From Ruegeria arenilitoris (GTDB taxonomy: Bacteria > Pseudomonadota > Alphaproteobacteria > Rhodobacterales > Rhodobacteraceae), in NCBI RefSeq assembly GCF_013030985.1, contig NZ_WPYP01000001.1:682001-746000 (forward strand): 64,000 bases of DNA. The letters run 5' to 3'. Under the pieces are notes generated by a model that worked only from the letters and a program-made list of their open reading frames with translations, had not been told where the DNA came from and did no database searches. The position numbers and the translations under genes are program-made. Position 1 is the stretch's first letter; the number at the start of each line of letters is the position of its first letter. Shown here piece by piece: positions 1 through 64,000 of the stretch.

Positions 1-2906
1 GTGTAACCCTTGCGGCGATGGGGCAGTTTTTCGCGATGGCTGCGGATGATTTCCTTGACCACAACCTTCTCGATCACCTTCTCGGCCAGAACGACGGCTT
101 TTTCCTGCGCCGATCCGCTTTCCAGCACTTCTGCGGCCTCATCATCATCCTCGACCAGTGCTGCGGCCAGAGGCTGTGACAGTTTCGAGCCATCACGATA
201 GAGCGCGTTGGCCTTCACACCCAGCGACCAGCTGAGTTCATAGGCCTTCTGGCAATCCTCGATGGTCGCGTCATTCGGCATGTTGATCGTCTTCGAGATC
301 GCACCCGAGATAAAGCTCTGCGCCGCTGCCATCATGGTGATGTGGCTATCAACCCCAAGGAAACGCTTGCCTTTTTTACCGCACGGGTTGGCGCAGTCGA
401 AGATCGAATAGTGTTCTTCCTTCAGGTGCGGAGCCCCTTCCAGCGTCATGGTCCCGCAGACATGGTCGTTGGCCGCATCGATATCCGCCTTGGTAAAGCC
501 CAGATGGCGCAGCAGGTCGAAGGTCGGGTCATTCAGCTTGGTCGCCGGGATGCCCAGAACGCCGGTGCAGAAATCCTCGCCCAGTGTCCACTGGTTGAAC
601 ACGAACCGGATGTCGAAGGCGCTCTCCAAGGCGGCGTCCACCTTGGCAAGCTCATTCGGGCCAAAGCCGTGACCTGTCAGCGAGGTGTGGTTGATCCCCG
701 GCGCGTTGCCGATGGTGCCGTGACCGACCGCGTAACCCACGATCTCTTCGATCTGCGCCGAAGAATAGCCCAGCTTTTCCAGCGCCGACGGCACCGAGCG
801 ATTGATGATCTTGAAGTAGCCGCCGCCGGCCAGCTTCTTGAACTTAACCAGAGCAAAGTCCGGTTCGATCCCGGTGGTGTCGCAATCCATCACCAAACCG
901 ATGGTGCCGGTGGGCGCGATCACGGTGGCTTGCGCGTTGCGGTAGCCGTTCTTCTCGCCGAGGCTCAGCGCCTCATCCCAGGCCGACATGGCCAGATCGA
1001 CCAGACGCTTGTCCGGGCAGTTGTCGTGATCCAGTGGTACCGGCTTCACCGCCAGTTTCTCATAGCCCTCGGTCACACCCTGCGATGCACGGCGGTGATT
1101 GCGGATGACGCGCAGCATGTGGTCGGCGTTGCGTTCGTAGCCTTTGAACGGGCCAAGCTCACCAGCGATCTCGGCCGAGGTCGCGTAGGCCACACCGGTC
1201 ATGATCGCGGTCAGCGCACCACAGATCGCCCGACCCTCATCCGAGTCGTAGCTGTAGCCCATATTCATCAGCAGGCCGCCGATATTGGCATAGCCCAGAC
1301 CCAGTGTGCGGAAGTCATAGGACAGTTGCGCGATTTCCTTCGACGGGAACTGCGCCATCGTCACCGAGATTTCCAGCGTCAGGGTCCACAGACGCGAGGC
1401 GTGCATGTAGTCCGCCGCCTGGAACTCACCATCCTTCAGGAAGGTCAGCAGGTTCATCGACGCCAGATTACAGGCCGTATCGTCGAGGAACATGTATTCC
1501 GAGCACGGGTTCGAGCCGCGGATCTCACCATCTTCGGGGCATGTGTGCCATTCGTTGACGGTATCGTGGAACTGGATGCCCGGATCGGCGCAAGCCCACG
1601 CGGCGTGGCCGACCTTTTCCCACAGATCGCGCGCCTTGACCGTGCGAGCAACCTTACCATCGGTGCGGTTGATCAACTCCCAATCGGCGTCTTTTTCAAC
1701 GGCGGTCAGGAACGCGTTGGTCACGCGGATGGAGTTGTTCGAGTTCTGACCCGAAACCGAGCTGTAGGCTTCCGAATCCCAGTCCGTGTCGTAGGTCGGG
1801 AATTCAATGCTATCGTGGCCCTGCTTGGCGTAATCCAGCACGCGCTTGATGTAAGTCTCGGGGATCGCAACCTTTTTGGCCTCGCGAACCGCCTTTTTCA
1901 GGCTGTCATTCTTGTTGGGATCATACGCATCGTCTTGCGCACCGTCCCAGCTGCGGATGGCCTCGAAAATGCCGTTCAGCATCTTCTCGTGCATCTTCGA
2001 TCCGGCAACGATCGAGGCCACCTTCTGCTCTTCGATCACCTTCCATTCGATGAATTGCTCGATGTCCGGGTGATCTGCATCGACGATCACCATCTTTGCT
2101 GCTCGACGGGTTGTCCCGCCTGATTTGATCGCGCCAGCGGCGCGGTCGCCGATCTTGAGAAAGCCCATGAGGCCCGAGGACTTGCCGCCACCCGACAGCG
2201 CTTCGCCTTCTGCACGCAGATGGCTGAAGTTGGTCCCGGTACCAGAGCCGTATTTGAACAGGCGCGCCTCGCGCACCCACAGATCCATGATGCCGCCTTC
2301 GTTCACCAGATCATCATCAACGGACTGGATGAAGCACGCGTGCGGCTGCGGATGTTCGTAAGCGGATTTCGATTTGGTCAGCTTGCCGGTTTTGTAGTCG
2401 ACATAGTGGTGGCCCTGCGCCGGGCCGTCGATTCCATAGGCCCAATGAAGACCAGTGTTGAACCATTGCGGGCTGTTCGGCGCCGCGCGCTGGGTTGCCA
2501 GCATGTAACGCATCTCATCGAAATAGGCGCGCGCGTCTTCCTCGGTCGAGAAATAGCCGCCCTTCCAGCCCCAATAAGCCCAGGCACCCGCCAGACGATC
2601 AAACACTTGTTTGGAAGAGGTTTCTCCGGCGAATTCAGCACCTTCGGCCGGAACCGAGCGCCACAGGAATTCAGGAACGTCCTTTTCCTTGACCTTCTTC
2701 AGAGCGGAAGGAACGCCAGCCTTGCGGAAGTATTTCTGCGCGATGACGTCGCTGGCTACCTGGCTCCACTTTGCAGGAACTTCGATTTCTTCGAGGCGGA
2801 AAACGATGGTGCCGTCCGGGTTCCGGATTTCCGAAGTCGCAGACACAAAGTCCAGTTCTGCGTATGCGTCCTGCCCCGATTTGGTGAATTTCCTGTCAAT
2901 CTTCAT
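1..2906 (-). CDS. nrdJ: vitamin B12-dependent (class II) ribonucleotide reductase, C-terminus cut off by window start
   Basis: Reduces ribonucleotides to deoxyribonucleotides using adenosylcobalamin, so it works with or without oxygen. Reading the minus strand from the ATG at 2906 gives an open frame of about 968 codons running off the window, beginning [20 protein letters not shown]. Landmarks include [12 protein letters not shown], the [20 protein letters not shown] region with active-site cysteines, and [20 protein letters not shown], all typical of NrdJ. Family members are about 1,200 residues, so roughly 230 C-terminal residues, including the Cys-rich tail, lie outside. No NrdAB or NrdD gene is visible nearby. 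Family assignment is secure. Confidence 0.95.
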
Positions 2907-3441
2907 GTCCGCAGCCCTAGATTCAAACAATTTGTCCGTTGGCGTCAGGGGCGTTTTCAGCTTTCCGTCAGCCGTGCCAGAAATTTTGGACGCAAACGAC
3001 CCGGCGCTGTTTTTGACAGCGCGAAACCGTTCGTACGGTTGCACGTTTAATAGATGTGCTTTCCGACCCTCGCCCTATGCCCCGCTCCGGTTATTCTACC
3101 AGATTTAGTGGCATCACTTTCGGCCCATACAACTTGGCGTATTCGGCCATAGATCGTCAATGTCATTTTTCGGTCATTTTCGAAATCTTTTATATTGACC
3201 CAAAGGTTTCGGAGGCCCCTCTGCCGTCGGATTGCGATTCCTCCACAGATTCATCCACTGCCCACGCCGCGCTGCGTGAAAATCGCTCAGCGGAATTAAC
3301 TGTGTTTCTCGGCACAGTTACCGGCATTTGGTAATCCGGCGCTAAGGTGGTTAGGCTGAACGAGAATCAATAAAACCGCTCGCCGGTGGGTTGGACAAAA
3401 ATCATTTCGTGAAAAACGAATTATCGAGGGGGCCAGATCCA
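2907..3441. other. long intergenic leader between nrdJ and the lipoprotein gene
   Basis: About 535 bases without a supported gene. On the nrdJ side there are two inverted repeats: a 7-bp stem with a 5-base loop at 3004-3022 (arm GCGCTGT) and a 6-bp palindrome around a TCGT centre at 3025-3040 (arm AACCGT). Both would lie in the nrdJ 5' leader. No convincing cobalamin-riboswitch core or NrdR-box pair was recognised. Weak ORFs on the plus strand here have no family resemblance. Confidence 0.5.
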
Positions 3442-3876
3442 ATGTTGGTGTTTCGATTACTTCCCGTAACGGCGTTGATCGTGGCCTGCACACCACAAGA
3501 TGTGCCCCCGCCAACGCGCAGCGCGCAGTTCGACACATACCCCGACCGGCTTTTTGATACGTTCGAAACCCAATGCGCCGGCCCCGGTGAGCAGTTCCAG
3601 AAAATCGGGAATCGGGTCTACGAATGCACCGAGTTGCTGCCACCTGACACAACCGCTTTTCTGATTCTCAACTATGATGGATACCCGCAGGACCTGCCCA
3701 AAAGTGTCATGCGCATGACATCGACCAAAAACACATCGGGCTATCGCGTGGATGCCGAGCTGTTCTTTAGCGTTCCCCAGCAACAAGGCCCTGCGGTCAA
3801 CGTCCCAGTGGAAAGCAAAAACCTGGATCAGGCGCTTGGTGCGCTGTTCCAGACGATGGGTGGTTCACCGATATAA
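3442..3876 (+). CDS. small predicted lipoprotein of unknown function
   Basis: A 144-residue protein beginning [20 protein letters not shown]. The N-terminus is a short hydrophobic signal ending in a lipobox (I-V-A-C), predicting lipidation at the cysteine and export to the envelope. The ATG at 3442 is preferred over the upstream in-frame start at 3391 because a GAGGGGG ribosome-binding site lies about 10 bases ahead and the lipoprotein signal starts exactly there. The mature part has two further cysteines (TQCAGP, YECTEL) that could form a disulfide. No known domain was recognised. It ends 10 bases before the tRNA-Pro on the other strand. Confidence 0.7.
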
Positions 3877-3886
3877 AGGAAAGAAG

Positions 3887-3963
3887 TGGTCGGGGCGGCA
3901 GGATTCGAACCTACGACCCCCTGTACCCAAAACAGGTGCGCTACCAGACTGCGCCACGCCCCG
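3887..3963 (-). tRNA. tRNA-Pro (anticodon TGG)
   Basis: Minus-strand 77-base cloverleaf with a 7-bp acceptor stem CGGGGCG/CGCCCCG, the T-loop motif GGTTCGAATCC, an anticodon stem CCTGT/ACAGG around loop TTTGGGT (anticodon TGG), and an encoded 3' CCA (complement of 3887-3889). It lies between two unrelated coding regions. Confidence 0.95.
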
Positions 3964-4006
3964 GACCGTGCGCCTTCCTAACGATGCCCATCTGATTTGA
4001 AAAGCC

Positions 4007-4474
4007 CTAACAGGGCCAAATTGCAGGACCTTGCGAAAAAATTTCGTGCTGCATCTGGGTTCCCGGAGTGATCAGGTAGCGGGCAGCCAGCCCGGCATTG
4101 ATTTCCAGAACCGCAAACACCGAATCGCCGCCCTCAATCGGACTCTCATCGCCGGGAACCGCGTTTTCATGCACGCGGATCACGCTACCGGCGCGATCCA
4201 CAAATATGATGTCCAGGGGAATCAGTGTGTTCTTCATCCAGAACGCAACCGGCTGCGGCGGATCGAAGACGAACAGCATCCCCGAGCGCTGCGGCAGCGA
4301 CTCGCGGAACATCAGGCCGCGCGCTCTGTCCTGTGGGCTTATCGCCAATTCGATATTGAAGGTAATCTGAGTCTTATCGTTGCGCAGCCCAACACGATCG
4401 TCACGGCACGCGGCCAGAACCTCTCCGGTCCAAAGCATTGTTACACTTGCAAGAACCGCGAAAAGTCTGGTCAT
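4007..4474 (-). CDS. DUF192 family exported protein
   Basis: A 155-residue protein starting MTRLFAVLASVTMLWTGEVL with a signal peptide probably cleaved after LAA. The body carries the DUF192 hallmarks: RARGLMFRESLPQRSGMLFV, FWMKNTLIPLDIIFVD and an ending LEINAGLAARYLI. DUF192 proteins are small periplasmic or extracellular beta-rich proteins of uncertain function. A longer in-frame start reaches back to 4681 but overlaps the cold-shock gene and lacks sense; the ATG at 4474 directly precedes the signal peptide. It lies 5 bases downstream of the cold-shock gene, so the two are probably co-transcribed. Confidence 0.85.
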   Translation of the reverse strand: MTRLFAVLASVTMLWTGEVLAACRDDRVGLRNDKTQITFNIELAISPQDRARGLMFRESLPQRSGMLFVFDPPQPVAFWMKNTLIPLDIIFVDRAGSVIRVHENAVPGDESPIEGGDSVFAVLEINAGLAARYLITPGTQMQHEIFSQGPAIWPC

Positions 4475-4479
4475 GAAAA

Positions 4480-5007
4480 TCAGTCGTCCAACGCAGCTTC
4501 CCAGGCCAGGACCTGAGCCGCCATGCGCCCACGTTTGCCATCGATCACGCGCATCGCCAGCGCCTCTCCCGGCTGCAGGTCGGCAAGACCGGACCGGCGC
4601 AACACTTCGATATGCAGGAATACATCTTCGTTCCGGCCAAAAACATTGGCGAAACCAAACCCCTTGCCCTTGTCGAACCATTTCACCCGCGCGGCCTCAA
4701 GCGGCGCTTCTGCGATCACAACGGGATCAAGCTCGGCAAAATCCGCCAGCATCATCGAGTCGGTCCGTGCGGGCGGATCGACACTGACAACCTCGACCGC
4801 CTGAACACCGCGGTCGGTGCGGTGCGTCATGATCTCGATCCCGGCACCATCGGCGACAGAACTTTGACCGAAATTGCGCAACACGTTCACATGCAACAGA
4901 ATATCCGGACCACCTTCGTCGGACACAACGAACCCGTACCCTTTGGCAGGGTCGAACCATTTCACGTGTCCACGGACGCGATACATGTTGTTCAGATCTT
5001 CTGGCAC
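4480..5007 (-). CDS. protein with two cold-shock domains
   Basis: A 175-residue protein with two tandem cold-shock domains, each with the RNP1-like core: VKWFDPAKGYGFV near residue 15 and VKWFDKGKGFGFA near residue 110, joined by an acidic linker. Such proteins bind single-stranded RNA or DNA and act as RNA chaperones or regulators. The tandem form is typical of alphaproteobacteria. Two starts are possible: GTG at 5007 (GGGAAA 6 bases ahead) or ATG at 4986; the longer is given. A perfect CtrA-type box lies about 20 bases upstream. Confidence 0.88.
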   Translation of the reverse strand: MPEDLNNMYRVRGHVKWFDPAKGYGFVVSDEGGPDILLHVNVLRNFGQSSVADGAGIEIMTHRTDRGVQAVEVVSVDPPARTDSMMLADFAELDPVVIAEAPLEAARVKWFDKGKGFGFANVFGRNEDVFLHIEVLRRSGLADLQPGEALAMRVIDGKRGRMAAQVLAWEAALDD

Positions 5008-5026
5008 GGTTTTCCCATCGCGAGTT

Positions 5027-5041
5027 TTAACAGTTCGTTAA
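5027..5041. promoter_or_regulatory. CtrA-type binding site (TTAA-N7-TTAA)
   Basis: TTAA at 5027-5030, spacer CAGTTCG, TTAA at 5038-5041: an exact match to the alphaproteobacterial CtrA consensus. It sits 20 bases upstream of the GTG of the cold-shock-domain gene, where it would overlap a core promoter or leader. The only other near match I found in an intergenic region is TTAA-N7-TTAC upstream of gyrA. Occupancy by CtrA is inferred from the motif only. Confidence 0.5.
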
Positions 5042-5128
5042 GGGTCCGATGTGTATGGGAATGGCGCGCAAATTCAAGCTGAAAAAACCCTTTGTTTCCT
5101 GCCCGTTGCATTTCACGATACGCGAACG

Positions 5129-5734
5129 TCATGGATTCAACCTCTGCACTTCCCATGCCGAGCCCACCTGATCCCGGCGCCACTGGAACCTGTCATGCAG
5201 CCGGAAGGCTCCATCGGCCCAAAACTCGATCTCGGTCGGTACCAGCCTGTATCCACCCCAAAACGGCGGCCGCGGAGGATTCGGCCCCAGTTTCGCAGTC
5301 ACCTTTGCAACCTCTGCCATAAGGGCAGACCGGCTGCTGAGGGGCTGAGACTGTTTCGAGGCCCAAGCCCCAAGACGACTCTTCAATGAGCGGGACGCAT
5401 AATATTCATCGGCTTGCGGCCCGTTTTCCCGAGTTATTGTACCACGAACCCGGATTTGCCGCCGCAAAGATTTCCAATGCATGACAAATGCCGCCTTGCC
5501 CGCCGATTCAAGCTCGGCCGCCTTGGTGCTTTCGTAATTGGTGTAAAACACGAAGGCATCGGATTCGATTTCTTTCAACAGCACCATGCGCACATTGGGC
5601 ATCCCGTCCGGGTCCACGGTCGCCAACGCTATGGCGTTGGGATCATTCAATTCGCTGTCTTTGGCCTCCCCCAGCCACCGCTCCGAAATTTTAAACGGAT
5701 CGGTGCCAGCGAAAATGCCACCATGCTCGGTCAT
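5129..5734 (-). CDS. pdxH: pyridoxamine 5'-phosphate oxidase
   Basis: FMN-dependent oxidation of pyridoxamine- or pyridoxine-phosphate to pyridoxal 5'-phosphate in the cytosol. The 201-residue frame shows [29 protein letters not shown], the Q/S-rich [14 protein letters not shown] segment and the conserved C-terminus [17 protein letters not shown]...VQRLNP. ATG at 5734 is chosen because a GGGGG ribosome-binding site ends 5 bases upstream; an in-frame ATG at 5740 abuts that site, and the longer frame from 5842 adds residues absent from the family. It is divergent from fabI. Confidence 0.93.
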
Positions 5735-5869
5735 TTCCATCCCCCGGAAACTTTTATTAACTACCCTAGGGCGAGAACCCGCTGTGGGCAAGAGCGCGCG
5801 GCCTTGAAGCAGCGCATCCAATGGCATAAACCAACGCAACATGACGCGAAGACAGGCGGAGAACCGAAC

Positions 5870-6676
5870 ATGTCAAATCAGTTGATGGCCGGAAAACGCG
5901 GCCTCATCATGGGACTGGCCAATGATAAATCGATTGCATGGGGAATTGCCCGCGCTTTATCCGAAGCCGGAGCCGAACTTGCCTTTTCCTATCAGGGCGA
6001 TGCACTGAAGAAACGGGTGGACCCGCTGGCAGCGCAACTGGGCAGCGAAATCGTGCTGCCCTGCGATGTAAGCGACGAGGCATCGATCGATGCGCTGTTC
6101 TCCTCGCTGGAAGAGAAATGGGGCAAGCTGGACTTTATCGTTCACGCGATCGGTTTCTCGGACAAGAACGAACTGCGCGGTCGTTACGTCGACACCAGCC
6201 GCGCGAATTTCAAACTGACCATGGATGTGTCGGTCTATTCCTTCACCGCCGTGATGCAGCGGGCTGAAAAGATGATGTCCGAAGGCAGCAGCGCCGTTAC
6301 CCTGACCTATTACGGCGCCGAACAGGTGATGCCGCATTATAACGTGATGGGCGTTGCAAAAGCCGCGCTGGAGGCGTCGGTCAAATATCTGGCCGAGGAT
6401 CTGGGCAAGGACGGTATCCGCGTCAACTCGATCTCGGCCGGCCCGATCAAGACCCTGGCCGCCAGCGGCATCGGCGACTTCCGCTATATCATGAAGTGGA
6501 ACGAGTATAACTCGCCCCTGCGCCGCAACGTGACCATTGACGATGTGGGTAAGTCGGCGCTGTATCTGCTGTCCGATCTCAGCAGCGGCGTCACCGGTGA
6601 GAATCTGCACGTGGATTCGGGTTATCACATCGTCGGCATGAAGGCCGTCGACGCCCCGGACGTTGAAAAGGGTTAA
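5870..6676 (+). CDS. fabI: enoyl-[acyl-carrier-protein] reductase (NADH)
   Basis: Catalyses the last step of fatty-acid elongation, reducing trans-2-enoyl-ACP; it is the triclosan target. The 268-residue protein has the FabI nucleotide-binding start [17 protein letters not shown], the catalytic Y-x6-K in YNVMGVAK, and [16 protein letters not shown]. The ATG at 5870 follows GGCGGAG, and the frame upstream of it has no family similarity. The next gene (gpt) begins 5 bases after the stop, suggesting co-transcription. Confidence 0.95.
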
Positions 6677-6681
6677 GAACA

Positions 6682-7191
6682 ATGAGCGCCAAAGACCGCC
6701 TGCCCCACGAAAAAGGCTTTCACATCAGCTGGGACCAGATTCACCGCGACTCGCGCGCTTTGGCGTGGCGGCTCGACGGTCAGGGCCCGGATGACGGCGC
6801 ATGGCGCGCCGTTGTCGCCATCACCCGCGGTGGCATGGCCCCCGCGATGATCGTCAGCCGCGAGTTGGACATCCGCACTGTCGACACGATCAGCGTGCGG
6901 TCCTACCACCATCAGGCGCAGGGCGAAGCCGAGGTGCTGAAAGCCCCCGACGCCGATCTGATGGGCGATGGCGAGGGCGTTCTGATCATCGACGATCTGG
7001 TCGACAGCGGAAAAACGCTGGAGCTGGTGCGCGCGATGTATCCCAAGGCGCATTTCGCCACCGTTTACGCCAAGCCCAAGGGCCGCCCGATGGTGGACAC
7101 GTTCATCACCGAGGTCAGCCAGGACACGTGGATCTTCTTCCCGTGGGACATGGCCCTGCAATATGTCGAGCCCTATCGCGGCACCGACTGA
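6682..7191 (+). CDS. gpt: xanthine(-guanine) phosphoribosyltransferase
   Basis: Purine salvage enzyme joining xanthine or guanine to PRPP. The 169-residue protein has the PRPP-binding loop [13 protein letters not shown], the [19 protein letters not shown] segment and the C-terminal WIFFPWDMA motif of bacterial Gpt. It starts 5 bases after fabI. Confidence 0.92.
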
Positions 7192-7218
7192 TCCGCTGCT
7201 GAACATTCAGGACCACGC

Positions 7219-8394
7219 ATGACCCGGACACGCACCGCCGCCACCTTTGCCCCTCCGGTGATGGAGGCGCGGCGCTGGCTGGAAGGCGTGGTCTTTCCCG
7301 AGAACCGACCTCTGATCAATGTCAGCCAGGCCGCGCCGGTTGATCCACCGCCCTTGGCGCTGCGTCAGGCCATGGCCGAGTTTGCCGTGACCGAGGACAG
7401 CGCACATTTGTATGGGCCGGTTCTGGGCAATCCTGAATTGCGCGCGGAACTGGCGGCGCAGATCGGCTGGCATTATGCCGCCGTGGTCGCTTCGGATCAG
7501 GTCGCAATCACTTCGGGCTGCAATCAGGCTTTTGCGGCGGTGATTTCGGCAATCACGGACGAAGGGGACGAGGTCATTCTGCCAACCCCCTGGTATTTCA
7601 ACCATAAAATGTGGTTGGATATGGCGGGCGTGCGCGCCATTGACCTGAAAACCGATGATGACCTGCTGCCCGATCCCGATGCGGCCCGCGCTTTGATCAC
7701 CGACAGGACCCGCGCCATCGCCTTGGTGACTCCGAACAATCCGGGCGGTGTGGAATACCCCTCGGATCTGGTGCGTGCCTTTTACGAATTAGCTCGTGAA
7801 AAGGGTCTCCGTCTGCTGGTCGATGAAACCTATCGCGACTTCGACAGCCGCAGCGGCCCGCCGCATGACCTGTTCAGCCAGCCGAACTGGCAGGAGACGT
7901 TGGTCCACCTCTATTCCTTCTCGAAGGCTTATCGCCTGACCGGTCACCGTGTTGGCGCGATCGTAACCGGTGCAGACCTTCTGGCCGAGATCGAGAAGTT
8001 TCTGGATACAGTGGCAATCTGCCCCAGCCAGATCGGCCAGTTCGCGGCGCTCTGGGGGATGCAGAACCTGTCGCAATGGGTGGCCGGAGAACGCGCAGAA
8101 ATCCTCGACCGCCGCGCCGCGATTCAAGAAGAACTGCCCCGCCTGACCGACAAGGGCTGGCGTCTACTGGGGCTGGGGGCCTATTTCGCCTATTTCGAGC
8201 ATCCGTTCGACATCCCTTCGGACGAACTGGCCCGCCGCCTTGTGCCCGAAGCCGGTATCCTGCTGCTGCCCGGCACAATGTTCATGCCCGACGATGATCC
8301 GGCTGGAAAACGTCAGGTTCGCATTGCATTCGCCAATCTCGACCGCGCCGGGATCGCTCAATTGTTCGACCGCCTTCAGGCTCTGTCCTTCTGA
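7219..8394 (+). CDS. PLP-dependent class I/II aminotransferase
   Basis: A 391-residue fold-type I aminotransferase. Motifs: substrate/PLP segment TSGCNQAFAAVI, the NNPGG motif (TPNNPGGVEYPS), LVDETYRDF, and the Schiff-base lysine in YSFSKAYRLTGHRVGA. It ends GKRQVRIAFANLD, the usual carboxylate-binding arginine region. Substrate cannot be told from sequence; aspartate/aromatic-type or MalY/PatB-like activities are all possible. It starts 27 bases after gpt and is followed by ppiD with its own ribosome-binding site. Confidence 0.88.
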   Translation: MTRTRTAATFAPPVMEARRWLEGVVFPENRPLINVSQAAPVDPPPLALRQAMAEFAVTEDSAHLYGPVLGNPELRAELAAQIGWHYAAVVASDQVAITSGCNQAFAAVISAITDEGDEVILPTPWYFNHKMWLDMAGVRAIDLKTDDDLLPDPDAARALITDRTRAIALVTPNNPGGVEYPSDLVRAFYELAREKGLRLLVDETYRDFDSRSGPPHDLFSQPNWQETLVHLYSFSKAYRLTGHRVGAIVTGADLLAEIEKFLDTVAICPSQIGQFAALWGMQNLSQWVAGERAEILDRRAAIQEELPRLTDKGWRLLGLGAYFAYFEHPFDIPSDELARRLVPEAGILLLPGTMFMPDDDPAGKRQVRIAFANLDRAGIAQLFDRLQALSF

Positions 8395-8474
8395 GCTTGC
8401 CCCCCGGCGGCGCGCATCGTATTCAGGGCCGCAACCGACAGGGCAGTTTCTTGCCACACCAATAAGAGGGCACC

Positions 8475-10316
8475 ATGGCCGCAGGCGTTAAAAACCTATC
8501 GAAGACCTTTGTCTGGATTATCATGGGCCTATTGATGCTGGGCCTTGCGGGCTTTGGCGCAACCAGCCTGACCGGCACCGTGCGCACCGTTGCGCAGGTG
8601 GGTAACGAAGACATCTCGATCAACGAGTACGTCCGCGAGCTGCAGCGCGAAATCCGCGCAGTCGAAAGCCAGACCGGCCAGCCCCTGCAAATGTCGCAGG
8701 CACATGAGTTCGGACTGGACCAACTGGCCCTGTCGCGCCTCACCGCTCTGGCCGCGCTGGACAACGAAGTTGGTGAGCTGGGCATTTCCATCGGTGACGA
8801 GAACCTGCAAAAGGAAATCGTCGCTATTCAAGCGTTTCAGGGTGTTGATGGTTCGTTCGACCGTGATGCCTATCAGTTCCAGCTGGAACAGGTCGGGATG
8901 ACGGATACCGAATTCGAAAACGACCTGCGCAAGGAATCCTCGCGCACCATCGTGCAGAACGCGGTAGTCAGCGGGGTTGAGATGCCCTCGGTTCTGACGC
9001 AAGTGCTGACCGATTATGTCGGTGCCCGCCGCAGCTTTACCGTGGCCACGGTTGGACCGGATGCGCTGACCACCCCTGTTGCTGCCCCCACGGATGAACA
9101 GGTTCAGGCCTACTATGATGAAAACACGGATCAGTTCACCCTGCCCCGTACCAAGCAGCTGACCTATGCGATCCTGTCGCCGGAAATGCTGCTGGACAGT
9201 GTCGAGGTTGATGAAGACTCGGTACGTCGCCTCTATGATCAGCGCACCTCGGAATTCCATCAGCCCGAGCGCCGTCTGGTCGAACGCCTGACCTATCCCA
9301 GCGAGGAAGCCGCGCAAACCGCGATGGCGCAGCTTGAGGTCGGCGGCACCACGTTTGAACAGCTGGTGCGTGACCGCCAGTTGGAACTCAGCGATATTGA
9401 TCTTGGCGACGTGACCCGCGCGGATCTGGGCGATGCGGCCGAGGCTATCTTTGCCGCCGATCTGGACACCGTGGTTGGCCCGCTGCCGTCTACCTTTGGC
9501 CCCGCGCTGTTCCGCATCAATGGCTCGCTGGCCGAGAACAATACCTCGTTCGAAGACGCCGCTCCCGCCCTGCGCGAGGAGTTGGCCGCCGACCGAGCCC
9601 GCCGTCAGATCGAGGCACAGGCCGAAGACATCAATGACATGCTGGCCGGTGGCGCCACTCTGGAAGAGTTGACTTCTGAGACCGAGATGGAACTGGGTCA
9701 GATCGGCTGGACCCGCCAAAGCGACGATGGCGTTGCCGCCTATGACGGGTTCCGCACCGCCGCCGAAGCGGTAAACGAAGGCGATTTCCCGGAGGTTGCG
9801 TTCCTTGAGGACGGCTCGATCTTTGCCCTGCGCCTGAACGAGGTTCTGCCCCAACGCCCCGAACCGCTGGAGACAGCGCGCGAGCGCGTGGCGGCTGCAT
9901 GGACGCAGGCCGAGACGAACAAAGCACTGGAAGAACAGGCCAACGCGGTTCTGGAGCAGTTGAAGACAGATGGTGATTTCACCACCACCGGCCTGCCTTT
10001 CCGCGTGGAAAACGCCCTGACCCGCACCGCGTTCCTGAACGATGTGCCTGCGGATTTCATGGTGCAGGTTTTCGAAATGAAACCCGGTGAACTGCGCGCT
10101 GTTCCCGGTGACGGTTCGGCCTTCATCGTCCGTCTGGAAGAGTTGCTTGCGCCTGCTGAAACCGACGAGCTGCGTCAGACCAAGACCGCTCTCGAGGCTC
10201 AGTTGAACCAGGCGCTCGCCCAGAACATTTTTGACGCCTATGTGCGCGATGCCCAGGCCCGCGCCCGCCCGGTGATTGATCAGCGCGCGCTGAACGCCGT
10301 GCAGTCGAGCTATTAA
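8475..10316 (+). CDS. PpiD-like periplasmic folding chaperone (SurA-N/PpiC type)
   Basis: A 613-residue protein with one N-terminal membrane anchor (residues about 13-33, TFVWIIMGLLMLGLAGFG) and a large periplasmic part. The segment after the anchor (VAQVGNEDISINEYVRELQR...) is the SurA-N/PpiD chaperone domain. A parvulin-like region follows at about 240-370, with LSDIDLGDVTRADLGDAAEAIFA in place of the canonical G-x-L-G-W-F motif; this divergence suggests weak or no isomerase activity. It probably helps fold outer-membrane proteins. trpE begins 12 bases downstream, placing it in the same transcript. Confidence 0.85.
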   Translation: MAAGVKNLSKTFVWIIMGLLMLGLAGFGATSLTGTVRTVAQVGNEDISINEYVRELQREIRAVESQTGQPLQMSQAHEFGLDQLALSRLTALAALDNEVGELGISIGDENLQKEIVAIQAFQGVDGSFDRDAYQFQLEQVGMTDTEFENDLRKESSRTIVQNAVVSGVEMPSVLTQVLTDYVGARRSFTVATVGPDALTTPVAAPTDEQVQAYYDENTDQFTLPRTKQLTYAILSPEMLLDSVEVDEDSVRRLYDQRTSEFHQPERRLVERLTYPSEEAAQTAMAQLEVGGTTFEQLVRDRQLELSDIDLGDVTRADLGDAAEAIFAADLDTVVGPLPSTFGPALFRINGSLAENNTSFEDAAPALREELAADRARRQIEAQAEDINDMLAGGATLEELTSETEMELGQIGWTRQSDDGVAAYDGFRTAAEAVNEGDFPEVAFLEDGSIFALRLNEVLPQRPEPLETARERVAAAWTQAETNKALEEQANAVLEQLKTDGDFTTTGLPFRVENALTRTAFLNDVPADFMVQVFEMKPGELRAVPGDGSAFIVRLEELLAPAETDELRQTKTALEAQLNQALAQNIFDAYVRDAQARARPVIDQRALNAVQSSY

Positions 10317-10328
10317 AAGAGACCGAAT

Positions 10329-11840
10329 ATGGCCCTGACCCCCGAGTTTGACAGCTTCGCCCGCGCCTATGAGGCTGGCGAAAACCAGGTCGTCTACACC
10401 CGTCTGGCAGCCGATTTGGATACGCCCGTGTCCCTGATGCTCAAGCTGACGGGTGCGCAGAAAGACGCGTTCATGCTGGAATCAGTGACCGGTGGAGAGA
10501 TCCGCGGGCGGTATTCGATCATTGGCATGAAGCCGGACCTGATCTGGCGGTGTCGCGGGGAAACGTCGGAACTGAACCGCTCGGCTCGCTTCGATGCCGA
10601 GGCGTTCGACCCGCAGGACGGCAACCCGATGGACAACCTGCGCGCGTTGCTGGCCGAAAGCCGCATCGCACTGCCCGACGACCTGCCACAGGCTGCGGCG
10701 GGGCTGTTTGGCTATCTGGGCTATGACATGGTGCGGTTGGTCGAATACCTGCCCGACGTGAACCCCGACCCGCTGGGCCTGCCCGATGCAATCATGCTGC
10801 GCCCGTCGGTTATTGCCGTTCTGGACGGTGTCAAAGGCGAAGTCACCGTCGTGTCCCCCGCCTGGGTGGCCGAGGGGCAATCGGCCAAGGCCGCCTATGC
10901 GCAGGCCGCTGAACGTGTGATGGACGCCGTACGCGATCTGGAACGCGCCATGCCCGCCGAAACCCGTGATCTGGGCGATGCCTCCGAAATTGCGCCGCCA
11001 GTGTCGAACTTCACCAAGTCCGGCTATATAGAAGCCGTTGAAAAGGCAAAGGAATACATCCGCGCGGGTGACATCTTTCAGGTAGTTCCGGCGCAACGCT
11101 GGACGCAGGATTTCCCGCTGCCACCGTTTGCGCTCTATCGTTCTTTGCGGCGCACCAACCCGTCGCCCTTCATGTTCTATTTCAACTTCGGTGGCTTTCA
11201 GGTCGTCGGTGCCAGCCCCGAGATTCTGGTGCGGGTCTTCGGGGATGAGGTCACGATCCGCCCGATCGCTGGCACGCGCCCGCGTGGTGCGACACCCGAA
11301 GAGGACAAGGCCAACGAGGCCGATCTGCTGGCCGACAAGAAAGAACTGGCCGAGCACCTGATGCTGCTGGATCTGGGACGCAACGACACCGGTCGCGTGT
11401 CCAAGATCGGCACCGTGCGCCCGACCGAAGAGTTCATCATCGAACGCTACAGCCACGTGATGCACATCGTGTCGAACGTGGTCGGAGAGCTGGCCGAAGA
11501 CAAGGACGCGCTGGACGCCTTCTTTGCCGGGATGCCAGCTGGCACCGTCTCGGGCGCGCCGAAAGTGCGCGCGATGGAGATCATTGACGAGCTGGAGCCG
11601 GAAAAGCGCGGTGTATATGGCGGCGGTGTCGGGTATTTCAGTGCCGGTGGCGATATGGATATGTGTATCGCCCTGCGGACAGCCATCGTGAAAGACCAAA
11701 AGCTCTATATTCAGGCCGGTGGCGGCGTCGTTTACGACAGTGACCCCGAGTACGAATATATGGAGACCGTTCACAAATCGAACGCCATTCGCCGCGCCGC
11801 AGCCGATGCGGCCCGGTTCACCGGAAACGGAAACTCGTAG
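10329..11840 (+). CDS. trpE: anthranilate synthase component I
   Basis: Converts chorismate and ammonia (supplied by TrpG) to anthranilate, the first committed tryptophan step. The 503-residue protein carries the N-terminal LESVTGGEIRGRYSIIG region containing the feedback-binding LLES-like element and the chorismate-binding signatures AGDIFQVVPAQRW, IRPIAGTRPRGATPEEDKANE, LDLGRNDTGRVS and GTVSGAPKVRAMEIIDELE. No leader peptide or attenuator is visible in the 12-base gap behind the ppiD-like gene. Its partner trpG lies 3.2 kb away, beyond an islet and an opposing gene. Confidence 0.96.
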   Translation: MALTPEFDSFARAYEAGENQVVYTRLAADLDTPVSLMLKLTGAQKDAFMLESVTGGEIRGRYSIIGMKPDLIWRCRGETSELNRSARFDAEAFDPQDGNPMDNLRALLAESRIALPDDLPQAAAGLFGYLGYDMVRLVEYLPDVNPDPLGLPDAIMLRPSVIAVLDGVKGEVTVVSPAWVAEGQSAKAAYAQAAERVMDAVRDLERAMPAETRDLGDASEIAPPVSNFTKSGYIEAVEKAKEYIRAGDIFQVVPAQRWTQDFPLPPFALYRSLRRTNPSPFMFYFNFGGFQVVGASPEILVRVFGDEVTIRPIAGTRPRGATPEEDKANEADLLADKKELAEHLMLLDLGRNDTGRVSKIGTVRPTEEFIIERYSHVMHIVSNVVGELAEDKDALDAFFAGMPAGTVSGAPKVRAMEIIDELEPEKRGVYGGGVGYFSAGGDMDMCIALRTAIVKDQKLYIQAGGGVVYDSDPEYEYMETVHKSNAIRRAAADAARFTGNGNS

Positions 11841-11849
11841 CACAACTTT

Positions 11850-12528
11850 TTACTGCGTAGAGGCCGCGCCGCCGATCTTGGGCGCTTGGAAATCTTTGCA
11901 GAAATAGATGAAAACTGCGCAAGCTCCGGCACAGACGACCGCGAGAATGATCCGCTGAGGCACTGTGCCTCGGCGATTGGGCGGCAAGGAAATCAGCATT
12001 CCAATCGACGCAATGATCGGCACGCCCAGTATGACCCATACGTCAGCTGACACGACATCGAAGATCGTACGATTGATGTAGTGCTGCACTTCATTGAAAA
12101 TATTAGGCCAAGTTTCGAATTTCAGGCGAAGCGCCCAGCTGGAGAAATTGAACAGGCTGATAAATGCAACGCAATAGAACCATGTAATAAACAATGACGC
12201 GACCCATGTTGCGACACAGTTCTCGCGCTTGGCCTACCCCCAGCCACTCAGTTTTGCCGCCACGACGCCAATGATGGTTCCGACCCAACTGAGTCCAAGC
12301 AGGGACGCGAACCCCACAAAAATCAGAATTGTTGTATTGTTGGACGCTACGGGCAACATTCCAAGGAAGGCAAAAAAGTGGAAAGGTATTAAATACCAAA
12401 CAGCTTTAGTTGCAGTTTCCAGCGTTTTTCTTTTTCCCTTTGTCCTCGACAAACGGGTTCCCGCTTTCCGAAACTAGGGAAAGGAAAGACGGAAACGCCT
12501 TCAGGATGTTCTCCATCTCTTTCGACAT
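11850..12528 (-). pseudogene. membrane protein gene apparently broken by a frameshift and an in-frame amber codon
   Basis: From the ATG at 12528 (MSKEMENILKAFPSFLSLVS) the frame stops after 40 codons at 12406. The adjacent frame, entered at the A-runs complementary to 12425-12435, continues as TLETATKAVWYLIPFHFFAF through two hydrophobic segments to a TAG at 12234-12236. Past that TAG, in the same frame, it goes on (AKRENCVATWVASLFITWFY) for about 128 codons with three further hydrophobic segments to a stop at 11850. Removing one base from an A5 run and reading through the TAG gives one protein of about 225 residues with five membrane segments. The ATG lies 3 bases past the stop of the upstream gene, which suggests coupling. 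No family recognised. Alternatives are recoding, a sequencing error, or separate small genes. Confidence 0.55.
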
Positions 12529-12531
12529 AGC

Positions 12532-13074
12532 CTATTGCTGCCAGTGAAATCTGATAAACGCGCTTTGGCGTTTGTTTTCTATCTGTTGAAAGTGGAACTC
12601 TGTTACTGTTGGTTGCCATTCACCCTTCTTCGCAGCGTTCTTTGCTGCCTTTATTTGGGCTTTTGCCCCTCCGAACCAACGTTTCGAATACTCTCCGGTT
12701 GGAATGGGCGCGGCCAACTCCAGGCACAAGCCACTGTCCGAGGGCACGTCATGCAAACTGATCTCAACCGAACTGACCACCAGATTCGGCGTCTTGTCCG
12801 GGTTGGCGTCGTCAGGGTCCGGCAGGCTGGCAATGGCTGGGTTGGGTAAGAGAATCTGTGCTATTTCATAAGCTGTTTGTTCAATGATGAACTTCCTTTT
12901 AGGGCTTACAACAACGTTTACCAGCTCAGTGTAAACGGAGCCGGACACCCATTTTCCCCGCTCGTTCGTCAGACGCCCCGTATGGTGGCAGCCGCTGGTT
13001 CCCTGGAATACAAAGTGGAATTGTTTGTCCAAGACCGGAGTACGTAAAAGCTCGCGCTCATCCGAATGCGCCAA
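12532..13074 (-). CDS. hypothetical protein of the two-gene islet
   Basis: A 180-residue soluble protein (TTG start as given) including FVFQGTSGCHHTGRLTNERG and a Lys/Ala-rich stretch near residue 145 (KAQIKAAKNAAKKGEW). No known domain was recognised. The start is uncertain: no ribosome-binding site precedes the TTG, and the open frame extends upstream to a stop at 13114-13116 with sensible-looking residues (EEKYFCETNKFVLAHSDE) but no ATG. An out-of-frame ATG at 13112 suggests a possible small indel. Codon and base use are AT-richer than in neighbouring trp genes, consistent with transfer. It probably forms an operon with the broken membrane-protein gene downstream. Confidence 0.5.
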   Translation of the reverse strand: MAHSDERELLRTPVLDKQFHFVFQGTSGCHHTGRLTNERGKWVSGSVYTELVNVVVSPKRKFIIEQTAYEIAQILLPNPAIASLPDPDDANPDKTPNLVVSSVEISLHDVPSDSGLCLELAAPIPTGEYSKRWFGGAKAQIKAAKNAAKKGEWQPTVTEFHFQQIENKRQSAFIRFHWQQ

Positions 13075-13144
13075 TACAAACTTGTTGGTTTCGCAAAAGT
13101 ACTTCTCTTCATACTAATATCTAAACCATGTACGCGGGTATTCA

Positions 13145-13163
13145 CCAAATCCAAGGGATTTGG
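13145..13163. repeat. inverted repeat beside the islet
   Basis: An 8-bp perfect stem (CCAAATCC / GGATTTGG) with a 3-base loop, between the islet and the polysaccharide deacetylase gene. There is no T-run on either side, so it is not a clear terminator. It could mark an islet boundary but no direct repeats were found. Confidence 0.35.
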
Positions 13164-13247
13164 CGCCACGAAAGAATCGTCACAAGAACGTCCTTTGTTT
13201 TCATCAACCGATTAAAATAAATTCCTGGGTGACTACTCAGGCCGAAT

Positions 13248-14819
13248 TTATTTTGCGTTATTCATCATCACTGCGGAAATCGGAGCCATTGCGACGCGGT
13301 TGCCCCGGTCCTCGAGCCCCCATAGCAACAGGGCCGAAATCGTGTCGGGGCGCAGGCGGCCCAGCATCACGACAGTTCCTTCCTGCCCGGCGCGGAACGC
13401 GGCCTGATCCAGGAAACGGCGCATGATCTTGGGGTCCTGACGCGCGCCATCGATATCCCGGAAGATCACGCCCGAGGGCACGCCATTGCGGGCGGCCAGC
13501 TTTTGCACGGTGTTCAACCCGTTATCCTGCGTGATCAGCCCACGCCCGGTCCCCGCGGCAATCGCGGCCACCTGGTCGGCCAGCTTTCGGTTGCCCTGGA
13601 TGCCCGAGTCCACGCCTTCGAGGATACCAACCGTTTCCGGCAGTTCTTCGAGCCAAACGGCCAAAGATACTTCGGCATCCTGCGCGCTGGCGGCTTCGGG
13701 CAGATCGGCCAGCGCCAGAACTTCGAAACCGGCCTCGCGGTGCCGGTTCATCTTTTCGGCAGCCTCCGGATCAGAGGGGCTGACCGCAAAGGTCAGCGGG
13801 TACGGGAAGTCCTGCAAGGCCTCGGCACCGTAAGCGCCCTCATCGTCGATCAGGATGATGGACATCAGGGGCTTGGCCTCGGGGTTATCAAATTCGGCCG
13901 CATAAGCCTCGATCGGCTTGCCCGGAGCCAGCAGATCCGTGCCAGTTTCAGTGGCCTGAGCGGAATCATCACGTTCGGTCAGGGGCACAACGCGCGTGCC
14001 AACACTCGGAACAGTGACGGCTTCACCTTCTCCTCCGATCTGGGGAACGGACGCAATACGAGGCAGATCGCGTGGCGCTGTGTCTTCGTCACCTTCGACG
14101 GCAATTGGGCTGTTTTCAAACGGGTTTTCTTCTGCCTCAGTCACCTCAGTGTCGGCCACATCGGGTTCAGCGTCCGGAGCGGCCTCGGATTCGGTTTCAG
14201 GCACACCCTCGGAATCGGGTTGAGGTTCGACCTTAGCGATTTCGGGTTCCGTCTCGGTCTCAACCTCTGCAACTTCGGGTTCAGGCTGGACCGCGGCTTC
14301 GGCGACTTCAGGCTGGACAGCAGCTTCGGCAACTTCAGGCTGCGCCTCAACCTCGACAACCGGTTCGGGCTGGGCTTCGGGCGCGTCCAGCGACACTTCA
14401 GGCAAGGTCTCGACGCTGGGTGATCCCTGCACCAGCGGCGGTGCCTGCGGCGCAACAGGTGCTTCTGTGGAAACACTAACCGGTGCTGAAGGCACTGCAG
14501 CAGGCTCATCGACCTGTGCGGCAGGCGCTGTCATCTCGGGCTGAGCTTCAGGCTCGATCTCGACATCCGACAATTCGGCCAGTGTGTCGGTCTGGTCAAA
14601 GTCGGATTCGGGTTCGGTTGGCGGCAGGTCCAACAGATCGGCATCGCCAACGGTATCCGTCGCCTCTCCGGAGGTTTCGGAAACTTCTACCGCCTCGGGT
14701 TGCGGAGCGGACACGGCCACTTCCGGTTTTTTCGTCAGAGGCGTGTTCAGAGACACCACTGCCCCCAACACTAGGACAACGACCGTTCCCACGATCATCC
14801 CGCTGACAAATCCGCCCAT
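13248..14819 (-). CDS. divergent polysaccharide deacetylase family protein with long acidic linker
   Basis: A 523-residue envelope protein. Residues about 5-25 form a membrane anchor ([20 protein letters not shown]). Residues about 35-280 are a low-complexity linker rich in Glu, Pro, Val and Ala with near-repeats of the type [11 protein letters not shown]. The C-terminal 220 residues match the divergent polysaccharide deacetylase domain ([52 protein letters not shown]), usually thought to act on cell-wall or surface polysaccharide. The ATG at 14819 is preferred to the frame from 15065 because it sits right before the anchor and behind GAGAGG. It is divergent from trpG. Confidence 0.82.
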
Positions 14820-15014
14820 ACCAATTGCCTCTCGTCCTGGTCCTGCTTCGATCGCATATTCGCCGTCTGCTGCGGCATTTACTTGCCTCGGCACCTGGAA
14901 CCGGATGTCCCCTTGACGCTGCCGCGCAAGCCTGAGCATGTATGTCCCGACATTATACCGTGGCTCGGGGCTGTATCGCCAGCCCGAAATGCCCAAGCCG
15001 AGACAAGTGCCCAA

Positions 15015-15592
<578 letters not shown>

Positions 15593-15596
<4 letters not shown>

Positions 15597-16612
15597 GCGA
15601 CGCTCTGAAACCGCTGATCGGAGCCGCCGCCGACCGGCCTTTGACCCGCGACGAGGCCGAGCAGGCCTTTGGCATCCTGTTTGAAGGCGAAGCCACGCCC
15701 AGCCAGATTGGCGGGCTTTTGATGGCAATGCGCACCCGAGGTGAAACGGTCGAAGAATACGCCGCCGCCGCTGCCGTCATGCGTGCAAAGTGCCATGCGG
15801 TCAAAGCCCCTGACGGAGCGATGGACATCGTCGGCACCGGGGGCGACGGCAAGGGCACGCTGAACATCTCGACCGCTACGGCCTTTGTTGTGGCCGGGGC
15901 CGGAGTGACCGTTGCGAAACACGGCAACCGCAATCTCAGCTCGAAATCCGGGGCTGCGGATGCTTTGGGGCAGCTGGGCATCAACGTGATGGTCGGCCCG
16001 GAAGTGGTTGAAAACGCTTTGGAAGAGGTCGGTATCGGTTTCATGATGGCTCCGATGCACCACCCGGCCATCGCCCATGTCATGCCCTCGCGGCAAGAGC
16101 TTGGGACCCGCACGATATTCAACATCCTCGGCCCGCTCACCAACCCGGCCGGCGTCAAACGCCAACTGACCGGAGCGTTCAACCGCGATTTGATCCGGCC
16201 CATGGCGGAAACGCTGGGCCTGCTCGGCTCGGACCGCGCATGGCTGGTACATGGATCGGATGGCACCGATGAACTGACCATCACCGGCATCAGCTGGGTG
16301 GCTGCGCTTGAGGACGGCATTGTCAAAGAGGTTGAGCTTCACCCCGAAGACGCAGGCCTGCCGGTGCATCCGTTCGAGGATATCCTCGGCGGCACGCCCG
16401 AAGAAAACGCCGTCGCCTTCCGCGCGCTGCTGGACGGGCAGCCATCGGCCTATCGTGATGCGGTGCTGTTGAACTCTGCCGCCGCTCTGGTCGTCGCAGA
16501 TGCGGCCAGTGACCTTAAGGACGGGGTTGCCAAAGCCGTCGAAAGCATAGACAGCGGAAAAGCCAAAGAAAAAATCGCCGCACTGGCCCGAATGACTCAG
16601 GAGGCCGCATGA
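15593..16612 (+). CDS. trpD: anthranilate phosphoribosyltransferase
   Basis: Transfers phosphoribose from PRPP to anthranilate. The 339-residue protein shows the glycine-rich PRPP motif [40 protein letters not shown], and [12 protein letters not shown]. It overlaps trpG and trpC by four bases at each end, so trpG-D-C translation is coupled. Confidence 0.96.
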
Positions 16613-17421
16613 CAGAGACGGTACTGGACAAGATCAAAGCCTATAAACTGGAGGAAGTTGCCGCTGACAAGGCAGAGAAACCTCTGGACCTTCTGGAAGG
16701 TGAGGCACAAATAGCTCCTGAGGTTCGTGGCTTTGCAGCCGCACTGCAAAAGGCAACGCGCAAGGGCTATGGTCTGATCGCCGAGGTTAAGAAAGCCAGC
16801 CCTTCCAAAGGGTTGATCCGCCCCGACTTCGATCCGCCCGCGCTGGCCAAAGCCTATGAAGACGGCGGCGCGGCCTGCTTGTCGGTGCTGACCGATACGC
16901 CCAGCTTTCAGGGCGCCAAGGAATACCTGACCGCCGCCCGCGCCGCCACATCGCTGCCCGCACTGCGCAAGGATTTCATGTACGACCCCTATCAGGTGAT
17001 CGAAGCGCGCGCTTTGGGCGCGGATTGCATTCTGATCATCATGGCCTCGGTCGAAGACAGTCAAGCGGCCGAACTGGAGCAAACCGCGTTCGACTGGGGC
17101 ATGGACGTTCTGATCGAGGTTCATGACGAGGCCGAACTGGAGCGTGCAACGCAGCTGAAAAGCCCACTGATCGGGATAAACAACCGCAATCTCAAGACTT
17201 TCGAGACCTCGCTTGATACCACGCGCCGGTTGTCGAAACTGGTGCCGGGTGACCGGACCATTGTATGCGAAAGCGGTCTAAGCACACCCGAAGACCTGGC
17301 CGATATCGCCCGCTATGGCGCGCGCTGCTTCCTGATCGGTGAAAGCCTGATGCGTCAGGACGATGTCACAGCGGCCACACGTCAATTGCTGGCAAACCCG
17401 CTAATTCCCGGAGTGATGTGA
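16609..17421 (+). CDS. trpC: indole-3-glycerol phosphate synthase
   Basis: Ring closure of the anthranilate-derived intermediate to indole-3-glycerol phosphate. The 270-residue TIM barrel has [47 protein letters not shown] and [12 protein letters not shown] with the active-site lysines and glutamates. It is monofunctional (no fused TrpF). Overlaps the start of moaC. Confidence 0.96.
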
Positions 17422-17894
17422 TGCCTCTGACCCATTTTGACGCGCAAGGACAGGCTCATATGGTCGATGTGTCGGACAAGGCCGTCACGGACCGGGTGGC
17501 GGTTGCCGCCGCGCATATCAAAATGGCGCAGGAAACCTTTGATCTGATCTCGGAAGGCCGCGCCAAGAAGGGTGACGTTCTCGGCGTCGCGCGTTTGGCC
17601 GGGATCATGGGGGCAAAGAGAACGCCCGACCTGATCCCGTTGTGCCACCCCCTGCCAGTGACCAAAGTGGCCGTTGAGTTAACCCTGGACCCCGACCTGC
17701 CCGGCGTCCAGATCGAGGCAACCGTCAAGACCTCGGGCCAGACCGGGGTTGAGATGGAGGCGCTGACCGCAGCCTCAACCGCCGCGCTGACCGTCTATGA
17801 CATGACCAAGGCCGTCGATAAGGCGATGGAAATCGGCGGCATCCGGGTTCTGTTAAAAGACGGCGGAAAATCAGGGCGTTACGAGGCGAAATGA
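17421..17894 (+). CDS. moaC: cyclic pyranopterin monophosphate synthase
   Basis: Second step of molybdenum-cofactor synthesis, forming cPMP. The 157-residue protein has [33 protein letters not shown] and [20 protein letters not shown], all MoaC hallmarks. ATG at 17421 overlaps the trpC stop by one base (TGATG); a GTG one codon earlier (17418) is also possible. The CGGAG within the trpC end serves as its ribosome-binding site. Confidence 0.95.
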
Positions 17895-19063
17895 TTACGG
17901 TCGAAGACGCTCGGGCGCTGCTGTTTGATCTCGTTTCCCCGCTGGACGTCGAAACGGTTCCGCTTGTCGAAGCCGCCGGGCGTGTATTGGCACAGGATGT
18001 CAGCGCCACCCGCGATCAGCCGCCTTTTGCCGCGTCCTCGATGGATGGCTATGCGCTCAAATCGGCCGAGGTCGAATTGCACGCCATGTTCAAGGTCATT
18101 GGTGAATCCGCGGCCGGACGTCGGTTCGAAGGCACCGTCGGACCGGGTCAAGCTGTGCGTATCTTCACCGGCGCACCGGTGCCAGAAGGCGCGGATTTCG
18201 TTGTTATTCAGGAAGATACCGACCGTCGTGGTGATCTGCTGACAATCACGGACGAGCCAGGATCCAAGTCAAACATCCGCCCTGCCGGTATAGACTTCCA
18301 AACTGGCACCCAAATCTCGGCCCCTCGCGTTTTGCGCCCCGAGGACGTCGCGTTGATGGCGGCTATGAACATCCCGACTGCGCCGGTTACGCGTAAGCCC
18401 GTCGTTGCACTGATCTCGACCGGGGATGAACTGGTCATGCCGGGCGAGACTCCAGGACCGGACCAGATCATCGCCTCGAACACATTTGGCCTGAAAGCCC
18501 TGCTTGAAAATGCTGGTGCGCAGGTGCGCATCCTGCCGATTGCGCGCGACACCATCGCTTCTCTTGAAACCGCCTTTGGGCTGGCGGAAGGGGCCGATCT
18601 GGTTGTCACTATCGGTGGCGCGTCGGTTGGCGAATATGATCTGGTTGCCGATGTCTCGCAATCGCTGGGGATGGAGCGGTCCTTCTACAAGATCCGTATG
18701 CGTCCGGGAAAACCTCTGATGGCTGGGCGGCTGGGCGATTCCGCGATGGTTGGACTGCCGGGAAACCCTGTGAGTGCAATGGTTTGCGGTTACCTCTTCC
18801 TGATTCCGATGGTGCGGCGGATGCTGGGGATTGAACAGGCACTGACCCCGTTTCAGCGGGCTATTCTGGCCGAGCCGATTGGCGAAAACGGTCCGCGCGA
18901 GCACTACATGCGCGCGATACTGGACCACACGGGCATTCGCGCGTGTGCGGATCAGGACAGTTCTCTGCTGAGTGTTCTGGCGCAGGCGAACGCACTTTTG
19001 GTGCGCGAACCACATGATCCGGCGCGCGCTGCCGGGGATGAGGTTCTGTACCTGCCGATCTGA
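17891..19063 (+). CDS. moeA: molybdopterin molybdenumtransferase
   Basis: Inserts molybdate into adenylated molybdopterin. The 390-residue protein has the MoeA start ([20 protein letters not shown]), [30 protein letters not shown], the MPT-binding [11 protein letters not shown] and [17 protein letters not shown]. Overlaps moaC by four bases (ATGA). It is the last gene before the lexA promoter. Confidence 0.96.
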
Positions 19064-19079
19064 ACCACGCTCAAATCCG

Positions 19080-19108
19080 TTGACACAAAACGTGAACATG
19101 CGTAGAAC
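19080..19108 (+). promoter_or_regulatory. lexA promoter with overlapping SOS box
   Basis: A -35 element TTGACA (19080-19085), a 17-base spacer and a -10 element TAGAAC (19103-19108). An alphaproteobacterial LexA box GAAC-N7-GAAC spans 19094-19108, covering the -10 hexamer. This predicts autorepression of lexA, the usual arrangement. Located 34-62 bases before the lexA ATG. Confidence 0.8.
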
Positions 19109-19141
19109 AAAAGAAAACGCATGACCGACGAGGTGTGAGCA

Positions 19142-19840
19142 ATGCTGACCAAGAAGCAGTTGGATTTGTTGGAATTCATCCACAAACGCGTTCAGGCGGA
19201 CGGCGTTCCGCCCAGTTTCGATGAAATGAAAGCCGCGCTGGATCTGCGCTCGAAATCCGGTATCCACCGCCTGATCACGGCGCTGGAAGAACGCGGCTTT
19301 ATCCGCCGCCTCGCCCACCGAGCCCGCGCCATTGAGATTGTCAAACTGCCCGAAAGTCTGGGCGGCGAGCCGACGGCCGCCTTTAAACCGCGTGTTATCG
19401 AAGGCGACAAGCCCGAGGGCCCGCGCCCGGCGAATTTCGAACCGGTCACTGTGGACGCCATGGAACTGCCGGTGATGGGCCGCATCGCCGCAGGTGTCCC
19501 GATTGAGGCGATCAGCCATGTCTCGCACCGCGTTGCCGTTCCGGGCAGCATGGTCTCGGGCAAAGGTGAGCATTATGCGCTGGAAGTTCGCGGGGATTCC
19601 ATGATCGACGCGGGCATCAATGACGGTGACGTTGTGGTCATCCGCGAAACCAAGGTGGCGGATAACGGCGACATCGTTGTGGCGCTGGTCGAGGATCAGG
19701 AAGCCACGCTGAAACGGTTCTTCCGGCGCGGCAACGCCATCGCACTCGAGGCTGCAAACCCCGCCTATGAAACCCGCGTTCTACCCGAGGACAAGGTCAA
19801 GGTTCAGGGCCGACTGGTCGGGCTGATCCGCAGCTACTGA
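19142..19840 (+). CDS. lexA: LexA repressor (SOS regulator)
   Basis: SOS-response repressor with self-cleavage stimulated by RecA. The 232-residue protein has an N-terminal winged helix ([20 protein letters not shown], residues 4-23; [16 protein letters not shown]), the cleavage site A117-G118 in GRIAAGVP, catalytic Ser153 (RGDSMIDAG) and Lys191 (ATLKRF). Starts behind GAGG. Its 3' end overlaps the comEC 3' end by 7 bases on the other strand, with no terminator between them. Confidence 0.96.
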
Positions 19841-21885
19841 GTTTGTTTTTCACGATGGTTCCCGGCCATTTCCGGGGACCACAAACGATGGCCAATGGCT
19901 TCTCGGCTGGTTGTTATGCGACCGTTCGAGACAGCCAGGCTCCCGGTCTCTTTCAATCGATCCGGGTCGAAAAGGCCGCAATCACCATTCAAATCCAAGG
20001 GAACTGCCGAGACAACGATCTGGTTCTTTCGACATTCCTCGAACCCTTGTGCAGCACGTTTTCCGGTTACATGGACCAGTTCCTTGCCCTGCCAGACATA
20101 CCGCTGAATCCCGCCTGACGGGTCGGGCCAGCGACGGGCAGCATTCATCTGATCCACGCCATCCCCGTCATTTTCCAGCCAAACAGTCGCAATAAACCCG
20201 CTGCCCTTTTCCTTGCTGAGCGCACGACCGTTTTCAGTCATTACGCCCACCAACCCTCCGGAATCCGCAATCAGAACCTCGGGGCGGTGCCCCTGCCCCC
20301 AAAGCAAAAAGGCCGCCACCACCGGGGCAGCTCCAACCCATTTCGCCCGCCCGCGCCTCAGCGCCAGCCACAAGGCACCCAGCGCAAACATCGGTAAAAC
20401 ATAGTGCGGCGGACTGACGACGTATCCTTGCGCGCCATCCAGACCGGACACCTTGTCCGAGACGATCAAAATCCACTGCAACCCCAGTCCCATGACATGC
20501 AGCGCCAATGCTTCCAGCCCGAACGGGGCCAACAGCGCCGCAACAAAAGCTGCCGGTACCACAACCATGCCCATCACCGGAACCGACAACATGTTCGCCA
20601 GCAGCCCGTAATGCGACATCGTGTTGAAATGCGCCGCCCCTATTGGAGCCGTCGCCAGACCTGCAATGGCCGAGGACAAGAGCAACCCCGCCACAGGTTT
20701 CGTCCATTTCGGCCCCGGCATCGGCCCATAACCCCGCAATTGACCGAACACCGCGACAAGCGCGGTCGTCGCGGCAAAAGACATCTGAAACCCGGGGCTC
20801 AGCAGAGATTCGGGACGCAGCACCAAGACGATCAAAGCAGCCACCGCAACGACTCGCAGGGAAATTGCGCGACGGTCGATCAGAATGGCCCCAAGCATGA
20901 CGCTGGCCATGACAAAGGCCCGCTCGGTGGCGACATTACCGCCGGACAACATCAGGTAGATGACCGCCGCAACCAACGCGCAGAGCGCCGCCAGCTTGCG
21001 AACAGGCAGGCGCAAGGCCACGGCGGGAATCGCAGACAGGGCCAGTCGGAAGACCAAGTAGACGAACCCGGTCAGCAGGCCCATATGCAGGCCGGATATC
21101 GCCAGCAAATGCGCAAGGTTTGATGCGCGCAGCGATTTCAGCGTCTCCTGCCCCATACCACTACGGTCGCCAGTTGTGACCGCCGCAGCGAACCCTCCGA
21201 TCTCACCAGGCAGGATTGAACGCACCCTCTGCGAGATCGCCATCCGCAATGCCGTGACGCGCACCCCTTCGGTCGCCTCTTCCGGTCGCGCAATCGTCAT
21301 CACCGGCACGCGTGTGTATCCAACCGCCCCAAGACGCTGAAACCAAGCGTGACGGCGGAAATCGAACCCTCCGGGCTCGACCGGGCCTTGTGGCGGCGAC
21401 AGGTGGCCTGTGGTCATGATCCTTTGGCCCGGCGCAAGTGAGGCCGGATCGCCGTGCAAGGAAAGCCGGACGCGCTGCGGTCTGCGGTCCTTGGGCACAT
21501 CCCCTATGCGCACCTGATCCAGCGTCACCCGCAACGCGTCCGAGGCAGAGCGGTCCATGGCTACGACCCGCCCCTCGACCGGGCCGTAATAGCGCCAGGA
21601 TAGAACCGGCTCTGCGACCGAGTGGGCCCGCGCGCCGGCCAGTACAAAGCCAGCCGCAATCAGCGCACCCCCCATTGCCAACGCAGCCCAGCCGGTTCGC
21701 ATCTTGCGACCGGTCATGACAAGAACCAACGTCAGCGCCAGCAGGCACGAATACACCTGCCAACCCGGTTCAAACCGGAGACTGAAGTACAGACCAATAC
21801 CGACAGCCAGACATACCGGAGACCACTGGAACAAATACCCTGTCTGGTTCAGCAATGCGGCCTCGACCCGTGCCAGAACACGCAT
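19834..21885 (-). CDS. comEC: ComEC/Rec2-family DNA uptake channel protein
   Basis: Inner-membrane channel for single-stranded DNA import in natural transformation. The 683-residue protein has an N-terminal membrane/OB-like region (about 1-200) and a competence domain with [57 protein letters not shown] and many hydrophobic segments. No HxHxDH metallo-beta-lactamase motif is visible in the C-terminus, so the nuclease-like domain of some ComEC proteins appears absent. Start ATG at 21885 follows GGGGGCAACC. Confidence 0.88.
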
Positions 21886-21963
21886 GGTTGCCCCCGTCCT
21901 TCGGGCTCGTTAGACAGACGCCAAACTATGCCAGACACGGTTACCAAAAGGTTAATCCATACA

Positions 21964-23364
21964 ATGTCCGATCAGGTCGTCACCCGTTTCGCCCCCTCGC
22001 CCACCGGTTTTCTGCACATCGGCGGCGCCCGTACCGCCCTGTTCAACTGGCTCTTTGCCCGTGGGCGTGGCGGCAAGTTCCTGCTGCGGATCGAAGACAC
22101 CGACCGCGAACGCTCGACCCCCGAGGCTACGGCGGCAATCCTGCAGGGCATGGAATGGCTTGGCCTAGACCATGATGGCGACGTGATCAGCCAGTTCGAA
22201 GGGGCCGCGCGCCACGCCGAAGTGGCTCATCAACTGCTGGCCGAGGGCAAGGCGTACAAGTGTTTTTCGACTCAGGACGAGATCGCCGAATTCCGCGAAC
22301 AGGCCCGGGCCGAGGGCAAATCGACGCTGTTCCGCAGCCCCTGGCGCGACGCCGACCCGGCGACCCATCCGGACGCGCCGTTCGTGATCCGTATCAAGGC
22401 CCCGCAAGACGGCGCAACCGTGATCCGCGATCAGGTGCAAGGCGACGTGACCATCCGTAACGATCAGCTGGACGACATGATCCTGCTGCGCTCGGACGGA
22501 ACCCCGGTTTATATGCTGGCCGTAGTGGTGGACGATCACGACATGGGCGTGACCCATGTGATCCGTGGAGACGACCACCTGAACAACGCCGCGCGCCAGA
22601 TGATGATCTATGAGGCGATGGGCTGGGACGTTCCGGTCTGGGCACATATCCCCCTGATTCACGGACCGGACGGCAAGAAGCTGTCGAAACGTCACGGCGC
22701 TTTGGGCGCGCAGGAATATCAGGCGATGGGTTACCCGGCGTCAGGCATGCGCAACTACCTTGCGCGTCTCGGATGGAGCCACGGTGACGACGAGTTCTTT
22801 ACCGACGAGCAAGCAAAAGAGTGGTTCGATCTGGACGGTATTGGTAAAAGTCCGGCCCGCTTCGACTTGAAAAAGCTCGAAAATCTCTGCGGGCAACATA
22901 TTGCGGTTTCGGATGACGCTGCACTGCGGCAGGAAATCGAAGCCTATCTGGACGCAGCGGAACTTCCCGCTCTGACCACGACACAATCCGGTGATCTGGA
23001 ACGTGCGATGTATTGTCTTAAGGACCGCGCGCGCACTTTCCCGGAACTGCTTGAAAAAGCACACTTTGCGTTGATTTCACGCCCCGTCGAACCGGATGAG
23101 AAAGCGGCAAAGGCGCTACAATCTGTATCCGACGGTATACTGAAAGAATTGACGCCGCACGTGCAAAATGTTAGCTGGTCGCGGAACGAACTGGAGGACG
23201 CCCTCAACGCCTTTGCAGAGGCGCAGGGGATCAAGTTCGGCAAGTTGGCCGGCCCGCTCAGGGCGGTACTGGCAGGACGAGCTGTAACACCTTCGGTGTT
23301 TGACATGATGCTTGTGCTGGGGCGCGAAGAAACCCTGGCGCGGCTTTCCGACGCAGCAAACTAA
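21964..23364 (+). CDS. gltX: glutamate--tRNA ligase
   Basis: Charges tRNA-Glu (and in many alphaproteobacteria tRNA-Gln for later amidation). The 466-residue class I synthetase has [20 protein letters not shown] (HIGH motif), [20 protein letters not shown] and the KMSKS equivalent KKLSKRHG. The ATG at 21964 is set by family alignment; the long frame upstream overlaps comEC antisense and is spurious. Alphaproteobacteria often have two gltX copies; which one this is cannot be said. Confidence 0.95.
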
Positions 23365-23410
23365 TCCTGGGTTCATATTCAGGTAACGCTGCTCCGCTAC
23401 GACCCGGTCA

Positions 23411-23422
23411 GCACATATGTGC
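23411..23422. promoter_or_regulatory. 12-bp perfect palindrome upstream of gltA
   Basis: GCACATATGTGC, perfectly self-complementary, 64 bases before the citrate synthase ATG in the gltX-gltA gap, with near-symmetric flanks GGTCA and TGACC. It may be an operator; the regulator is unknown. Confidence 0.35.
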
Positions 23423-23485
23423 GTGACCGCTGACCGCTCAGCCGATCACTTTTTCGGCACGCGCATGAACGAGGAAGGGACAAAA

Positions 23486-24778
23486 ATGACCGACAACAAA
23501 ACAGCCACTCTGAAAGTCCATGGGGAAACTTACGAGTTGCCGGTTCATTCGCCAACCGCGGGGCCAGACGTAATCGATATCCGCAAGCTCTATGGTCAGG
23601 CTGGCGTGTTTACCTACGATCCCGGCTTCACATCGACCGCAAGCTGCGACAGCACCATCACCTATATCGACGGCGAAAAAGGTGAACTGCTGCACCGTGG
23701 CTATCCGATTGACCAACTGGCCGAGAAATCTCACTTCCTCGAAGTTTGCTACCTGCTGCTGTACGGAGAGCTGCCTGTCGCCAAGGATCTGGAAAAGTTC
23801 GAAACCACGATCACCAAGCACACCATGCTGCACGAGCAGATGCAGTATTTCTACCGCGGTTTCCGCCGTGACGCGCACCCGATGGCGATCATGGTGGGTG
23901 TTGTTGGCGCAATGTCGGCCTTCTATCACGACTCGACCGACGTTACCGACCCACGTCAGCGCGAAATCGCCTCGCACCGCCTGATCGCTAAGATGCCCAC
24001 CATTGCGGCCTGGGCGTACAAGTACCACACCGGTCAGCCCTTCGTGTATCCGCGCAACGATCTGGACTATGCGTCGAACTTCCTGCGCATGTGCTTCAGC
24101 GTTCCGGCCGAAGAATATGAGGTCAACCCGATCCTCAGCCGTGCGATGGACCGCATCTTTACCCTGCACGCAGATCACGAACAGAACGCCTCGACCTCGA
24201 CCGTACGTCTGGCGTCGTCCTCGGGCGCAAACCCGTTCGCCTGTATTGCGGCTGGCATCGCCTGCCTGTGGGGTCCGGCCCATGGTGGTGCAAACCAGGC
24301 TTGCCTTGAGATGCTGGAAGAGATCGGATCGGTCGATCGCATTCCCGAATACATCGCCCGCGCCAAGGATAAGGACGATCCGTTCCGCCTGATGGGTTTT
24401 GGCCACCGCGTCTACAAGAACTTCGACCCGCGCGCGAAGGTGATGAAGCAATCGGCCGACGAGGTGCTGGACCTGCTGGGTATCGAAGACAATCCGAAAC
24501 TGCAGGTCGCCAAGGAACTGGAGCGCGAAGCGCTGGAAGATCCGTATTTCGCCGAGAAGAAACTGTTCCCGAACGTGGACTTCTACTCGGGCATCATCCT
24601 CGAAGCGATGGGCTTCCCGACCTCGATGTTCACCCCGATCTTTGCGCTGTCGCGCACCGTTGGCTGGGTCAGCCAGTGGAAAGAGATGATCGCAGATCCT
24701 CAGAACAAGATCGGTCGCCCGCGCCAGCTGTATCTGGGCGAGACCATGCGCGACTATGTGGACATCGAAAACCGCTGA
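23486..24778 (+). CDS. gltA: citrate synthase
   Basis: Condenses acetyl-CoA and oxaloacetate at the entry of the TCA cycle. The 430-residue type II enzyme has [32 protein letters not shown], catalytic histidine in [30 protein letters not shown] and [17 protein letters not shown] at 23486 follows GAGGAAGGGA; the upstream in-frame ATG at 23465 lacks such a site. A strong terminator follows. Confidence 0.96.
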
Positions 24779-24798
24779 TCGCCGCGATTGAACGCCTA

Positions 24799-24828
24799 AG
24801 CCCCGGACCTGCGTCCGGGGCTTTTTTT
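24799..24828 (+). terminator. rho-independent terminator of gltA
   Basis: Stem AGCCCCGGAC / GTCCGGGGCT with loop CTGC followed by seven or more T residues, about 20 bases after the gltA stop. Confidence 0.85.
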
Positions 24829-24829
24829 G

Positions 24830-25894
24830 TTACAGCAGGCTCAACTGATCCCCTACCTGAGCCGGTCGGGCAAACAGATCACATCGCAGGGGCGGTGTGC
24901 GCGTCGCCAGCCCCAAACGTTTGACCGCCAACGCGAACCGCTTTGCAATCAGCCCCGCATATTCCCCTTCACCTCGCATCCGGTGACCCCAACGTGGGTC
25001 ATAGTCCCTGCCCCCGTGCATCTCGCGCAGCTTGGACATGATTTTCTCGGCGCGCGCGGGTTCGTGATCCTTCAGCCAATCCTGCCACAGTTCCGACACT
25101 TCGCGCGGCAGGCGCAACATGATCCAACTGGCGGCATCGGCACCCGCATCCCTGCCCGCTTCCAGCAGATGTTCCAACTCATGATCCGTGAGCCCCGGAA
25201 TCACCGGAGAAGTCATAACCCGCACCGGGACGCCCGCCTCGGTCAGGCGGCGAATAACGGCCAACCGCCTTTGCGGCGATGGCGCCCGCGGCTCCATCCG
25301 CCGGGACAGATTCGCATCAAGCGTGGTCAACGAAATCCCGACTCGTACCAAGCCCTTCGCCGCCATCGGTGCCAGAATATCCAGATCCCGTTCGATCAAA
25401 GCACCCTTGGTAACAATGCCGACCGGATGGTGGAACTCCTGCAAGACTAACAGGCAACCTCTTGTAATACATCGGCTATTTTCAACGGGTTGATAGAGGT
25501 CTGTATTTGTCCCCAAAGCGATGGGCGCGACTTTATACCCCTTGGAGGACAGTTCCTTGCGCAAGATATCCGCCGCGTTCGGACGGGCGATCAGGCGGGT
25601 TTCAAAGTCCAGACCCGGCGACAATCCTAGATAGGCGTGAGTCGGGCGCGCAAAACAGTAAACGCAGCCATGTTCGCACCCGCGATACGGGTTGATCGAT
25701 CGGTCAAACGGCAGGTCCGGCGAGCGATTATACGTGATCAGGCTGCGCGCGATCTCATCCCTGACATCGGTCCGCAAGGGTGGGATATCCTCTTCGATCT
25801 CCCAGCCGTCATCGCAGGGTACGGTGTCGAATTGCTCGAACCGGCCTGCTGTGTTTGTGGCGGCCCCACGGCCCCGGATATGCGGCACAGGCAT
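24830..25894 (-). CDS. PA0069-family radical SAM protein (SplB-like)
   Basis: A 354-residue radical SAM enzyme of the family often annotated PA0069 or SplB-related. It has the 4Fe-4S motif C73-x3-C77-x2-C80 (NPYRGCEHGCVYCFARPTHA), preceded by the ITYNRSPDLPFDRSINPYRG lead typical of the group, and GTNTDLYQPVE and MTSPVIPGLTD further on. Function is not established; similarity to spore photoproduct lyase suggests nucleic-acid repair but this is inference. ATG at 25894 is chosen because family similarity begins there; the longer frame to 26233 has none. It has its own promoter with an SOS box. Confidence 0.88.
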   Translation of the reverse strand: MPVPHIRGRGAATNTAGRFEQFDTVPCDDGWEIEEDIPPLRTDVRDEIARSLITYNRSPDLPFDRSINPYRGCEHGCVYCFARPTHAYLGLSPGLDFETRLIARPNAADILRKELSSKGYKVAPIALGTNTDLYQPVENSRCITRGCLLVLQEFHHPVGIVTKGALIERDLDILAPMAAKGLVRVGISLTTLDANLSRRMEPRAPSPQRRLAVIRRLTEAGVPVRVMTSPVIPGLTDHELEHLLEAGRDAGADAASWIMLRLPREVSELWQDWLKDHEPARAEKIMSKLREMHGGRDYDPRWGHRMRGEGEYAGLIAKRFALAVKRLGLATRTPPLRCDLFARPAQVGDQLSLL

Positions 25895-25898
25895 GTCT

Positions 25899-25950
25899 GT
25901 TCTCGTTATGTTCTCATTCGGGATATATATACATTTACGCAATCCGACAA
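25899..25950 (-). promoter_or_regulatory. promoter and SOS box of the radical SAM gene
   Basis: On the minus strand: -35 TTGTCG (plus 25945-25950), 17-base spacer, -10 TATATC (plus 25922-25927). A LexA-type box GTTC-N7-GTTC (plus 25899-25913) lies just downstream of the -10, over the likely transcription start, and ends 4 bases before the start codon. The arrangement predicts repression by LexA. Confidence 0.65.
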
Positions 25951-26195
25951 GCAGGCCTTGTAGTTTCGCGTAGATTTCAGCCCCGTGATCCCGACAAGAC
26001 AGGCAGAAATGGAAAATGAACGAAATGCAGGATGATCTTGCAGAAAATTCTGTCGAGCCTTGCAAAAATCTGACGTATAGGTCGGTCTCGAAACCACTGA
26101 GGTCGCAATCGTCACAGTCAAACTGCGGCGTTTTGGCCAAAACGGCAAAAATGCCACCACGGGCCGATGGTCCGCACAGCTCAGGGAAGCGCCCC

Positions 26196-26894
26196 ATGTC
26201 CGACGAAGAAGACATCGTCCTGTCCGAACTCAATGACGAAGAGCTTGTCGAACAGATGTTCGACGATCTTTACGACGGTCTGAAAGAAGAGATCGAAGAA
26301 GGTGTGAACATCCTGCTGGAACGCGGATGGACCCCCTACGACATCCTGACCAAAGCTCTGGTCGGTGGTATGACCGTTGTCGGCCATGACTTCCGTGACG
26401 GCATCCTGTTCGTCCCCGAGGTTCTGCTGGCCGCAAACGCCATGAAAGGCGGCATGTCGATCCTCAAGCCGCTGCTGGCCGAAACCGGCGCACCGCGTGT
26501 GGGCAAGATGGTCATCGGCACCGTCAAAGGTGACATCCACGACATCGGCAAGAACCTGGTTGCCATGATGATGGAAGGCGCAGGCTTCGAGGTCGTCGAT
26601 ATCGGCATCAACAACCCGGTCGAAAACTACCTGGAAGCGCTGGAAACTGAACAGCCTGACATCCTGGGTATGTCGGCCCTGCTGACCACAACCATGCCCT
26701 ACATGAAGGTCGTAATCGACACGATGGTCGAACAAGGCCTGCGCGAAGAGTACATCGTTCTGGTTGGCGGCGCGCCGCTGAACGAAGAGTTTGGCAAGGC
26801 GATCGGCGCAGACGGTTACTGCCGTGACGCAGCCGTGGCCGTTGAAATGGCCAAGGACTTCGTCTCGCGCAAGCACAACCAACTGGCCGGCTGA
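26196..26894 (+). CDS. corrinoid (B12-binding) methyl-carrier protein
   Basis: A 232-residue protein with an N-terminal helical cap domain (residues about 15-95, DEELVEQMFDDLYDGLKEEI) and a C-terminal cobalamin-binding domain with D113-x-H115-x2-G118 (VKGDIHDIGKNLV), which supplies the lower-axial histidine, plus SALLTTTMPYMK and VLVGGAPLNEEF. It shuttles a methyl group between methyltransferases, like the B12 module of MetH or MtbC/MtaC. It stands alone; no methyltransferase is adjacent. In roseobacters such a protein has been tied to a split methionine synthase, which fits. ATG at 26196 follows AGGGAAG. Confidence 0.9.
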   Translation: MSDEEDIVLSELNDEELVEQMFDDLYDGLKEEIEEGVNILLERGWTPYDILTKALVGGMTVVGHDFRDGILFVPEVLLAANAMKGGMSILKPLLAETGAPRVGKMVIGTVKGDIHDIGKNLVAMMMEGAGFEVVDIGINNPVENYLEALETEQPDILGMSALLTTTMPYMKVVIDTMVEQGLREEYIVLVGGAPLNEEFGKAIGADGYCRDAAVAVEMAKDFVSRKHNQLAG

Positions 26895-26916
26895 TCGGAC
26901 GCAGTAGATTGTTCAG

Positions 26917-26946
26917 GGGCCGTCCGGTATTCGGGCGGCCCTTTTT
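26917..26946 (+). terminator. rho-independent terminator after the corrinoid gene
   Basis: A 10-bp stem (GGGCCGTCCG / CGGGCGGCCC, one G-T pair) with a 5-base loop, followed by five Ts. It lies between the corrinoid gene and the DUF1638 gene, so the latter depends on read-through or its own promoter. Confidence 0.8.
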
Positions 26947-26994
26947 GTTTCCGCAGGCCACACTACCTGTCGTATAGATTCCAAGGGGTACCCG

Positions 26995-27660
26995 ATGCAG
27001 CAGAACAAATTGCCGGACGATGCCAGCCTGACAACCAAGGGCTACGCCGCTGATACGCAGGGGCAAATTCTGCTGCTGGCTTGCGGCGCGCTGGCGCGTG
27101 AGATTCTGGACCTTAAGAACCGCAACGGCTGGGATCACATGGCGCTGACCTGCCTACCGGCGATTTTGCATGTGCATCCGGAAAAGATCACTCAGGCGGT
27201 TCAGGAGGCTGTGGCCAAGCATCGCGATCAGTACGATCAGATTTTTGTCGTCTACGCCGATTGCGGCACCGGAGGCCTGCTGGAAAAAGCGTGCGCCGAA
27301 TTGGGTGTCGAGATGGTCAAGGGGCCCCACTGCTATTCCTTCTTCGAAGGAAATCAGGCGTTTGAAGCCCGCGGCGAGGATGAAACCACCGCCTTTTACC
27401 TGACCGACTTTCTGGCGCGGCAGTTCGATGCCTTTGTCTGGAAACCTCTGGGCCTCGACCGGCATCCCGAACTGCGCGACATGTATTTCGGCAACTACAC
27501 CAAGCTGGTCTATCAGGCACAAATCGACGACCCGGACCTGACCGCCCGCGCCCGTGACTGCGCCGAGCGGATGGGATTGGAGTTCGAGCGTCGCTTTACC
27601 GGTTATGGCGATCTGGAATCCACGTTGACGGATTGGGCAACCCGCAAACCGGCGAAGTGA
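26995..27660 (+). CDS. DUF1638 domain protein
   Basis: A 221-residue protein recognisable as DUF1638 by ILLLACGALAREILDL, LTCLPAILHVHPEKITQAV, VVYADCGTGGLLEKACAELG and GPHCYSFFEGNQAF. Several conserved cysteines and histidines suggest metal or cofactor binding. DUF1638 genes occur beside corrinoid methyltransferase components, and this one follows the corrinoid protein, so a helper role in corrinoid or methyl transfer is inferred. It converges with sufE with only 6 bases between stops. Confidence 0.8.
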   Translation: MQQNKLPDDASLTTKGYAADTQGQILLLACGALAREILDLKNRNGWDHMALTCLPAILHVHPEKITQAVQEAVAKHRDQYDQIFVVYADCGTGGLLEKACAELGVEMVKGPHCYSFFEGNQAFEARGEDETTAFYLTDFLARQFDAFVWKPLGLDRHPELRDMYFGNYTKLVYQAQIDDPDLTARARDCAERMGLEFERRFTGYGDLESTLTDWATRKPAK

Positions 27661-27666
27661 GCCGCG

Positions 27667-28077
27667 TCAGGCGTTCTCCTGCGCGACGTCCCGGATACGC
27701 TCGATCATCGCGCGCAACCCGTTCGAGCGCTGCGCCGACAGGTGATCGTTCAAGCCCAGACGCGCCAGTTCACCGCCTGCGTCCACTGTGGGAACCTCGT
27801 TGACCGGCAGACCGTTATACAGCGAACGCAGAACCGCGATCAGCCCCCGTACGATCAGCGCGTCACTGTCGCCGTCAAAGCGAAAGACACCGCCTTCGAT
27901 GATCGGGTGCAACCAAACCTGACTGGCACAGCCGTGAACCTTGGTGGCCGGCACCTTGAGCGCATCGTCCAGCGGCTCCATCGCCTTGCCCTGATCGATG
28001 ACATGGCGATACCGGTCTTCCCAGTCCTCCAGAAATTCGAAATCCTCGACGATTTCCTCAAAGGCAGGCGTGGCCAT
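27667..28077 (-). CDS. sufE: SufE-type cysteine desulfuration protein
   Basis: Accepts sulfane sulfur from SufS during iron-sulfur cluster assembly. The 136-residue protein has the SufE layout, with the acceptor Cys50 in KVHGCASQVWL, ALIVRGLIAVLRSLYNGLP, and LNDHLSAQRSNGLRAMIERI. It stands apart from any suf operon in this window. Confidence 0.92.
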   Translation of the reverse strand: MATPAFEEIVEDFEFLEDWEDRYRHVIDQGKAMEPLDDALKVPATKVHGCASQVWLHPIIEGGVFRFDGDSDALIVRGLIAVLRSLYNGLPVNEVPTVDAGGELARLGLNDHLSAQRSNGLRAMIERIRDVAQENA

Positions 28078-28216
28078 TTTGCGGCAGTCCTTTTGTTGCG
28101 GTCACACCTGTGAACTATGCCGCCGACCTGCGCCTGTCCACCCCCAAGCGTGGCTTTTCAAACAGAGGAATTTGCGATAACCCATTGCTGGAATTACTGC
28201 TCTGGACGCCTGCACC

Positions 28217-28744
28217 ATGAAAAAATCGTTTACTGTTCTTCTGGTCGCCGCGCTGACCGTCTCTGCCTGCAGCGGTTGGAGGGACTCGCGGGCCAACCCG
28301 TCCAACTGGTTCGGATCAAGTACACCGGCTGAACCGGTTGAAACCTCTGCCAATGACGCTGACGCGCTGGTTCCGCAAAAGGGGGATGGCGGCGGGCTGT
28401 TTTCACGAGCTGAGCCCGAAGACACCAGCGTTCCGATCGCCAGAATTGACGAGTTGAGGATCGACTCGACCCCGGGCGGCGCGATTGTCTATGCGGCGGG
28501 CACCGCAGCGCGCCAAGGGGCCTATAACGCTCGGCTTGTGCGCACGGACAGTGAAGAGAATCAAAAGAACGGCGTCCTGGAATTCACTTTCCGCGTGGAC
28601 TACCCGAACAAGGCGACCAATCAGGGCACCGAACGGTCACGCATGGTGTCTGACGCCATCAATATCAGCCAAAAAGACCTGGAGAGCACCCGTTTGGTCC
28701 GGGTGGTAGGAGAGCAGAACGCTTTGGAATCCCGTCGCCGGTAA
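28217..28744 (+). CDS. predicted lipoprotein of unknown function
   Basis: A 175-residue protein starting MKKSFTVLLVAALTVSACSG, a classic lipoprotein signal with lipobox V-S-A-C and cleavage before Cys18. A disordered region rich in Pro, Glu and Asp follows (about 25-70), then a compact domain with VRTDSEENQKNGVLEFTFRV. No named family recognised. It is divergent from sufE and converges with rnd, 6 bases apart. Confidence 0.75.
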   Translation: MKKSFTVLLVAALTVSACSGWRDSRANPSNWFGSSTPAEPVETSANDADALVPQKGDGGGLFSRAEPEDTSVPIARIDELRIDSTPGGAIVYAAGTAARQGAYNARLVRTDSEENQKNGVLEFTFRVDYPNKATNQGTERSRMVSDAINISQKDLESTRLVRVVGEQNALESRRR

Positions 28745-28750
28745 CCGGCG

Positions 28751-29908
28751 TTACAGGGACACGACCTCGACGTTCTGGCCCTTTGCGGCCAGGGCGATCT
28801 TGCCTTCGCAGAGCTTCAGGGCATCTTCGCCGAAAACCTCGAACCGCCAGCCCGACATGGCGGGCAGTTCCCGCTCGCCCGCGGCGATCTGGTCCAGTTC
28901 GGAACTGGTGGCGATCAGCTTGGCAGCCACGCCCGAGCTTTCGGTTTTTGATTTCAGCAGCACCCGCAGCAAATCCGCCAGTGCCGGGTTCACTTTCAGC
29001 TTGTCGCGGCTGTTGTCGACGTGCGGCAGTTGGTCCGAGGGGCAGTTCACGCCCTTTTTGACGGCGGTCAGAATGCCATCGGCAATCGCGCCCTTGCGCG
29101 CCTCGCGCAGCAGCAGACGCGACCCGCCCAAATCGGACGGAGACTTGGGCTTGGTCGAGGCCAGCTCGATCAGTGCGTCATCTTTGAATACCCGGCTGCG
29201 CGGGACATTGTTTTCCTGCGCATAAGCCTCGCGGAACTGCGCCAGTTCACGCACCACGGCCAGGAACTTGGCCGAATTTGTCCGGGTCTTCACCCGCTTC
29301 CACGCATCTTCGGGGCGAATGTCATAGGTCGTCGGCTGGGTCAGAATCTGCAGTTCTTCAGCGACCCAATGGCTGCGCTGCGACTTTTTCAGCTGGGCCG
29401 CAAGGTGTTCGTAAATCTGACGCAGATGGGTCACGTCCGCCAACGCATAGGTCTTTTGTGCCTCGGACAGCGGGCGCCGGGACCAGTCGGTAAAGCGAGA
29501 CGTCTTGTCCACCCCCTGCTTGCAGATCTTGCGCACCAGCGTTTCATAGCCCACCTGCTCGCCAAAGCCGCAGACCATCGCCGCGACCTGCGTGTCGAAC
29601 AGGGGTTTGGGGAAGACGGCCGCCTCGACCCAGAAAATCTCAAGATCCTGACGGGCAGCATGGAAGACCTTGACCACGTTCTCGTTTCCGAACAGCTCAT
29701 ACAGCGGGTCCAGCGACAGACCATCGGCCAGCGGATCGACCAAAACCGCGCTGTCTTCGCCTTCGGACGGCACGGCCAGCTGCACCAGGCAGAGTTTCGA
29801 ATAGTAGGTCCGTTCGCGCAGAAACTCGGTATCTACGGTGACATAGTCATATTCCGCCGCGGCCTTGCAGAAATCGGCCAGCTCTTGCGTCGTTGTCAGG
29901 GTTTTCAT
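28751..29908 (-). CDS. rnd: ribonuclease D
   Basis: 3'-5' exoribonuclease that trims tRNA precursors and other stable RNAs. The 385-residue protein shows the DEDD exonuclease residues: VTVDTEFLRERTYYS, VFHAARQDLEIFWVEA, and YALADVTHLRQIYEHL (Y-x3-D), followed by an HRDC-like region near residue 215-290. ATG at 29908 is chosen by family alignment. Confidence 0.94.
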   Translation of the reverse strand: MKTLTTTQELADFCKAAAEYDYVTVDTEFLRERTYYSKLCLVQLAVPSEGEDSAVLVDPLADGLSLDPLYELFGNENVVKVFHAARQDLEIFWVEAAVFPKPLFDTQVAAMVCGFGEQVGYETLVRKICKQGVDKTSRFTDWSRRPLSEAQKTYALADVTHLRQIYEHLAAQLKKSQRSHWVAEELQILTQPTTYDIRPEDAWKRVKTRTNSAKFLAVVRELAQFREAYAQENNVPRSRVFKDDALIELASTKPKSPSDLGGSRLLLREARKGAIADGILTAVKKGVNCPSDQLPHVDNSRDKLKVNPALADLLRVLLKSKTESSGVAAKLIATSSELDQIAAGERELPAMSGWRFEVFGEDALKLCEGKIALAAKGQNVEVVSL

Positions 29909-30019
29909 GCGCGGTGCTGTTCTTGCTCTTGTTTTCTTCGGCTGATCATCTTGTCCGTACCCAGCCGTAGTGCAGACCATAGGCCGATTATGACACACGT
30001 GTAAATCACCCTGAGACGT

Positions 30020-30616
30020 TCAGGGCAGCAACACCGGAGTCCGATCCTCACTGGCGTAACGGCGCAACACTGCGGGATAAAGCTTGTGCTCCCACACCAG
30101 CACCCGGGCGGCGAGGTCTTCGGCCGTATCACCGGGTTCGATGTCCACCCGCGCCTGTCCCAGGATCGGGCCGTCATCCAGCGCCGCCGTCACCTCGTGA
30201 ACCGAGCATCCATGCTCTGCGTCGCCGGCTTCGATCGCGCGCGCATGGGTATTGAGCCCTTTGTATTTCGGCAGCAGCGAAGGGTGGATGTTCAGCATCC
30301 GACCCTGAAAGCGTGACACGAAATCGCCGGTTAGAACCCGCATGAACCCAGCAAGACAGACGATATCCGGCTGCGCTTGTTCCAGCGGCTTCAACAATTC
30401 GGCCTCAAACGCGGCGCGGTCGCCTTTGAATGGGCGGTGGTCCACCGATGCAGTCGGGATACCTCGTGCGGCGGCCTTTTTCAAACCGCCGGCCTCGGCG
30501 TCGTTCGACAGCACCAGACAGGGGCGCGCCGGGTGGTCTCCGACCATGCTGTCGACCAGCGACACCATGTTGGACCCACCGCCTGAAATCAGGATGGCGA
30601 CGCGTTTTTCGCTCAC
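30020..30616 (-). CDS. purN: phosphoribosylglycinamide formyltransferase
   Basis: Transfers a formyl group from 10-formyl-THF to GAR in purine synthesis. The 198-residue protein has [36 protein letters not shown], the catalytic [16 protein letters not shown] and [16 protein letters not shown]. The GTG start overlaps the purM stop (GTGA), so the pair is translationally coupled. Confidence 0.95.
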
Positions 30617-31659
30617 AGCAATTGGCCCGAATAGGCCATGCCGGGGGCATCGGTGACGGTGCCAAGGCGCGAAACCGTCTCGCCCGCCTCGGCCAGCAGT
30701 GCGGTCAGATCATCGGCCCGGTCCTCGGCGCAGACAACGATCATGCCGATGCCGCAGTTGAAGGTCTTCAGCATCTCAGCCTCGACGATACCACCGGTTT
30801 CCGCCATCCAGCGGAAGACGGGCGGAAGGTCCCAGGCGTTCAGGTCGATCTGAGCACCCAACCCTTCGGGCAGAACGCGCGGCAGGTTCTCGGTCAGACC
30901 GCCGCCGGTGATATGGGCCAGCGCGTGCACGCCGCCTGCCCGGATCGCCTGCAGGGCGGGCTTCACATACAGCCGCGTGGGCGTCAGCAGTGCTTCGCCC
31001 AGCGAACCGTCACCAAAGGGCGACGCCGCATCCCAGCCCAGACCCGACATTTCAACCAGCTTGCGCACCAGCGAATAGCCGTTGGAATGCACCCCGTTCG
31101 AAGCCAACCCCAGCAGCACGTCGCCCTGCTGCACACCCGCAGGCAAATGCGCGCCACGCTCCATCGCACCGACCGAGAACCCGGCCAAATCGAAATCACC
31201 ATCAGGATACATGCCAGGCATCTCGGCCGTTTCACCGCCGATCAGGGCGCAACCGGACTGCACACAGCCCTCGGCAATGCCTTCGATGATCCGCGCGGCG
31301 GTGTCGGTGTCCAGCTTGCCGGTGGCAAAATAGTCCAGGAAGAACAGCGGCTCGGCACCCTGGCAGATCAGGTCGTTGACGCACATTGCCACCAAATCGA
31401 TGCCAACACCGTCCACCACGCCGGTATCGATTGCGATCCGGAGTTTGGTGCCGACGCCATCGGTCGCTCCCACCAGAATCGGATCCTGATACCCGGCATC
31501 TTTAAGATCGAACAGAGCCCCAAATCCGCCCAGCCCGCTCATCACGCCCGAGCGGTTGGTCCGCTTGGCCGCGGGCTTGATCCGGTCGACCAGAGCGTTC
31601 CCCGCATCAATATCAACGCCCGCATCGGCATAAGTGATTCCGTTCTTGCCCGTCGTCAT
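30613..31659 (-). CDS. purM: phosphoribosylformylglycinamidine cyclo-ligase
   Basis: ATP-dependent ring closure giving aminoimidazole ribotide. The 348-residue protein has [68 protein letters not shown] and [19 protein letters not shown] at 31659 follows AGGGG; the upstream frame is not conserved. Confidence 0.96.
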
Positions 31660-31766
31660 GGCCAGCCCCTCATGAATGGTTCCCGCGCGGGTTATTCGAT
31701 TGTGCGCCCTGTTGCAACGGTCAGGCTTGACGCGGGCGTTCACCGTGGTACTCAAAGCGCTCAGGC

Positions 31767-31843
31767 GGGCCTGTAGCTCAATTGGTTAGAGCAGAGCGCT
31801 CATAACGCTTTGGTTGCGGGTTCAAGTCCTGCCGGGCCTACCA
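31767..31843 (+). tRNA. tRNA with CAT anticodon, probably tRNA-Ile2 (lysidine-modified)
   Basis: A 77-base cloverleaf with acceptor GGGCCTG and encoded 3' CCA. Anticodon loop CTCATAA gives CAT. The anticodon arm and following GCTTTGGTTGCGGGTTCAAGT resemble bacterial ileX (tRNA-Ile2, whose C34 is changed to lysidine by TilS) more than elongator or initiator tRNA-Met. Automated tools would label it tRNA-Met(CAT). Confidence 0.85.
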
Positions 31844-31947
31844 AATCCCTGCCTCTTCAAAAACATCGCACCATATCTGATCTTGCTTCACCCGCGTAGA
31901 TCGCTTTCTTCTTGATCCAGAGAAGCAACAAGCGAGGTCATTCGGAC

Positions 31948-32964
31948 ATGGTTGAGGCAATTCAACCCACGACCCGTCTTGTTGTCATCGTCGCGCCCAG
32001 CTTTAACATGTCAGCCACGATGGGGTTCATCGATCCGTTTCGGGCTGCCAACTATCTGGACGGTCGATCCTATTTCAGATGGGAGTTCGTGTCGGAAACC
32101 GGTGGGCTGTGCGTGTCCAGCAACGGGGCCGGCATTGAAACGCAAGCCCAGCATGATCTCGGCCCCGAGCCGCCCGACATCGCCATCGTTTCGACCAGTT
32201 GGAATCCCGAGAAACATCTGACTGATCGGCTTGGCAGCGTCCTGCGCCAATGGGCGCGGTCCGGCACCACGCTGGGCGCGTTGGACACAGGCGCATTCGT
32301 ACTGGCGCAGGCCGGGTTGCTGAAAGGACGGCGCGCCACCGTCCATTATGAACATATCGACGCCTTTCAGGAGCTTTACCCCGATATTGAAGTGGTCGAG
32401 AATCTCTATGCGTTGGACGGCAACCGGATCACCTGCTGCGGAGGAGGCGCCTCGGTGGATTTTGCGCTACAGATTGTACAAGGCATCCATGGCAGTGCCC
32501 TTGCGAACGCGGCCGCGCGATATATCTTCCACGACCGCCTTCGCGGCCCCGCCGCCATGCAACAACCAGAAGGCAGTGAGCCACTGGGCGCGCTGGTCCC
32601 GGCCACCTTGAAGACGGCCATTCAAGTGATGGAGGCGCATTTGGAGGACCCGCTGTCTATACCCGACATCTGCGAACAGGCCGGGGTCTCGCATCGCCAG
32701 CTCGACAGGCTGTTTGCGACCTACATCAAGAAAACCCCTGCCCTGTATTATCGCGACATCCGGCTGGATCGGGCGCGCGGGCTGGTGACGCAGACCGAAC
32801 TGCCGATTGCACAGGTTGCAATGGCATCGGGCTTTGCCAGTCAGGTTCATTTCAGTCGGGCGTACAAAGACCGCTTCGGCCTGCCCCCCAGCCAGGACCG
32901 GACCGAGGGGCGCGTGCCGTTCGAATACCGTGCCTGGCCAATGCATCGTAAGCCCAAAGCCTGA
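31948..32964 (+). CDS. GlxA-type transcriptional regulator (DJ-1/PfpI-like domain plus AraC DNA-binding domain)
   Basis: A 338-residue regulator. Residues about 10-190 form a DJ-1/PfpI-like sensor domain (LVVIVAPSFNMSATMGFIDP, LGALDTGAFVLAQAGLLKGR, HYEHIDAFQELYPDIEV). Residues about 225-325 carry two AraC-type helix-turn-helix motifs (LSIPDICEQAGVSHRQLDRL and LPIAQVAMASGFASQVHFSR). Relatives include GbdR and CdhR, which activate glycine-betaine and carnitine catabolism. It is immediately upstream of, and co-oriented with, a quaternary-amine-type operon, so it is probably that operon's activator. ATG at 31948 is preferred to the TTG at 31912. Confidence 0.88.
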   Translation: MVEAIQPTTRLVVIVAPSFNMSATMGFIDPFRAANYLDGRSYFRWEFVSETGGLCVSSNGAGIETQAQHDLGPEPPDIAIVSTSWNPEKHLTDRLGSVLRQWARSGTTLGALDTGAFVLAQAGLLKGRRATVHYEHIDAFQELYPDIEVVENLYALDGNRITCCGGGASVDFALQIVQGIHGSALANAAARYIFHDRLRGPAAMQQPEGSEPLGALVPATLKTAIQVMEAHLEDPLSIPDICEQAGVSHRQLDRLFATYIKKTPALYYRDIRLDRARGLVTQTELPIAQVAMASGFASQVHFSRAYKDRFGLPPSQDRTEGRVPFEYRAWPMHRKPKA

Positions 32965-32975
32965 TCTTACCAGGC

Positions 32976-33011
32976 GGCGCAAAAAGTTTACCCGATGGCG
33001 TAAAAAGTTAA
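32976..33011 (+). promoter_or_regulatory. tandem direct repeat, candidate AraC/GlxA operator
   Basis: GGCGCAAAAAGTTTA (32976-32990) and GGCGTAAAAAGTTAA (32997-33011) match at 13 of 15 positions and repeat every 21 bases, two helical turns, as in AraC-family tandem sites. It lies about 85 bases before the Rieske gene and just after the GlxA-type regulator gene. Binding by that regulator is inferred. Confidence 0.6.
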
Positions 33012-33096
33012 GCGTTTCGCTTCTTTTCCGAGGAACATAGCTTCAGCAAGCCAACCCTCCGGGCCAAACCCGGACGCGTTATGTGGAGCCCAAAAA

Positions 33097-34236
33097 ATGA
33101 GCGCGCTGCCGTCCAAAGAGCAATTCGACCGGATATCCGACGGGTTCAGCCCCGACCCGTTCAACACCCAATCCCTGAAGGCCGAGGCCTATGTAGACCC
33201 GGCATGGCATCAGGTGGACCTGAACGAAATCCTGGCCAAGACATGGCAATGGGTGTGCCATGTCGAAAGGCTCCGCACGCCGGGGTCCTATGTGACGGTT
33301 GAGATCGCAAACCGACCCGTTGCCGTGGTACGAGACCGCGAAGGTACGCTGCGCGCCTTCTACAACGTCTGCAAACACCGCGCCCATCACCTGTTGTCAG
33401 GTGAAGGCGAAACCACGCGCATCATGTGCCCCTACCACGCTTGGGTTTACAAACTGGACGGCCAGTTGGTGCGCGCGCCTGAAACCGAGAGCCTGACCGA
33501 CTTCAACACCAAGGACATCTGCCTGGATCAGGTGCAGGTCGAGGAGTTTGCGGGCTTTATCTATGTCAATCTCGACCCCGACGCGCGGCCTTTGCGCGAG
33601 GTTTCCGGCAATCTCGAGACCGAAATCCGCCACTGGGCGCCTGATATCGAGGAACTCACTTTCGGCCATCGGCTGACATATGACATCAAGTCGAATTGGA
33701 AGAACGTCGTCGACAATTTTCTGGAATGCTACCACTGCCCGACCGCTCATAAGGACTTCTGCGATCTGGTCGACATGGACACCTATAAGGTGACGACCTA
33801 CGGCATCTATTCCAGCCACATGGCCGAGGCAGGCAAAGGCGCGAACACCGCCTATGACGTGTCGAACGCCACAGTGCGCACCCATGCGGTTTGGTGGCTG
33901 TGGCCCACAACCTGCCTGATGCGTTATCCGGGGCGGTCGTCGATGATCGTGTTGAACATCATCCCGGTTGGCCCGGACCGGACGCTGGAAACCTATGATT
34001 TCTTCCTCGAAACACCCAAGCCGGATGCGGCTGAACTGGAGGCGATCCGCTATCTCGACGAGGTGCTGCAGCGCGAGGATATCGACATTGTTGAAAGCGT
34101 TCAGCGCGGTATGAGCTCACCTGCCTTCACCCAAGGCCGCATCGTGCATGACCCGAACGGCTCGGGCAAATCGGAACATGCGGTGCATCACTTCCATGGG
34201 CTGGTGCTGGACGCCTATAAGCAGGCCGCGCCGTGA
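33097..34236 (+). CDS. Rieske non-heme iron oxygenase alpha subunit (quaternary-amine type)
   Basis: A 379-residue oxygenase. The Rieske cluster ligands are C92-x-H94 (VCKHRAHH) and C111-x2-H114 (MCPYHAW). The mononuclear iron site is in NWKNVVDNFLECYHCPTAHKD: H213, H218 and a bridging Glu210. A glutamate here, rather than the usual aspartate, is characteristic of the carnitine/glycine-betaine/stachydrine oxygenase group (CntA, GbcA). It probably removes a methyl group or cleaves C-N in a quaternary amine. No reductase partner is encoded nearby, so electrons must come from elsewhere. First gene of a six-gene operon; its stop overlaps the betC start (GTGA). Confidence 0.85.
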   Translation: MSALPSKEQFDRISDGFSPDPFNTQSLKAEAYVDPAWHQVDLNEILAKTWQWVCHVERLRTPGSYVTVEIANRPVAVVRDREGTLRAFYNVCKHRAHHLLSGEGETTRIMCPYHAWVYKLDGQLVRAPETESLTDFNTKDICLDQVQVEEFAGFIYVNLDPDARPLREVSGNLETEIRHWAPDIEELTFGHRLTYDIKSNWKNVVDNFLECYHCPTAHKDFCDLVDMDTYKVTTYGIYSSHMAEAGKGANTAYDVSNATVRTHAVWWLWPTTCLMRYPGRSSMIVLNIIPVGPDRTLETYDFFLETPKPDAAELEAIRYLDEVLQREDIDIVESVQRGMSSPAFTQGRIVHDPNGSGKSEHAVHHFHGLVLDAYKQAAP

Positions 34237-35768
34237 CACGGCCGAACATCGTTGTGGTCATGGCCGACCAGTTGGCGCCGCAATTCTGCGGCGCTTACGG
34301 CCATCCAACGGTGAAAACACCCAACATGGACGCATTGGCCGCGCGCGGAATGCGGTTCGACGCGGCTTATTGCAACTCGCCACTCTGCGCGCCGTCGCGG
34401 TTTGCCTTCATGTCGGGGCAATTGATCAGCCGGATCGCCGCCTATGACAATGCCAGCGAGTTCCGCGCCTCGGTTCCCACCTTCGCGCATTACCTTCAGA
34501 CCCTGGGCTATCGCACCTGTCTGTCGGGCAAGATGCACTTTGTCGGCCCAGACCAGAAACACGGGTTTCAGGATCGCGTGACCACCGACATCTACCCCTC
34601 GGACTTTGCCTGGACCCCGGATTGGGAGGCCCCGGACGAGCGCATCGACAAGTGGTATCACAACATGCAAACGGTCAAGGAAAGCGGCGAGGCCATCGCC
34701 ACCTTCCAGACCGATTACGATGACGAGGTCGAATTTGCCGCCCGCCGCTGGTTGATCGATCGCGGGCGCGACCGGTCCGCCGGAGATGAAGCGCCATTCT
34801 GTTTGGTCGCCAGCTTCATCCACCCGCATGATCCATACGTGGCCAAACCGGAATGGTGGAACCTCTATTCAGACGACGACGTACCGATGCCGGAATTCAC
34901 CCTGACGCCCGAAGAACAGGACCCGTTCTCGCGCCTGGTGATGGACGGAATTGAAGCCAGCTATGTCCCTCTGACCGAAGAGGAAATCCGCCGCGCCCGT
35001 CGCGCCTATCTGGCCAATGTCAGCTATTTCGACAGCAAGCTGGGCGCGATGGTGAAGACGCTGAGCGATATCGGAGAGCTGGACAACACTATCGTCATCG
35101 TCACCGCCGACCACGGCGACATGCTGGGCGAGCGTGGGCTGTGGTACAAGATGAACTTCTTCGAACACTCTGCCCGCGTGCCGCTGATCATGGCTGGTCC
35201 GGGCGTCGCGCACGGCACCGCATCGAACACCTGTTCGCTGATCGACCTGTTGCCGACCTTCGTCGACTTTGCCGGCGGCAGCGAGGCGATGTTCGGAGAA
35301 CCCGTGGATGGCCGTTCCCTGATGGCGTTGGCGCGCGGAGACTCCGATCCGGTTGACGAGGCCATAGGCGAATACTGTGCCGAGATGACCCCCTACCCTG
35401 TGTTCATGATCCGGCGCGGGTCGCTGAAATACATCCATTGCGACCCGGACCCGCCACAGCTGTATGACTTGGCTGTCGACCCCTTGGAAACGGTCAATCG
35501 AGCTGAAGACCCAGACTATGCGACACAGGCCGCGGGCTTTGCCACAGAAGTCGCGCGCCGGTGGAACAGCGAGAAACTGCGCGCAGATGTGATTGCCACG
35601 CAAAAGTCCCGCCGCGCTCTGCACGCCGCGATGGAGGCCAAATCGGGGGAAAGCTGGGACTACAACCCGCCGCGTGACGCCTCTCAGGACTACGTGCGCA
35701 ATCACATGGATTGGACCGTTGCGGCCAAACGCTATCGCTATCCGCCTTTGAAGGAGACCAACAAATGA
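34233..35768 (+). CDS. betC: choline-sulfatase family sulfatase
   Basis: A 511-residue type I sulfatase. Cys52 in SPLCAPSRFAF lies in the C-x-P-S-R motif converted to formylglycine, and DHGDMLGERGLWYKMNFFEH is the usual metal/substrate region. Extended agreement with choline-sulfatase (YDNASEF, TTDIYPSDFAWTPDWEAP, ERIDKWYHN, the YVRNHMDWT tail) makes BetC the best match; it would release choline from choline-O-sulfate, though another sulfated amino alcohol is possible. The GTG start overlaps the Rieske stop; no formylglycine-generating enzyme is seen in the window. Confidence 0.85.
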   Translation: MTRPNIVVVMADQLAPQFCGAYGHPTVKTPNMDALAARGMRFDAAYCNSPLCAPSRFAFMSGQLISRIAAYDNASEFRASVPTFAHYLQTLGYRTCLSGKMHFVGPDQKHGFQDRVTTDIYPSDFAWTPDWEAPDERIDKWYHNMQTVKESGEAIATFQTDYDDEVEFAARRWLIDRGRDRSAGDEAPFCLVASFIHPHDPYVAKPEWWNLYSDDDVPMPEFTLTPEEQDPFSRLVMDGIEASYVPLTEEEIRRARRAYLANVSYFDSKLGAMVKTLSDIGELDNTIVIVTADHGDMLGERGLWYKMNFFEHSARVPLIMAGPGVAHGTASNTCSLIDLLPTFVDFAGGSEAMFGEPVDGRSLMALARGDSDPVDEAIGEYCAEMTPYPVFMIRRGSLKYIHCDPDPPQLYDLAVDPLETVNRAEDPDYATQAAGFATEVARRWNSEKLRADVIATQKSRRALHAAMEAKSGESWDYNPPRDASQDYVRNHMDWTVAAKRYRYPPLKETNK

Positions 35769-36556
35769 TGCTGGACGGCAAAACAGCGCTTGTCACAGGT
35801 GGGCGCGGAGGGATTGGGCGCGCTATCGTGGCCCGGTTCCTGCGCGAAGGGGCACGGGTCTATGCAGCTGATCTGACGCCCGAAGGGTCTTTGGCCACGC
35901 ATGACGATGACGGCAGCATCTTCGTCAAACTCGACGTGACCAAAGAATCCGACGCTATTGCGGCGATGGAACAAGTCGCCGAGAACGCAGGCCAACTGGA
36001 CATTCTGGTCAACGCCGCAGGGATCGAGATCGAAAAGACCATCGAGGAGACCACGCTGGAAGAATGGAACCTGTCCTTTGCGGTCAACGTCACCGGCACG
36101 TTCCTGACTTCGAAACATGCGCTGCCGTTAATGCGGAAGGCGACTAAGGGCAGCACGGCCTCGATCATCAATTTCGGCAGCTATGACGGCTTCATCGCAG
36201 ATCCCGGGCTTGCCGCCTATTGCGCCACAAAGGGCGCGGTTCATGCGTTGACCAAAGCGATGGCCTGCGATCACGGCCCCGAAGGTATTCGCGTGAACGC
36301 CATCTGCCCCGGCTATGTTGATACCCCCATGTTGCAGAGCTTTTTCACCGGCGACGGCTCGGGCGGTGGTGGCAAGACCATCGACCAGTTGCAGCAGGCC
36401 GTACGCGATGTGCACCCGATGCGCACCTACGGAACGCCGGACGACATCGCCAATCTGGTCAACTGGCTGGCCTCGGACGAGGCGCGCTACGCCAGCGGCC
36501 AACTATGGGTTCTGGACGGCGGGCTAAGCGCGCAGGTTCAGCAGATGAAGCTTTGA
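35765..36556 (+). CDS. short-chain dehydrogenase/reductase (first of two in the operon)
   Basis: A 263-residue classical SDR: cofactor motif TGGRGGIGRAIV near residue 11, acidic residue after beta-2 suggesting NAD(H), NAAG motif (LVNAAGIEIEKT), catalytic Ser in NFGSYDGF and Y-x3-K in YCATKGAVHAL. Substrate unknown; in this operon an alcohol of the quaternary-amine pathway is the likely one. It overlaps the betC stop (ATGA), so translation is coupled. It shares the VEKT-V-E segment with the second SDR, suggesting a related substrate or duplication. Confidence 0.85.
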   Translation: MMLDGKTALVTGGRGGIGRAIVARFLREGARVYAADLTPEGSLATHDDDGSIFVKLDVTKESDAIAAMEQVAENAGQLDILVNAAGIEIEKTIEETTLEEWNLSFAVNVTGTFLTSKHALPLMRKATKGSTASIINFGSYDGFIADPGLAAYCATKGAVHALTKAMACDHGPEGIRVNAICPGYVDTPMLQSFFTGDGSGGGGKTIDQLQQAVRDVHPMRTYGTPDDIANLVNWLASDEARYASGQLWVLDGGLSAQVQQMKL

Positions 36557-36581
36557 GAAACCCGGGCCGATGGGGGAAGAC

Positions 36582-38000
36582 ATGCAAACAAAGATGCTGA
36601 TCAACGGAGAGATGGTCGCCGGCGATGGCGAACCCCTCTCGGTTTTGGATCCGGCGACCGGAGCTACCGTCTCACAGGTGCCCGAGGCCACGCCGGAACA
36701 GGTTGAGGCCGCGACACGTGCAGCGCATGAAGCGTTTGAAACCTATTGCCTTACCACGCCCGCAGATCGGGCCGGATATCTCAACGCAATTGCCGATGTG
36801 ATCGAAGAAAACGTCGAAGAACTGGCCGAGTTGGAAACGCTGGATGTCGGCAAACCCTGGCCCATGGCCCGAGACGAGGAGATGCCGCTGACCATCGACA
36901 CGTTCCGCTTCATGGCCGGAGCCGCGCGCACCGTGACCGGTTCCGTGGCCGGGGAATACGCCGCGGGTCATACCTCGATGATCCGGAAGGACCCGATTGG
37001 CCCGGTCGCCTCAATCGCGCCGTGGAACTATCCGCTGATGATGGCTGCGTGGAAGATCGCGGCCCCGCTCGCGGCGGGCTGTACCATCGTCATGAAACCG
37101 TCCGAGATCACCCCTCTGGCCACGTTACGGTTGGCCGAACTGCTGGCCGATGTGTTGCCCAAGGGCGTGTTGAATGTGGTGCATGGTCGTGGCGCTTCGG
37201 TCGGGGACAAGCTGATCAACGACCCGCAGATCGAGGGCATTTCGATCACCGGCTCACCCGCCACCGGAATGGCAGCGATGCGGGCGGCGTCGAACCAGAT
37301 CCGCCACGTGCATCTGGAACTTGGAGGCAAGGCCCCGGTAATCGTGTTCGACGATGCTGACATCGACGCGGTGGCGGAAACGATCCGTTATGGCTCGTAC
37401 TTCAATGCGGGCCAGGATTGTGCCCAACCCTGCCGGGTGATGGTGCAGGACAGGATGTACGACAAGCTTGTCGCTGCCGTCTCGGATCAGGTCAGCCAGA
37501 TCAGGATCGGTGCCCCCAAGGCCGACGGCACCGAAATGGGTCCCATTGTTTCTGCCGCCCAAAGGGACCGCGTTGCGGGTTTCGTCGACCGCGCCCGTAG
37601 CAGTTGCGAGGTCACCGTCGGCGGACAGGTCGCAGACGGCCCCGGATTTTTCTACCAGCCGACCGTCGTGGTCAATGTCGACAATGATGCCGAGATCGCG
37701 TGCAATGAGGTGTTCGGACCTGTCGTCACCCTGTCGCGCTTTTCCGGGGCCGAAGACGCGCTGCGGGCCGCCAATGCCGGGCGCTATGGTCTGGCCTCGT
37801 CTGTCTGGACAAAGGATGTATCAACGGCGATGAAAATGACCGCTCAACTACGCTATGGCATGACCTGGGTGAATACGCATGGGATGCCTGCGGCGGAAAT
37901 GCCCTGGGCCGCGATGAAGGGCTCGGGCACCGGATGTGACATGTCGGTTTATGCGCTGGACGCATACACATCCGTGCGGCATGTGATGGTGGCGCACTGA
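36582..38000 (+). CDS. aldehyde dehydrogenase (PatD/BetB type)
   Basis: A 472-residue NAD-dependent aldehyde dehydrogenase: APWNYPLMMAAWKIAPLAA-type cofactor region, Glu246 in LELGGKAP, and catalytic Cys280 in FNAGQDCAQPC. The N-terminus (MQTKMLINGE), GHTSMIRKDPIGPVASIAPW and the tail VRHVMVAH resemble aminobutyraldehyde dehydrogenase PatD, a family overlapping betaine-aldehyde dehydrogenases that accept trimethylammonium aldehydes. It fits oxidation of an aldehyde made by the Rieske enzyme or an SDR. ATG at 36582 follows GGGGGAAG; a start at 36570 lacks such a site. Confidence 0.87.
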   Translation: MQTKMLINGEMVAGDGEPLSVLDPATGATVSQVPEATPEQVEAATRAAHEAFETYCLTTPADRAGYLNAIADVIEENVEELAELETLDVGKPWPMARDEEMPLTIDTFRFMAGAARTVTGSVAGEYAAGHTSMIRKDPIGPVASIAPWNYPLMMAAWKIAAPLAAGCTIVMKPSEITPLATLRLAELLADVLPKGVLNVVHGRGASVGDKLINDPQIEGISITGSPATGMAAMRAASNQIRHVHLELGGKAPVIVFDDADIDAVAETIRYGSYFNAGQDCAQPCRVMVQDRMYDKLVAAVSDQVSQIRIGAPKADGTEMGPIVSAAQRDRVAGFVDRARSSCEVTVGGQVADGPGFFYQPTVVVNVDNDAEIACNEVFGPVVTLSRFSGAEDALRAANAGRYGLASSVWTKDVSTAMKMTAQLRYGMTWVNTHGMPAAEMPWAAMKGSGTGCDMSVYALDAYTSVRHVMVAH

Positions 38001-38740
38001 TGCGGCTGGCTGGGAAACGAGCATTGGTTACCGGCGGCCGCCAAGGCATCGGGCGCGGGATTGTCGAAGCCTTCCTGCGCGAAGGTGCGGCCGTCACGAC
38101 CTGTGGTCGCGGCCCACGCCCAGATAACCTGGCGGACAGCGTCATCTGGTATTCGCTGGATGTCACCGACGCCGAAGCTGTCGCAGAACTGGCCCACACG
38201 ACAGACGGCACGGACATTCTGGTCAACAATGCGGGCGTTCAGGTTGAAAAGACCGTGGCTGAAAGCACGGACGCCGATTGGGACGCGGTGATCGGCACAA
38301 ACTGCAAAGGCGTCTTCAACCTCTGCCGTGCGTATATCCCCCAGATGTCCGAGGGCGGCTCGATCATCAATATCGGCTCAATCTCGGGCACGGTCGCGGA
38401 CCCGTCGATGGCGCTTTACAACGCCTCCAAAGCCTTTGTGCACGGGTTAACCCGGTCCATAGCCGTCGATCACGGCCCCCGTATACGCTGCAACGCGATC
38501 TGCCCGGGGTGGATCGAAACGGGGATGCTGGAGGCTGGTTTTGAACTGGCCACTGACCCCAAGGCTGCAAAACGGGACGCCCTGGCCCGCCATGCCATGC
38601 GCCGCTTTGGCAGACCAGAGGACATAGCAAGCATGGCCGTCTGGCTGGCCTCGGACGAGGCCAGCTTTGCCACCGGCCAGCTGTTCACAATGGATGGCGG
38701 CATGACTGCGGCCTCTCCCCTCAATCCGGGATTGTTCTGA
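38000..38740 (+). CDS. short-chain dehydrogenase/reductase (second of two in the operon)
   Basis: A 246-residue classical SDR with TGGRQGIGRGIVEAF, NNAG (LVNNAGVQVEKTVAE), catalytic Ser in IGSISGT and YNASKAFVHGL. Its closest visible relative in the window is the SDR two genes upstream. The ATG shares its A with the stop of the aldehyde dehydrogenase gene, and its stop overlaps the next start in the same way. Substrate unknown. Confidence 0.85.
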   Translation: MRLAGKRALVTGGRQGIGRGIVEAFLREGAAVTTCGRGPRPDNLADSVIWYSLDVTDAEAVAELAHTTDGTDILVNNAGVQVEKTVAESTDADWDAVIGTNCKGVFNLCRAYIPQMSEGGSIINIGSISGTVADPSMALYNASKAFVHGLTRSIAVDHGPRIRCNAICPGWIETGMLEAGFELATDPKAAKRDALARHAMRRFGRPEDIASMAVWLASDEASFATGQLFTMDGGMTAASPLNPGLF

Positions 38741-39666
38741 TGGAGTTTCAACATACGGCTTGCCTTGGTGGCGGCGTGATCGGCGCCAGTTGGGCGGCGC
38801 TGTTTCTGGCTTCGGGCCGGTCGGTGGCAATGTTCGACCCGGACCCGGACGTCGAACGCAAGGTCCGCGACTACATCGAAACCGCATGGCCGACGATGAC
38901 AGAACTCGGACTGACGCAACACGGCACTCCGGACGCGATCACCTTTCATTCCAACGCCACCCGCGCGGTCGAAGGGGCCGCCTTTGTTCAGGAGAACGTC
39001 CCCGAGCGCTTGCCGATCAAACACGCAACCTTTGCCGAGATCGAACCCGCGCTTTCGCCCGACGCCATCGTCGCCAGCTCCGCCTCGGGGCTGACGCTTA
39101 GCCAGATGCAGCCAGGCTGGAAAGATCCAGCGCGGTTCGTTCTGGGCCATCCGTTCAACCCACCGCACCTGATCCCTCTGGTCGAGGTATTGGGCAATGA
39201 CCGCACCGCTGATGGCGTGGTTGATGCGGCTGAGCGCTTCTATCAGGCCGTCGGCAAGACCACGATCCGCCTGCACAAAGAAGTTCCCGGCCATGTCGCC
39301 AACCGCCTTCAGGCCGCGATCTGGCGCGAGGCGATCAGCCTGGTGATCTCGGGCGTCGCATCGGTCGAAGATGTGGACAAGGCCGTCTGGGCCGGACCCG
39401 GTCTACGCTGGGCGGCCATGGGACCGACCATGCTGTTCAACCTCGGTGCCGGAGAAGGCGGGCTGCAGGCCTTCTGCGAGCATTTCACGGACACCTTCAA
39501 CGGCTGGTGGGACGATCTGGGCCAGGTTCATCTGACCGACGGAGTCACCAGCGTTCTGACAAATGGGGTTCAAGCCGAAGCCGCCGGGAAGTCCCAGGCT
39601 GAACTGGCCCGGACACGGGACGCCCTGATCGTTGCCCTGCAAAAATCGACTGCCGGACTTCGGTGA
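38740..39666 (+). CDS. 3-hydroxyacyl-CoA dehydrogenase family protein (carnitine dehydrogenase/lambda-crystallin-like)
   Basis: A 308-residue NAD-dependent dehydrogenase. It has the Rossmann start ACLGGGVIGASWAALFLASG, VQENVPERLPIK, GHPFNPPHLIPLVEVLG and the helical C-terminal domain with VPGHVANRLQAAIWREA. This short form groups with L-carnitine 3-dehydrogenase and L-gulonate dehydrogenase (lambda crystallin) rather than beta-oxidation enzymes. With a Rieske oxygenase, a choline-sulfatase and a GlxA-type regulator, a hydroxylated quaternary amine such as carnitine is a reasonable substrate, but unproven. Last gene of the operon; converges with the kinase gene. Confidence 0.82.
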   Translation: MEFQHTACLGGGVIGASWAALFLASGRSVAMFDPDPDVERKVRDYIETAWPTMTELGLTQHGTPDAITFHSNATRAVEGAAFVQENVPERLPIKHATFAEIEPALSPDAIVASSASGLTLSQMQPGWKDPARFVLGHPFNPPHLIPLVEVLGNDRTADGVVDAAERFYQAVGKTTIRLHKEVPGHVANRLQAAIWREAISLVISGVASVEDVDKAVWAGPGLRWAAMGPTMLFNLGAGEGGLQAFCEHFTDTFNGWWDDLGQVHLTDGVTSVLTNGVQAEAAGKSQAELARTRDALIVALQKSTAGLR

Positions 39667-39677
39667 CCGTCGGGACG

Positions 39678-40997
39678 TCAGCGACCTATGATGATATCCG
39701 CACAGAGGCCACCCAGACGCTCGCTCTTGCTCAGGCGCAGCACGCCACCATGCGCGCGCGCTATATCTGAAACGATCGCAAGGCCCAGCCCGACACCGGT
39801 GCCCTGATTCTGATTGCGCGCTGGATCGAGGCGCGAAAACGGTTTCACCGCCTCGGACCGCTGATCGGGCGGAATGCCCGGCCCGTCGTCCTCGACCCGA
39901 ATACGCACGGATTTCGGTGTGATCGACAGGCTGACATCGGCGCGTTTGCCATATCGCACAGCATTTCCGATCAGATTTTCCACCGCGCGCCGAATGGCGG
40001 TGGGGCGCAGCATAGCGGTCCCTTCCCCTTCAACCGAGATCAGATCAGCCGCATAGCCCGCGCGGCGCGCATCCTTGACGATCTGCTGCAAAAAGGATTC
40101 GGGATTAACGGATTCGGGTGATCCTTCGGCGGCACCACGGGAAAACTCAAGGAAAGCATCCAGCAGCAACTGCATTTCATCGACGTCCTGTTGCAGCGGC
40201 GCGGCCTCATCTTCGGGCAGCATCGACAGGCCCAGTTTCAAACGGGTCAGAGGGGTTCTGAGGTCGTGACTCACCCCTGACAGCATCATGGTGCGCTGCT
40301 CCATCTGGCGCTCGATACGGGCGCGCATGTCCAGAAATGCACTGCCCGCCGCGCGTACTTCGATGGCACCGCCGGGGGAATACGGCACCACCCGGCCCCG
40401 ACCAAAGGCCTGCGCGGCCTCGGCTAGACGGGTGATCGGACGCAGTTGATTGCGCATGTAAAGGAACGAAATCGAGGTCATGATGATCGCAAAAAACAGC
40501 ATCGTCACGATCAGCTGATGTGGTGCCACCGGAGACAGGCGGCGGCGATCAAAGGTCAACTGCAGCAGGCCAAGGTCGGTCTGCATGTACACGCGCGCCT
40601 CCTGCCCGCTGGGCAGGGCAACCGCGGCAAGATCCGGCAGCAAGGCGCGCAGGTCCGCCTCAACCTGAGGTGCAATGAAATCGTACCAGCGGCGCTGCCC
40701 GACCATCGGCTCTTCGTTGATGTCCAGAAACCGTGCATTCATATCCAGCGCCTGCAAATCCGGTCGGACAGCCGCCAGTGCCTGTTGTTGGGTTTCGGTT
40801 GCATTCACCTCGTCGACCACAAGCATCACCTCGCGCGAGGCCGCCCGGGTCATCTGTGCGGTGACATCCTCAAGGTGCTTTTGCAGGAACGCGACACCCA
40901 CCACCAATAGCAGGACGACCACTGGCAGAACCAGTATCAGCGCAGCACGGGCATAGAGGCTGCGCGGCATATAGGGTTTGAGCCATTGCGCGGACAT
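39678..40997 (-). CDS. EnvZ-type sensor histidine kinase without adjacent response regulator
   Basis: A 439-residue membrane kinase: transmembrane segments at about 19-37 and 163-181 flanking a periplasmic sensor of about 125 residues, a HAMP linker (RNQLRPITRLAEAAQAFGRG), the phospho-acceptor His244 in SGVSHDLRTPLTRLKLGL, and the ATPase N, G1 and G2 boxes (NLIGNAVRYG, VEDDGPGIPP, GTGVGLGLAI). The layout matches EnvZ. No OmpR-like gene flanks it, so its partner must be elsewhere. It is divergent from the metallo-beta-lactamase gene (44 bases apart). Confidence 0.9.
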   Translation of the reverse strand: MSAQWLKPYMPRSLYARAALILVLPVVVLLLVVGVAFLQKHLEDVTAQMTRAASREVMLVVDEVNATETQQQALAAVRPDLQALDMNARFLDINEEPMVGQRRWYDFIAPQVEADLRALLPDLAAVALPSGQEARVYMQTDLGLLQLTFDRRRLSPVAPHQLIVTMLFFAIIMTSISFLYMRNQLRPITRLAEAAQAFGRGRVVPYSPGGAIEVRAAGSAFLDMRARIERQMEQRTMMLSGVSHDLRTPLTRLKLGLSMLPEDEAAPLQQDVDEMQLLLDAFLEFSRGAAEGSPESVNPESFLQQIVKDARRAGYAADLISVEGEGTAMLRPTAIRRAVENLIGNAVRYGKRADVSLSITPKSVRIRVEDDGPGIPPDQRSEAVKPFSRLDPARNQNQGTGVGLGLAIVSDIARAHGGVLRLSKSERLGGLCADIIIGR

Positions 40998-41041
40998 GCG
41001 CTAAACCTAACGGGCTGTTACGACAAGAGAAAGAGCACAGA

Positions 41042-41956
41042 ATGCAGGCCCCTGACGATTTCAACCCACCCGCCGGCCCAGCCGTTGAACTGCAACCGGG
41101 TTTGCGCCGCATTCTGGCCCCGAATCCGTCGCCCATGACCTATCGCGGGACCAATACCTATCTTTTGGGAACCGGCGATCTGGCGGTGATAGACCCTGGG
41201 CCGCTCAATGATGCGCATCTGGGGGCGATTCTGGACGCCGTGCAGCCCGGCCAGCGCATCAGCCATATCATCGTCACCCACAGCCATCTGGACCACTCGC
41301 CACTGGCGCGCCCACTGGCCGAGCGCACCGGCGCGCCGGTTCTGGCCTTTGGCGGACCCGAGGCCGGGCGCAGCGCGGTGATGACAGAATTGGCGCAAGG
41401 CGGGTTGGCGGGCGGCGGCGAAGGCATCGACACCGCTTTCCGCCCGGATGTCGAGCTGCCCGACGGCGCGCAGATCACCGGCGATGGCTGGCAGCTTGAG
41501 GTGATTCACACCCCCGGGCACCTGGGCAACCACATCGCTTTGGGCTGGGGCGAGGTCTGTTTCACCGGCGATCACGTCATGGGTTGGGCCAGCTCACTGG
41601 TCTCACCCCCGGACGGAGACCTGACGGACTTCATGGCTGCTTGCCATCGCCTGCGGACGCGCGATTGGTCGGTGTTCCACTCCGGTCACGGTGCCCCGAT
41701 TCCCGACCCCGCCGCGCGGCTGGACTGGCTGATCAATCACCGCCTGACGCGCGAAGCACAGATTCTGTCGGCCCTCGATGATCAACCGGGCACCGCACGT
41801 GATCTGGCCGAACGCATCTATGTGGAAACTCCAGCTGCGCTTTTGCCAGCCGCTGAAAGAAACGTTTTCGCGCATCTGATTGATCTGCTTGGAAAATCGA
41901 TGGTCGCCACAGATGGATCGCTATCCGCCACGACCCGTTTTCACAGGCAAGCCTGA
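41042..41956 (+). CDS. metallo-beta-lactamase-fold hydrolase (LACTB2-like)
   Basis: A 304-residue protein with the metal-binding THSHLDH motif (H80, H82, D84, H85), VIHTPGHLGNHIALG and FTGDHVMGWASSLVSPPDG, followed by a C-terminal winged-helix-like region. This is the layout of LACTB2-type MBL hydrolases, some of which cleave RNA; the substrate here is unknown. A promoter for the first tRNA-Asn begins within 40 bases of its stop. Confidence 0.85.
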   Translation: MQAPDDFNPPAGPAVELQPGLRRILAPNPSPMTYRGTNTYLLGTGDLAVIDPGPLNDAHLGAILDAVQPGQRISHIIVTHSHLDHSPLARPLAERTGAPVLAFGGPEAGRSAVMTELAQGGLAGGGEGIDTAFRPDVELPDGAQITGDGWQLEVIHTPGHLGNHIALGWGEVCFTGDHVMGWASSLVSPPDGDLTDFMAACHRLRTRDWSVFHSGHGAPIPDPAARLDWLINHRLTREAQILSALDDQPGTARDLAERIYVETPAALLPAAERNVFAHLIDLLGKSMVATDGSLSATTRFHRQA

Positions 41957-41995
41957 GCGCGCGGAACTTTTTTGGGAAAACGTCACATTCCCCTC

Positions 41996-42024
41996 TGGAC
42001 GGCGAAAATCCGGGTTGTTATACG
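41996..42024 (+). promoter_or_regulatory. promoter of tRNA-Asn copy 1
   Basis: -35 TGGACG (41996-42001), 17-base spacer, -10 TATACG (42019-42024), ending 9 bases before the tRNA. The same elements with the same spacing precede copy 2. Confidence 0.6.
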
Positions 42025-42033
42025 CCCCTCAGT

Positions 42034-42108
42034 TCCGGCGTAGCTCAGCGGTAGAGCAGTTGACTGTTAATCAATTGGTCGTAGGTTCGATCCCTACCGC
42101 CGGAGCCA
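42034..42108 (+). tRNA. tRNA-Asn (anticodon GTT), copy 1
   Basis: A 75-base cloverleaf: acceptor TCCGGCG/CGCCGGA, anticodon stem around ACTGTTAAT (anticodon GTT), T-loop GGTTCGATCC, encoded CCA. Identical in all 75 bases to the copy at 43273-43347. Confidence 0.95.
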
Positions 42109-42322
42109 AAATCCTCCATTGGATACTCAGTTTTTTTTCGCAGAATACGATTGTCTTGCGTAAGGTTTTTTGGAGAAACAACCCGTAAACCGACCTTCTG
42201 TGCGTCACCCACTTTGGGTATGAGTTCATACTAATCGACAGGCGGCACTCATGTGCGTTTCACGATAGCCTACTTACTGGAAAAGCCTATTCAAATTCAG
42301 AAAAACGCCTGAGGTATCCGCC

Positions 42323-42922
42323 CTAGGGCATTGATAACAAACGAATGATACGAATAAGCTTCTCAGCCGGAATCTGAAGGGGTTCTACTTTGAATATCGC
42401 CATACGACCAACAAGTTCGGGCTTATTCAGGAATTCCTCAATAACTTGCATTCGCGGACGATCTCCGTAGTCGTCAAACAAAAGCGTTACGGGGCGTTTA
42501 ATACTGAATGCTGTAGCCAAAGCACAACCAACTCGGAAACGACCATCGACCAGAACGACATCAGGGTGCTTGAACCCTTCACTTTGCCAAATTGACAAAG
42601 GGTACCTTGGATACAAATCCGCCCTGTCACGGTTTGCGGGAAAACCCCATTTTTTGGTTTGGCCGATATTTACCCACGAAATGCTGACCTCAGTTCCTGT
42701 GTTGGGTGGATTTTCCTGAAACCAACGTCGCATTTTGCGGGCCCATCTCCGGTCGCTTTCGACACTAAAAACAGTTTTTGCCTCCATCTCTGCGGCCACC
42801 ACGGTTGAGCCGCCCGACCCGTATTCAAGGATGACAGAAGCCCCCTCGTAATGTTCGCGAAGGGCTTGTTGGGCATCTTCAGGCATGGTCAAAACAGGTT
42901 TTTCGATTTCAGCTGTTTTCAA
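42323..42922 (-). CDS. putative class I SAM-methyltransferase-like protein
   Basis: A 199-residue protein with a Rossmann-like motif I (VILEYGSGGSTVVAAEMEAK) followed by an acidic end of beta-2 (VFSVESDRRWARKM), and a later PDVVLVDGRFRVGCALATAF resembling motifs near a methyltransferase active site. The fold assignment is moderate; the substrate is unknown. It begins with TTG, supported by a good ribosome-binding site (GGAG, 6 bases ahead). AT-rich codon use and its place between tRNA-Asn copies suggest horizontal acquisition. Confidence 0.65.
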   Translation of the reverse strand: MKTAEIEKPVLTMPEDAQQALREHYEGASVILEYGSGGSTVVAAEMEAKTVFSVESDRRWARKMRRWFQENPPNTGTEVSISWVNIGQTKKWGFPANRDRADLYPRYPLSIWQSEGFKHPDVVLVDGRFRVGCALATAFSIKRPVTLLFDDYGDRPRMQVIEEFLNKPELVGRMAIFKVEPLQIPAEKLIRIIRLLSMP

Positions 42923-43232
42923 TTCGCTCTCCAGATTCCTTAGCGATTTACACCTGACGCCAAAGCGCTAGCCAAATGGCAGGTCTTCGAATTTTTATAC
43001 TGCAAATCATCCCGCCACAATGAAAGCAACTGGAGTATTTTTCGGGCCTATGCCGAGTGTTTGGCGCCAAGGGCGGTTACTGGCCAAACATAAAGCAACC
43101 CAAGGTCTTCCAGGGTGTTTGGTTGTTCCAATACTCCACTCGACACAGTCTTCGAATGTGATCTCGAGCGTGGCTGCAAGGACGCAGATTTTCGGCTGGG
43201 GAACTTTTCCTAAAAAATTTTGAGACCCGCTC

Positions 43233-43261
43233 TGGACGCCGCAGAAACAGGTTGCTATACG
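43233..43261 (+). promoter_or_regulatory. promoter of tRNA-Asn copy 2
   Basis: -35 TGGACG (43233-43238), 17-base spacer, -10 TATACG (43256-43261), same as copy 1; blocks such as GGAACTTTT and CTCTGGACG are also shared further upstream. Confidence 0.6.
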
Positions 43262-43272
43262 GCGCGAACCGT

Positions 43273-43347
43273 TCCGGCGTAGCTCAGCGGTAGAGCAGTT
43301 GACTGTTAATCAATTGGTCGTAGGTTCGATCCCTACCGCCGGAGCCA
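43273..43347 (+). tRNA. tRNA-Asn (anticodon GTT), copy 2
   Basis: A 75-base cloverleaf with encoded CCA, identical to copy 1. It ends 19 bases before the stop of the convergent acyl-CoA ligase gene. Confidence 0.95.
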
Positions 43348-43366
43348 TATCCCCTTGTTTTAAAGA

Positions 43367-44986
43367 TCAGCCCGTCAAGGCGCCTTCGAAATCCGCACGC
43401 AGATTTCGTTTCAGGACCTTCCCCGTAGCGTTCAAGGGCAACGCATCGACAAACACCACTTTATCCGGCACCTGCCAATTGGCGATCTTGCCGTCGTAGA
43501 ACGCCAGAATCTCTTCTTCGGTCGGCTCTTCCCCTTCGGCTTTGACCGCGACCAACAAGGGGCGTTCGTCCCATTTCGGATGCGGCACGCCAACAACAGC
43601 AGCCGTCGCCAGTTTGGGATGTGCGACGGCGATGTTTTCCAACTCAACCGAACTGATCCACTCACCCCCGGATTTGATGATGTCTTTCGAGCGGTCGCGG
43701 ATGGTCATGTACCCGTCGGGGTTCAGCGTGACCACGTCTCCGGTGGCAAACCAGCCATCCTGCAACAACTCCTGATCCTGCATCTTGAAATAGCTGTCCA
43801 GCACCCAGTACCCGCGCACCAAAAGATCGCCCTGAGTTTCGCCATCATGCGGCAGGTCATTGCCGTCATCGTCCACGATCTTCAACTCGACACCATAACA
43901 CGGCCGCCCCTGGCATTCCCTGAGCCTGTGCTGCTCGTCCACTGGCAGGTCGCGGTGTTTGGCCAAGGGCTGGTTTGCAGTGCCCAGCGGGCTCATCTCG
44001 CTCATGCCCCAGGCGTGGACGGTGTCTACCCCATAAGTTTCGCGGAAGGTTTCGATCATCGACGGCGGGCACGCGGCCCCGCCGATAACCGTGCGTTCAA
44101 GACTGGCAAGCGTAGTGCCGGACTGCGCGGCATAGGCCAACAGCCCCTGCCAGATTGTCGGCACTCCCAAGGCCAGGGTAACGCCATATGTATCGATCAG
44201 CTTCACCAAAGCCTCACCATGCAGGTCCGGCCCCGGCAGCACCAAGCGAGAGCCCGACATGGCGCAGGCATAGGGCGACCCCCAGGCATTCACATGGAAC
44301 ATCGGGACCACGGGCATCACCACGTCCATCGCCGAGAACCCGATCACATCACGGGTGTTCGACCCGAAACTGTGCAGCACAGTCGAGCGGTGCGAATACA
44401 GCACCCCCTTGGGATTGCCGGTCGTGCCCGAGGTGTAGCACAGGCTGGACGCGGTGTTTTCGTCAAAGCTGGGCCATTGAAAGGTCGCATCGCCGGTTTC
44501 GATCAGTTCGTCATAGAATTGAACACCGGGGATCTGGGTAACCGCGTCTTCATTCCGCGGCCCCATCAGGACGAAATGTTGTACTTCGGTCAGATGCTCC
44601 TGCAACGCCGCAACCAACGGGATAAAGGTCGCGTCAAAGAACAGCACCCGATCCTGCGCGTGGTTGATGATATAGGTCAGCTGCTCGGGGAACAGGCGCG
44701 GGTTGACCGTGTGACAGACGAACCCTGCGCCCGACGTGGCAAAATAAACCTCAAGATGCCGCCGGTTATTCCACGCCAGGGTCCCGACCCGCGCCTGTGG
44801 CTCCAACCCCAGTTTAGTCAGCGCCGAGGCCAGTTTTCGCGCGTTGACCGCAATTTCTGCCCAGTTTGTCTCGGTCACCGAACCATCGGTTTCAACCGAA
44901 TGAACCTCGGTTTGACCATGGTATTTGTCGGCGTGATTGATCAGCGACGAGATCAGCAAAGGCTGCGTCATCATCTGTCCCAGCAT
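43367..44986 (-). CDS. acyl-CoA ligase, DmdB-like (3-methylmercaptopropionate-CoA ligase)
   Basis: A 539-residue AMP-forming ligase: P-loop TSGTTGNPKGVLYSHRSTVLH, AWGMSEMSPLGT, GDVVTLNPDGYMTIRDRSKD, KSGGEWISSVELE and a C-terminal catalytic lysine in NATGKVLKRNLR. The start MLGQMMTQPLLISSLINHAD and the length agree with the roseobacter DmdB enzymes that activate 3-methylmercaptopropionate in DMSP demethylation, though a medium-chain acyl-CoA ligase role is equally possible. No dmdA, dmdC or dmdD is nearby. ATG at 44986 follows GGGAGG at 6-base spacing; an ATG at 44992 is too close to it. Confidence 0.8.
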   Translation of the reverse strand: MLGQMMTQPLLISSLINHADKYHGQTEVHSVETDGSVTETNWAEIAVNARKLASALTKLGLEPQARVGTLAWNNRRHLEVYFATSGAGFVCHTVNPRLFPEQLTYIINHAQDRVLFFDATFIPLVAALQEHLTEVQHFVLMGPRNEDAVTQIPGVQFYDELIETGDATFQWPSFDENTASSLCYTSGTTGNPKGVLYSHRSTVLHSFGSNTRDVIGFSAMDVVMPVVPMFHVNAWGSPYACAMSGSRLVLPGPDLHGEALVKLIDTYGVTLALGVPTIWQGLLAYAAQSGTTLASLERTVIGGAACPPSMIETFRETYGVDTVHAWGMSEMSPLGTANQPLAKHRDLPVDEQHRLRECQGRPCYGVELKIVDDDGNDLPHDGETQGDLLVRGYWVLDSYFKMQDQELLQDGWFATGDVVTLNPDGYMTIRDRSKDIIKSGGEWISSVELENIAVAHPKLATAAVVGVPHPKWDERPLLVAVKAEGEEPTEEEILAFYDGKIANWQVPDKVVFVDALPLNATGKVLKRNLRADFEGALTG

Positions 44987-45117
44987 GGGCATCCTCCCTT
45001 TGGTGGCCCCGCCTCCGTGTGGCGGCACCAATTATTGCCGTTCCCGGTTTTCACGACTGCCCGGGTTGTTAAGGCTATTGCTTGGGGGAAATCCTGCCAA
45101 TCATTTAATTTTCTGAC

Positions 45118-45152
45118 AATAAAAGAATGCGGCCTGCCGTTGCGGCAGGCCG
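45118..45152 (-). terminator. terminator-like hairpin after pgi
   Basis: A 9-bp perfect stem (CGGCCTGCC / GGCAGGCCG) with a 5-base loop at 45130-45152. On the minus strand it is followed by a T-rich run (ATTCTTTTATT), so it would end the zwf-pgl-pgi transcript 16 bases past the pgi stop. Confidence 0.6.
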
Positions 45153-45167
45153 TGGGTTTACCCGGAC

Positions 45168-46778
45168 CTAATCCCGGTGACGCATCGCGTAGGCGACCAA
45201 CGCCGCGGTCGAGCCGTCCTTGCCCTCCGCGTTTTCCTCACCATCCACAATTGGGCCAAGCGAAGTTGCCAGCTCCTTGCCCAGTTCCACGCCCCACTGG
45301 TCGAATGAGTTGATCCCCAGCAACACCCCTTCGACAAACACGCGGTGCTCATACATGGCAATGATCTGGCCCAGCACAAATGGTGTCAGCTTCGGATAGA
45401 TCAGGGTCGAGGACGGCCGGTTGCCCGGGAACACGCGGTGGCGGGCCTGACGTTCCAACTCGTCGCCCTGCAGGCCTTTGTCGGCCATGCGCTGCCGGGC
45501 CTCGTCCAGTGAACGGCCGCGCATCAGTGCCTCTGACTGGGCCAGGCAATTGGCCAGAAGCAGGCGGTGGTGGTGGGCCAGTTCGGGCTCATGCCCTTCG
45601 GCGGCGACCATGAACTCGCAGGGGATCACATCGGTGCCCTGATGGATCAGTTGATAAAACGCGTGCTGACCATTGGTGCCGGGTTCACCCCAAACCACCG
45701 GACCAGAGGGCATGGTCAGCGAACTGCCATCCATCGCGACGGACTTGCCGTTCGATTCCATCTCAAGCTGTTGGAAATAAGCCGGCAGGCGCAACAGGCG
45801 TTGGTCATAAGGCAGAACCGCGCGGCTGGTGCAGCCCAAAACCTGCCGATGCCAGATGCCAACCAAGGCCAGCATCACCGGCATGTTTTCAGCCCAGTTC
45901 GCGGCCCGGAAATGCACATCCATCGCCTCCCCGCCGCGCAGGAAGGCGTCGAAGGCATTGGAACCCACAGCGATCATCACCGGCAGACCCACAGGCCCCC
46001 AGACCGAGTAGCGCCCACCGACCCAATCGGCAAAGCCAAACACGCGATCTTCGGGGATGCCGAAGGATTCGGTCTTGTCCACGGCGCTGGACACAGCGGC
46101 AAACTGCATGGCAGGATCGCCTCCGCCATCCACCATCCACGCCCGCGCGGTACGGGCGTTGGTCATGGTCTCGATGGTGGTGAAGGTCTTGGACGCCACG
46201 ATCACCAGCGTCCGCGTTGGATCAAGCTGGCGCAGCGTATCGGCGATATGGGCGCCGTCCACATTGGACACATAGTGCAGCCGCGGGCCGTCGTGATACG
46301 GGGCCAATGCATGGGTTGCCATAACCGGCCCCAGATCGGAACCGCCAATGCCGATATTCACCACATCGGTAAAACTGCCCCCTGCCCCGATGATCGCGCC
46401 GCCGCGCACCTCTTCGGCAAAGACCCGCATCCGCTGCAACGTGTCCAGCACGTCGGGCATCACGTCCAGACCGTCAACCTCGACCGGGCCGCCGTCCAGA
46501 TTACGCAGCGCCGTATGCAGCACAGCACGCCCTTCGGTCTCGTTGATTTTTTCGCCTGAGAACATCGCCTCGCGCCGTTCGGCCAGTCCGGCCGCATCGC
46601 ACAGCTGGATCAGAGCGTCCCGGATATCCGCGTCAATCCGAGTTTTCGAGTAGTCAAACAGCAGATCACCGGTCGAGGCCGAGAACGCCCCGGCCCGGTT
46701 CGCATCGCCGTCAAACAGGCCAAGGATGGTCTGATCTTTCCGTTCGTCGGCCAGGGCGGAGAGTCTGTCCAGTTGCAT
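45168..46778 (-). CDS. pgi: glucose-6-phosphate isomerase
   Basis: Interconverts glucose-6-phosphate and fructose-6-phosphate. The 536-residue protein has [50 protein letters not shown], the EMESNGKSV segment and [10 protein letters not shown]. Start given as ATG at 46778; a GTG one codon earlier is also possible. Third gene of zwf-pgl-pgi, 5-8 bases after pgl. In roseobacters, which mostly use the Entner-Doudoroff route, it probably feeds gluconeogenic fructose-6-phosphate back to glucose-6-phosphate. Confidence 0.96.
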
Positions 46779-46783
46779 CACGT

Positions 46784-47455
46784 CTACTCCGCCCAGTGAA
46801 CCGTCATGCCACTGAGCACCGCCGCAATGGGGGCCTCTTCCGGTGGCAGGGACATGGCCTGATTCAGCGCATCGCGCTTGGCCGCCCCAAAGATGATCAG
46901 ATGTTTCGACAAGGCGCCGTCCAGCACCGGAGCGGTCAGCGTGATCCGCGGTTCCGGCTGTACGTCAGTCCGCGCCACCGCCAGCGGGCGCGCATGGCTG
47001 TCCAGCGCAGCCTCAAGCCCATCCATGCCCGGGAACAGGGACGCGGTGTGCATGTCCTCGCCCATCCCCAGCACGACAACCGACAAGGGGCGGATCGGCG
47101 CAATCAGGCTTTCGAGTTCGGGCAGCACATCCTCCGGCTCTTCGCCGGGAACATAAAGGGGGATGTACTGCGCTGCCGCGGCGCGGTTGGTCAGCAACCG
47201 CTCCCGGATCAGGCGTTCGTTCGAACGCTCATGGTCGCCGGGCACACAGCGTTCATCGGTGGGCAGAACCCGCACCCGGTCCCATTCCAGATTTGCAGCG
47301 CACAGGACGTCAAAAACCGGGCCGGGCGTGGTGCCTCCCGGAACCGCCATCGAGACCACGTCATGATGCAGCAAGGCCGATTCCAGCTCGCCCGCCAACT
47401 CGTTTGCAACGTCGATGGCCAGCATATCCCTGTCGGCGTATTCTTGTAGTTTCAT
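46784..47455 (-). CDS. pgl: 6-phosphogluconolactonase
   Basis: Hydrolyses 6-phosphogluconolactone to 6-phosphogluconate. The 223-residue protein of the DevB/SOL type shows [38 protein letters not shown], and [15 protein letters not shown]. The ATG overlaps the zwf stop (ATGA). Confidence 0.95.
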
Positions 47456-48900
47456 GGGTTTATCCCTTGCCAGCGGCGACCGTCTCGTTTCATCAGCAGC
47501 TCGGCGTCGCCCGGGCCTGTGCTGCCACTTTCATAGGGTTTGGGGACATCTCCGCGCGCCTGCCAGCCCGCGATGATCGGGTCGGTCCAGGCCCAGGCGG
47601 CCTCGACCTCATCCCCCCGCATGAACAGGGTCTGGTTACCGCGGATCACATCCATCACCAGTCGTTCATAAGCGTCTGGCGGGTCCTGATTTTCCGGTCC
47701 CAGCGCCTCGGCAAAACTCATGTCCAGGGGCACGTCAACCAGACGCATACCACCCGGACCCGGCTCTTTGATCGTCACCTTCAGCGTGATGCCTTCATTG
47801 GGTTGCAGACGGATCGACAACACGTTGGCATGGCGCCCGGCATCTGCGCCAAAAATCGAATGCGGCGCATCCTTGAACATCACGTTGATCACCGAGGACC
47901 GCGCCACCAACCGCTTGCCCGTGCGCAGATAGAACGGCGTGCCCGCCCACCGCCAATTACTGATATGCGCCTTCAGCGCCACATAGCTTTCGGTCGTTGA
48001 TCGCGGGTTACCCACGACCTCGCGATAGCTGGGGCCGTCGCCTTCAAACTGGCCGCGTACGATATGATGCGGCTCAACCGGGTCCAGCGCACGGATCACT
48101 TTCAGCTTTTCATCACGCACCGCATCCGGGTCGAACTTGGCCGGAGGCTCCATCGCGATCAGACAGAGCAGTTGCATCAGGTGGTTCTGCATCATGTCGC
48201 GCATGGCACCCGCGCGATCATAATACTCCTCGCGTCCGTCGATACCAACGGATTCGGCAACCGTAATCTGGATGTGATCCACGTATTGGCTGTTCCACAA
48301 CGGCTCGAACAGCATATTGCCGAACCGCACGGCCATCAAGTTCTGGACGGTTTCCTTGCCCAGGTAGTGATCAATCCGGTAAATCTGTCCTTCGGAGAAA
48401 TGCCTGGCCAGCGTTGCATTCAACGCCCGGGCGCTTTCCAGATCGTGACCGAAGGGTTTTTCCACGACAATGCGCGTCTGCTTGGTCGCCAGCTTGTGCG
48501 ACTTGATGCTTTCGGCCAATGGACCAAACAGGCGCGGTCCGACCGAGAAATAGAACGCCCGCACCCTATCGACGGTCAGCTTTTCCGCCAGCAGGTCCCA
48601 CCCCTCATCCGACAGCGCGTCCAAAGGAACATAGTCCACCCGCTGAAGGAACGTGCTCAGCGCATCGGCGTCCTGACACTGCTTAGCCGCGTGAGTGCGC
48701 AACGATTCGGCGACGATATCCCGGAACGCATCCCGGTCGTAAACCGCGCGGGCGGCACCAATGATCTGCACGTCATCGGGCCATTGCCCCGAGCAGAACC
48801 TTCGGAACAGCGCCGGAAGGATCTTGCGTTGCGCAAGATCGCCGGTACTGCCGAAAATGACCAGATCGAACGGGTCAACGGGTATGACACGAGAAACCAT
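47452..48900 (-). CDS. zwf: glucose-6-phosphate 1-dehydrogenase
   Basis: Oxidises glucose-6-phosphate to the 6-phospholactone, reducing NAD(P). The 482-residue protein has the cofactor motif VIFGSTGDLAQRKILPALF, the substrate-binding EKPFGHDLESA and active-site RIDHYLGKETVQNLMAVRF. First gene of zwf-pgl-pgi, reading into the Entner-Doudoroff pathway. A LacI-type palindrome lies 37 bases upstream. Confidence 0.96.
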   Translation of the reverse strand: MVSRVIPVDPFDLVIFGSTGDLAQRKILPALFRRFCSGQWPDDVQIIGAARAVYDRDAFRDIVAESLRTHAAKQCQDADALSTFLQRVDYVPLDALSDEGWDLLAEKLTVDRVRAFYFSVGPRLFGPLAESIKSHKLATKQTRIVVEKPFGHDLESARALNATLARHFSEGQIYRIDHYLGKETVQNLMAVRFGNMLFEPLWNSQYVDHIQITVAESVGIDGREEYYDRAGAMRDMMQNHLMQLLCLIAMEPPAKFDPDAVRDEKLKVIRALDPVEPHHIVRGQFEGDGPSYREVVGNPRSTTESYVALKAHISNWRWAGTPFYLRTGKRLVARSSVINVMFKDAPHSIFGADAGRHANVLSIRLQPNEGITLKVTIKEPGPGGMRLVDVPLDMSFAEALGPENQDPPDAYERLVMDVIRGNQTLFMRGDEVEAAWAWTDPIIAGWQARGDVPKPYESGSTGPGDAELLMKRDGRRWQGINP

Positions 48901-48936
48901 GTGTTTTCCCTACCTTACCCCTGCGGTCATGTCTAA

Positions 48937-48950
48937 TGTTAGCGCAACCA
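48937..48950. promoter_or_regulatory. LacI-family-type operator upstream of zwf
   Basis: TGTTAGCGCAACCA, an imperfect palindrome with the central CG of LacI-family sites (half-sites TGTTAGCG and, on the other strand, TGGTTGCG). In Rhodobacter, zwf-type genes are controlled by the LacI-family regulator CceR, which makes it the first candidate. Assigned by motif only. Confidence 0.45.
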
Positions 48951-49065
48951 TTTTTTGACTTTTTTTTCGATCATCAAAACTCTGTCAGGTCTGACCTGTC
49001 GCCCTTAACTAACCAGTGTTGAAGCGCTAAGTCAGCACTGAGACAGCAAAGAACCGGATACCGGA

Positions 49066-50019
49066 ATGAAAGACAACGCCCCTCAAAGCGCCAATATCGG
49101 CAAGTTTCAGGACAAATTGGTGACAGCTGATGGGCAGACGCGGGCCTCGGTGCCGCTCAGCAACCCCGAGACGCTTTGGTTCAACACCGGAACCCTGTGC
49201 AACATAGAGTGCCTCAACTGCTATATCGACAGCAGCCCAACGAATGACGCACTGGTCTATATTACCGCCGATGAGGTGCGGGATTACCTGGATCAGATCA
49301 ACGCCCGCGACTGGCCGGTGCGTGAGATCGGGTTTACTGGCGGTGAGCCCTTCATGAACCCCCAGATGATCGACATGACCCGCGCCTGCCTTGAGCGCGG
49401 GTACGAGGTATTGATCCTGACCAATGCGATGCAGCCGATGATGCGCCGCAGGGTGCAAGACGGTCTGGTGCAACTGCAACGCGACTTTGGCGACAAGTTG
49501 ACGCTGCGAATCTCGGTCGATCACCACCGGCCCGAATTGCATGACGAAGAGCGCGGCAAAGGCAGTTTCGCCAAGACCCTGACCGGAATGGAATGGCTGC
49601 GTGACCATGGGTTCAACATGGCCGTCGCCGGGCGCACAGTCTGGGGCGACACCGACGCCGAAAGCCGCGCCGGATACGCCGCTTTTTTTGCAAAACACAG
49701 ATTCCAGATCGACGCGCAAAACCCGGGTCAGACCGTTCTGTTCCCCGAGATGGATGAAACTGTCGAAGTCCCCGAAATCACCACTGCCTGCTGGGGCATC
49801 CTGAACAAATCTCCTGACGCCGTGATGTGCGCCAGCGCCCGCATGGTCGTGAAACGCAAGGGCGCGGACCGTCCGGCGGTTCTGGCCTGCACCCTGCTGC
49901 CTTACGCGCCCGAATTCGAGATGGGGCACACCCTGGCCGAAGCCGAAGCGGACGTTCACCTGAACCACCCGCATTGCGCGAAATTCTGTGTGTTAGGTGG
50001 AGCCAGTTGCTCGGGCTGA
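49066..50019 (+). CDS. radical SAM protein with C-terminal cysteine cluster
   Basis: A 317-residue radical SAM enzyme with C45-x3-C49-x2-C52 (GTLCNIECLNCYI) and IGFTGGEPFMNP as the SAM-binding GGEP motif. The C-terminal 70 residues carry further cysteines (ACWGILNKS, VLACTLLPY, HPHCAKFCVLGGASC), resembling a SPASM-like auxiliary iron-sulfur site. No peptide substrate gene is evident nearby and the function is unknown. Its stop codon abuts the stop of the SYLF gene on the other strand. Confidence 0.85.
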   Translation: MKDNAPQSANIGKFQDKLVTADGQTRASVPLSNPETLWFNTGTLCNIECLNCYIDSSPTNDALVYITADEVRDYLDQINARDWPVREIGFTGGEPFMNPQMIDMTRACLERGYEVLILTNAMQPMMRRRVQDGLVQLQRDFGDKLTLRISVDHHRPELHDEERGKGSFAKTLTGMEWLRDHGFNMAVAGRTVWGDTDAESRAGYAAFFAKHRFQIDAQNPGQTVLFPEMDETVEVPEITTACWGILNKSPDAVMCASARMVVKRKGADRPAVLACTLLPYAPEFEMGHTLAEAEADVHLNHPHCAKFCVLGGASCSG

Positions 50020-50715
50020 TCAGTTCAGTTCGGGGGACTTCCAGAATTTCGTACCCGACGCCCCGGCCGAAACCCGCCAGCCCTTTTTGTTCAGCACAAA
50101 GAACGATCGACCATCGGTGAACCGCACGGTTTCTCCACCACTGTCTTCCCCGTACATCGCCCCGGTTTCTGCGGTCGCGTCATAGCCCTGTTCGATGAAT
50201 TTCTGCAGATCAGCGGGGGTTTCGAACAGGATCACGAATTTGGTCTCGAACCCGCCGATGCCCACGGCCGCGCCAACACCGCCCGTCCCCATGTTCATAT
50301 AGGTATGCTGACCGGTATCTTTCGACACAGCCACCCCGCGTCCGTACCCGGCCGAGACCGGAAAAACCGTAACCTTGCGCGAGTCGAACACTGCGTAGCC
50401 TGCACTGATGCCATAGAGTTCGTCCGCCTCGGGGTTCTCCGCCAGAAGCTGTGTCAGAACCTCGCTGGCCATCAGGTCCAGTTTGGCGCGGGTCTCTTCC
50501 GGCGTGGCCTCATTCGTGACCAGATCAGCGGTCGAGTCGACTGTGTCACCGACGGCTTCCGCACCTTTTCCAACAGTGTCGCCCACCGCTTCGGCCCCTT
50601 GCCCAATGGCATCGGCCGCGTTTTCGGCACCTTTCTTGATTTTATCCAGAACACCCTCGGCGAAGGCAGGTCCGCCGATCGACAAGGCGGCGGCAAGAAA
50701 CAAAACCCGGGACAT
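50020..50715 (-). CDS. SYLF (YSC84-type) lipid-binding domain protein
   Basis: A 231-residue exported protein: signal peptide MSRVLFLAAALSIGGPAFA, then an amphipathic stretch with repeats of GAEAVGDTV (residues about 40-60), then the SYLF domain (LLAENPEADELYGISAGYAV, VAVSKDTGQHTYMNMGTGGVG, TKFVILFETPADLQKFIEQG). SYLF domains bind phospholipids; bacterial members are periplasmic and of unknown role. Confidence 0.85.
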   Translation of the reverse strand: MSRVLFLAAALSIGGPAFAEGVLDKIKKGAENAADAIGQGAEAVGDTVGKGAEAVGDTVDSTADLVTNEATPEETRAKLDLMASEVLTQLLAENPEADELYGISAGYAVFDSRKVTVFPVSAGYGRGVAVSKDTGQHTYMNMGTGGVGAAVGIGGFETKFVILFETPADLQKFIEQGYDATAETGAMYGEDSGGETVRFTDGRSFFVLNKKGWRVSAGASGTKFWKSPELN

Positions 50716-50819
50716 AAAGCGATTCCGTATGTGACCAATGAATTGGTCGACACCTTAACCCAAGCATCAATAAATTAATGCATCTCAATCGTTACTGGCC
50801 CAAAAAAACGGCCTGATAC

Positions 50820-51089
50820 TCAATTTACCCTGAATTCACCCACGACATTGCGCCATTCTCCGGGCGCGATCATCTTGCGGTGCGTAAACCGGACCGAGTG
50901 CAGCGGACCTTCGATTTCGCGCTGCCAGAACTCGACAAATTTAAAGAGCTTCGGATGGTCCGGCGCCAGATCGTAATCCTGCCAGATGAACGTGTTCAGA
51001 ACGTGGATGTAGTCGGGCATGTGGTAGAAGAATTCCGCCGTTGTCAGCCCGTACCCCTTGAGCATCAATTCGGTTTCGCTTTGCTCCAT
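50820..51089 (-). CDS. usg: Usg family protein
   Basis: An 89-residue protein (MEQSETELMLKGYGLTTAEF) with the Usg hallmark YHMPDYIHVLNTFIWQDYDL and the ending EWRNVVGEFRVN. Usg genes are widespread in alphaproteobacteria, often near trp genes, with no established function. ATG at 51089 has GGAGG 6 bases ahead; a TTG four codons earlier is less likely. Confidence 0.85.
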   Translation of the reverse strand: MEQSETELMLKGYGLTTAEFFYHMPDYIHVLNTFIWQDYDLAPDHPKLFKFVEFWQREIEGPLHSVRFTHRKMIAPGEWRNVVGEFRVN

Positions 51090-51208
51090 GCAGACCTCCA
51101 ATTTTGTTGCAAGGTCCCTTCATGATAGCACGAAAACCCCCTAATCCTTAGTTAACAAAGTGTTACTCTGGTGTTACCGGGGTTTTTCGCGGGAATTACG
51201 CTGCTTGC

Positions 51209-51238
51209 TTGCACCTTATGTGCTGGGTCTGATAAGGT
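51209..51238 (+). promoter_or_regulatory. probable gyrA promoter
   Basis: TTGCAC (51209-51214) and TAAGGT (51233-51238) with an 18-base spacer, 45 bases before the GTG start. A near-CtrA box (TTAA-N7-TTAC) lies upstream at 51152-51166. Confidence 0.4.
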
Positions 51239-51282
51239 AAATCCACAAGATATAGACCCAGAACAATACACGGGCAGTTTAC

Positions 51283-54006
51283 GTGAGCGATACGCCAGAA
51301 ACCCCAGAAAACATGGATGAAACCCCGCCCGAGCGCCCAGTCTATGACGGCCCGACGGTGTCCATCGAATCCGAGATGCGCACGTCCTATCTGGACTATG
51401 CCATGTCGGTCATCGTCTCGCGCGCGATCCCCGATCTGCGCGATGGCCTGAAACCGGTGCATCGCCGCATTCTGTATGCGATGCACGAGACCGGGAACAC
51501 GCATGACAAGGCGTACCGCAAGTCGGCCCGTCCGGTCGGCGATGTGATGGGTAAGTACCACCCGCATGGTGACAGCGCGATCTATGACGCGCTGGTGCGG
51601 ATGGCGCAGGATTTCTCGATGTCGCTGCCTCTGTTGGACGGTCAGGGCAACTTTGGTTCGATGGACGGCGATAACCCGGCGGCCATGCGTTACACCGAAG
51701 TGCGGATGGACAAACCCGCGAGCGCCCTGCTGGCAGACATCGAAAAAGAGACGGTCGATTTTCAGGACAACTATGACGGCAAGGATCGGGAGCCGACCGT
51801 CCTGCCCGCCCGGTTCCCGAACATGCTTGTCAACGGTGCCGGTGGTATCGCCGTGGGTATGGCGACGAATATCCCGCCGCACAACCTTGGTGAAGTCGTT
51901 GACGCCACTCTGGCGCTGATCGACGACCCGGACCTGACCTCGGAACAGCTGATCGAATATGTCCCCGGCCCGGATTTCCCGACCGGAGGCGTCATGCTGG
52001 GCCGGTCCGGTGCGCGCAAGGCATATCTTGAGGGTCGTGGCAGCGTTATCATCCGCGCCAAGACCCGCGTGGAAGAGATCCGCAGGGACCGCTATGCCAT
52101 CGTCGTGGACGAAATCCCCTATCAGGTGAACAAGGCCGCGATGATCGAAAAGATCGCCGAAGCCGTGCGTGAAAAACGCATCGAAGGCGTCGCCCACGTT
52201 CAGGATGAATCCGACCGCAACGGCGTGCGCGTCGTGGTCGAACTGAAACGCGATGCGACGCCCGAGGTGGTCTTGAACCAGCTCTATCGTTTCTCACCGA
52301 TGCAGACGTCGTTTGGCTGCAACATGTTGGCGCTGAACGGTGGCCGCCCCGAGCAGCTAACCCTGCGCCGGTTCCTGACCTCCTTCATCGACTTCCGCGA
52401 AGATGTTGTTGCCCGCCGCACCGCCTATGACCTGCGCAAGGCACGTGAACGCAGCCACATCCTGTGTGGTTTGGCCGTGGCCGTGTCGAACGTGGACGAA
52501 GTGGTCGCCACCATCCGTTCGTCGGCCGACGCCGCCGAGGCGCGCGAAAAGCTCATGACCCGCCGTTGGCCTGCCGCCGAGATCGAAGGTTATCTGCGTC
52601 TGATCGACGATCCGCTGTCCAAGATGAATGATGACGGCACCTATAACCTGACCGAGGTTCAGGCCCGCGCCATCCTCGACCTGCGCCTGCAGCGCCTGAC
52701 CCAGATCGGCGTCAAAGAGGTCACGGACGAGTTGGAAGAACTGGCGGCCAAGATCAAGGAATATCTGGATATTCTGTCCTCGCGCGAACGCATCATGTCG
52801 ATCATCGGTGATGAGCTGCGCAGCGTACGCGAGCAGTTCGCCGTGCCGCGTCGCACCGAGATCGTCGACTGGTCCGGTGACATGGAAGACGAGGACCTGA
52901 TCGAGCGGGAAGACATGGTCGTGACCGTCACTTCGGGCGGTTACATCAAGCGCACGCCGCTGGCCGATTTCCGGGCCCAGAAACGCGGCGGCAAGGGCCT
53001 GTCGGGGATGCAGACCAAGGAAGAGGATGTGGTTACCAACCTCTTCGTGGCCAACACCCACACGCAGCTGCTGTTCTTCACTACCGACGGGATGGTCTAC
53101 AAACTCAAGACCTGGCGCTTGCCGCAATCGGGTCGCACCGGCAAGGGCAAAGCGATCGTCAATATCCTGCCAATTCCAACCGGCGTCTCCATCGCGGCGA
53201 TCATGCCAGTGGATGTCCCGGATGAAGAATGGGAGAACCTGCAGATCGTCTTCGCCACCAGCGCGGGCGACGTGCGCCGTAACCGCCTGTCGGATTTCAC
53301 CAATGTCCGCCGCAACGGAAAGATTGCGATGAAACTGCCCGAGGATGTGGAACTGGTAAACGCCCGCATCTGCTCGGAAGACGAAGACGTGATGCTGGTC
53401 ACCAATTCGGGCCGCGCAATCCGCTTCCGGACCACCGACGTGCGCGTCTTCAACTCGCGCGAATCCACTGGTGTACGCGGCATCAGGCTGACGAACGGCG
53501 ACCGTGTTGTCTCGATGTCCGTCATCCGCCACTTTGAGGCCGGGCCGGACGAACGCGCCGCCTATCTCAAAATGCGTCGTGCCGTGGCAGGCATTGCCGA
53601 TGATGGTGAGACCGATGAGGATGAAGCAACCCCCGGCACCATCACGCAGGAACGTTATGCCGAGATGTCGGCCGCCGAAAACCTGATCCTGACGATTACG
53701 ACGGGCGGTTCGGGCAAGCTCAGCTCCAGCCACGATTACCCGGTCCGCGGACGCGGTGGTATGGGGGTCGCGGCGATGGACAAGGCGATGCGCGGCGGTG
53801 AACTTGTTGCCTCGTTCCCGGTTGAGATTGACGACCAGATCATGCTGGCCACCTCCAAGGGTCAGTCGATTCGGGTGCCGGTGGACGGCATTTCCTTCCG
53901 ATCCCGCAGCGCAGGCGGCGTGAAGGTGTTCAACACCGGCAAGGGCGAAGAGGTCGTCAGCGTCGCCTGGATCGCCGATCAGGGTGAAGAAGACACCGAG
54001 GAATAA
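51283..54006 (+). CDS. gyrA: DNA gyrase subunit A
   Basis: Breakage-rejoining subunit of gyrase, introducing negative supercoils. The 907-residue protein has the catalytic Tyr137 in [10 protein letters not shown] and a quinolone-determining region [19 protein letters not shown] in which Ser98 and Asp102 occupy the positions of E. coli Ser83 and Asp87, both in the sensitive state. The C-terminal beta-pinwheel contains a GyrA-box-like segment ([10 protein letters not shown]) and ends in an acidic tail. The start is GTG at 51283 ([10 protein letters not shown]); an ATG at 51313 is less consistent with relatives. Confidence 0.95.
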
Positions 54007-54021
54007 TCCTCCAACAAACTG

Positions 54022-54055
54022 GGCCTCCAAGGGAAACCTTGGGGGCCTATTTTTT
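54022..54055 (+). terminator. rho-independent terminator of gyrA
   Basis: An 11-bp stem (GGCCTCCAAGG / CCTTGGGGGCC, one G-T pair) with loop GAAA, followed by a T-rich tail, 15 bases past the gyrA stop. Confidence 0.85.
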
Positions 54056-54107
54056 CGGCTAGAATTTTAGATGTCGATTTTCAGACGAATATTTTTGGAT
54101 ACGTGCC

Positions 54108-54662
54108 ATGACCTTGAATACTGCGAAATTGAAAGAACAAGTCGCCGCGGCACTTGCTCAGATCGCCAAGCTGGAGGACGCAGGAAAGCTGAAACAGCTT
54201 CACGCCAACATCCAACGTCATGCCGCGCTTGAAGATGCAGACCGAGAAATGCTCAACGAAGCGGTCATGATGCGCCTGCGCACTGTGTCTCCGGCGATAG
54301 CCACGCGATTGGGTGGTCCAAAAGACGCACAAGCGCGAGAGTTTCTTGAGGGCTTTTTCGAACAGCTTGCGGCAGAGTTCGACCTGTCAGGAAACCGGTT
54401 GAAGAACGGCGTCAAAACCGGTGGTCACATGATCAACGGCTCAAAATACATCGACGTCTATATCTCGTACAAAACGGAAACCGGGAAAAACCTCAGCCTG
54501 GCATGGATTCAAAAGGAACCCGAAAGCCCGGCCTATTTTCACCTTATGTTGCGCCATGTCGGAGCTGGCGGTGCAGGCGAGCTCAAGAACCAGGAGATTC
54601 GCGACGAAACTGAGGCAAAAGAAGCCTACACGCAGGAGCTCAGAAAACTTCTGAGTCTTTGA
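54108..54662 (+). CDS. hypothetical protein
   Basis: A 184-residue soluble protein with no family that I recognise. The first 50 residues are helical and charged (LKEQVAAALAQIAKLEDAGK); the C-terminal half contains MINGSKYIDVYISYKTETGK and ends with a Lys/Glu-rich helix (EAYTQELRKLLSL). It sits alone between the gyrA terminator and the convergent carboxypeptidase gene. Confidence 0.6.
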   Translation: MTLNTAKLKEQVAAALAQIAKLEDAGKLKQLHANIQRHAALEDADREMLNEAVMMRLRTVSPAIATRLGGPKDAQAREFLEGFFEQLAAEFDLSGNRLKNGVKTGGHMINGSKYIDVYISYKTETGKNLSLAWIQKEPESPAYFHLMLRHVGAGGAGELKNQEIRDETEAKEAYTQELRKLLSL

Positions 54663-54749
54663 TTTCGAAACCACGCTGGCGCAAACGCCGCCTGATCAGG
54701 ACACCGACCATGCGGGCGAAATGTGGGGCGGCACCCGATCACAGCATTC

Positions 54750-56219
54750 TCACAATCCGTACAGCGCCCCAAACTTGCCTTCCAAATAGCTGAGCAACGG
54801 CTCCGGCCCCGGCTCCATCCCGCTGGCGCGCCGGATGGTGTCGCGGGGGGTGTAGAGGCCTCCGTGGCGCTGCAGGTTTTCCCGCAACCAGCCTGTTGCA
54901 CCGGATGTATCGCCGGTGGCCAGTTGGGTATCCAGATCCGGAATCGCAGCGCACAGCGCTTGATAGAGGCAGCCAGCATAGACATTGCCCAGCGAATAAG
55001 TCGGGAAGTAACCAAACAGCCCGACCGACCAATGCACATCCTGCAGACATCCGTTCGAGGGCTTGTCGACCGCATAACCGAAATCGGCCTTGAACCGGTC
55101 ATTCCACGCGGCCTCCAGATCGCTGACCTGCAGGTCTCCGGCCATCAGGGCGCGTTCCAGGTCAAAGCGCAGCATGATGTGCAGGTTGTACTGCACCTCA
55201 TCTGCCTCGGTACGGATATAGCCGTTATGGACACCATTGACCGTGGCATAGAAGGCGTCGGCATCCGCAATCCCGAAATCGCCGAACGCCTCGACCATCT
55301 GATCGTAGAGCCAGCCGGTAAAGGCGCGTGAGCGGCCCAGCTGGTTCTCGTAAATTCGGCTTTGGCTTTCATGCACGCCCATCGATACGCCTTGCCCCAA
55401 CGGCGTCAGAGCAAAAGCCGGGTTGATGCCCTGCTCATAGGCGGCGTGGCCGACCTCGTGAATGGTCGAGTAGAAGCAGTTGAACGGGTCGGTCTCACTG
55501 GTGCGGGTGGTGATCCGCACGTCCAACCCGCTGCCCGAACTGAACGGATGCACGGCCTTGTCGACCCGGCCGGTGTTCAGGTCATAGCCGAAGGTGGTCG
55601 CCAGTTTCTGCGACAGGCGCATCTGCGCCAGCTCGCCGAACTTTCCAGTCAGGGCTTGCGGGACAGGTTTGTCCAGAACAGCAGCACGAAGGGCCACCAG
55701 ACGCGGTCGCAGCTGGTCGAAAATTTCGGCAATCTGTGCGCCCGTCGTGTAGGGTTCGTAATCCTCGACCATGGCGTCGTAGACATCACTGCCTTGCGCC
55801 AGCGCCGCGCCCTCTTCGCGTTTCAGCGCGACAACCTCTTGCAGGACGGGCAGGAACGCAGCCACGTCCTCATCCGCACGGGCCTGTGCCCAAGTTCCCT
55901 GCGCGGCCGAGGTCACACGCGCGATGGCTTTCGCCAGATCAGCGGGCACCTTGACCGTGCGTTCATAAGATCGGCGGATGTCGCGCAGTTGCGCGCGGGC
56001 GACGTCGTCTTGCGGGTCGGCCTGCTCCAGCCACTCGGCCACGCGCGGGTCAGATCGGCGGGCGTGCAGCACTGCCTCGATCGCGGCCATCTCTTCGGCG
56101 CGTTGCGGGGCCGCGCCGCGGGGCATCACCGTTTCCTGATCCCAGCCCAACCGCCCGGCAATCTGCCCGAGGGCCGAGGTTTCGCGCTGAAAGACCATCA
56201 GGTCGTCATAGGCGGTCAT
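54750..56219 (-). CDS. M32-family metallocarboxypeptidase
   Basis: A 489-residue carboxypeptidase of the Taq/M32 family, cleaving C-terminal residues of peptides in the cytosol. It has the zinc motif HEVGH (TIHEVGHAAYEQGINP), the FSSGSGLDVRITTR segment, HESQSRIYENQLGRS and the ending SYLEGKFGALYGL. ATG at 56219 is chosen since family similarity starts there; it begins 5 bases after the ctaA stop. Confidence 0.93.
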   Translation of the reverse strand: MTAYDDLMVFQRETSALGQIAGRLGWDQETVMPRGAAPQRAEEMAAIEAVLHARRSDPRVAEWLEQADPQDDVARAQLRDIRRSYERTVKVPADLAKAIARVTSAAQGTWAQARADEDVAAFLPVLQEVVALKREEGAALAQGSDVYDAMVEDYEPYTTGAQIAEIFDQLRPRLVALRAAVLDKPVPQALTGKFGELAQMRLSQKLATTFGYDLNTGRVDKAVHPFSSGSGLDVRITTRTSETDPFNCFYSTIHEVGHAAYEQGINPAFALTPLGQGVSMGVHESQSRIYENQLGRSRAFTGWLYDQMVEAFGDFGIADADAFYATVNGVHNGYIRTEADEVQYNLHIMLRFDLERALMAGDLQVSDLEAAWNDRFKADFGYAVDKPSNGCLQDVHWSVGLFGYFPTYSLGNVYAGCLYQALCAAIPDLDTQLATGDTSGATGWLRENLQRHGGLYTPRDTIRRASGMEPGPEPLLSYLEGKFGALYGL

Positions 56220-56224
56220 CAGGG

Positions 56225-57370
56225 TCAGGCTCCGCGGATTGAGGTGGCGATTGGGTAGGCGGTCAGGAACCGCGCGCGCAGGATCAGGGTCCAGACGACA
56301 ACGGCCATGAACTGGTGGAAAATGGCCAGCTGCCACGGGGCTGCATAGACCACGGTCAGGATACCGATCACGACCTGCAATGACAGAGCCGCAAAGGCCG
56401 CGTTGAAGGCGAACCGCGTCTGCGGGTGCGCGCTGGTGCCGCCACGCCGCCAGACGATGATGGCGAAGATGAACAGCAGGTATCCCGCACAGCGGTGAAT
56501 GAACTGCACCAGACCGGGGCTTTCAAAGAAATTGCGCCACATCGGTTCCAGCATCGCAGCATCAGGCGGCAAAAGCTGCCCGCCGATCAGCGGCCAGTCG
56601 GTGTAAGAACGGCCGGCATCGATCCCGGCCACCAACGCACCAATCAGAATTTGTAGAAACGCAAAGTGCATCAGGCCAGTCGACAGCGAGAACAGTTTCG
56701 CCTCTTTCGCGCGGCGGGCCTGCATCAGGTCGCGCTCTTCGCGGCCCAATTCAAAGATGTACCACGCAAGGAAGCCAAGGATCACGAAAGCCAGCCCCAG
56801 ATGCACCGCCAGACGATAGCTGGCCACAGCAATCATACCTTCGCCTTGCGTCACGCCCGAGGCGACCATCCACCAGCCAACAGCACCCTGGACACCGCCC
56901 AAAACGCCGGGGATCAGCAGTTTGCCGGTCCACCCGGTCGGGATTTTCCGAGCCACGAGGAAGCCGAGGAACCCAAGCGCCCAGACCAGACCGATCACGC
57001 GGCCCAGCTGGCGGTGGCCCCATTCCCACCAATATATGGATTTGAAATCACTAAGCTCCATCCACTGGTTCTGGATGCGCCACTGGTCGATCTCTTTGTA
57101 CTTGTCAAACTCGGCTTGCCAGTCGGCCTCGGTCATCGGCGGGATGGCCCCGGTGATCGGGCGCCATTCGGTGATCGAAAGGCCACTGTCGGTCAGGCGT
57201 GTCAGGCCGCCGACCGCGATCATCACGACGACCAGCGCGAACAGGATCATCAGCCAGACGCGGATCGCACCGCGCGCGCCGCCCCGGCCCCGGTCGATCA
57301 TGCCGGGCTGCACCGCCTGTTGTTTCTCGGTGTCCGAGACCTCTTCGAAGATGCTGCGCTTACCGCTCAT
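56225..57370 (-). CDS. ctaA: heme A synthase
   Basis: Oxidises heme O to heme A for aa3-type cytochrome oxidase, in the inner membrane. The 381-residue COX15-type protein has eight hydrophobic segments, the VGGLTRLTDSGLSITEWRPI signature, heme-ligand histidines in WEWGHRQLGR, AVHLG and QFIHRCAGY, and IFHQFMAVVVW near the end. ATG at 57370 follows GAGGA. It is probably co-transcribed with the downstream carboxypeptidase. Confidence 0.94.
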   Translation of the reverse strand: MSGKRSIFEEVSDTEKQQAVQPGMIDRGRGGARGAIRVWLMILFALVVVMIAVGGLTRLTDSGLSITEWRPITGAIPPMTEADWQAEFDKYKEIDQWRIQNQWMELSDFKSIYWWEWGHRQLGRVIGLVWALGFLGFLVARKIPTGWTGKLLIPGVLGGVQGAVGWWMVASGVTQGEGMIAVASYRLAVHLGLAFVILGFLAWYIFELGREERDLMQARRAKEAKLFSLSTGLMHFAFLQILIGALVAGIDAGRSYTDWPLIGGQLLPPDAAMLEPMWRNFFESPGLVQFIHRCAGYLLFIFAIIVWRRGGTSAHPQTRFAFNAAFAALSLQVVIGILTVVYAAPWQLAIFHQFMAVVVWTLILRARFLTAYPIATSIRGA

Positions 57371-57430
57371 GCCGTCCTCATGTCCTGATTTTCGTCGCAA
57401 GCTAGGCCCTGAGTGGAGATAGGTCCAGCC

Positions 57431-58174
57431 TCAGCCTTTTTCCTTCCAGCGGACCATCTGCCGCATGATCCCGTGCAGCATCTGCACATCCGCCCGCGTC
57501 ATCCGCATCCGCGACCACAGATTGCGCAGGTTGGTCTTCATCCCTTCGGCCTTTTCGGGCGGGTAGAAGAAGCCCGCCTCTTCCAGCCTGTCCTCGTAAT
57601 GTTCGACCAGCTTTTCAACCTCGATCCCCGTGGCCCAGTCGCCCTTGCCCAGATCGGTGGACTCATGCACCACATCACCGGTCTGGCGCATCCACTCGTA
57701 AGCGGTCAGCAGCACGCATTGCCCAAGGTTCAACGAGGCATATTCCGGGTTCACCGGCACCGAGATGATGGCATTGGCCTTGGCGATATCCTCATTCTCA
57801 AGCCCTGCCCGTTCGGGGCCAAACAGCACGGCCACCTTCTCACCCGCCGCAACCTTTTCGGCCGCAATCTGCATGGCACGTTCGGGGCTGTAGACCGGCT
57901 TGGTCAGGCCACGTTGCCGCGCCGTGGTGGCGAAGACAAAAGTTTTGTCGGACAGTGCTCCGGCCAGATCGTCGAACAGTTGCGCCTCATCCAACAGCCG
58001 CCCTGCGCCGCTGGACATCGCCACTGCCTTGGGGTTCGGCCAACCGTCACGCGGGGCCACGATCCGCATCCGGTCCAGTCCGAAATTCCACATCGCCCGC
58101 GCGGCGGCACCGATGTTTTCGCCCATCTGCGGGCGCACTAGCACAAAGGAGGGCTGAGATTTGTCGCTGGGCAT
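57431..58174 (-). CDS. trmJ: tRNA (cytidine/uridine-2'-O-)-methyltransferase TrmJ
   Basis: SPOUT-class enzyme that 2'-O-methylates position 32 of tRNAs. The 247-residue protein has FVLVRPQMGENIGAAARAMW, VAVLFGPERAGLENEDIAKA and ISVPVNPEYASLNLGQCVLL, the knotted SAM-binding region, plus a helical C-terminal extension typical of TrmJ. ATG at 58174 follows GGAGA. Confidence 0.9.
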   Translation of the reverse strand: MPSDKSQPSFVLVRPQMGENIGAAARAMWNFGLDRMRIVAPRDGWPNPKAVAMSSGAGRLLDEAQLFDDLAGALSDKTFVFATTARQRGLTKPVYSPERAMQIAAEKVAAGEKVAVLFGPERAGLENEDIAKANAIISVPVNPEYASLNLGQCVLLTAYEWMRQTGDVVHESTDLGKGDWATGIEVEKLVEHYEDRLEEAGFFYPPEKAEGMKTNLRNLWSRMRMTRADVQMLHGIMRQMVRWKEKG

Positions 58175-58327
58175 GGCTGTCTCCGAAAGTTCCGCCTGCT
58201 GTAATCGGCGCATTGGCGCAGGGCAAGGCGTCCGAGCAGCCAATTGCACCAATATCCTGCATAAAAGTTTGCTTCCCCGGCGCAATCCGCTAAACCGCGC
58301 CAAAGACTGAAAGCGAAGGACGCGCCA

Positions 58328-58945
58328 ATGGACACCCCCGAGCAGCCGCAGATTTACCTGATCACCCCGCCCACCATCACCTTGAGCACCTTCCCCGACC
58401 AGCTTGGCCGCGTGCTGGACGGAGCCGACATCGCCTGCATCCGGCTGGCGCTGGCGGGCAGTGACGAGGACACTATCGCGCGCGCAGCCGATGCCTGCCG
58501 CGAGGTGGCTCATGCGCGCGACGTGGCCATCGTGATCTCGAACCACGTTCTGTTGGCGCAGCGTCTGGGTCTGGACGGGGTGCATCTGGATGATGCAGCG
58601 CGATCTGTCCGCGCCGCACGCAAGGAACTGGGCGCGGACGCCATCGTTGGCAGCTTCTGCGGGGCATCCAGCCATGACGGCATGACCGCTGGTGAATCGG
58701 GCGCGGACTATGTGGCTTTCGGTCCAGTCGGTGCGTCGGCCCTGGGCGATGGCTCAATCGCGGAAAAGGACCTGTTCCAGTGGTGGTCCGAGATGATCGA
58801 AGTTCCGGTTGTCGCCGAAGGGGGCCTGACCGCCGACCTGATCCGCGAACTCTCACCCCATACCGATTTCTTCGGCATCGGAGACGAAATCTGGTCGCAA
58901 GATGATCCGGTCGCCGCGCTGAAATCCCTGACTGACGCGATGTGA
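58328..58945 (+). CDS. thiamine phosphate synthase-family (ThiE/TenI-like) protein
   Basis: A 205-residue TIM-barrel protein with LITPPTITLSTFPDQLGRVL, LDGVHLDD, VGSFCGASSHDGMTAGESGA, YVAFGPV and VVAEGGLT. These match the ThiE/TenI family (joining of the pyrimidine and thiazole moieties, or thiazole tautomerisation). The usual ThiE phosphate-binding residues are only partly matched, and it stands away from other thi genes with no TPP riboswitch, so the exact activity is uncertain. Confidence 0.8.
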   Translation: MDTPEQPQIYLITPPTITLSTFPDQLGRVLDGADIACIRLALAGSDEDTIARAADACREVAHARDVAIVISNHVLLAQRLGLDGVHLDDAARSVRAARKELGADAIVGSFCGASSHDGMTAGESGADYVAFGPVGASALGDGSIAEKDLFQWWSEMIEVPVVAEGGLTADLIRELSPHTDFFGIGDEIWSQDDPVAALKSLTDAM

Positions 58946-58990
58946 GCGTTAACCCTTGCGCCCACCTCGGGGCTGCGGCATGAGTTCGTC

Positions 58991-59884
58991 ATGACTCAGA
59001 ACAGCGAAATCCTATGTATCGGCTCGGTCCTGTGGGACGTGATCGGGCGCTCGGCCAGCGCCATGCGGCAAGGTTCCGACGTGCCGGGGCGGATCACCCG
59101 CCTGCCCGGCGGTGTGGCTATGAATATCGCCATGACACTGGTCCGGTTCGGCATGACCCCGACCCTGCTGACCGCCATTGGCCGCGATCCCGAGGGCGAC
59201 GAGTTGGTGAATGCCTGTGCCCGTTTGGGCATGGTAACCGACCATGTCTACCGCTCGCAGGACTTGCCAACCGATCGCTATATGGCCGTCGAAGGCGCCA
59301 ATGGCCTGATCGCTGCCATTGCCGATGCCCATTCGTTGGAGGCTGCGGGGGCCAAAATCCTGCACCCGCTGATGCACGGTCCTTTGGGCAATGAGAATGC
59401 ACCGTTCGAAGGCCCTATTGCGCTGGACGGCAACCTGACGCTGACTCTGCTGGAAGAAATCGCACAAAGCCCCGCCTTTGCGCGGGCGGATCTGCGCGTG
59501 GCCCCGGCCTCGCCCGGCAAGGCGGAACGTCTGCTGCCCTTCCTGAAACACGCTCGCGCAACGCTTTACGTGAACCTCGAAGAGGCCAGCATCCTTTGCC
59601 AGCGCGAGTTCACCGATTCCGAATCCGCCGCAAAGGGCCTGCTGGACCGTGGCGCGCTGCGGGTGCTGGTCACGGATGGCGGCAACTCGGCCACCGTCGG
59701 CAGCGCTGATGAGATTCTGACCCAAACACCCCCGTCCGTTCTGGTCACCCGTGTGACCGGGGCTGGCGACACCTTTATGGCGGCGCATATTGCGTCCGAA
59801 ACCGGCGGCGCCTCCAGCGACCAGGCCCTGTCCCGCGCTCTGCACGCCGCAGCAACTTACGTTTCCGGAGAAACCCCACTGTGA
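58991..59884 (+). CDS. psuK: PfkB-family kinase, probably pseudouridine kinase
   Basis: A 297-residue ribokinase-fold protein: GGVAMNIAMTLVRFGMTPTL near the start and the PfkB signature VTRVTGAGDTFMAAHIA near residue 255 with the catalytic Asp. It overlaps the psuG start by four bases, and the pair psuK-psuG degrades pseudouridine via its 5'-phosphate; the context decides the substrate. Confidence 0.9.
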   Translation: MTQNSEILCIGSVLWDVIGRSASAMRQGSDVPGRITRLPGGVAMNIAMTLVRFGMTPTLLTAIGRDPEGDELVNACARLGMVTDHVYRSQDLPTDRYMAVEGANGLIAAIADAHSLEAAGAKILHPLMHGPLGNENAPFEGPIALDGNLTLTLLEEIAQSPAFARADLRVAPASPGKAERLLPFLKHARATLYVNLEEASILCQREFTDSESAAKGLLDRGALRVLVTDGGNSATVGSADEILTQTPPSVLVTRVTGAGDTFMAAHIASETGGASSDQALSRALHAAATYVSGETPL

Positions 59885-60795
59885 TCGACATCCACTATTC
59901 TGCCGAGGTCCGCGCTGCCAAAGACGCAGGCCAACCCATCGTCGCGCTGGAAAGCACCATCATCACCCACGGGATGCCCTACCCGCAGAACATCGAGGTT
60001 GCGGCACAGGTCGAACAGGACATTCGCGATGCCGGAGCGGTTCCGGCCACCATCGCGGTGATCGACGGCAAACTGCATGTCGGTCTGGAAGCAGATCAGT
60101 TGCAGGCACTGGGTCAAGCGCAAGGCGTGGCCAAACTGTCCCGCGCGGATATGGCCGCCTGCATCGCCACCGGCGGCACCGGGGCCACCACAGTAGCCGC
60201 CACCATGATCGCCGCGCATTTTGCCGGGATCGAGGTTTTCGCCACAGGCGGCATCGGTGGCGTGCATCAGGGGGCCGAAACCTCGTTCGACATCTCGGCC
60301 GACCTGCACGAACTGGCACAAACACCGGTCACGGTTGTGGCCGCAGGTGCAAAAGCGATCCTTGATCTGGCCAAAACGCTGGAAGTTCTGGAAACGCTGG
60401 GCGTTCCCGTTATCGCGCATGGTCAAGACGAATTCCCCGCCTTCTGGTCAGCCAAGTCGCCCTATGCCGCACCCCTGCGCATGGACACAGCCGAGGACAT
60501 CGCCAAAGCCCACGCCACCCGCCGCGCGCTGGGTGTGCCCGGAGGCCAACTGATCGCCAACCCAATCCCCACCAACGATCAGATCCCAGCCGAGGAACTG
60601 GCCCCCATCATCGCTTCGGCCCAGACCGACGCAGATACGCACCGGATTACCGGCAAAGGCGTCACGCCCTACCTGCTGCAGCGTATTTACGAACAGACCG
60701 AGGGGCGCTCGCTGACCGCCAATGTCGCACTGGTGCGCAACAACGCGAAGCTGGCAGCAGGAATCGCTCGGGCACTCACAGAAAGATCAGCGTGA
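59881..60795 (+). CDS. psuG: pseudouridine-5'-phosphate glycosidase
   Basis: Breaks the C-glycosidic bond of pseudouridine 5'-phosphate to uracil and ribose 5-phosphate. The 304-residue protein has ALESTIITHGMPYPQN, AACIATGGTGATTVAATMIA, FATGGIGGVHQGAETSFDIS, AGAKAILDLAKTLEVLETLG and the GQDEFPAFW segment. The GTG start overlaps psuK; together they salvage modified uridines released from RNA. Confidence 0.95.
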   Translation: MIDIHYSAEVRAAKDAGQPIVALESTIITHGMPYPQNIEVAAQVEQDIRDAGAVPATIAVIDGKLHVGLEADQLQALGQAQGVAKLSRADMAACIATGGTGATTVAATMIAAHFAGIEVFATGGIGGVHQGAETSFDISADLHELAQTPVTVVAAGAKAILDLAKTLEVLETLGVPVIAHGQDEFPAFWSAKSPYAAPLRMDTAEDIAKAHATRRALGVPGGQLIANPIPTNDQIPAEELAPIIASAQTDADTHRITGKGVTPYLLQRIYEQTEGRSLTANVALVRNNAKLAAGIARALTERSA

Positions 60796-60859
60796 CATAA
60801 ACCTATTGTACCAAGGCCCCGGACTGCTTAACTAATTCGGCGAACCACTCAGGACTGCA

Positions 60860-61537
60860 ATGAACACGCCTTTTGACGAAGAACCACACCGCCGACCGGG
60901 CCTGTTTTCCCGGCTGCGTGCGTCTTTTCTGACGGGCGTCGTTGTCATTGCGCCTGTGTGGCTGACCATCTGGCTGATCTGGTCCGTAGTGGGATGGGTC
61001 GACAGCGCGGTGCTGCCGCTGATCCCGCAACAGTTCCAGCCCGAGGAATACGTCGGCGTCAACCTGCGCGGCGTGGGTGTGGTCATCTTCCTGATCTTCA
61101 CCGTTCTTGTCGGCTGGATCGCAAAGGGTATCCTCGGTCGTTCGCTGATCCATTTCGCGGAAAGCCTTGTTGACCGGATGCCTGTGGTCCGTTCGGTCTA
61201 TTCCGGGATCAAGCAGATATCGGAAACGGTATTTGCACAGACGGAAAGGTCATTCGAAAAAGCCTGCCTGATCCAGTACCCGCGCCGCGGCATCTGGGCG
61301 ATCGGCTTCGTCTCGACCACCGCCAAGGGCGAAGTCAGCGACCGCGCGGAAACCGGTGGTGAACTACTCAGCGTATTCGTCCCGACCACGCCCAACCCGA
61401 CATCGGGCTTTCTGCTGTTCTTCCCCGAAGAGGACGTGATCCTGCTGGACATGTCGATCGAAGAGGCCGCGAAGCTGGTGATTTCTGCCGGGCTTGTCTA
61501 TCCGAACGAAAAAGACCCGACGCAGCCGCCGGAATAA
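60860..61537 (+). CDS. DUF502 family membrane protein
   Basis: A 225-residue inner-membrane protein with two N-terminal transmembrane segments (about 20-50 and 72-95), then the DUF502 region: MPVVRSVYSGIKQISETVFA, RGIWAIGFVSTTAKGEV and FVPTTPNPTSGFLLFFPEED. The family is widespread and its function unknown. Its stop codon abuts the patatin stop on the opposite strand. Confidence 0.87.
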   Translation: MNTPFDEEPHRRPGLFSRLRASFLTGVVVIAPVWLTIWLIWSVVGWVDSAVLPLIPQQFQPEEYVGVNLRGVGVVIFLIFTVLVGWIAKGILGRSLIHFAESLVDRMPVVRSVYSGIKQISETVFAQTERSFEKACLIQYPRRGIWAIGFVSTTAKGEVSDRAETGGELLSVFVPTTPNPTSGFLLFFPEEDVILLDMSIEEAAKLVISAGLVYPNEKDPTQPPE

Positions 61538-62563
61538 TCAGCCGAACATCTCAGGCAGGTTGACGGTGCTGCGTTCGCCCAAATCGGCTTTGTGATCGCT
61601 TATGAACCGATGAGCCGCTGCGCGCCCGGCGTCTTTCAATTTATGCAGAACAACCGGGTTCGGCACTGTCTTTGTCGCCACAGACAGATCGTTCATCAAT
61701 GCATCATCCGCGATCATGTGGACCAGAACACGGCTCATCTCTCCGGCTTTCAGCTTGCCTTCGGCCAGCAGCCGCTGAACAAAACTGATCGCGCGCAGCT
61801 CGCGAAACAGGGAGGAGTTAAAGCTGATCTCGTTGATCCGGTTCTGGATTTGCTGCGGCGTTTTTGGCACCTCGTCGCGTTCCAGCGGATTGATGTTCAC
61901 GATCACCACGTCATCTGGCAGATCATTGTTGAACAGCGGGTAAAGCGCCGGGTTGCCGGTAAAGCCGCCATCCCAATAGGCCTCGGTCCGGCCCGATTTA
62001 GGATCAAAAATCTCAACCGCCTGAAACAGGGTTGGCAGGCAGGCCGAGGCCAGAATGGCATCCGTCGAAATCTCATCCCCGGTAAACACCCGAATCTTGC
62101 CGCTGCGCACACAGGTGGCACAGACATGCAAACGCGGGCCTTCGTCGGCGCAGATTTCATCGAAGTTGAACCGGTCCACCACCGGCTCCAGCGGGTTGCG
62201 GTAAAACGGACCATAGGCATAGGGCGACACCAGCCGCGACCAGGCGTCCCCGACCGAAAACGGCAGAGAGTACTCCATCGCCTGTGCAATCTGCGCCGGC
62301 TCTATGGCCTGCATCCAGTTAGCAAGACGCATGTCACCAACCGCACCCATCCGTTCCCACAGCCCATTCAGATTGGCGCGCGCACCGTCGCGCCCATCCC
62401 GGACCATACCGGATTTGAAAGCCGCCCCATTGAGAGCACCTGCCGAGGTTCCGGTGATCGCCGCAACCTCGATATCTTCCTCATCCAGCAGCCGGTCGAG
62501 AACACCCCAGGTGAACGCCCCATGCGCGCCCCCACCTTGCAGTGCCAGATTGATCCGTTTCAC
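61538..62563 (-). CDS. patatin-like phospholipase family protein
   Basis: A 341-residue serine lipid hydrolase with the oxyanion loop LALQGGGAHGAFTWGVL, nucleophile Ser40 in ITGTSAGALN and catalytic dyad Asp in YWDGGFTGN. It lies 15 bases downstream of bdhA, in the same direction; such pairs may link polyhydroxybutyrate or membrane lipid turnover with ketone-body oxidation, but the substrate is not known. Confidence 0.9.
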   Translation of the reverse strand: MKRINLALQGGGAHGAFTWGVLDRLLDEEDIEVAAITGTSAGALNGAAFKSGMVRDGRDGARANLNGLWERMGAVGDMRLANWMQAIEPAQIAQAMEYSLPFSVGDAWSRLVSPYAYGPFYRNPLEPVVDRFNFDEICADEGPRLHVCATCVRSGKIRVFTGDEISTDAILASACLPTLFQAVEIFDPKSGRTEAYWDGGFTGNPALYPLFNNDLPDDVVIVNINPLERDEVPKTPQQIQNRINEISFNSSLFRELRAISFVQRLLAEGKLKAGEMSRVLVHMIADDALMNDLSVATKTVPNPVVLHKLKDAGRAAAHRFISDHKADLGERSTVNLPEMFG

Positions 62564-62578
62564 CTTGGGCCTCCTAAA

Positions 62579-63352
62579 TCAAAGGGCCGTCCAGCCACCA
62601 TCCACGGAAATCGTCGTACCCGTGATCTGCGCCGCCGCGTCAGAGCACAGGAACACTGTCGTACCACCCAGTTGCTCGACCGTTGCGAACTCTTTCGAGG
62701 GTTGCCGCTCCAGCATGACGTTCTTGATCACGTCCTCGCGGCTCATGTCGTATTCCTTCATCGTGTCTGGGATCTGCGCCTCGACCAGCGGCGTCAGCAC
62801 ATAGCCCGGGCAGATCGCGTTGCAGGTGATCGGCTCCTGCGCGGTTTCCAGTGCCACTGTCTTGGTCATCCCGACGACGCCATGTTTCGCCGCGATGTAG
62901 GCCGCCTTGAAGGGTGATGCCGTCAGCCCGTGCGCCGAAGCGATATTCACGATCCGTCCCCAGCCGGCCGCGCGCATCATCGGCAGCGCCGCCGCCATGG
63001 TGTGATAGGCCGAGTTCATGTTGATCGCGATGATCGCGTCCCATTTGTCCACCGGGAACTGGTCGATCGGCGCGACGTGCTGAATGCCCGCGTTGTTCAC
63101 CAGAATGTCGCAAGCCCCCGCCTTTTCGATCAGCGCGCGGCACTCACCACCGACGGACATGTCCGCTTTGATGTAACGCGCCTTGGTGCCGGTCTCTTGC
63201 GAAATCTCGGCGGCCAGCGCGTGATCTTCCTCCCGGTCGGTGAACGAGTTCAGAACTACGTCGGCCCCGGCCTTCGCCAGCTCGCGTGCGACGCCCAAAC
63301 CGATCCCCGAATTCGACCCCGTGATGATCGCTGTTTTTCCCGAAAGGTTCAT
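62579..63352 (-). CDS. bdhA: 3-hydroxybutyrate dehydrogenase
   Basis: Oxidises D-3-hydroxybutyrate to acetoacetate with NAD during polyhydroxybutyrate use. The 257-residue SDR has TGSNSGIGLGVARELAKAGA, DILVNNAGIQHVAPIDQFP, NIASAHGLTASPFKAAYIAA (Ser and Tyr/Lys active site) and ICPGYVLTPLVEAQIPD, closely matching the BDH family. ATG at 63352 follows GGGAGAGAG. Confidence 0.93.
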   Translation of the reverse strand: MNLSGKTAIITGSNSGIGLGVARELAKAGADVVLNSFTDREEDHALAAEISQETGTKARYIKADMSVGGECRALIEKAGACDILVNNAGIQHVAPIDQFPVDKWDAIIAINMNSAYHTMAAALPMMRAAGWGRIVNIASAHGLTASPFKAAYIAAKHGVVGMTKTVALETAQEPITCNAICPGYVLTPLVEAQIPDTMKEYDMSREDVIKNVMLERQPSKEFATVEQLGGTTVFLCSDAAAQITGTTISVDGGWTAL

Positions 63353-63454
63353 GGGCTCTCTCCCTCAAAATCTGTTTCCCGCGCACAGTGCCATGCTGCA
63401 TCTGCAAAGAAAACGGGGAAACATCCGGGTTTCGAAATCACATGAAAGTATGCC

Positions 63455-63483
63455 AAAAAAAACGCCCGCGCGAGGCGGGCGTT
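63455..63483 (-). terminator. terminator-type hairpin facing bdhA
   Basis: A 9-bp stem (AACGCCCGC / GCGGGCGTT) with a 5-base loop. On the minus strand it is followed by eight T residues, so it stops transcription heading toward bdhA, about 100 bases upstream of its ATG. No minus-strand gene was confirmed beyond it. The 292-base gap 63353-63644 shows nothing else. Confidence 0.6.
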
Positions 63484-63644
63484 AAGTTATTGAGGCAGGT
63501 TTCATACAGGCAAGAAACCTATCGAGCAGTGCATCCTTTATACGCAATTCCCTGCCTTCGTCCAAGCTAAAAGTTTGAAAATAAGAAAAATCATCGGTAC
63601 GGTGAATCCCAACAAAATAAGGCCAGAGCAGGATTGTTTCCAAA

Positions 63645-64000
63645 ATGCGCCCCGATTTTCTACGCCCCGTTCGCCCAGTGATTGCGGGAATCGCTACTGT
63701 TTTTGCCGCCACAATTGCTGATGCAGAATCGACCCATGGCATAGCTATGTACGGGGACCCTGCCCTACCACCGGATTTTGTGTCTCTGCCCTACGCCAAC
63801 CCCGAGGCGCCGAAAGGTGGCAAAGTTGTTTTCGGAAATACCGGCGGCTTCAACAGCCTGAACCCCTTCGTGCAGAAAGGCACCGCGCCCTGGCAGCTGC
63901 GGTTCTGGACGCATGAAAGTCTGATGGGCCGGTCCTGGGACGAACCTTTCACTCTTTACGGGTTGTTAGCCGAATCAGTTGAGACCGCGCCCGACCGGTC
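63645..64000 (+). CDS. peptide/oligopeptide ABC transporter substrate-binding protein (YejA/family 5), N-terminal part
   Basis: The first 118 codons of a family-5 extracellular solute-binding protein, cut by the window end. The start MRPDFLRPVRPVIAGIATVF is a signal peptide with a positively charged N-region, probably cleaved near ADA. The mature start carries STHGIAMYGDPALPPDFVSL, PYANPEAPKGGKVVFGNTGG and FNSLNPFVQKGTAPWQLRFW, strongly resembling YejA-type proteins. ABC permease and ATPase genes would be expected beyond the window. ATG at 63645 is the only start giving a signal peptide. Confidence 0.88.
   Translation, partial: MRPDFLRPVRPVIAGIATVFAATIADAESTHGIAMYGDPALPPDFVSLPYANPEAPKGGKVVFGNTGGFNSLNPFVQKGTAPWQLRFWTHESLMGRSWDEPFTLYGLLAESVETAPDR

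Follow-up and report, generated by a model that had tools for sequence, protein, structure and literature searches.

LexA control and a clamp-type C-terminal tail point to a DNA-damage role for a PA0069-family radical SAM protein of Ruegeria arenilitoris

Spore photoproduct lyase (SPL) requires a fourth cysteine as hydrogen donor, together with a tyrosine relay (PMC3742179). Genes described as SPL-like have been connected with LexA before. According to a paper of 2012, LexA regulates splB in alpha- and beta-Proteobacteria; the gene is described there as an SPL homologue and read as an SPL or photolyase (PMC3323433). A paper of 2021 places COG1533 under LexA in Bacteroidetes (PMC8565304). SplB-like genes are also described in operons with ImuB-C (PMC3765255, 2013), and an RNA-seq table for P. 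fluorescens lists a 'DNA repair photolyase SplB' among the genes raised by a plant polyphenol (PMC5435343). The other relevant group of described proteins comprises those that bind the sliding clamp DnaN by a short peptide. Its consensus is QL[S/D]LF or more generally QxxLF (PMC12309361), it has been revised to Q-aliphatic-x-[L/M][F/L] (PMC13254535), and it is often C-terminal (PMC4549789).

The DNA analysed here, referred to as the window, is a stretch of 64,000 nucleotides from R. arenilitoris (contig NZ_WPYP01000001.1, positions 682,001 to 746,000 of the forward strand). It contains a radical SAM gene of the PA0069 family and, as the original prediction had noted, lexA with its own box (Table 1). 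Our main reading, to which we assign a probability of about 0.6, is that the radical SAM gene belongs to the LexA (SOS) regulon and encodes an SPL-fold enzyme that is brought to DNA by a C-terminal clamp-binding peptide.

Table 1. Features of the window relevant to the radical SAM gene and its regulation (position 1 is the first nucleotide of the window).
Feature	Position	Strand	Basis or remark
LexA box of lexA, GTTCTACGCATGTTC	19094-19108	-	pattern scan
lexA	19142-19840	+	TIGR00498, 185.7 bits (cut-off 110.95)
Terminator-like hairpin	24798-24823	+	between citrate synthase and radical SAM gene
PA0069-family radical SAM gene, 354 aa	24830-25894	-	ATG at 25894, stop 24832-24830; NF033668, translation, Pfam Radical_SAM
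Codons of C-terminal QLSLL	24833-24847	-	match to clamp motif QL[S/D]LF / Qxx[L/M][F/L]
GTNTD, residues 128-132	25499-25513	-	by eye, counterpart of the SPL ACTSD segment (hydrogen-donor Cys); Thr here
Radical SAM cluster motif C73-EHG-C77-VY-C80	25655-25678	-	Cx3CxYC; three cysteines invariant in 84/84
LexA box GTTCTCGTTATGTTC	25899-25913	+	GAAC-N7-GAAC on the coding strand; pattern scan and orthologue conservation
-10 element TATATC	25922-25927	-	read from the sequence, 17 nt below -35
-35 element TTGTCG	25945-25950	-	TTG at the same distance from the box in 25/25 genus members

The family named by the original prediction is borne out, as the protein of the window (P0001) scores 505.6 bits against the PA0069 model NF033668 (cut-off 360; model positions 1-348 of 348; type hypoth_equivalog in NCBIfam) and 73.5 bits against Pfam Radical_SAM (PF04055). 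The Rv2578c family (NF038135) is a sister family, against whose model P0001 remains at 237.5 bits, below the cut-off of 430. Residue conservation was read from an alignment of 84 sequences, made up of P0001 and 83 of 107 less redundant orthologues. No relative of solved structure was found by phmmer at E up to 1, and a profile search against solved structures returned nine sequences at E up to 10, the best being SkfB (0.00045). A defence protein was considered and rejected, P0001 having no PADLOC match. The source genome also encodes a paralogue (G000:C5:102378-103124; L243 3358-4242) that is 33% identical and ends in KAKSLVEV. It lacks the clamp-type tail, and no LexA box lies close to its start. 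Among 41 relatives searched, only the source genome and G011 gave a second radical SAM match.

On the coding strand of the radical SAM gene, the -35 element is followed by a 17-nt spacer, the -10 element, 8 nt, the box GAACATAACGAGAAC (25913-25899), 4 nt, and the start codon, an arrangement in which the LexA box lies between the -35/-10 pair and the ATG just as it had been predicted. A strict sigma-70 scan of 24780-26200 called no promoter. The TTGTCG/TATATC pair, weak as it is, is nevertheless credible because in 25/25 genus members the box is preceded, 35-40 nt upstream, by a TTG. LexA bound to this box would cover the transcription start and the ribosome-binding region.

The bare count of the pattern is weak evidence. 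GTTC-N7-GTTC occurs four times in the window against 2.3 expected, a number that 19 of 100 shuffles reach, and is not significant there by itself; genome-wide it occurs 223 times, and the same pattern in reverse 106 times. The significance of the box comes from its position and from its conservation in orthologues. Three genes of the source genome served as positive controls: lexA, recA, and uvrA all have the pattern upstream, the recA box 95 bp and the uvrA box 85 bp from the matched coding regions. Two more minus-strand matches are present in the window, one upstream of a gyrA ORF (match 50988-51002, ORF 51283-54006) and one within a short-chain dehydrogenase gene (63242-63256).

The box was found in 25/25 genomes of the genus (source genome included), 235-245 nt upstream of the codon for the first cluster cysteine, and in 69 of 80 wider orthologues, as compared with 17 of 2503 background windows of 300 bp. 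The wider set is the best 80 named of 587 confirmed orthologues and overlaps the genus set for close Ruegeria. Such a scan had been proposed with the original prediction, for which a lack of boxes upstream of orthologues was to count as contrary evidence; boxes are there. The near-chance counts in the window would suit a chance match, but the conservation in these two sets, together with the turnover described below, is against it; the orthologue counts refute it, and the probability left to it is negligible. Of five loci outside the genus, four have the box in the stretch scanned, and in L058, the remaining one, it lies farther upstream. Of the 11 loci in the wider set that lack an exact copy, four are not alphaproteobacterial by title (L123, L124, L125, L140), and five have a copy with one mismatch at the usual place (L083, L085, L103, L115, L118). 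No credible copy of GTTC-N7-GTTC was seen in L098 and L139 of the 80-locus set.

The position of the box has changed during evolution of the group. In Ruegeria it reads GAAC-N7-GAAC and directly precedes the start codon, and in ten other Rhodobacterales loci it reads GTTC-N7-GTTC and lies at least 254 nt before the cysteine. Both boxes are present in two members of the genus, L050 and L054, the second box being located between the TTG and TAAATT/TAGATT. LexA control thus appears to have been kept though the site of the box was replaced, and therefore selection for the regulation is suggested.

Outside the class, CTGT-N8-ACAG, which we take to be the E. coli-type LexA box, lies upstream in 26 of the 40 located orthologues (background 3/765). 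From among the matches listed with coordinates, 40 outside the class were taken; of the 44 loci scanned in all, the gene was located in every one except L125, L181, L194, and L198. The other 14 of the 40 lack an exact CTGT-N8-ACAG upstream. Eight loci without it (L173, L177, L180, L183, L189, L193, L195, L203) have QG-type tails (QGSLF, QGQLF, QGELF) and may represent a lineage that uses a different LexA box; as an exception, L174 combines a QGSLF tail with CTGT-N8-ACAG. A third type of box, GAAC-N4-GTTC, which PMC3323433 gives as the LexA motif of Gram-positive bacteria, was found in two of the four actinobacterial relatives retrieved. These four represent the Rv2578c side of the comparison, where membership by model is given for the one relative examined (L225, 506 bits). 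Taken at the level of sequence, LexA control of the radical SAM gene is well supported.

This regulation was described by the original prediction as pointing to an undescribed role, a novelty that does not hold. LexA control of an SPL-like gene is not new and was published in 2012; it counts as known because PMC3323433 and PMC8565304 report LexA control of splB and COG1533, respectively. What the window shares with the splB of the alpha- and beta-proteobacterial regulon is a radical SAM gene of SPL-like type preceded by a LexA box. The differences are that the gene of the window is of the PA0069 family and fails the SPL family models, whereas the 2012 reading is SPL or photolyase, and that a clamp-type tail, a feature of the PA0069 family, is not mentioned in the available portion of that paper. 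P. denitrificans and S. meliloti are both on the species list of PMC3323433, and their PA0069-family genes have GTTC-N7-GTTC upstream, in strains possibly other than those of the paper. Because of these boxes and of the rarity of SPL model TIGR03886, which is exceeded in 5/398 sampled genomes of the phylum and 0/41 relatives, the 2012 splB most likely belongs to the PA0069 family. Searches of the open-licence literature found no paper joining PA0069 with radical SAM, nothing joining LexA, SOS, Rhodobacteraceae, and radical SAM, and, for COG1533 with SOS and LexA, nothing beyond already known work.

The fold of the protein was compared with solved structures by means of an AF2 model (mean pLDDT 86.7). 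Foldseek ranks 1-6 are all SPL. Six SPL entries have Z scores of 20.2-20.6, the best being 4fhf (Z 20.6 over 262 residues, 3.1 A, 14% identity over the aligned part), and the next match is pyruvate formate-lyase activating enzyme at 15.3. SkfB, SuiB, and viperins follow at 13.2-14.9. SPL (PDB 4FHC-4FHG) is the nearest fold, and the protein has in common with it the cluster motif and a tyrosine next to the cluster, invariant here as Y79 (84/84; Y97 in B. subtilis).

The SPL family models and the fourth cysteine give the opposite answer. P0001 reaches 14 bits against TIGR03886, whose cut-off is 437.55; it is unlisted for the second SPL model, TIGR04070, at E up to 10, where two relatives also scanned reach at most 10.7 bits (cut-off 400). 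A fourth conserved cysteine was sought in the 84 aligned sequences, and only the three cluster ligands are invariant or nearly so. The second SPL tyrosine, at the relay position (Tyr99, B. subtilis), is Phe in 67/84 and Tyr in 17/84. The counterpart of the hydrogen-donor cysteine was placed by eye at GTNTD, since hhalign of the PA0069 family against SPL-type proteins covered residues 158-321 only, and the absence of a fourth conserved cysteine in the alignment is independent of this placement. The PA0069 protein thus shares the SPL fold and fails the SPL family tests, and the relation to SPL claimed by the original prediction stands for the fold, not for the family. A true SPL was rejected on the family models and the missing cysteine. 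An SOS-regulated SPL repairing thymine dimers, the 'splB photolyase' of PMC3323433, would explain the lead of 5 Z units that SPL has over any other fold and the invariance of the cluster-side tyrosine; it is unlikely in view of the bit scores, the lack of the cysteine that SPL needs (PMC3742179), and the Phe at most relay positions. Probably the enzyme either targets a lesion different from spore photoproduct or dispenses with the cysteine relay that SPL uses.

Another feature that sets the protein apart from SPL, besides LexA control, is its QLSLF-type C-terminus, on which the original prediction is silent. The protein of the window ends in GDQLSLL, and the tail motif is present in 25/25 genus members. 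Among 150 orthologues, which include close relatives of one another and are not independent, 132 end exactly in QxxL[FL] and 144 have Qxx[LM][FL] within nine residues of the end. Position 2 of the motif is L, I, V, A, or M in 125/150; the stricter published form (L, I, V, or A) holds for 105/150 overall and for 13/44 outside the class. In the 84-sequence alignment Q350 is invariant (84/84) behind a variable, gapped linker, and position 2 is Gly in 13/84. Neighbouring greedy ORFs, a background that is partly spurious, gave 0/1023 for the exact end and 3/1023 for the looser near-end pattern. A better control is provided by 423 neighbours with homologues in other loci, none of which has either pattern (0/423).

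The four actinobacterial relatives end in QLTLL, QLRLL, QESLF, and QEPLF, two of them with Glu at position 2, and all four fit QxxL[FL]; in the Rv2578c comparison the linker before the tail is longer and variable. A Gemmatirosa relative has a QLSLGI tail. In more distant relatives (L227-L232; Paenibacillus, Runella, haloarchaea, Nostoc) the clamp motif is absent, and no PCNA-type motif was seen by eye in the haloarchaeal tails.

By its sequence, the PA0069 tail conforms to the motif of DnaN clamp clients and stands at an accessible end, like the same type of pentapeptide in PolC and transposases with a C-terminal QL[S/D]LF-type motif (PMC12309361, PMC4549789). Docking of the enzyme on the clamp by this tail is strongly suggested. 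Alternatively, LexA control may be real and the C-terminal Q-L-x-L-F may make a structural or oligomer contact instead of being a clamp motif. Model NF033668 does include the tail to its last position, and the AF2 model has a short helix at 349-352, as would be expected for such a contact; however, the mean pLDDT is 57 for the last four residues (351-354), the linker before the motif varies and is gapped, the motif recurs in a Streptomyces relative 37 residues past the end of the Rv2578c model match, and its sequence equals the published clamp consensus. We therefore consider a structural contact improbable and retain clamp docking.

The clamp-type tail of the PA0069 family is apparently new. 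In contrast to the protein of the window, none of the clamp-binding proteins named in the available portions of PMC12309361 and PMC4549789 is radical SAM. No paper that connects a PA0069-like radical SAM protein with clamp binding was found in the open-licence literature; what it returned on these subjects was, by title and opening of the abstract, a paper about an antibiotic that targets DnaN and a review of DNA repair in general. The accessible text of a sliding-clamp review (PMC9690074) has no 'photoproduct', 'splB', or 'radical', and that of a RecBCD-clamp paper (PMC13254535) no 'photoproduct', 'splB', or 'radical SAM'.

In the window the radical SAM gene faces a divergent gene for a B12-binding corrinoid protein (26196-26894), with a DUF1638 protein, so named by similarity to L080, encoded beyond it (26995-27660). 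Across 120 loci the corrinoid-protein cluster occurs in 14 and the DUF1638 cluster in 26, the Pfam names being taken from one member each. Both recur as Rhodobacterales neighbours, and the opposite flank often holds a gene that, by eye, resembles a methyltransferase gene. No recognisable repair genes were found among the conserved Rhodobacterales neighbours. In 35/120 loci, all among the 80 named ones, rnhB (RNase HII) adjoins the radical SAM gene; one member was identified by Pfam and the others by tblastn. In 34 of these 35 it is on the same strand, downstream, and less than 20 nt to about 1 kb away. This neighbour hints at nucleic-acid or nucleotide repair. Within L092-L138, loci with a same-strand rnhB downstream, mutY-like genes (by eye) lie a few kb off in seven.

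The following mechanism is proposed. LexA cleavage promoted by RecA after DNA damage would open the promoter and allow the gene to be expressed. Through its tail the enzyme would then attach to DnaN at replication forks or repair patches, and a 5'-deoxyadenosyl radical would act on a lesion encountered at the fork or behind it. Since the tail matches the tag by which many DNA-repair proteins dock on the clamp, the enzyme probably acts on damaged DNA near the replication fork, and clamp docking would suit a polymerase-stalling lesion. Most likely, judging from the features described above, it is an SOS-induced, clamp-tethered radical SAM enzyme for DNA lesions other than spore photoproduct. The originally proposed role in the handling of DNA damage gains likelihood from the clamp-type tail and from the conservation of LexA boxes of more than one type.

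An enzyme that is SOS-induced and clamp-docked could instead modify something other than a lesion, such as a replisome protein or, in the manner of viperin with CTP, a nucleotide. The fold also matches SkfB, SuiB, and viperins, which modify peptides or nucleotides, and such a target would agree with that. We judge it unlikely nonetheless, given that SPL is clearly closer in Z score, that P0001 is without a match in the defence library, and that the RNase HII neighbour points to nucleic-acid repair.

Extending the lesion-directed reading to both families is more tentative. That PA0069 and Rv2578c form a widespread SOS-induced, DnaN-tethered class of radical SAM enzymes, reversing lesions at the fork without the SPL cysteine, has in our estimate slightly less than an even chance. 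We know of no earlier radical SAM client of the bacterial clamp. If the proposal is correct, the two families would be the first known, bacteria would own a replication-coupled radical enzyme that reverses DNA damage directly, and what the literature calls the 'SOS photolyase' would need a new name. The clamp tail makes the vague label 'SplB-like' directly testable. The PA0069 family is also common, with matches over the NF033668 cut-off in 171/398 sampled genomes of the phylum, far above the figure for TIGR03886.

Distant radical SAM relatives on haloarchaeal and cyanobacterial plasmids (L230, L231, L232) adjoin a gene for the three-Cys-motif partner protein TcmP, and a relative on the conjugative Runella plasmid pRUNSL02 (L229) is flanked by HipA-type genes on one side and a gene for a UvrD helicase on the other. 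Partial matches that cover 47-57% of the query at 28-34% identity occur in eleven records of phages or archaeal viruses (H41-H51), including Acidianus two-tailed virus.
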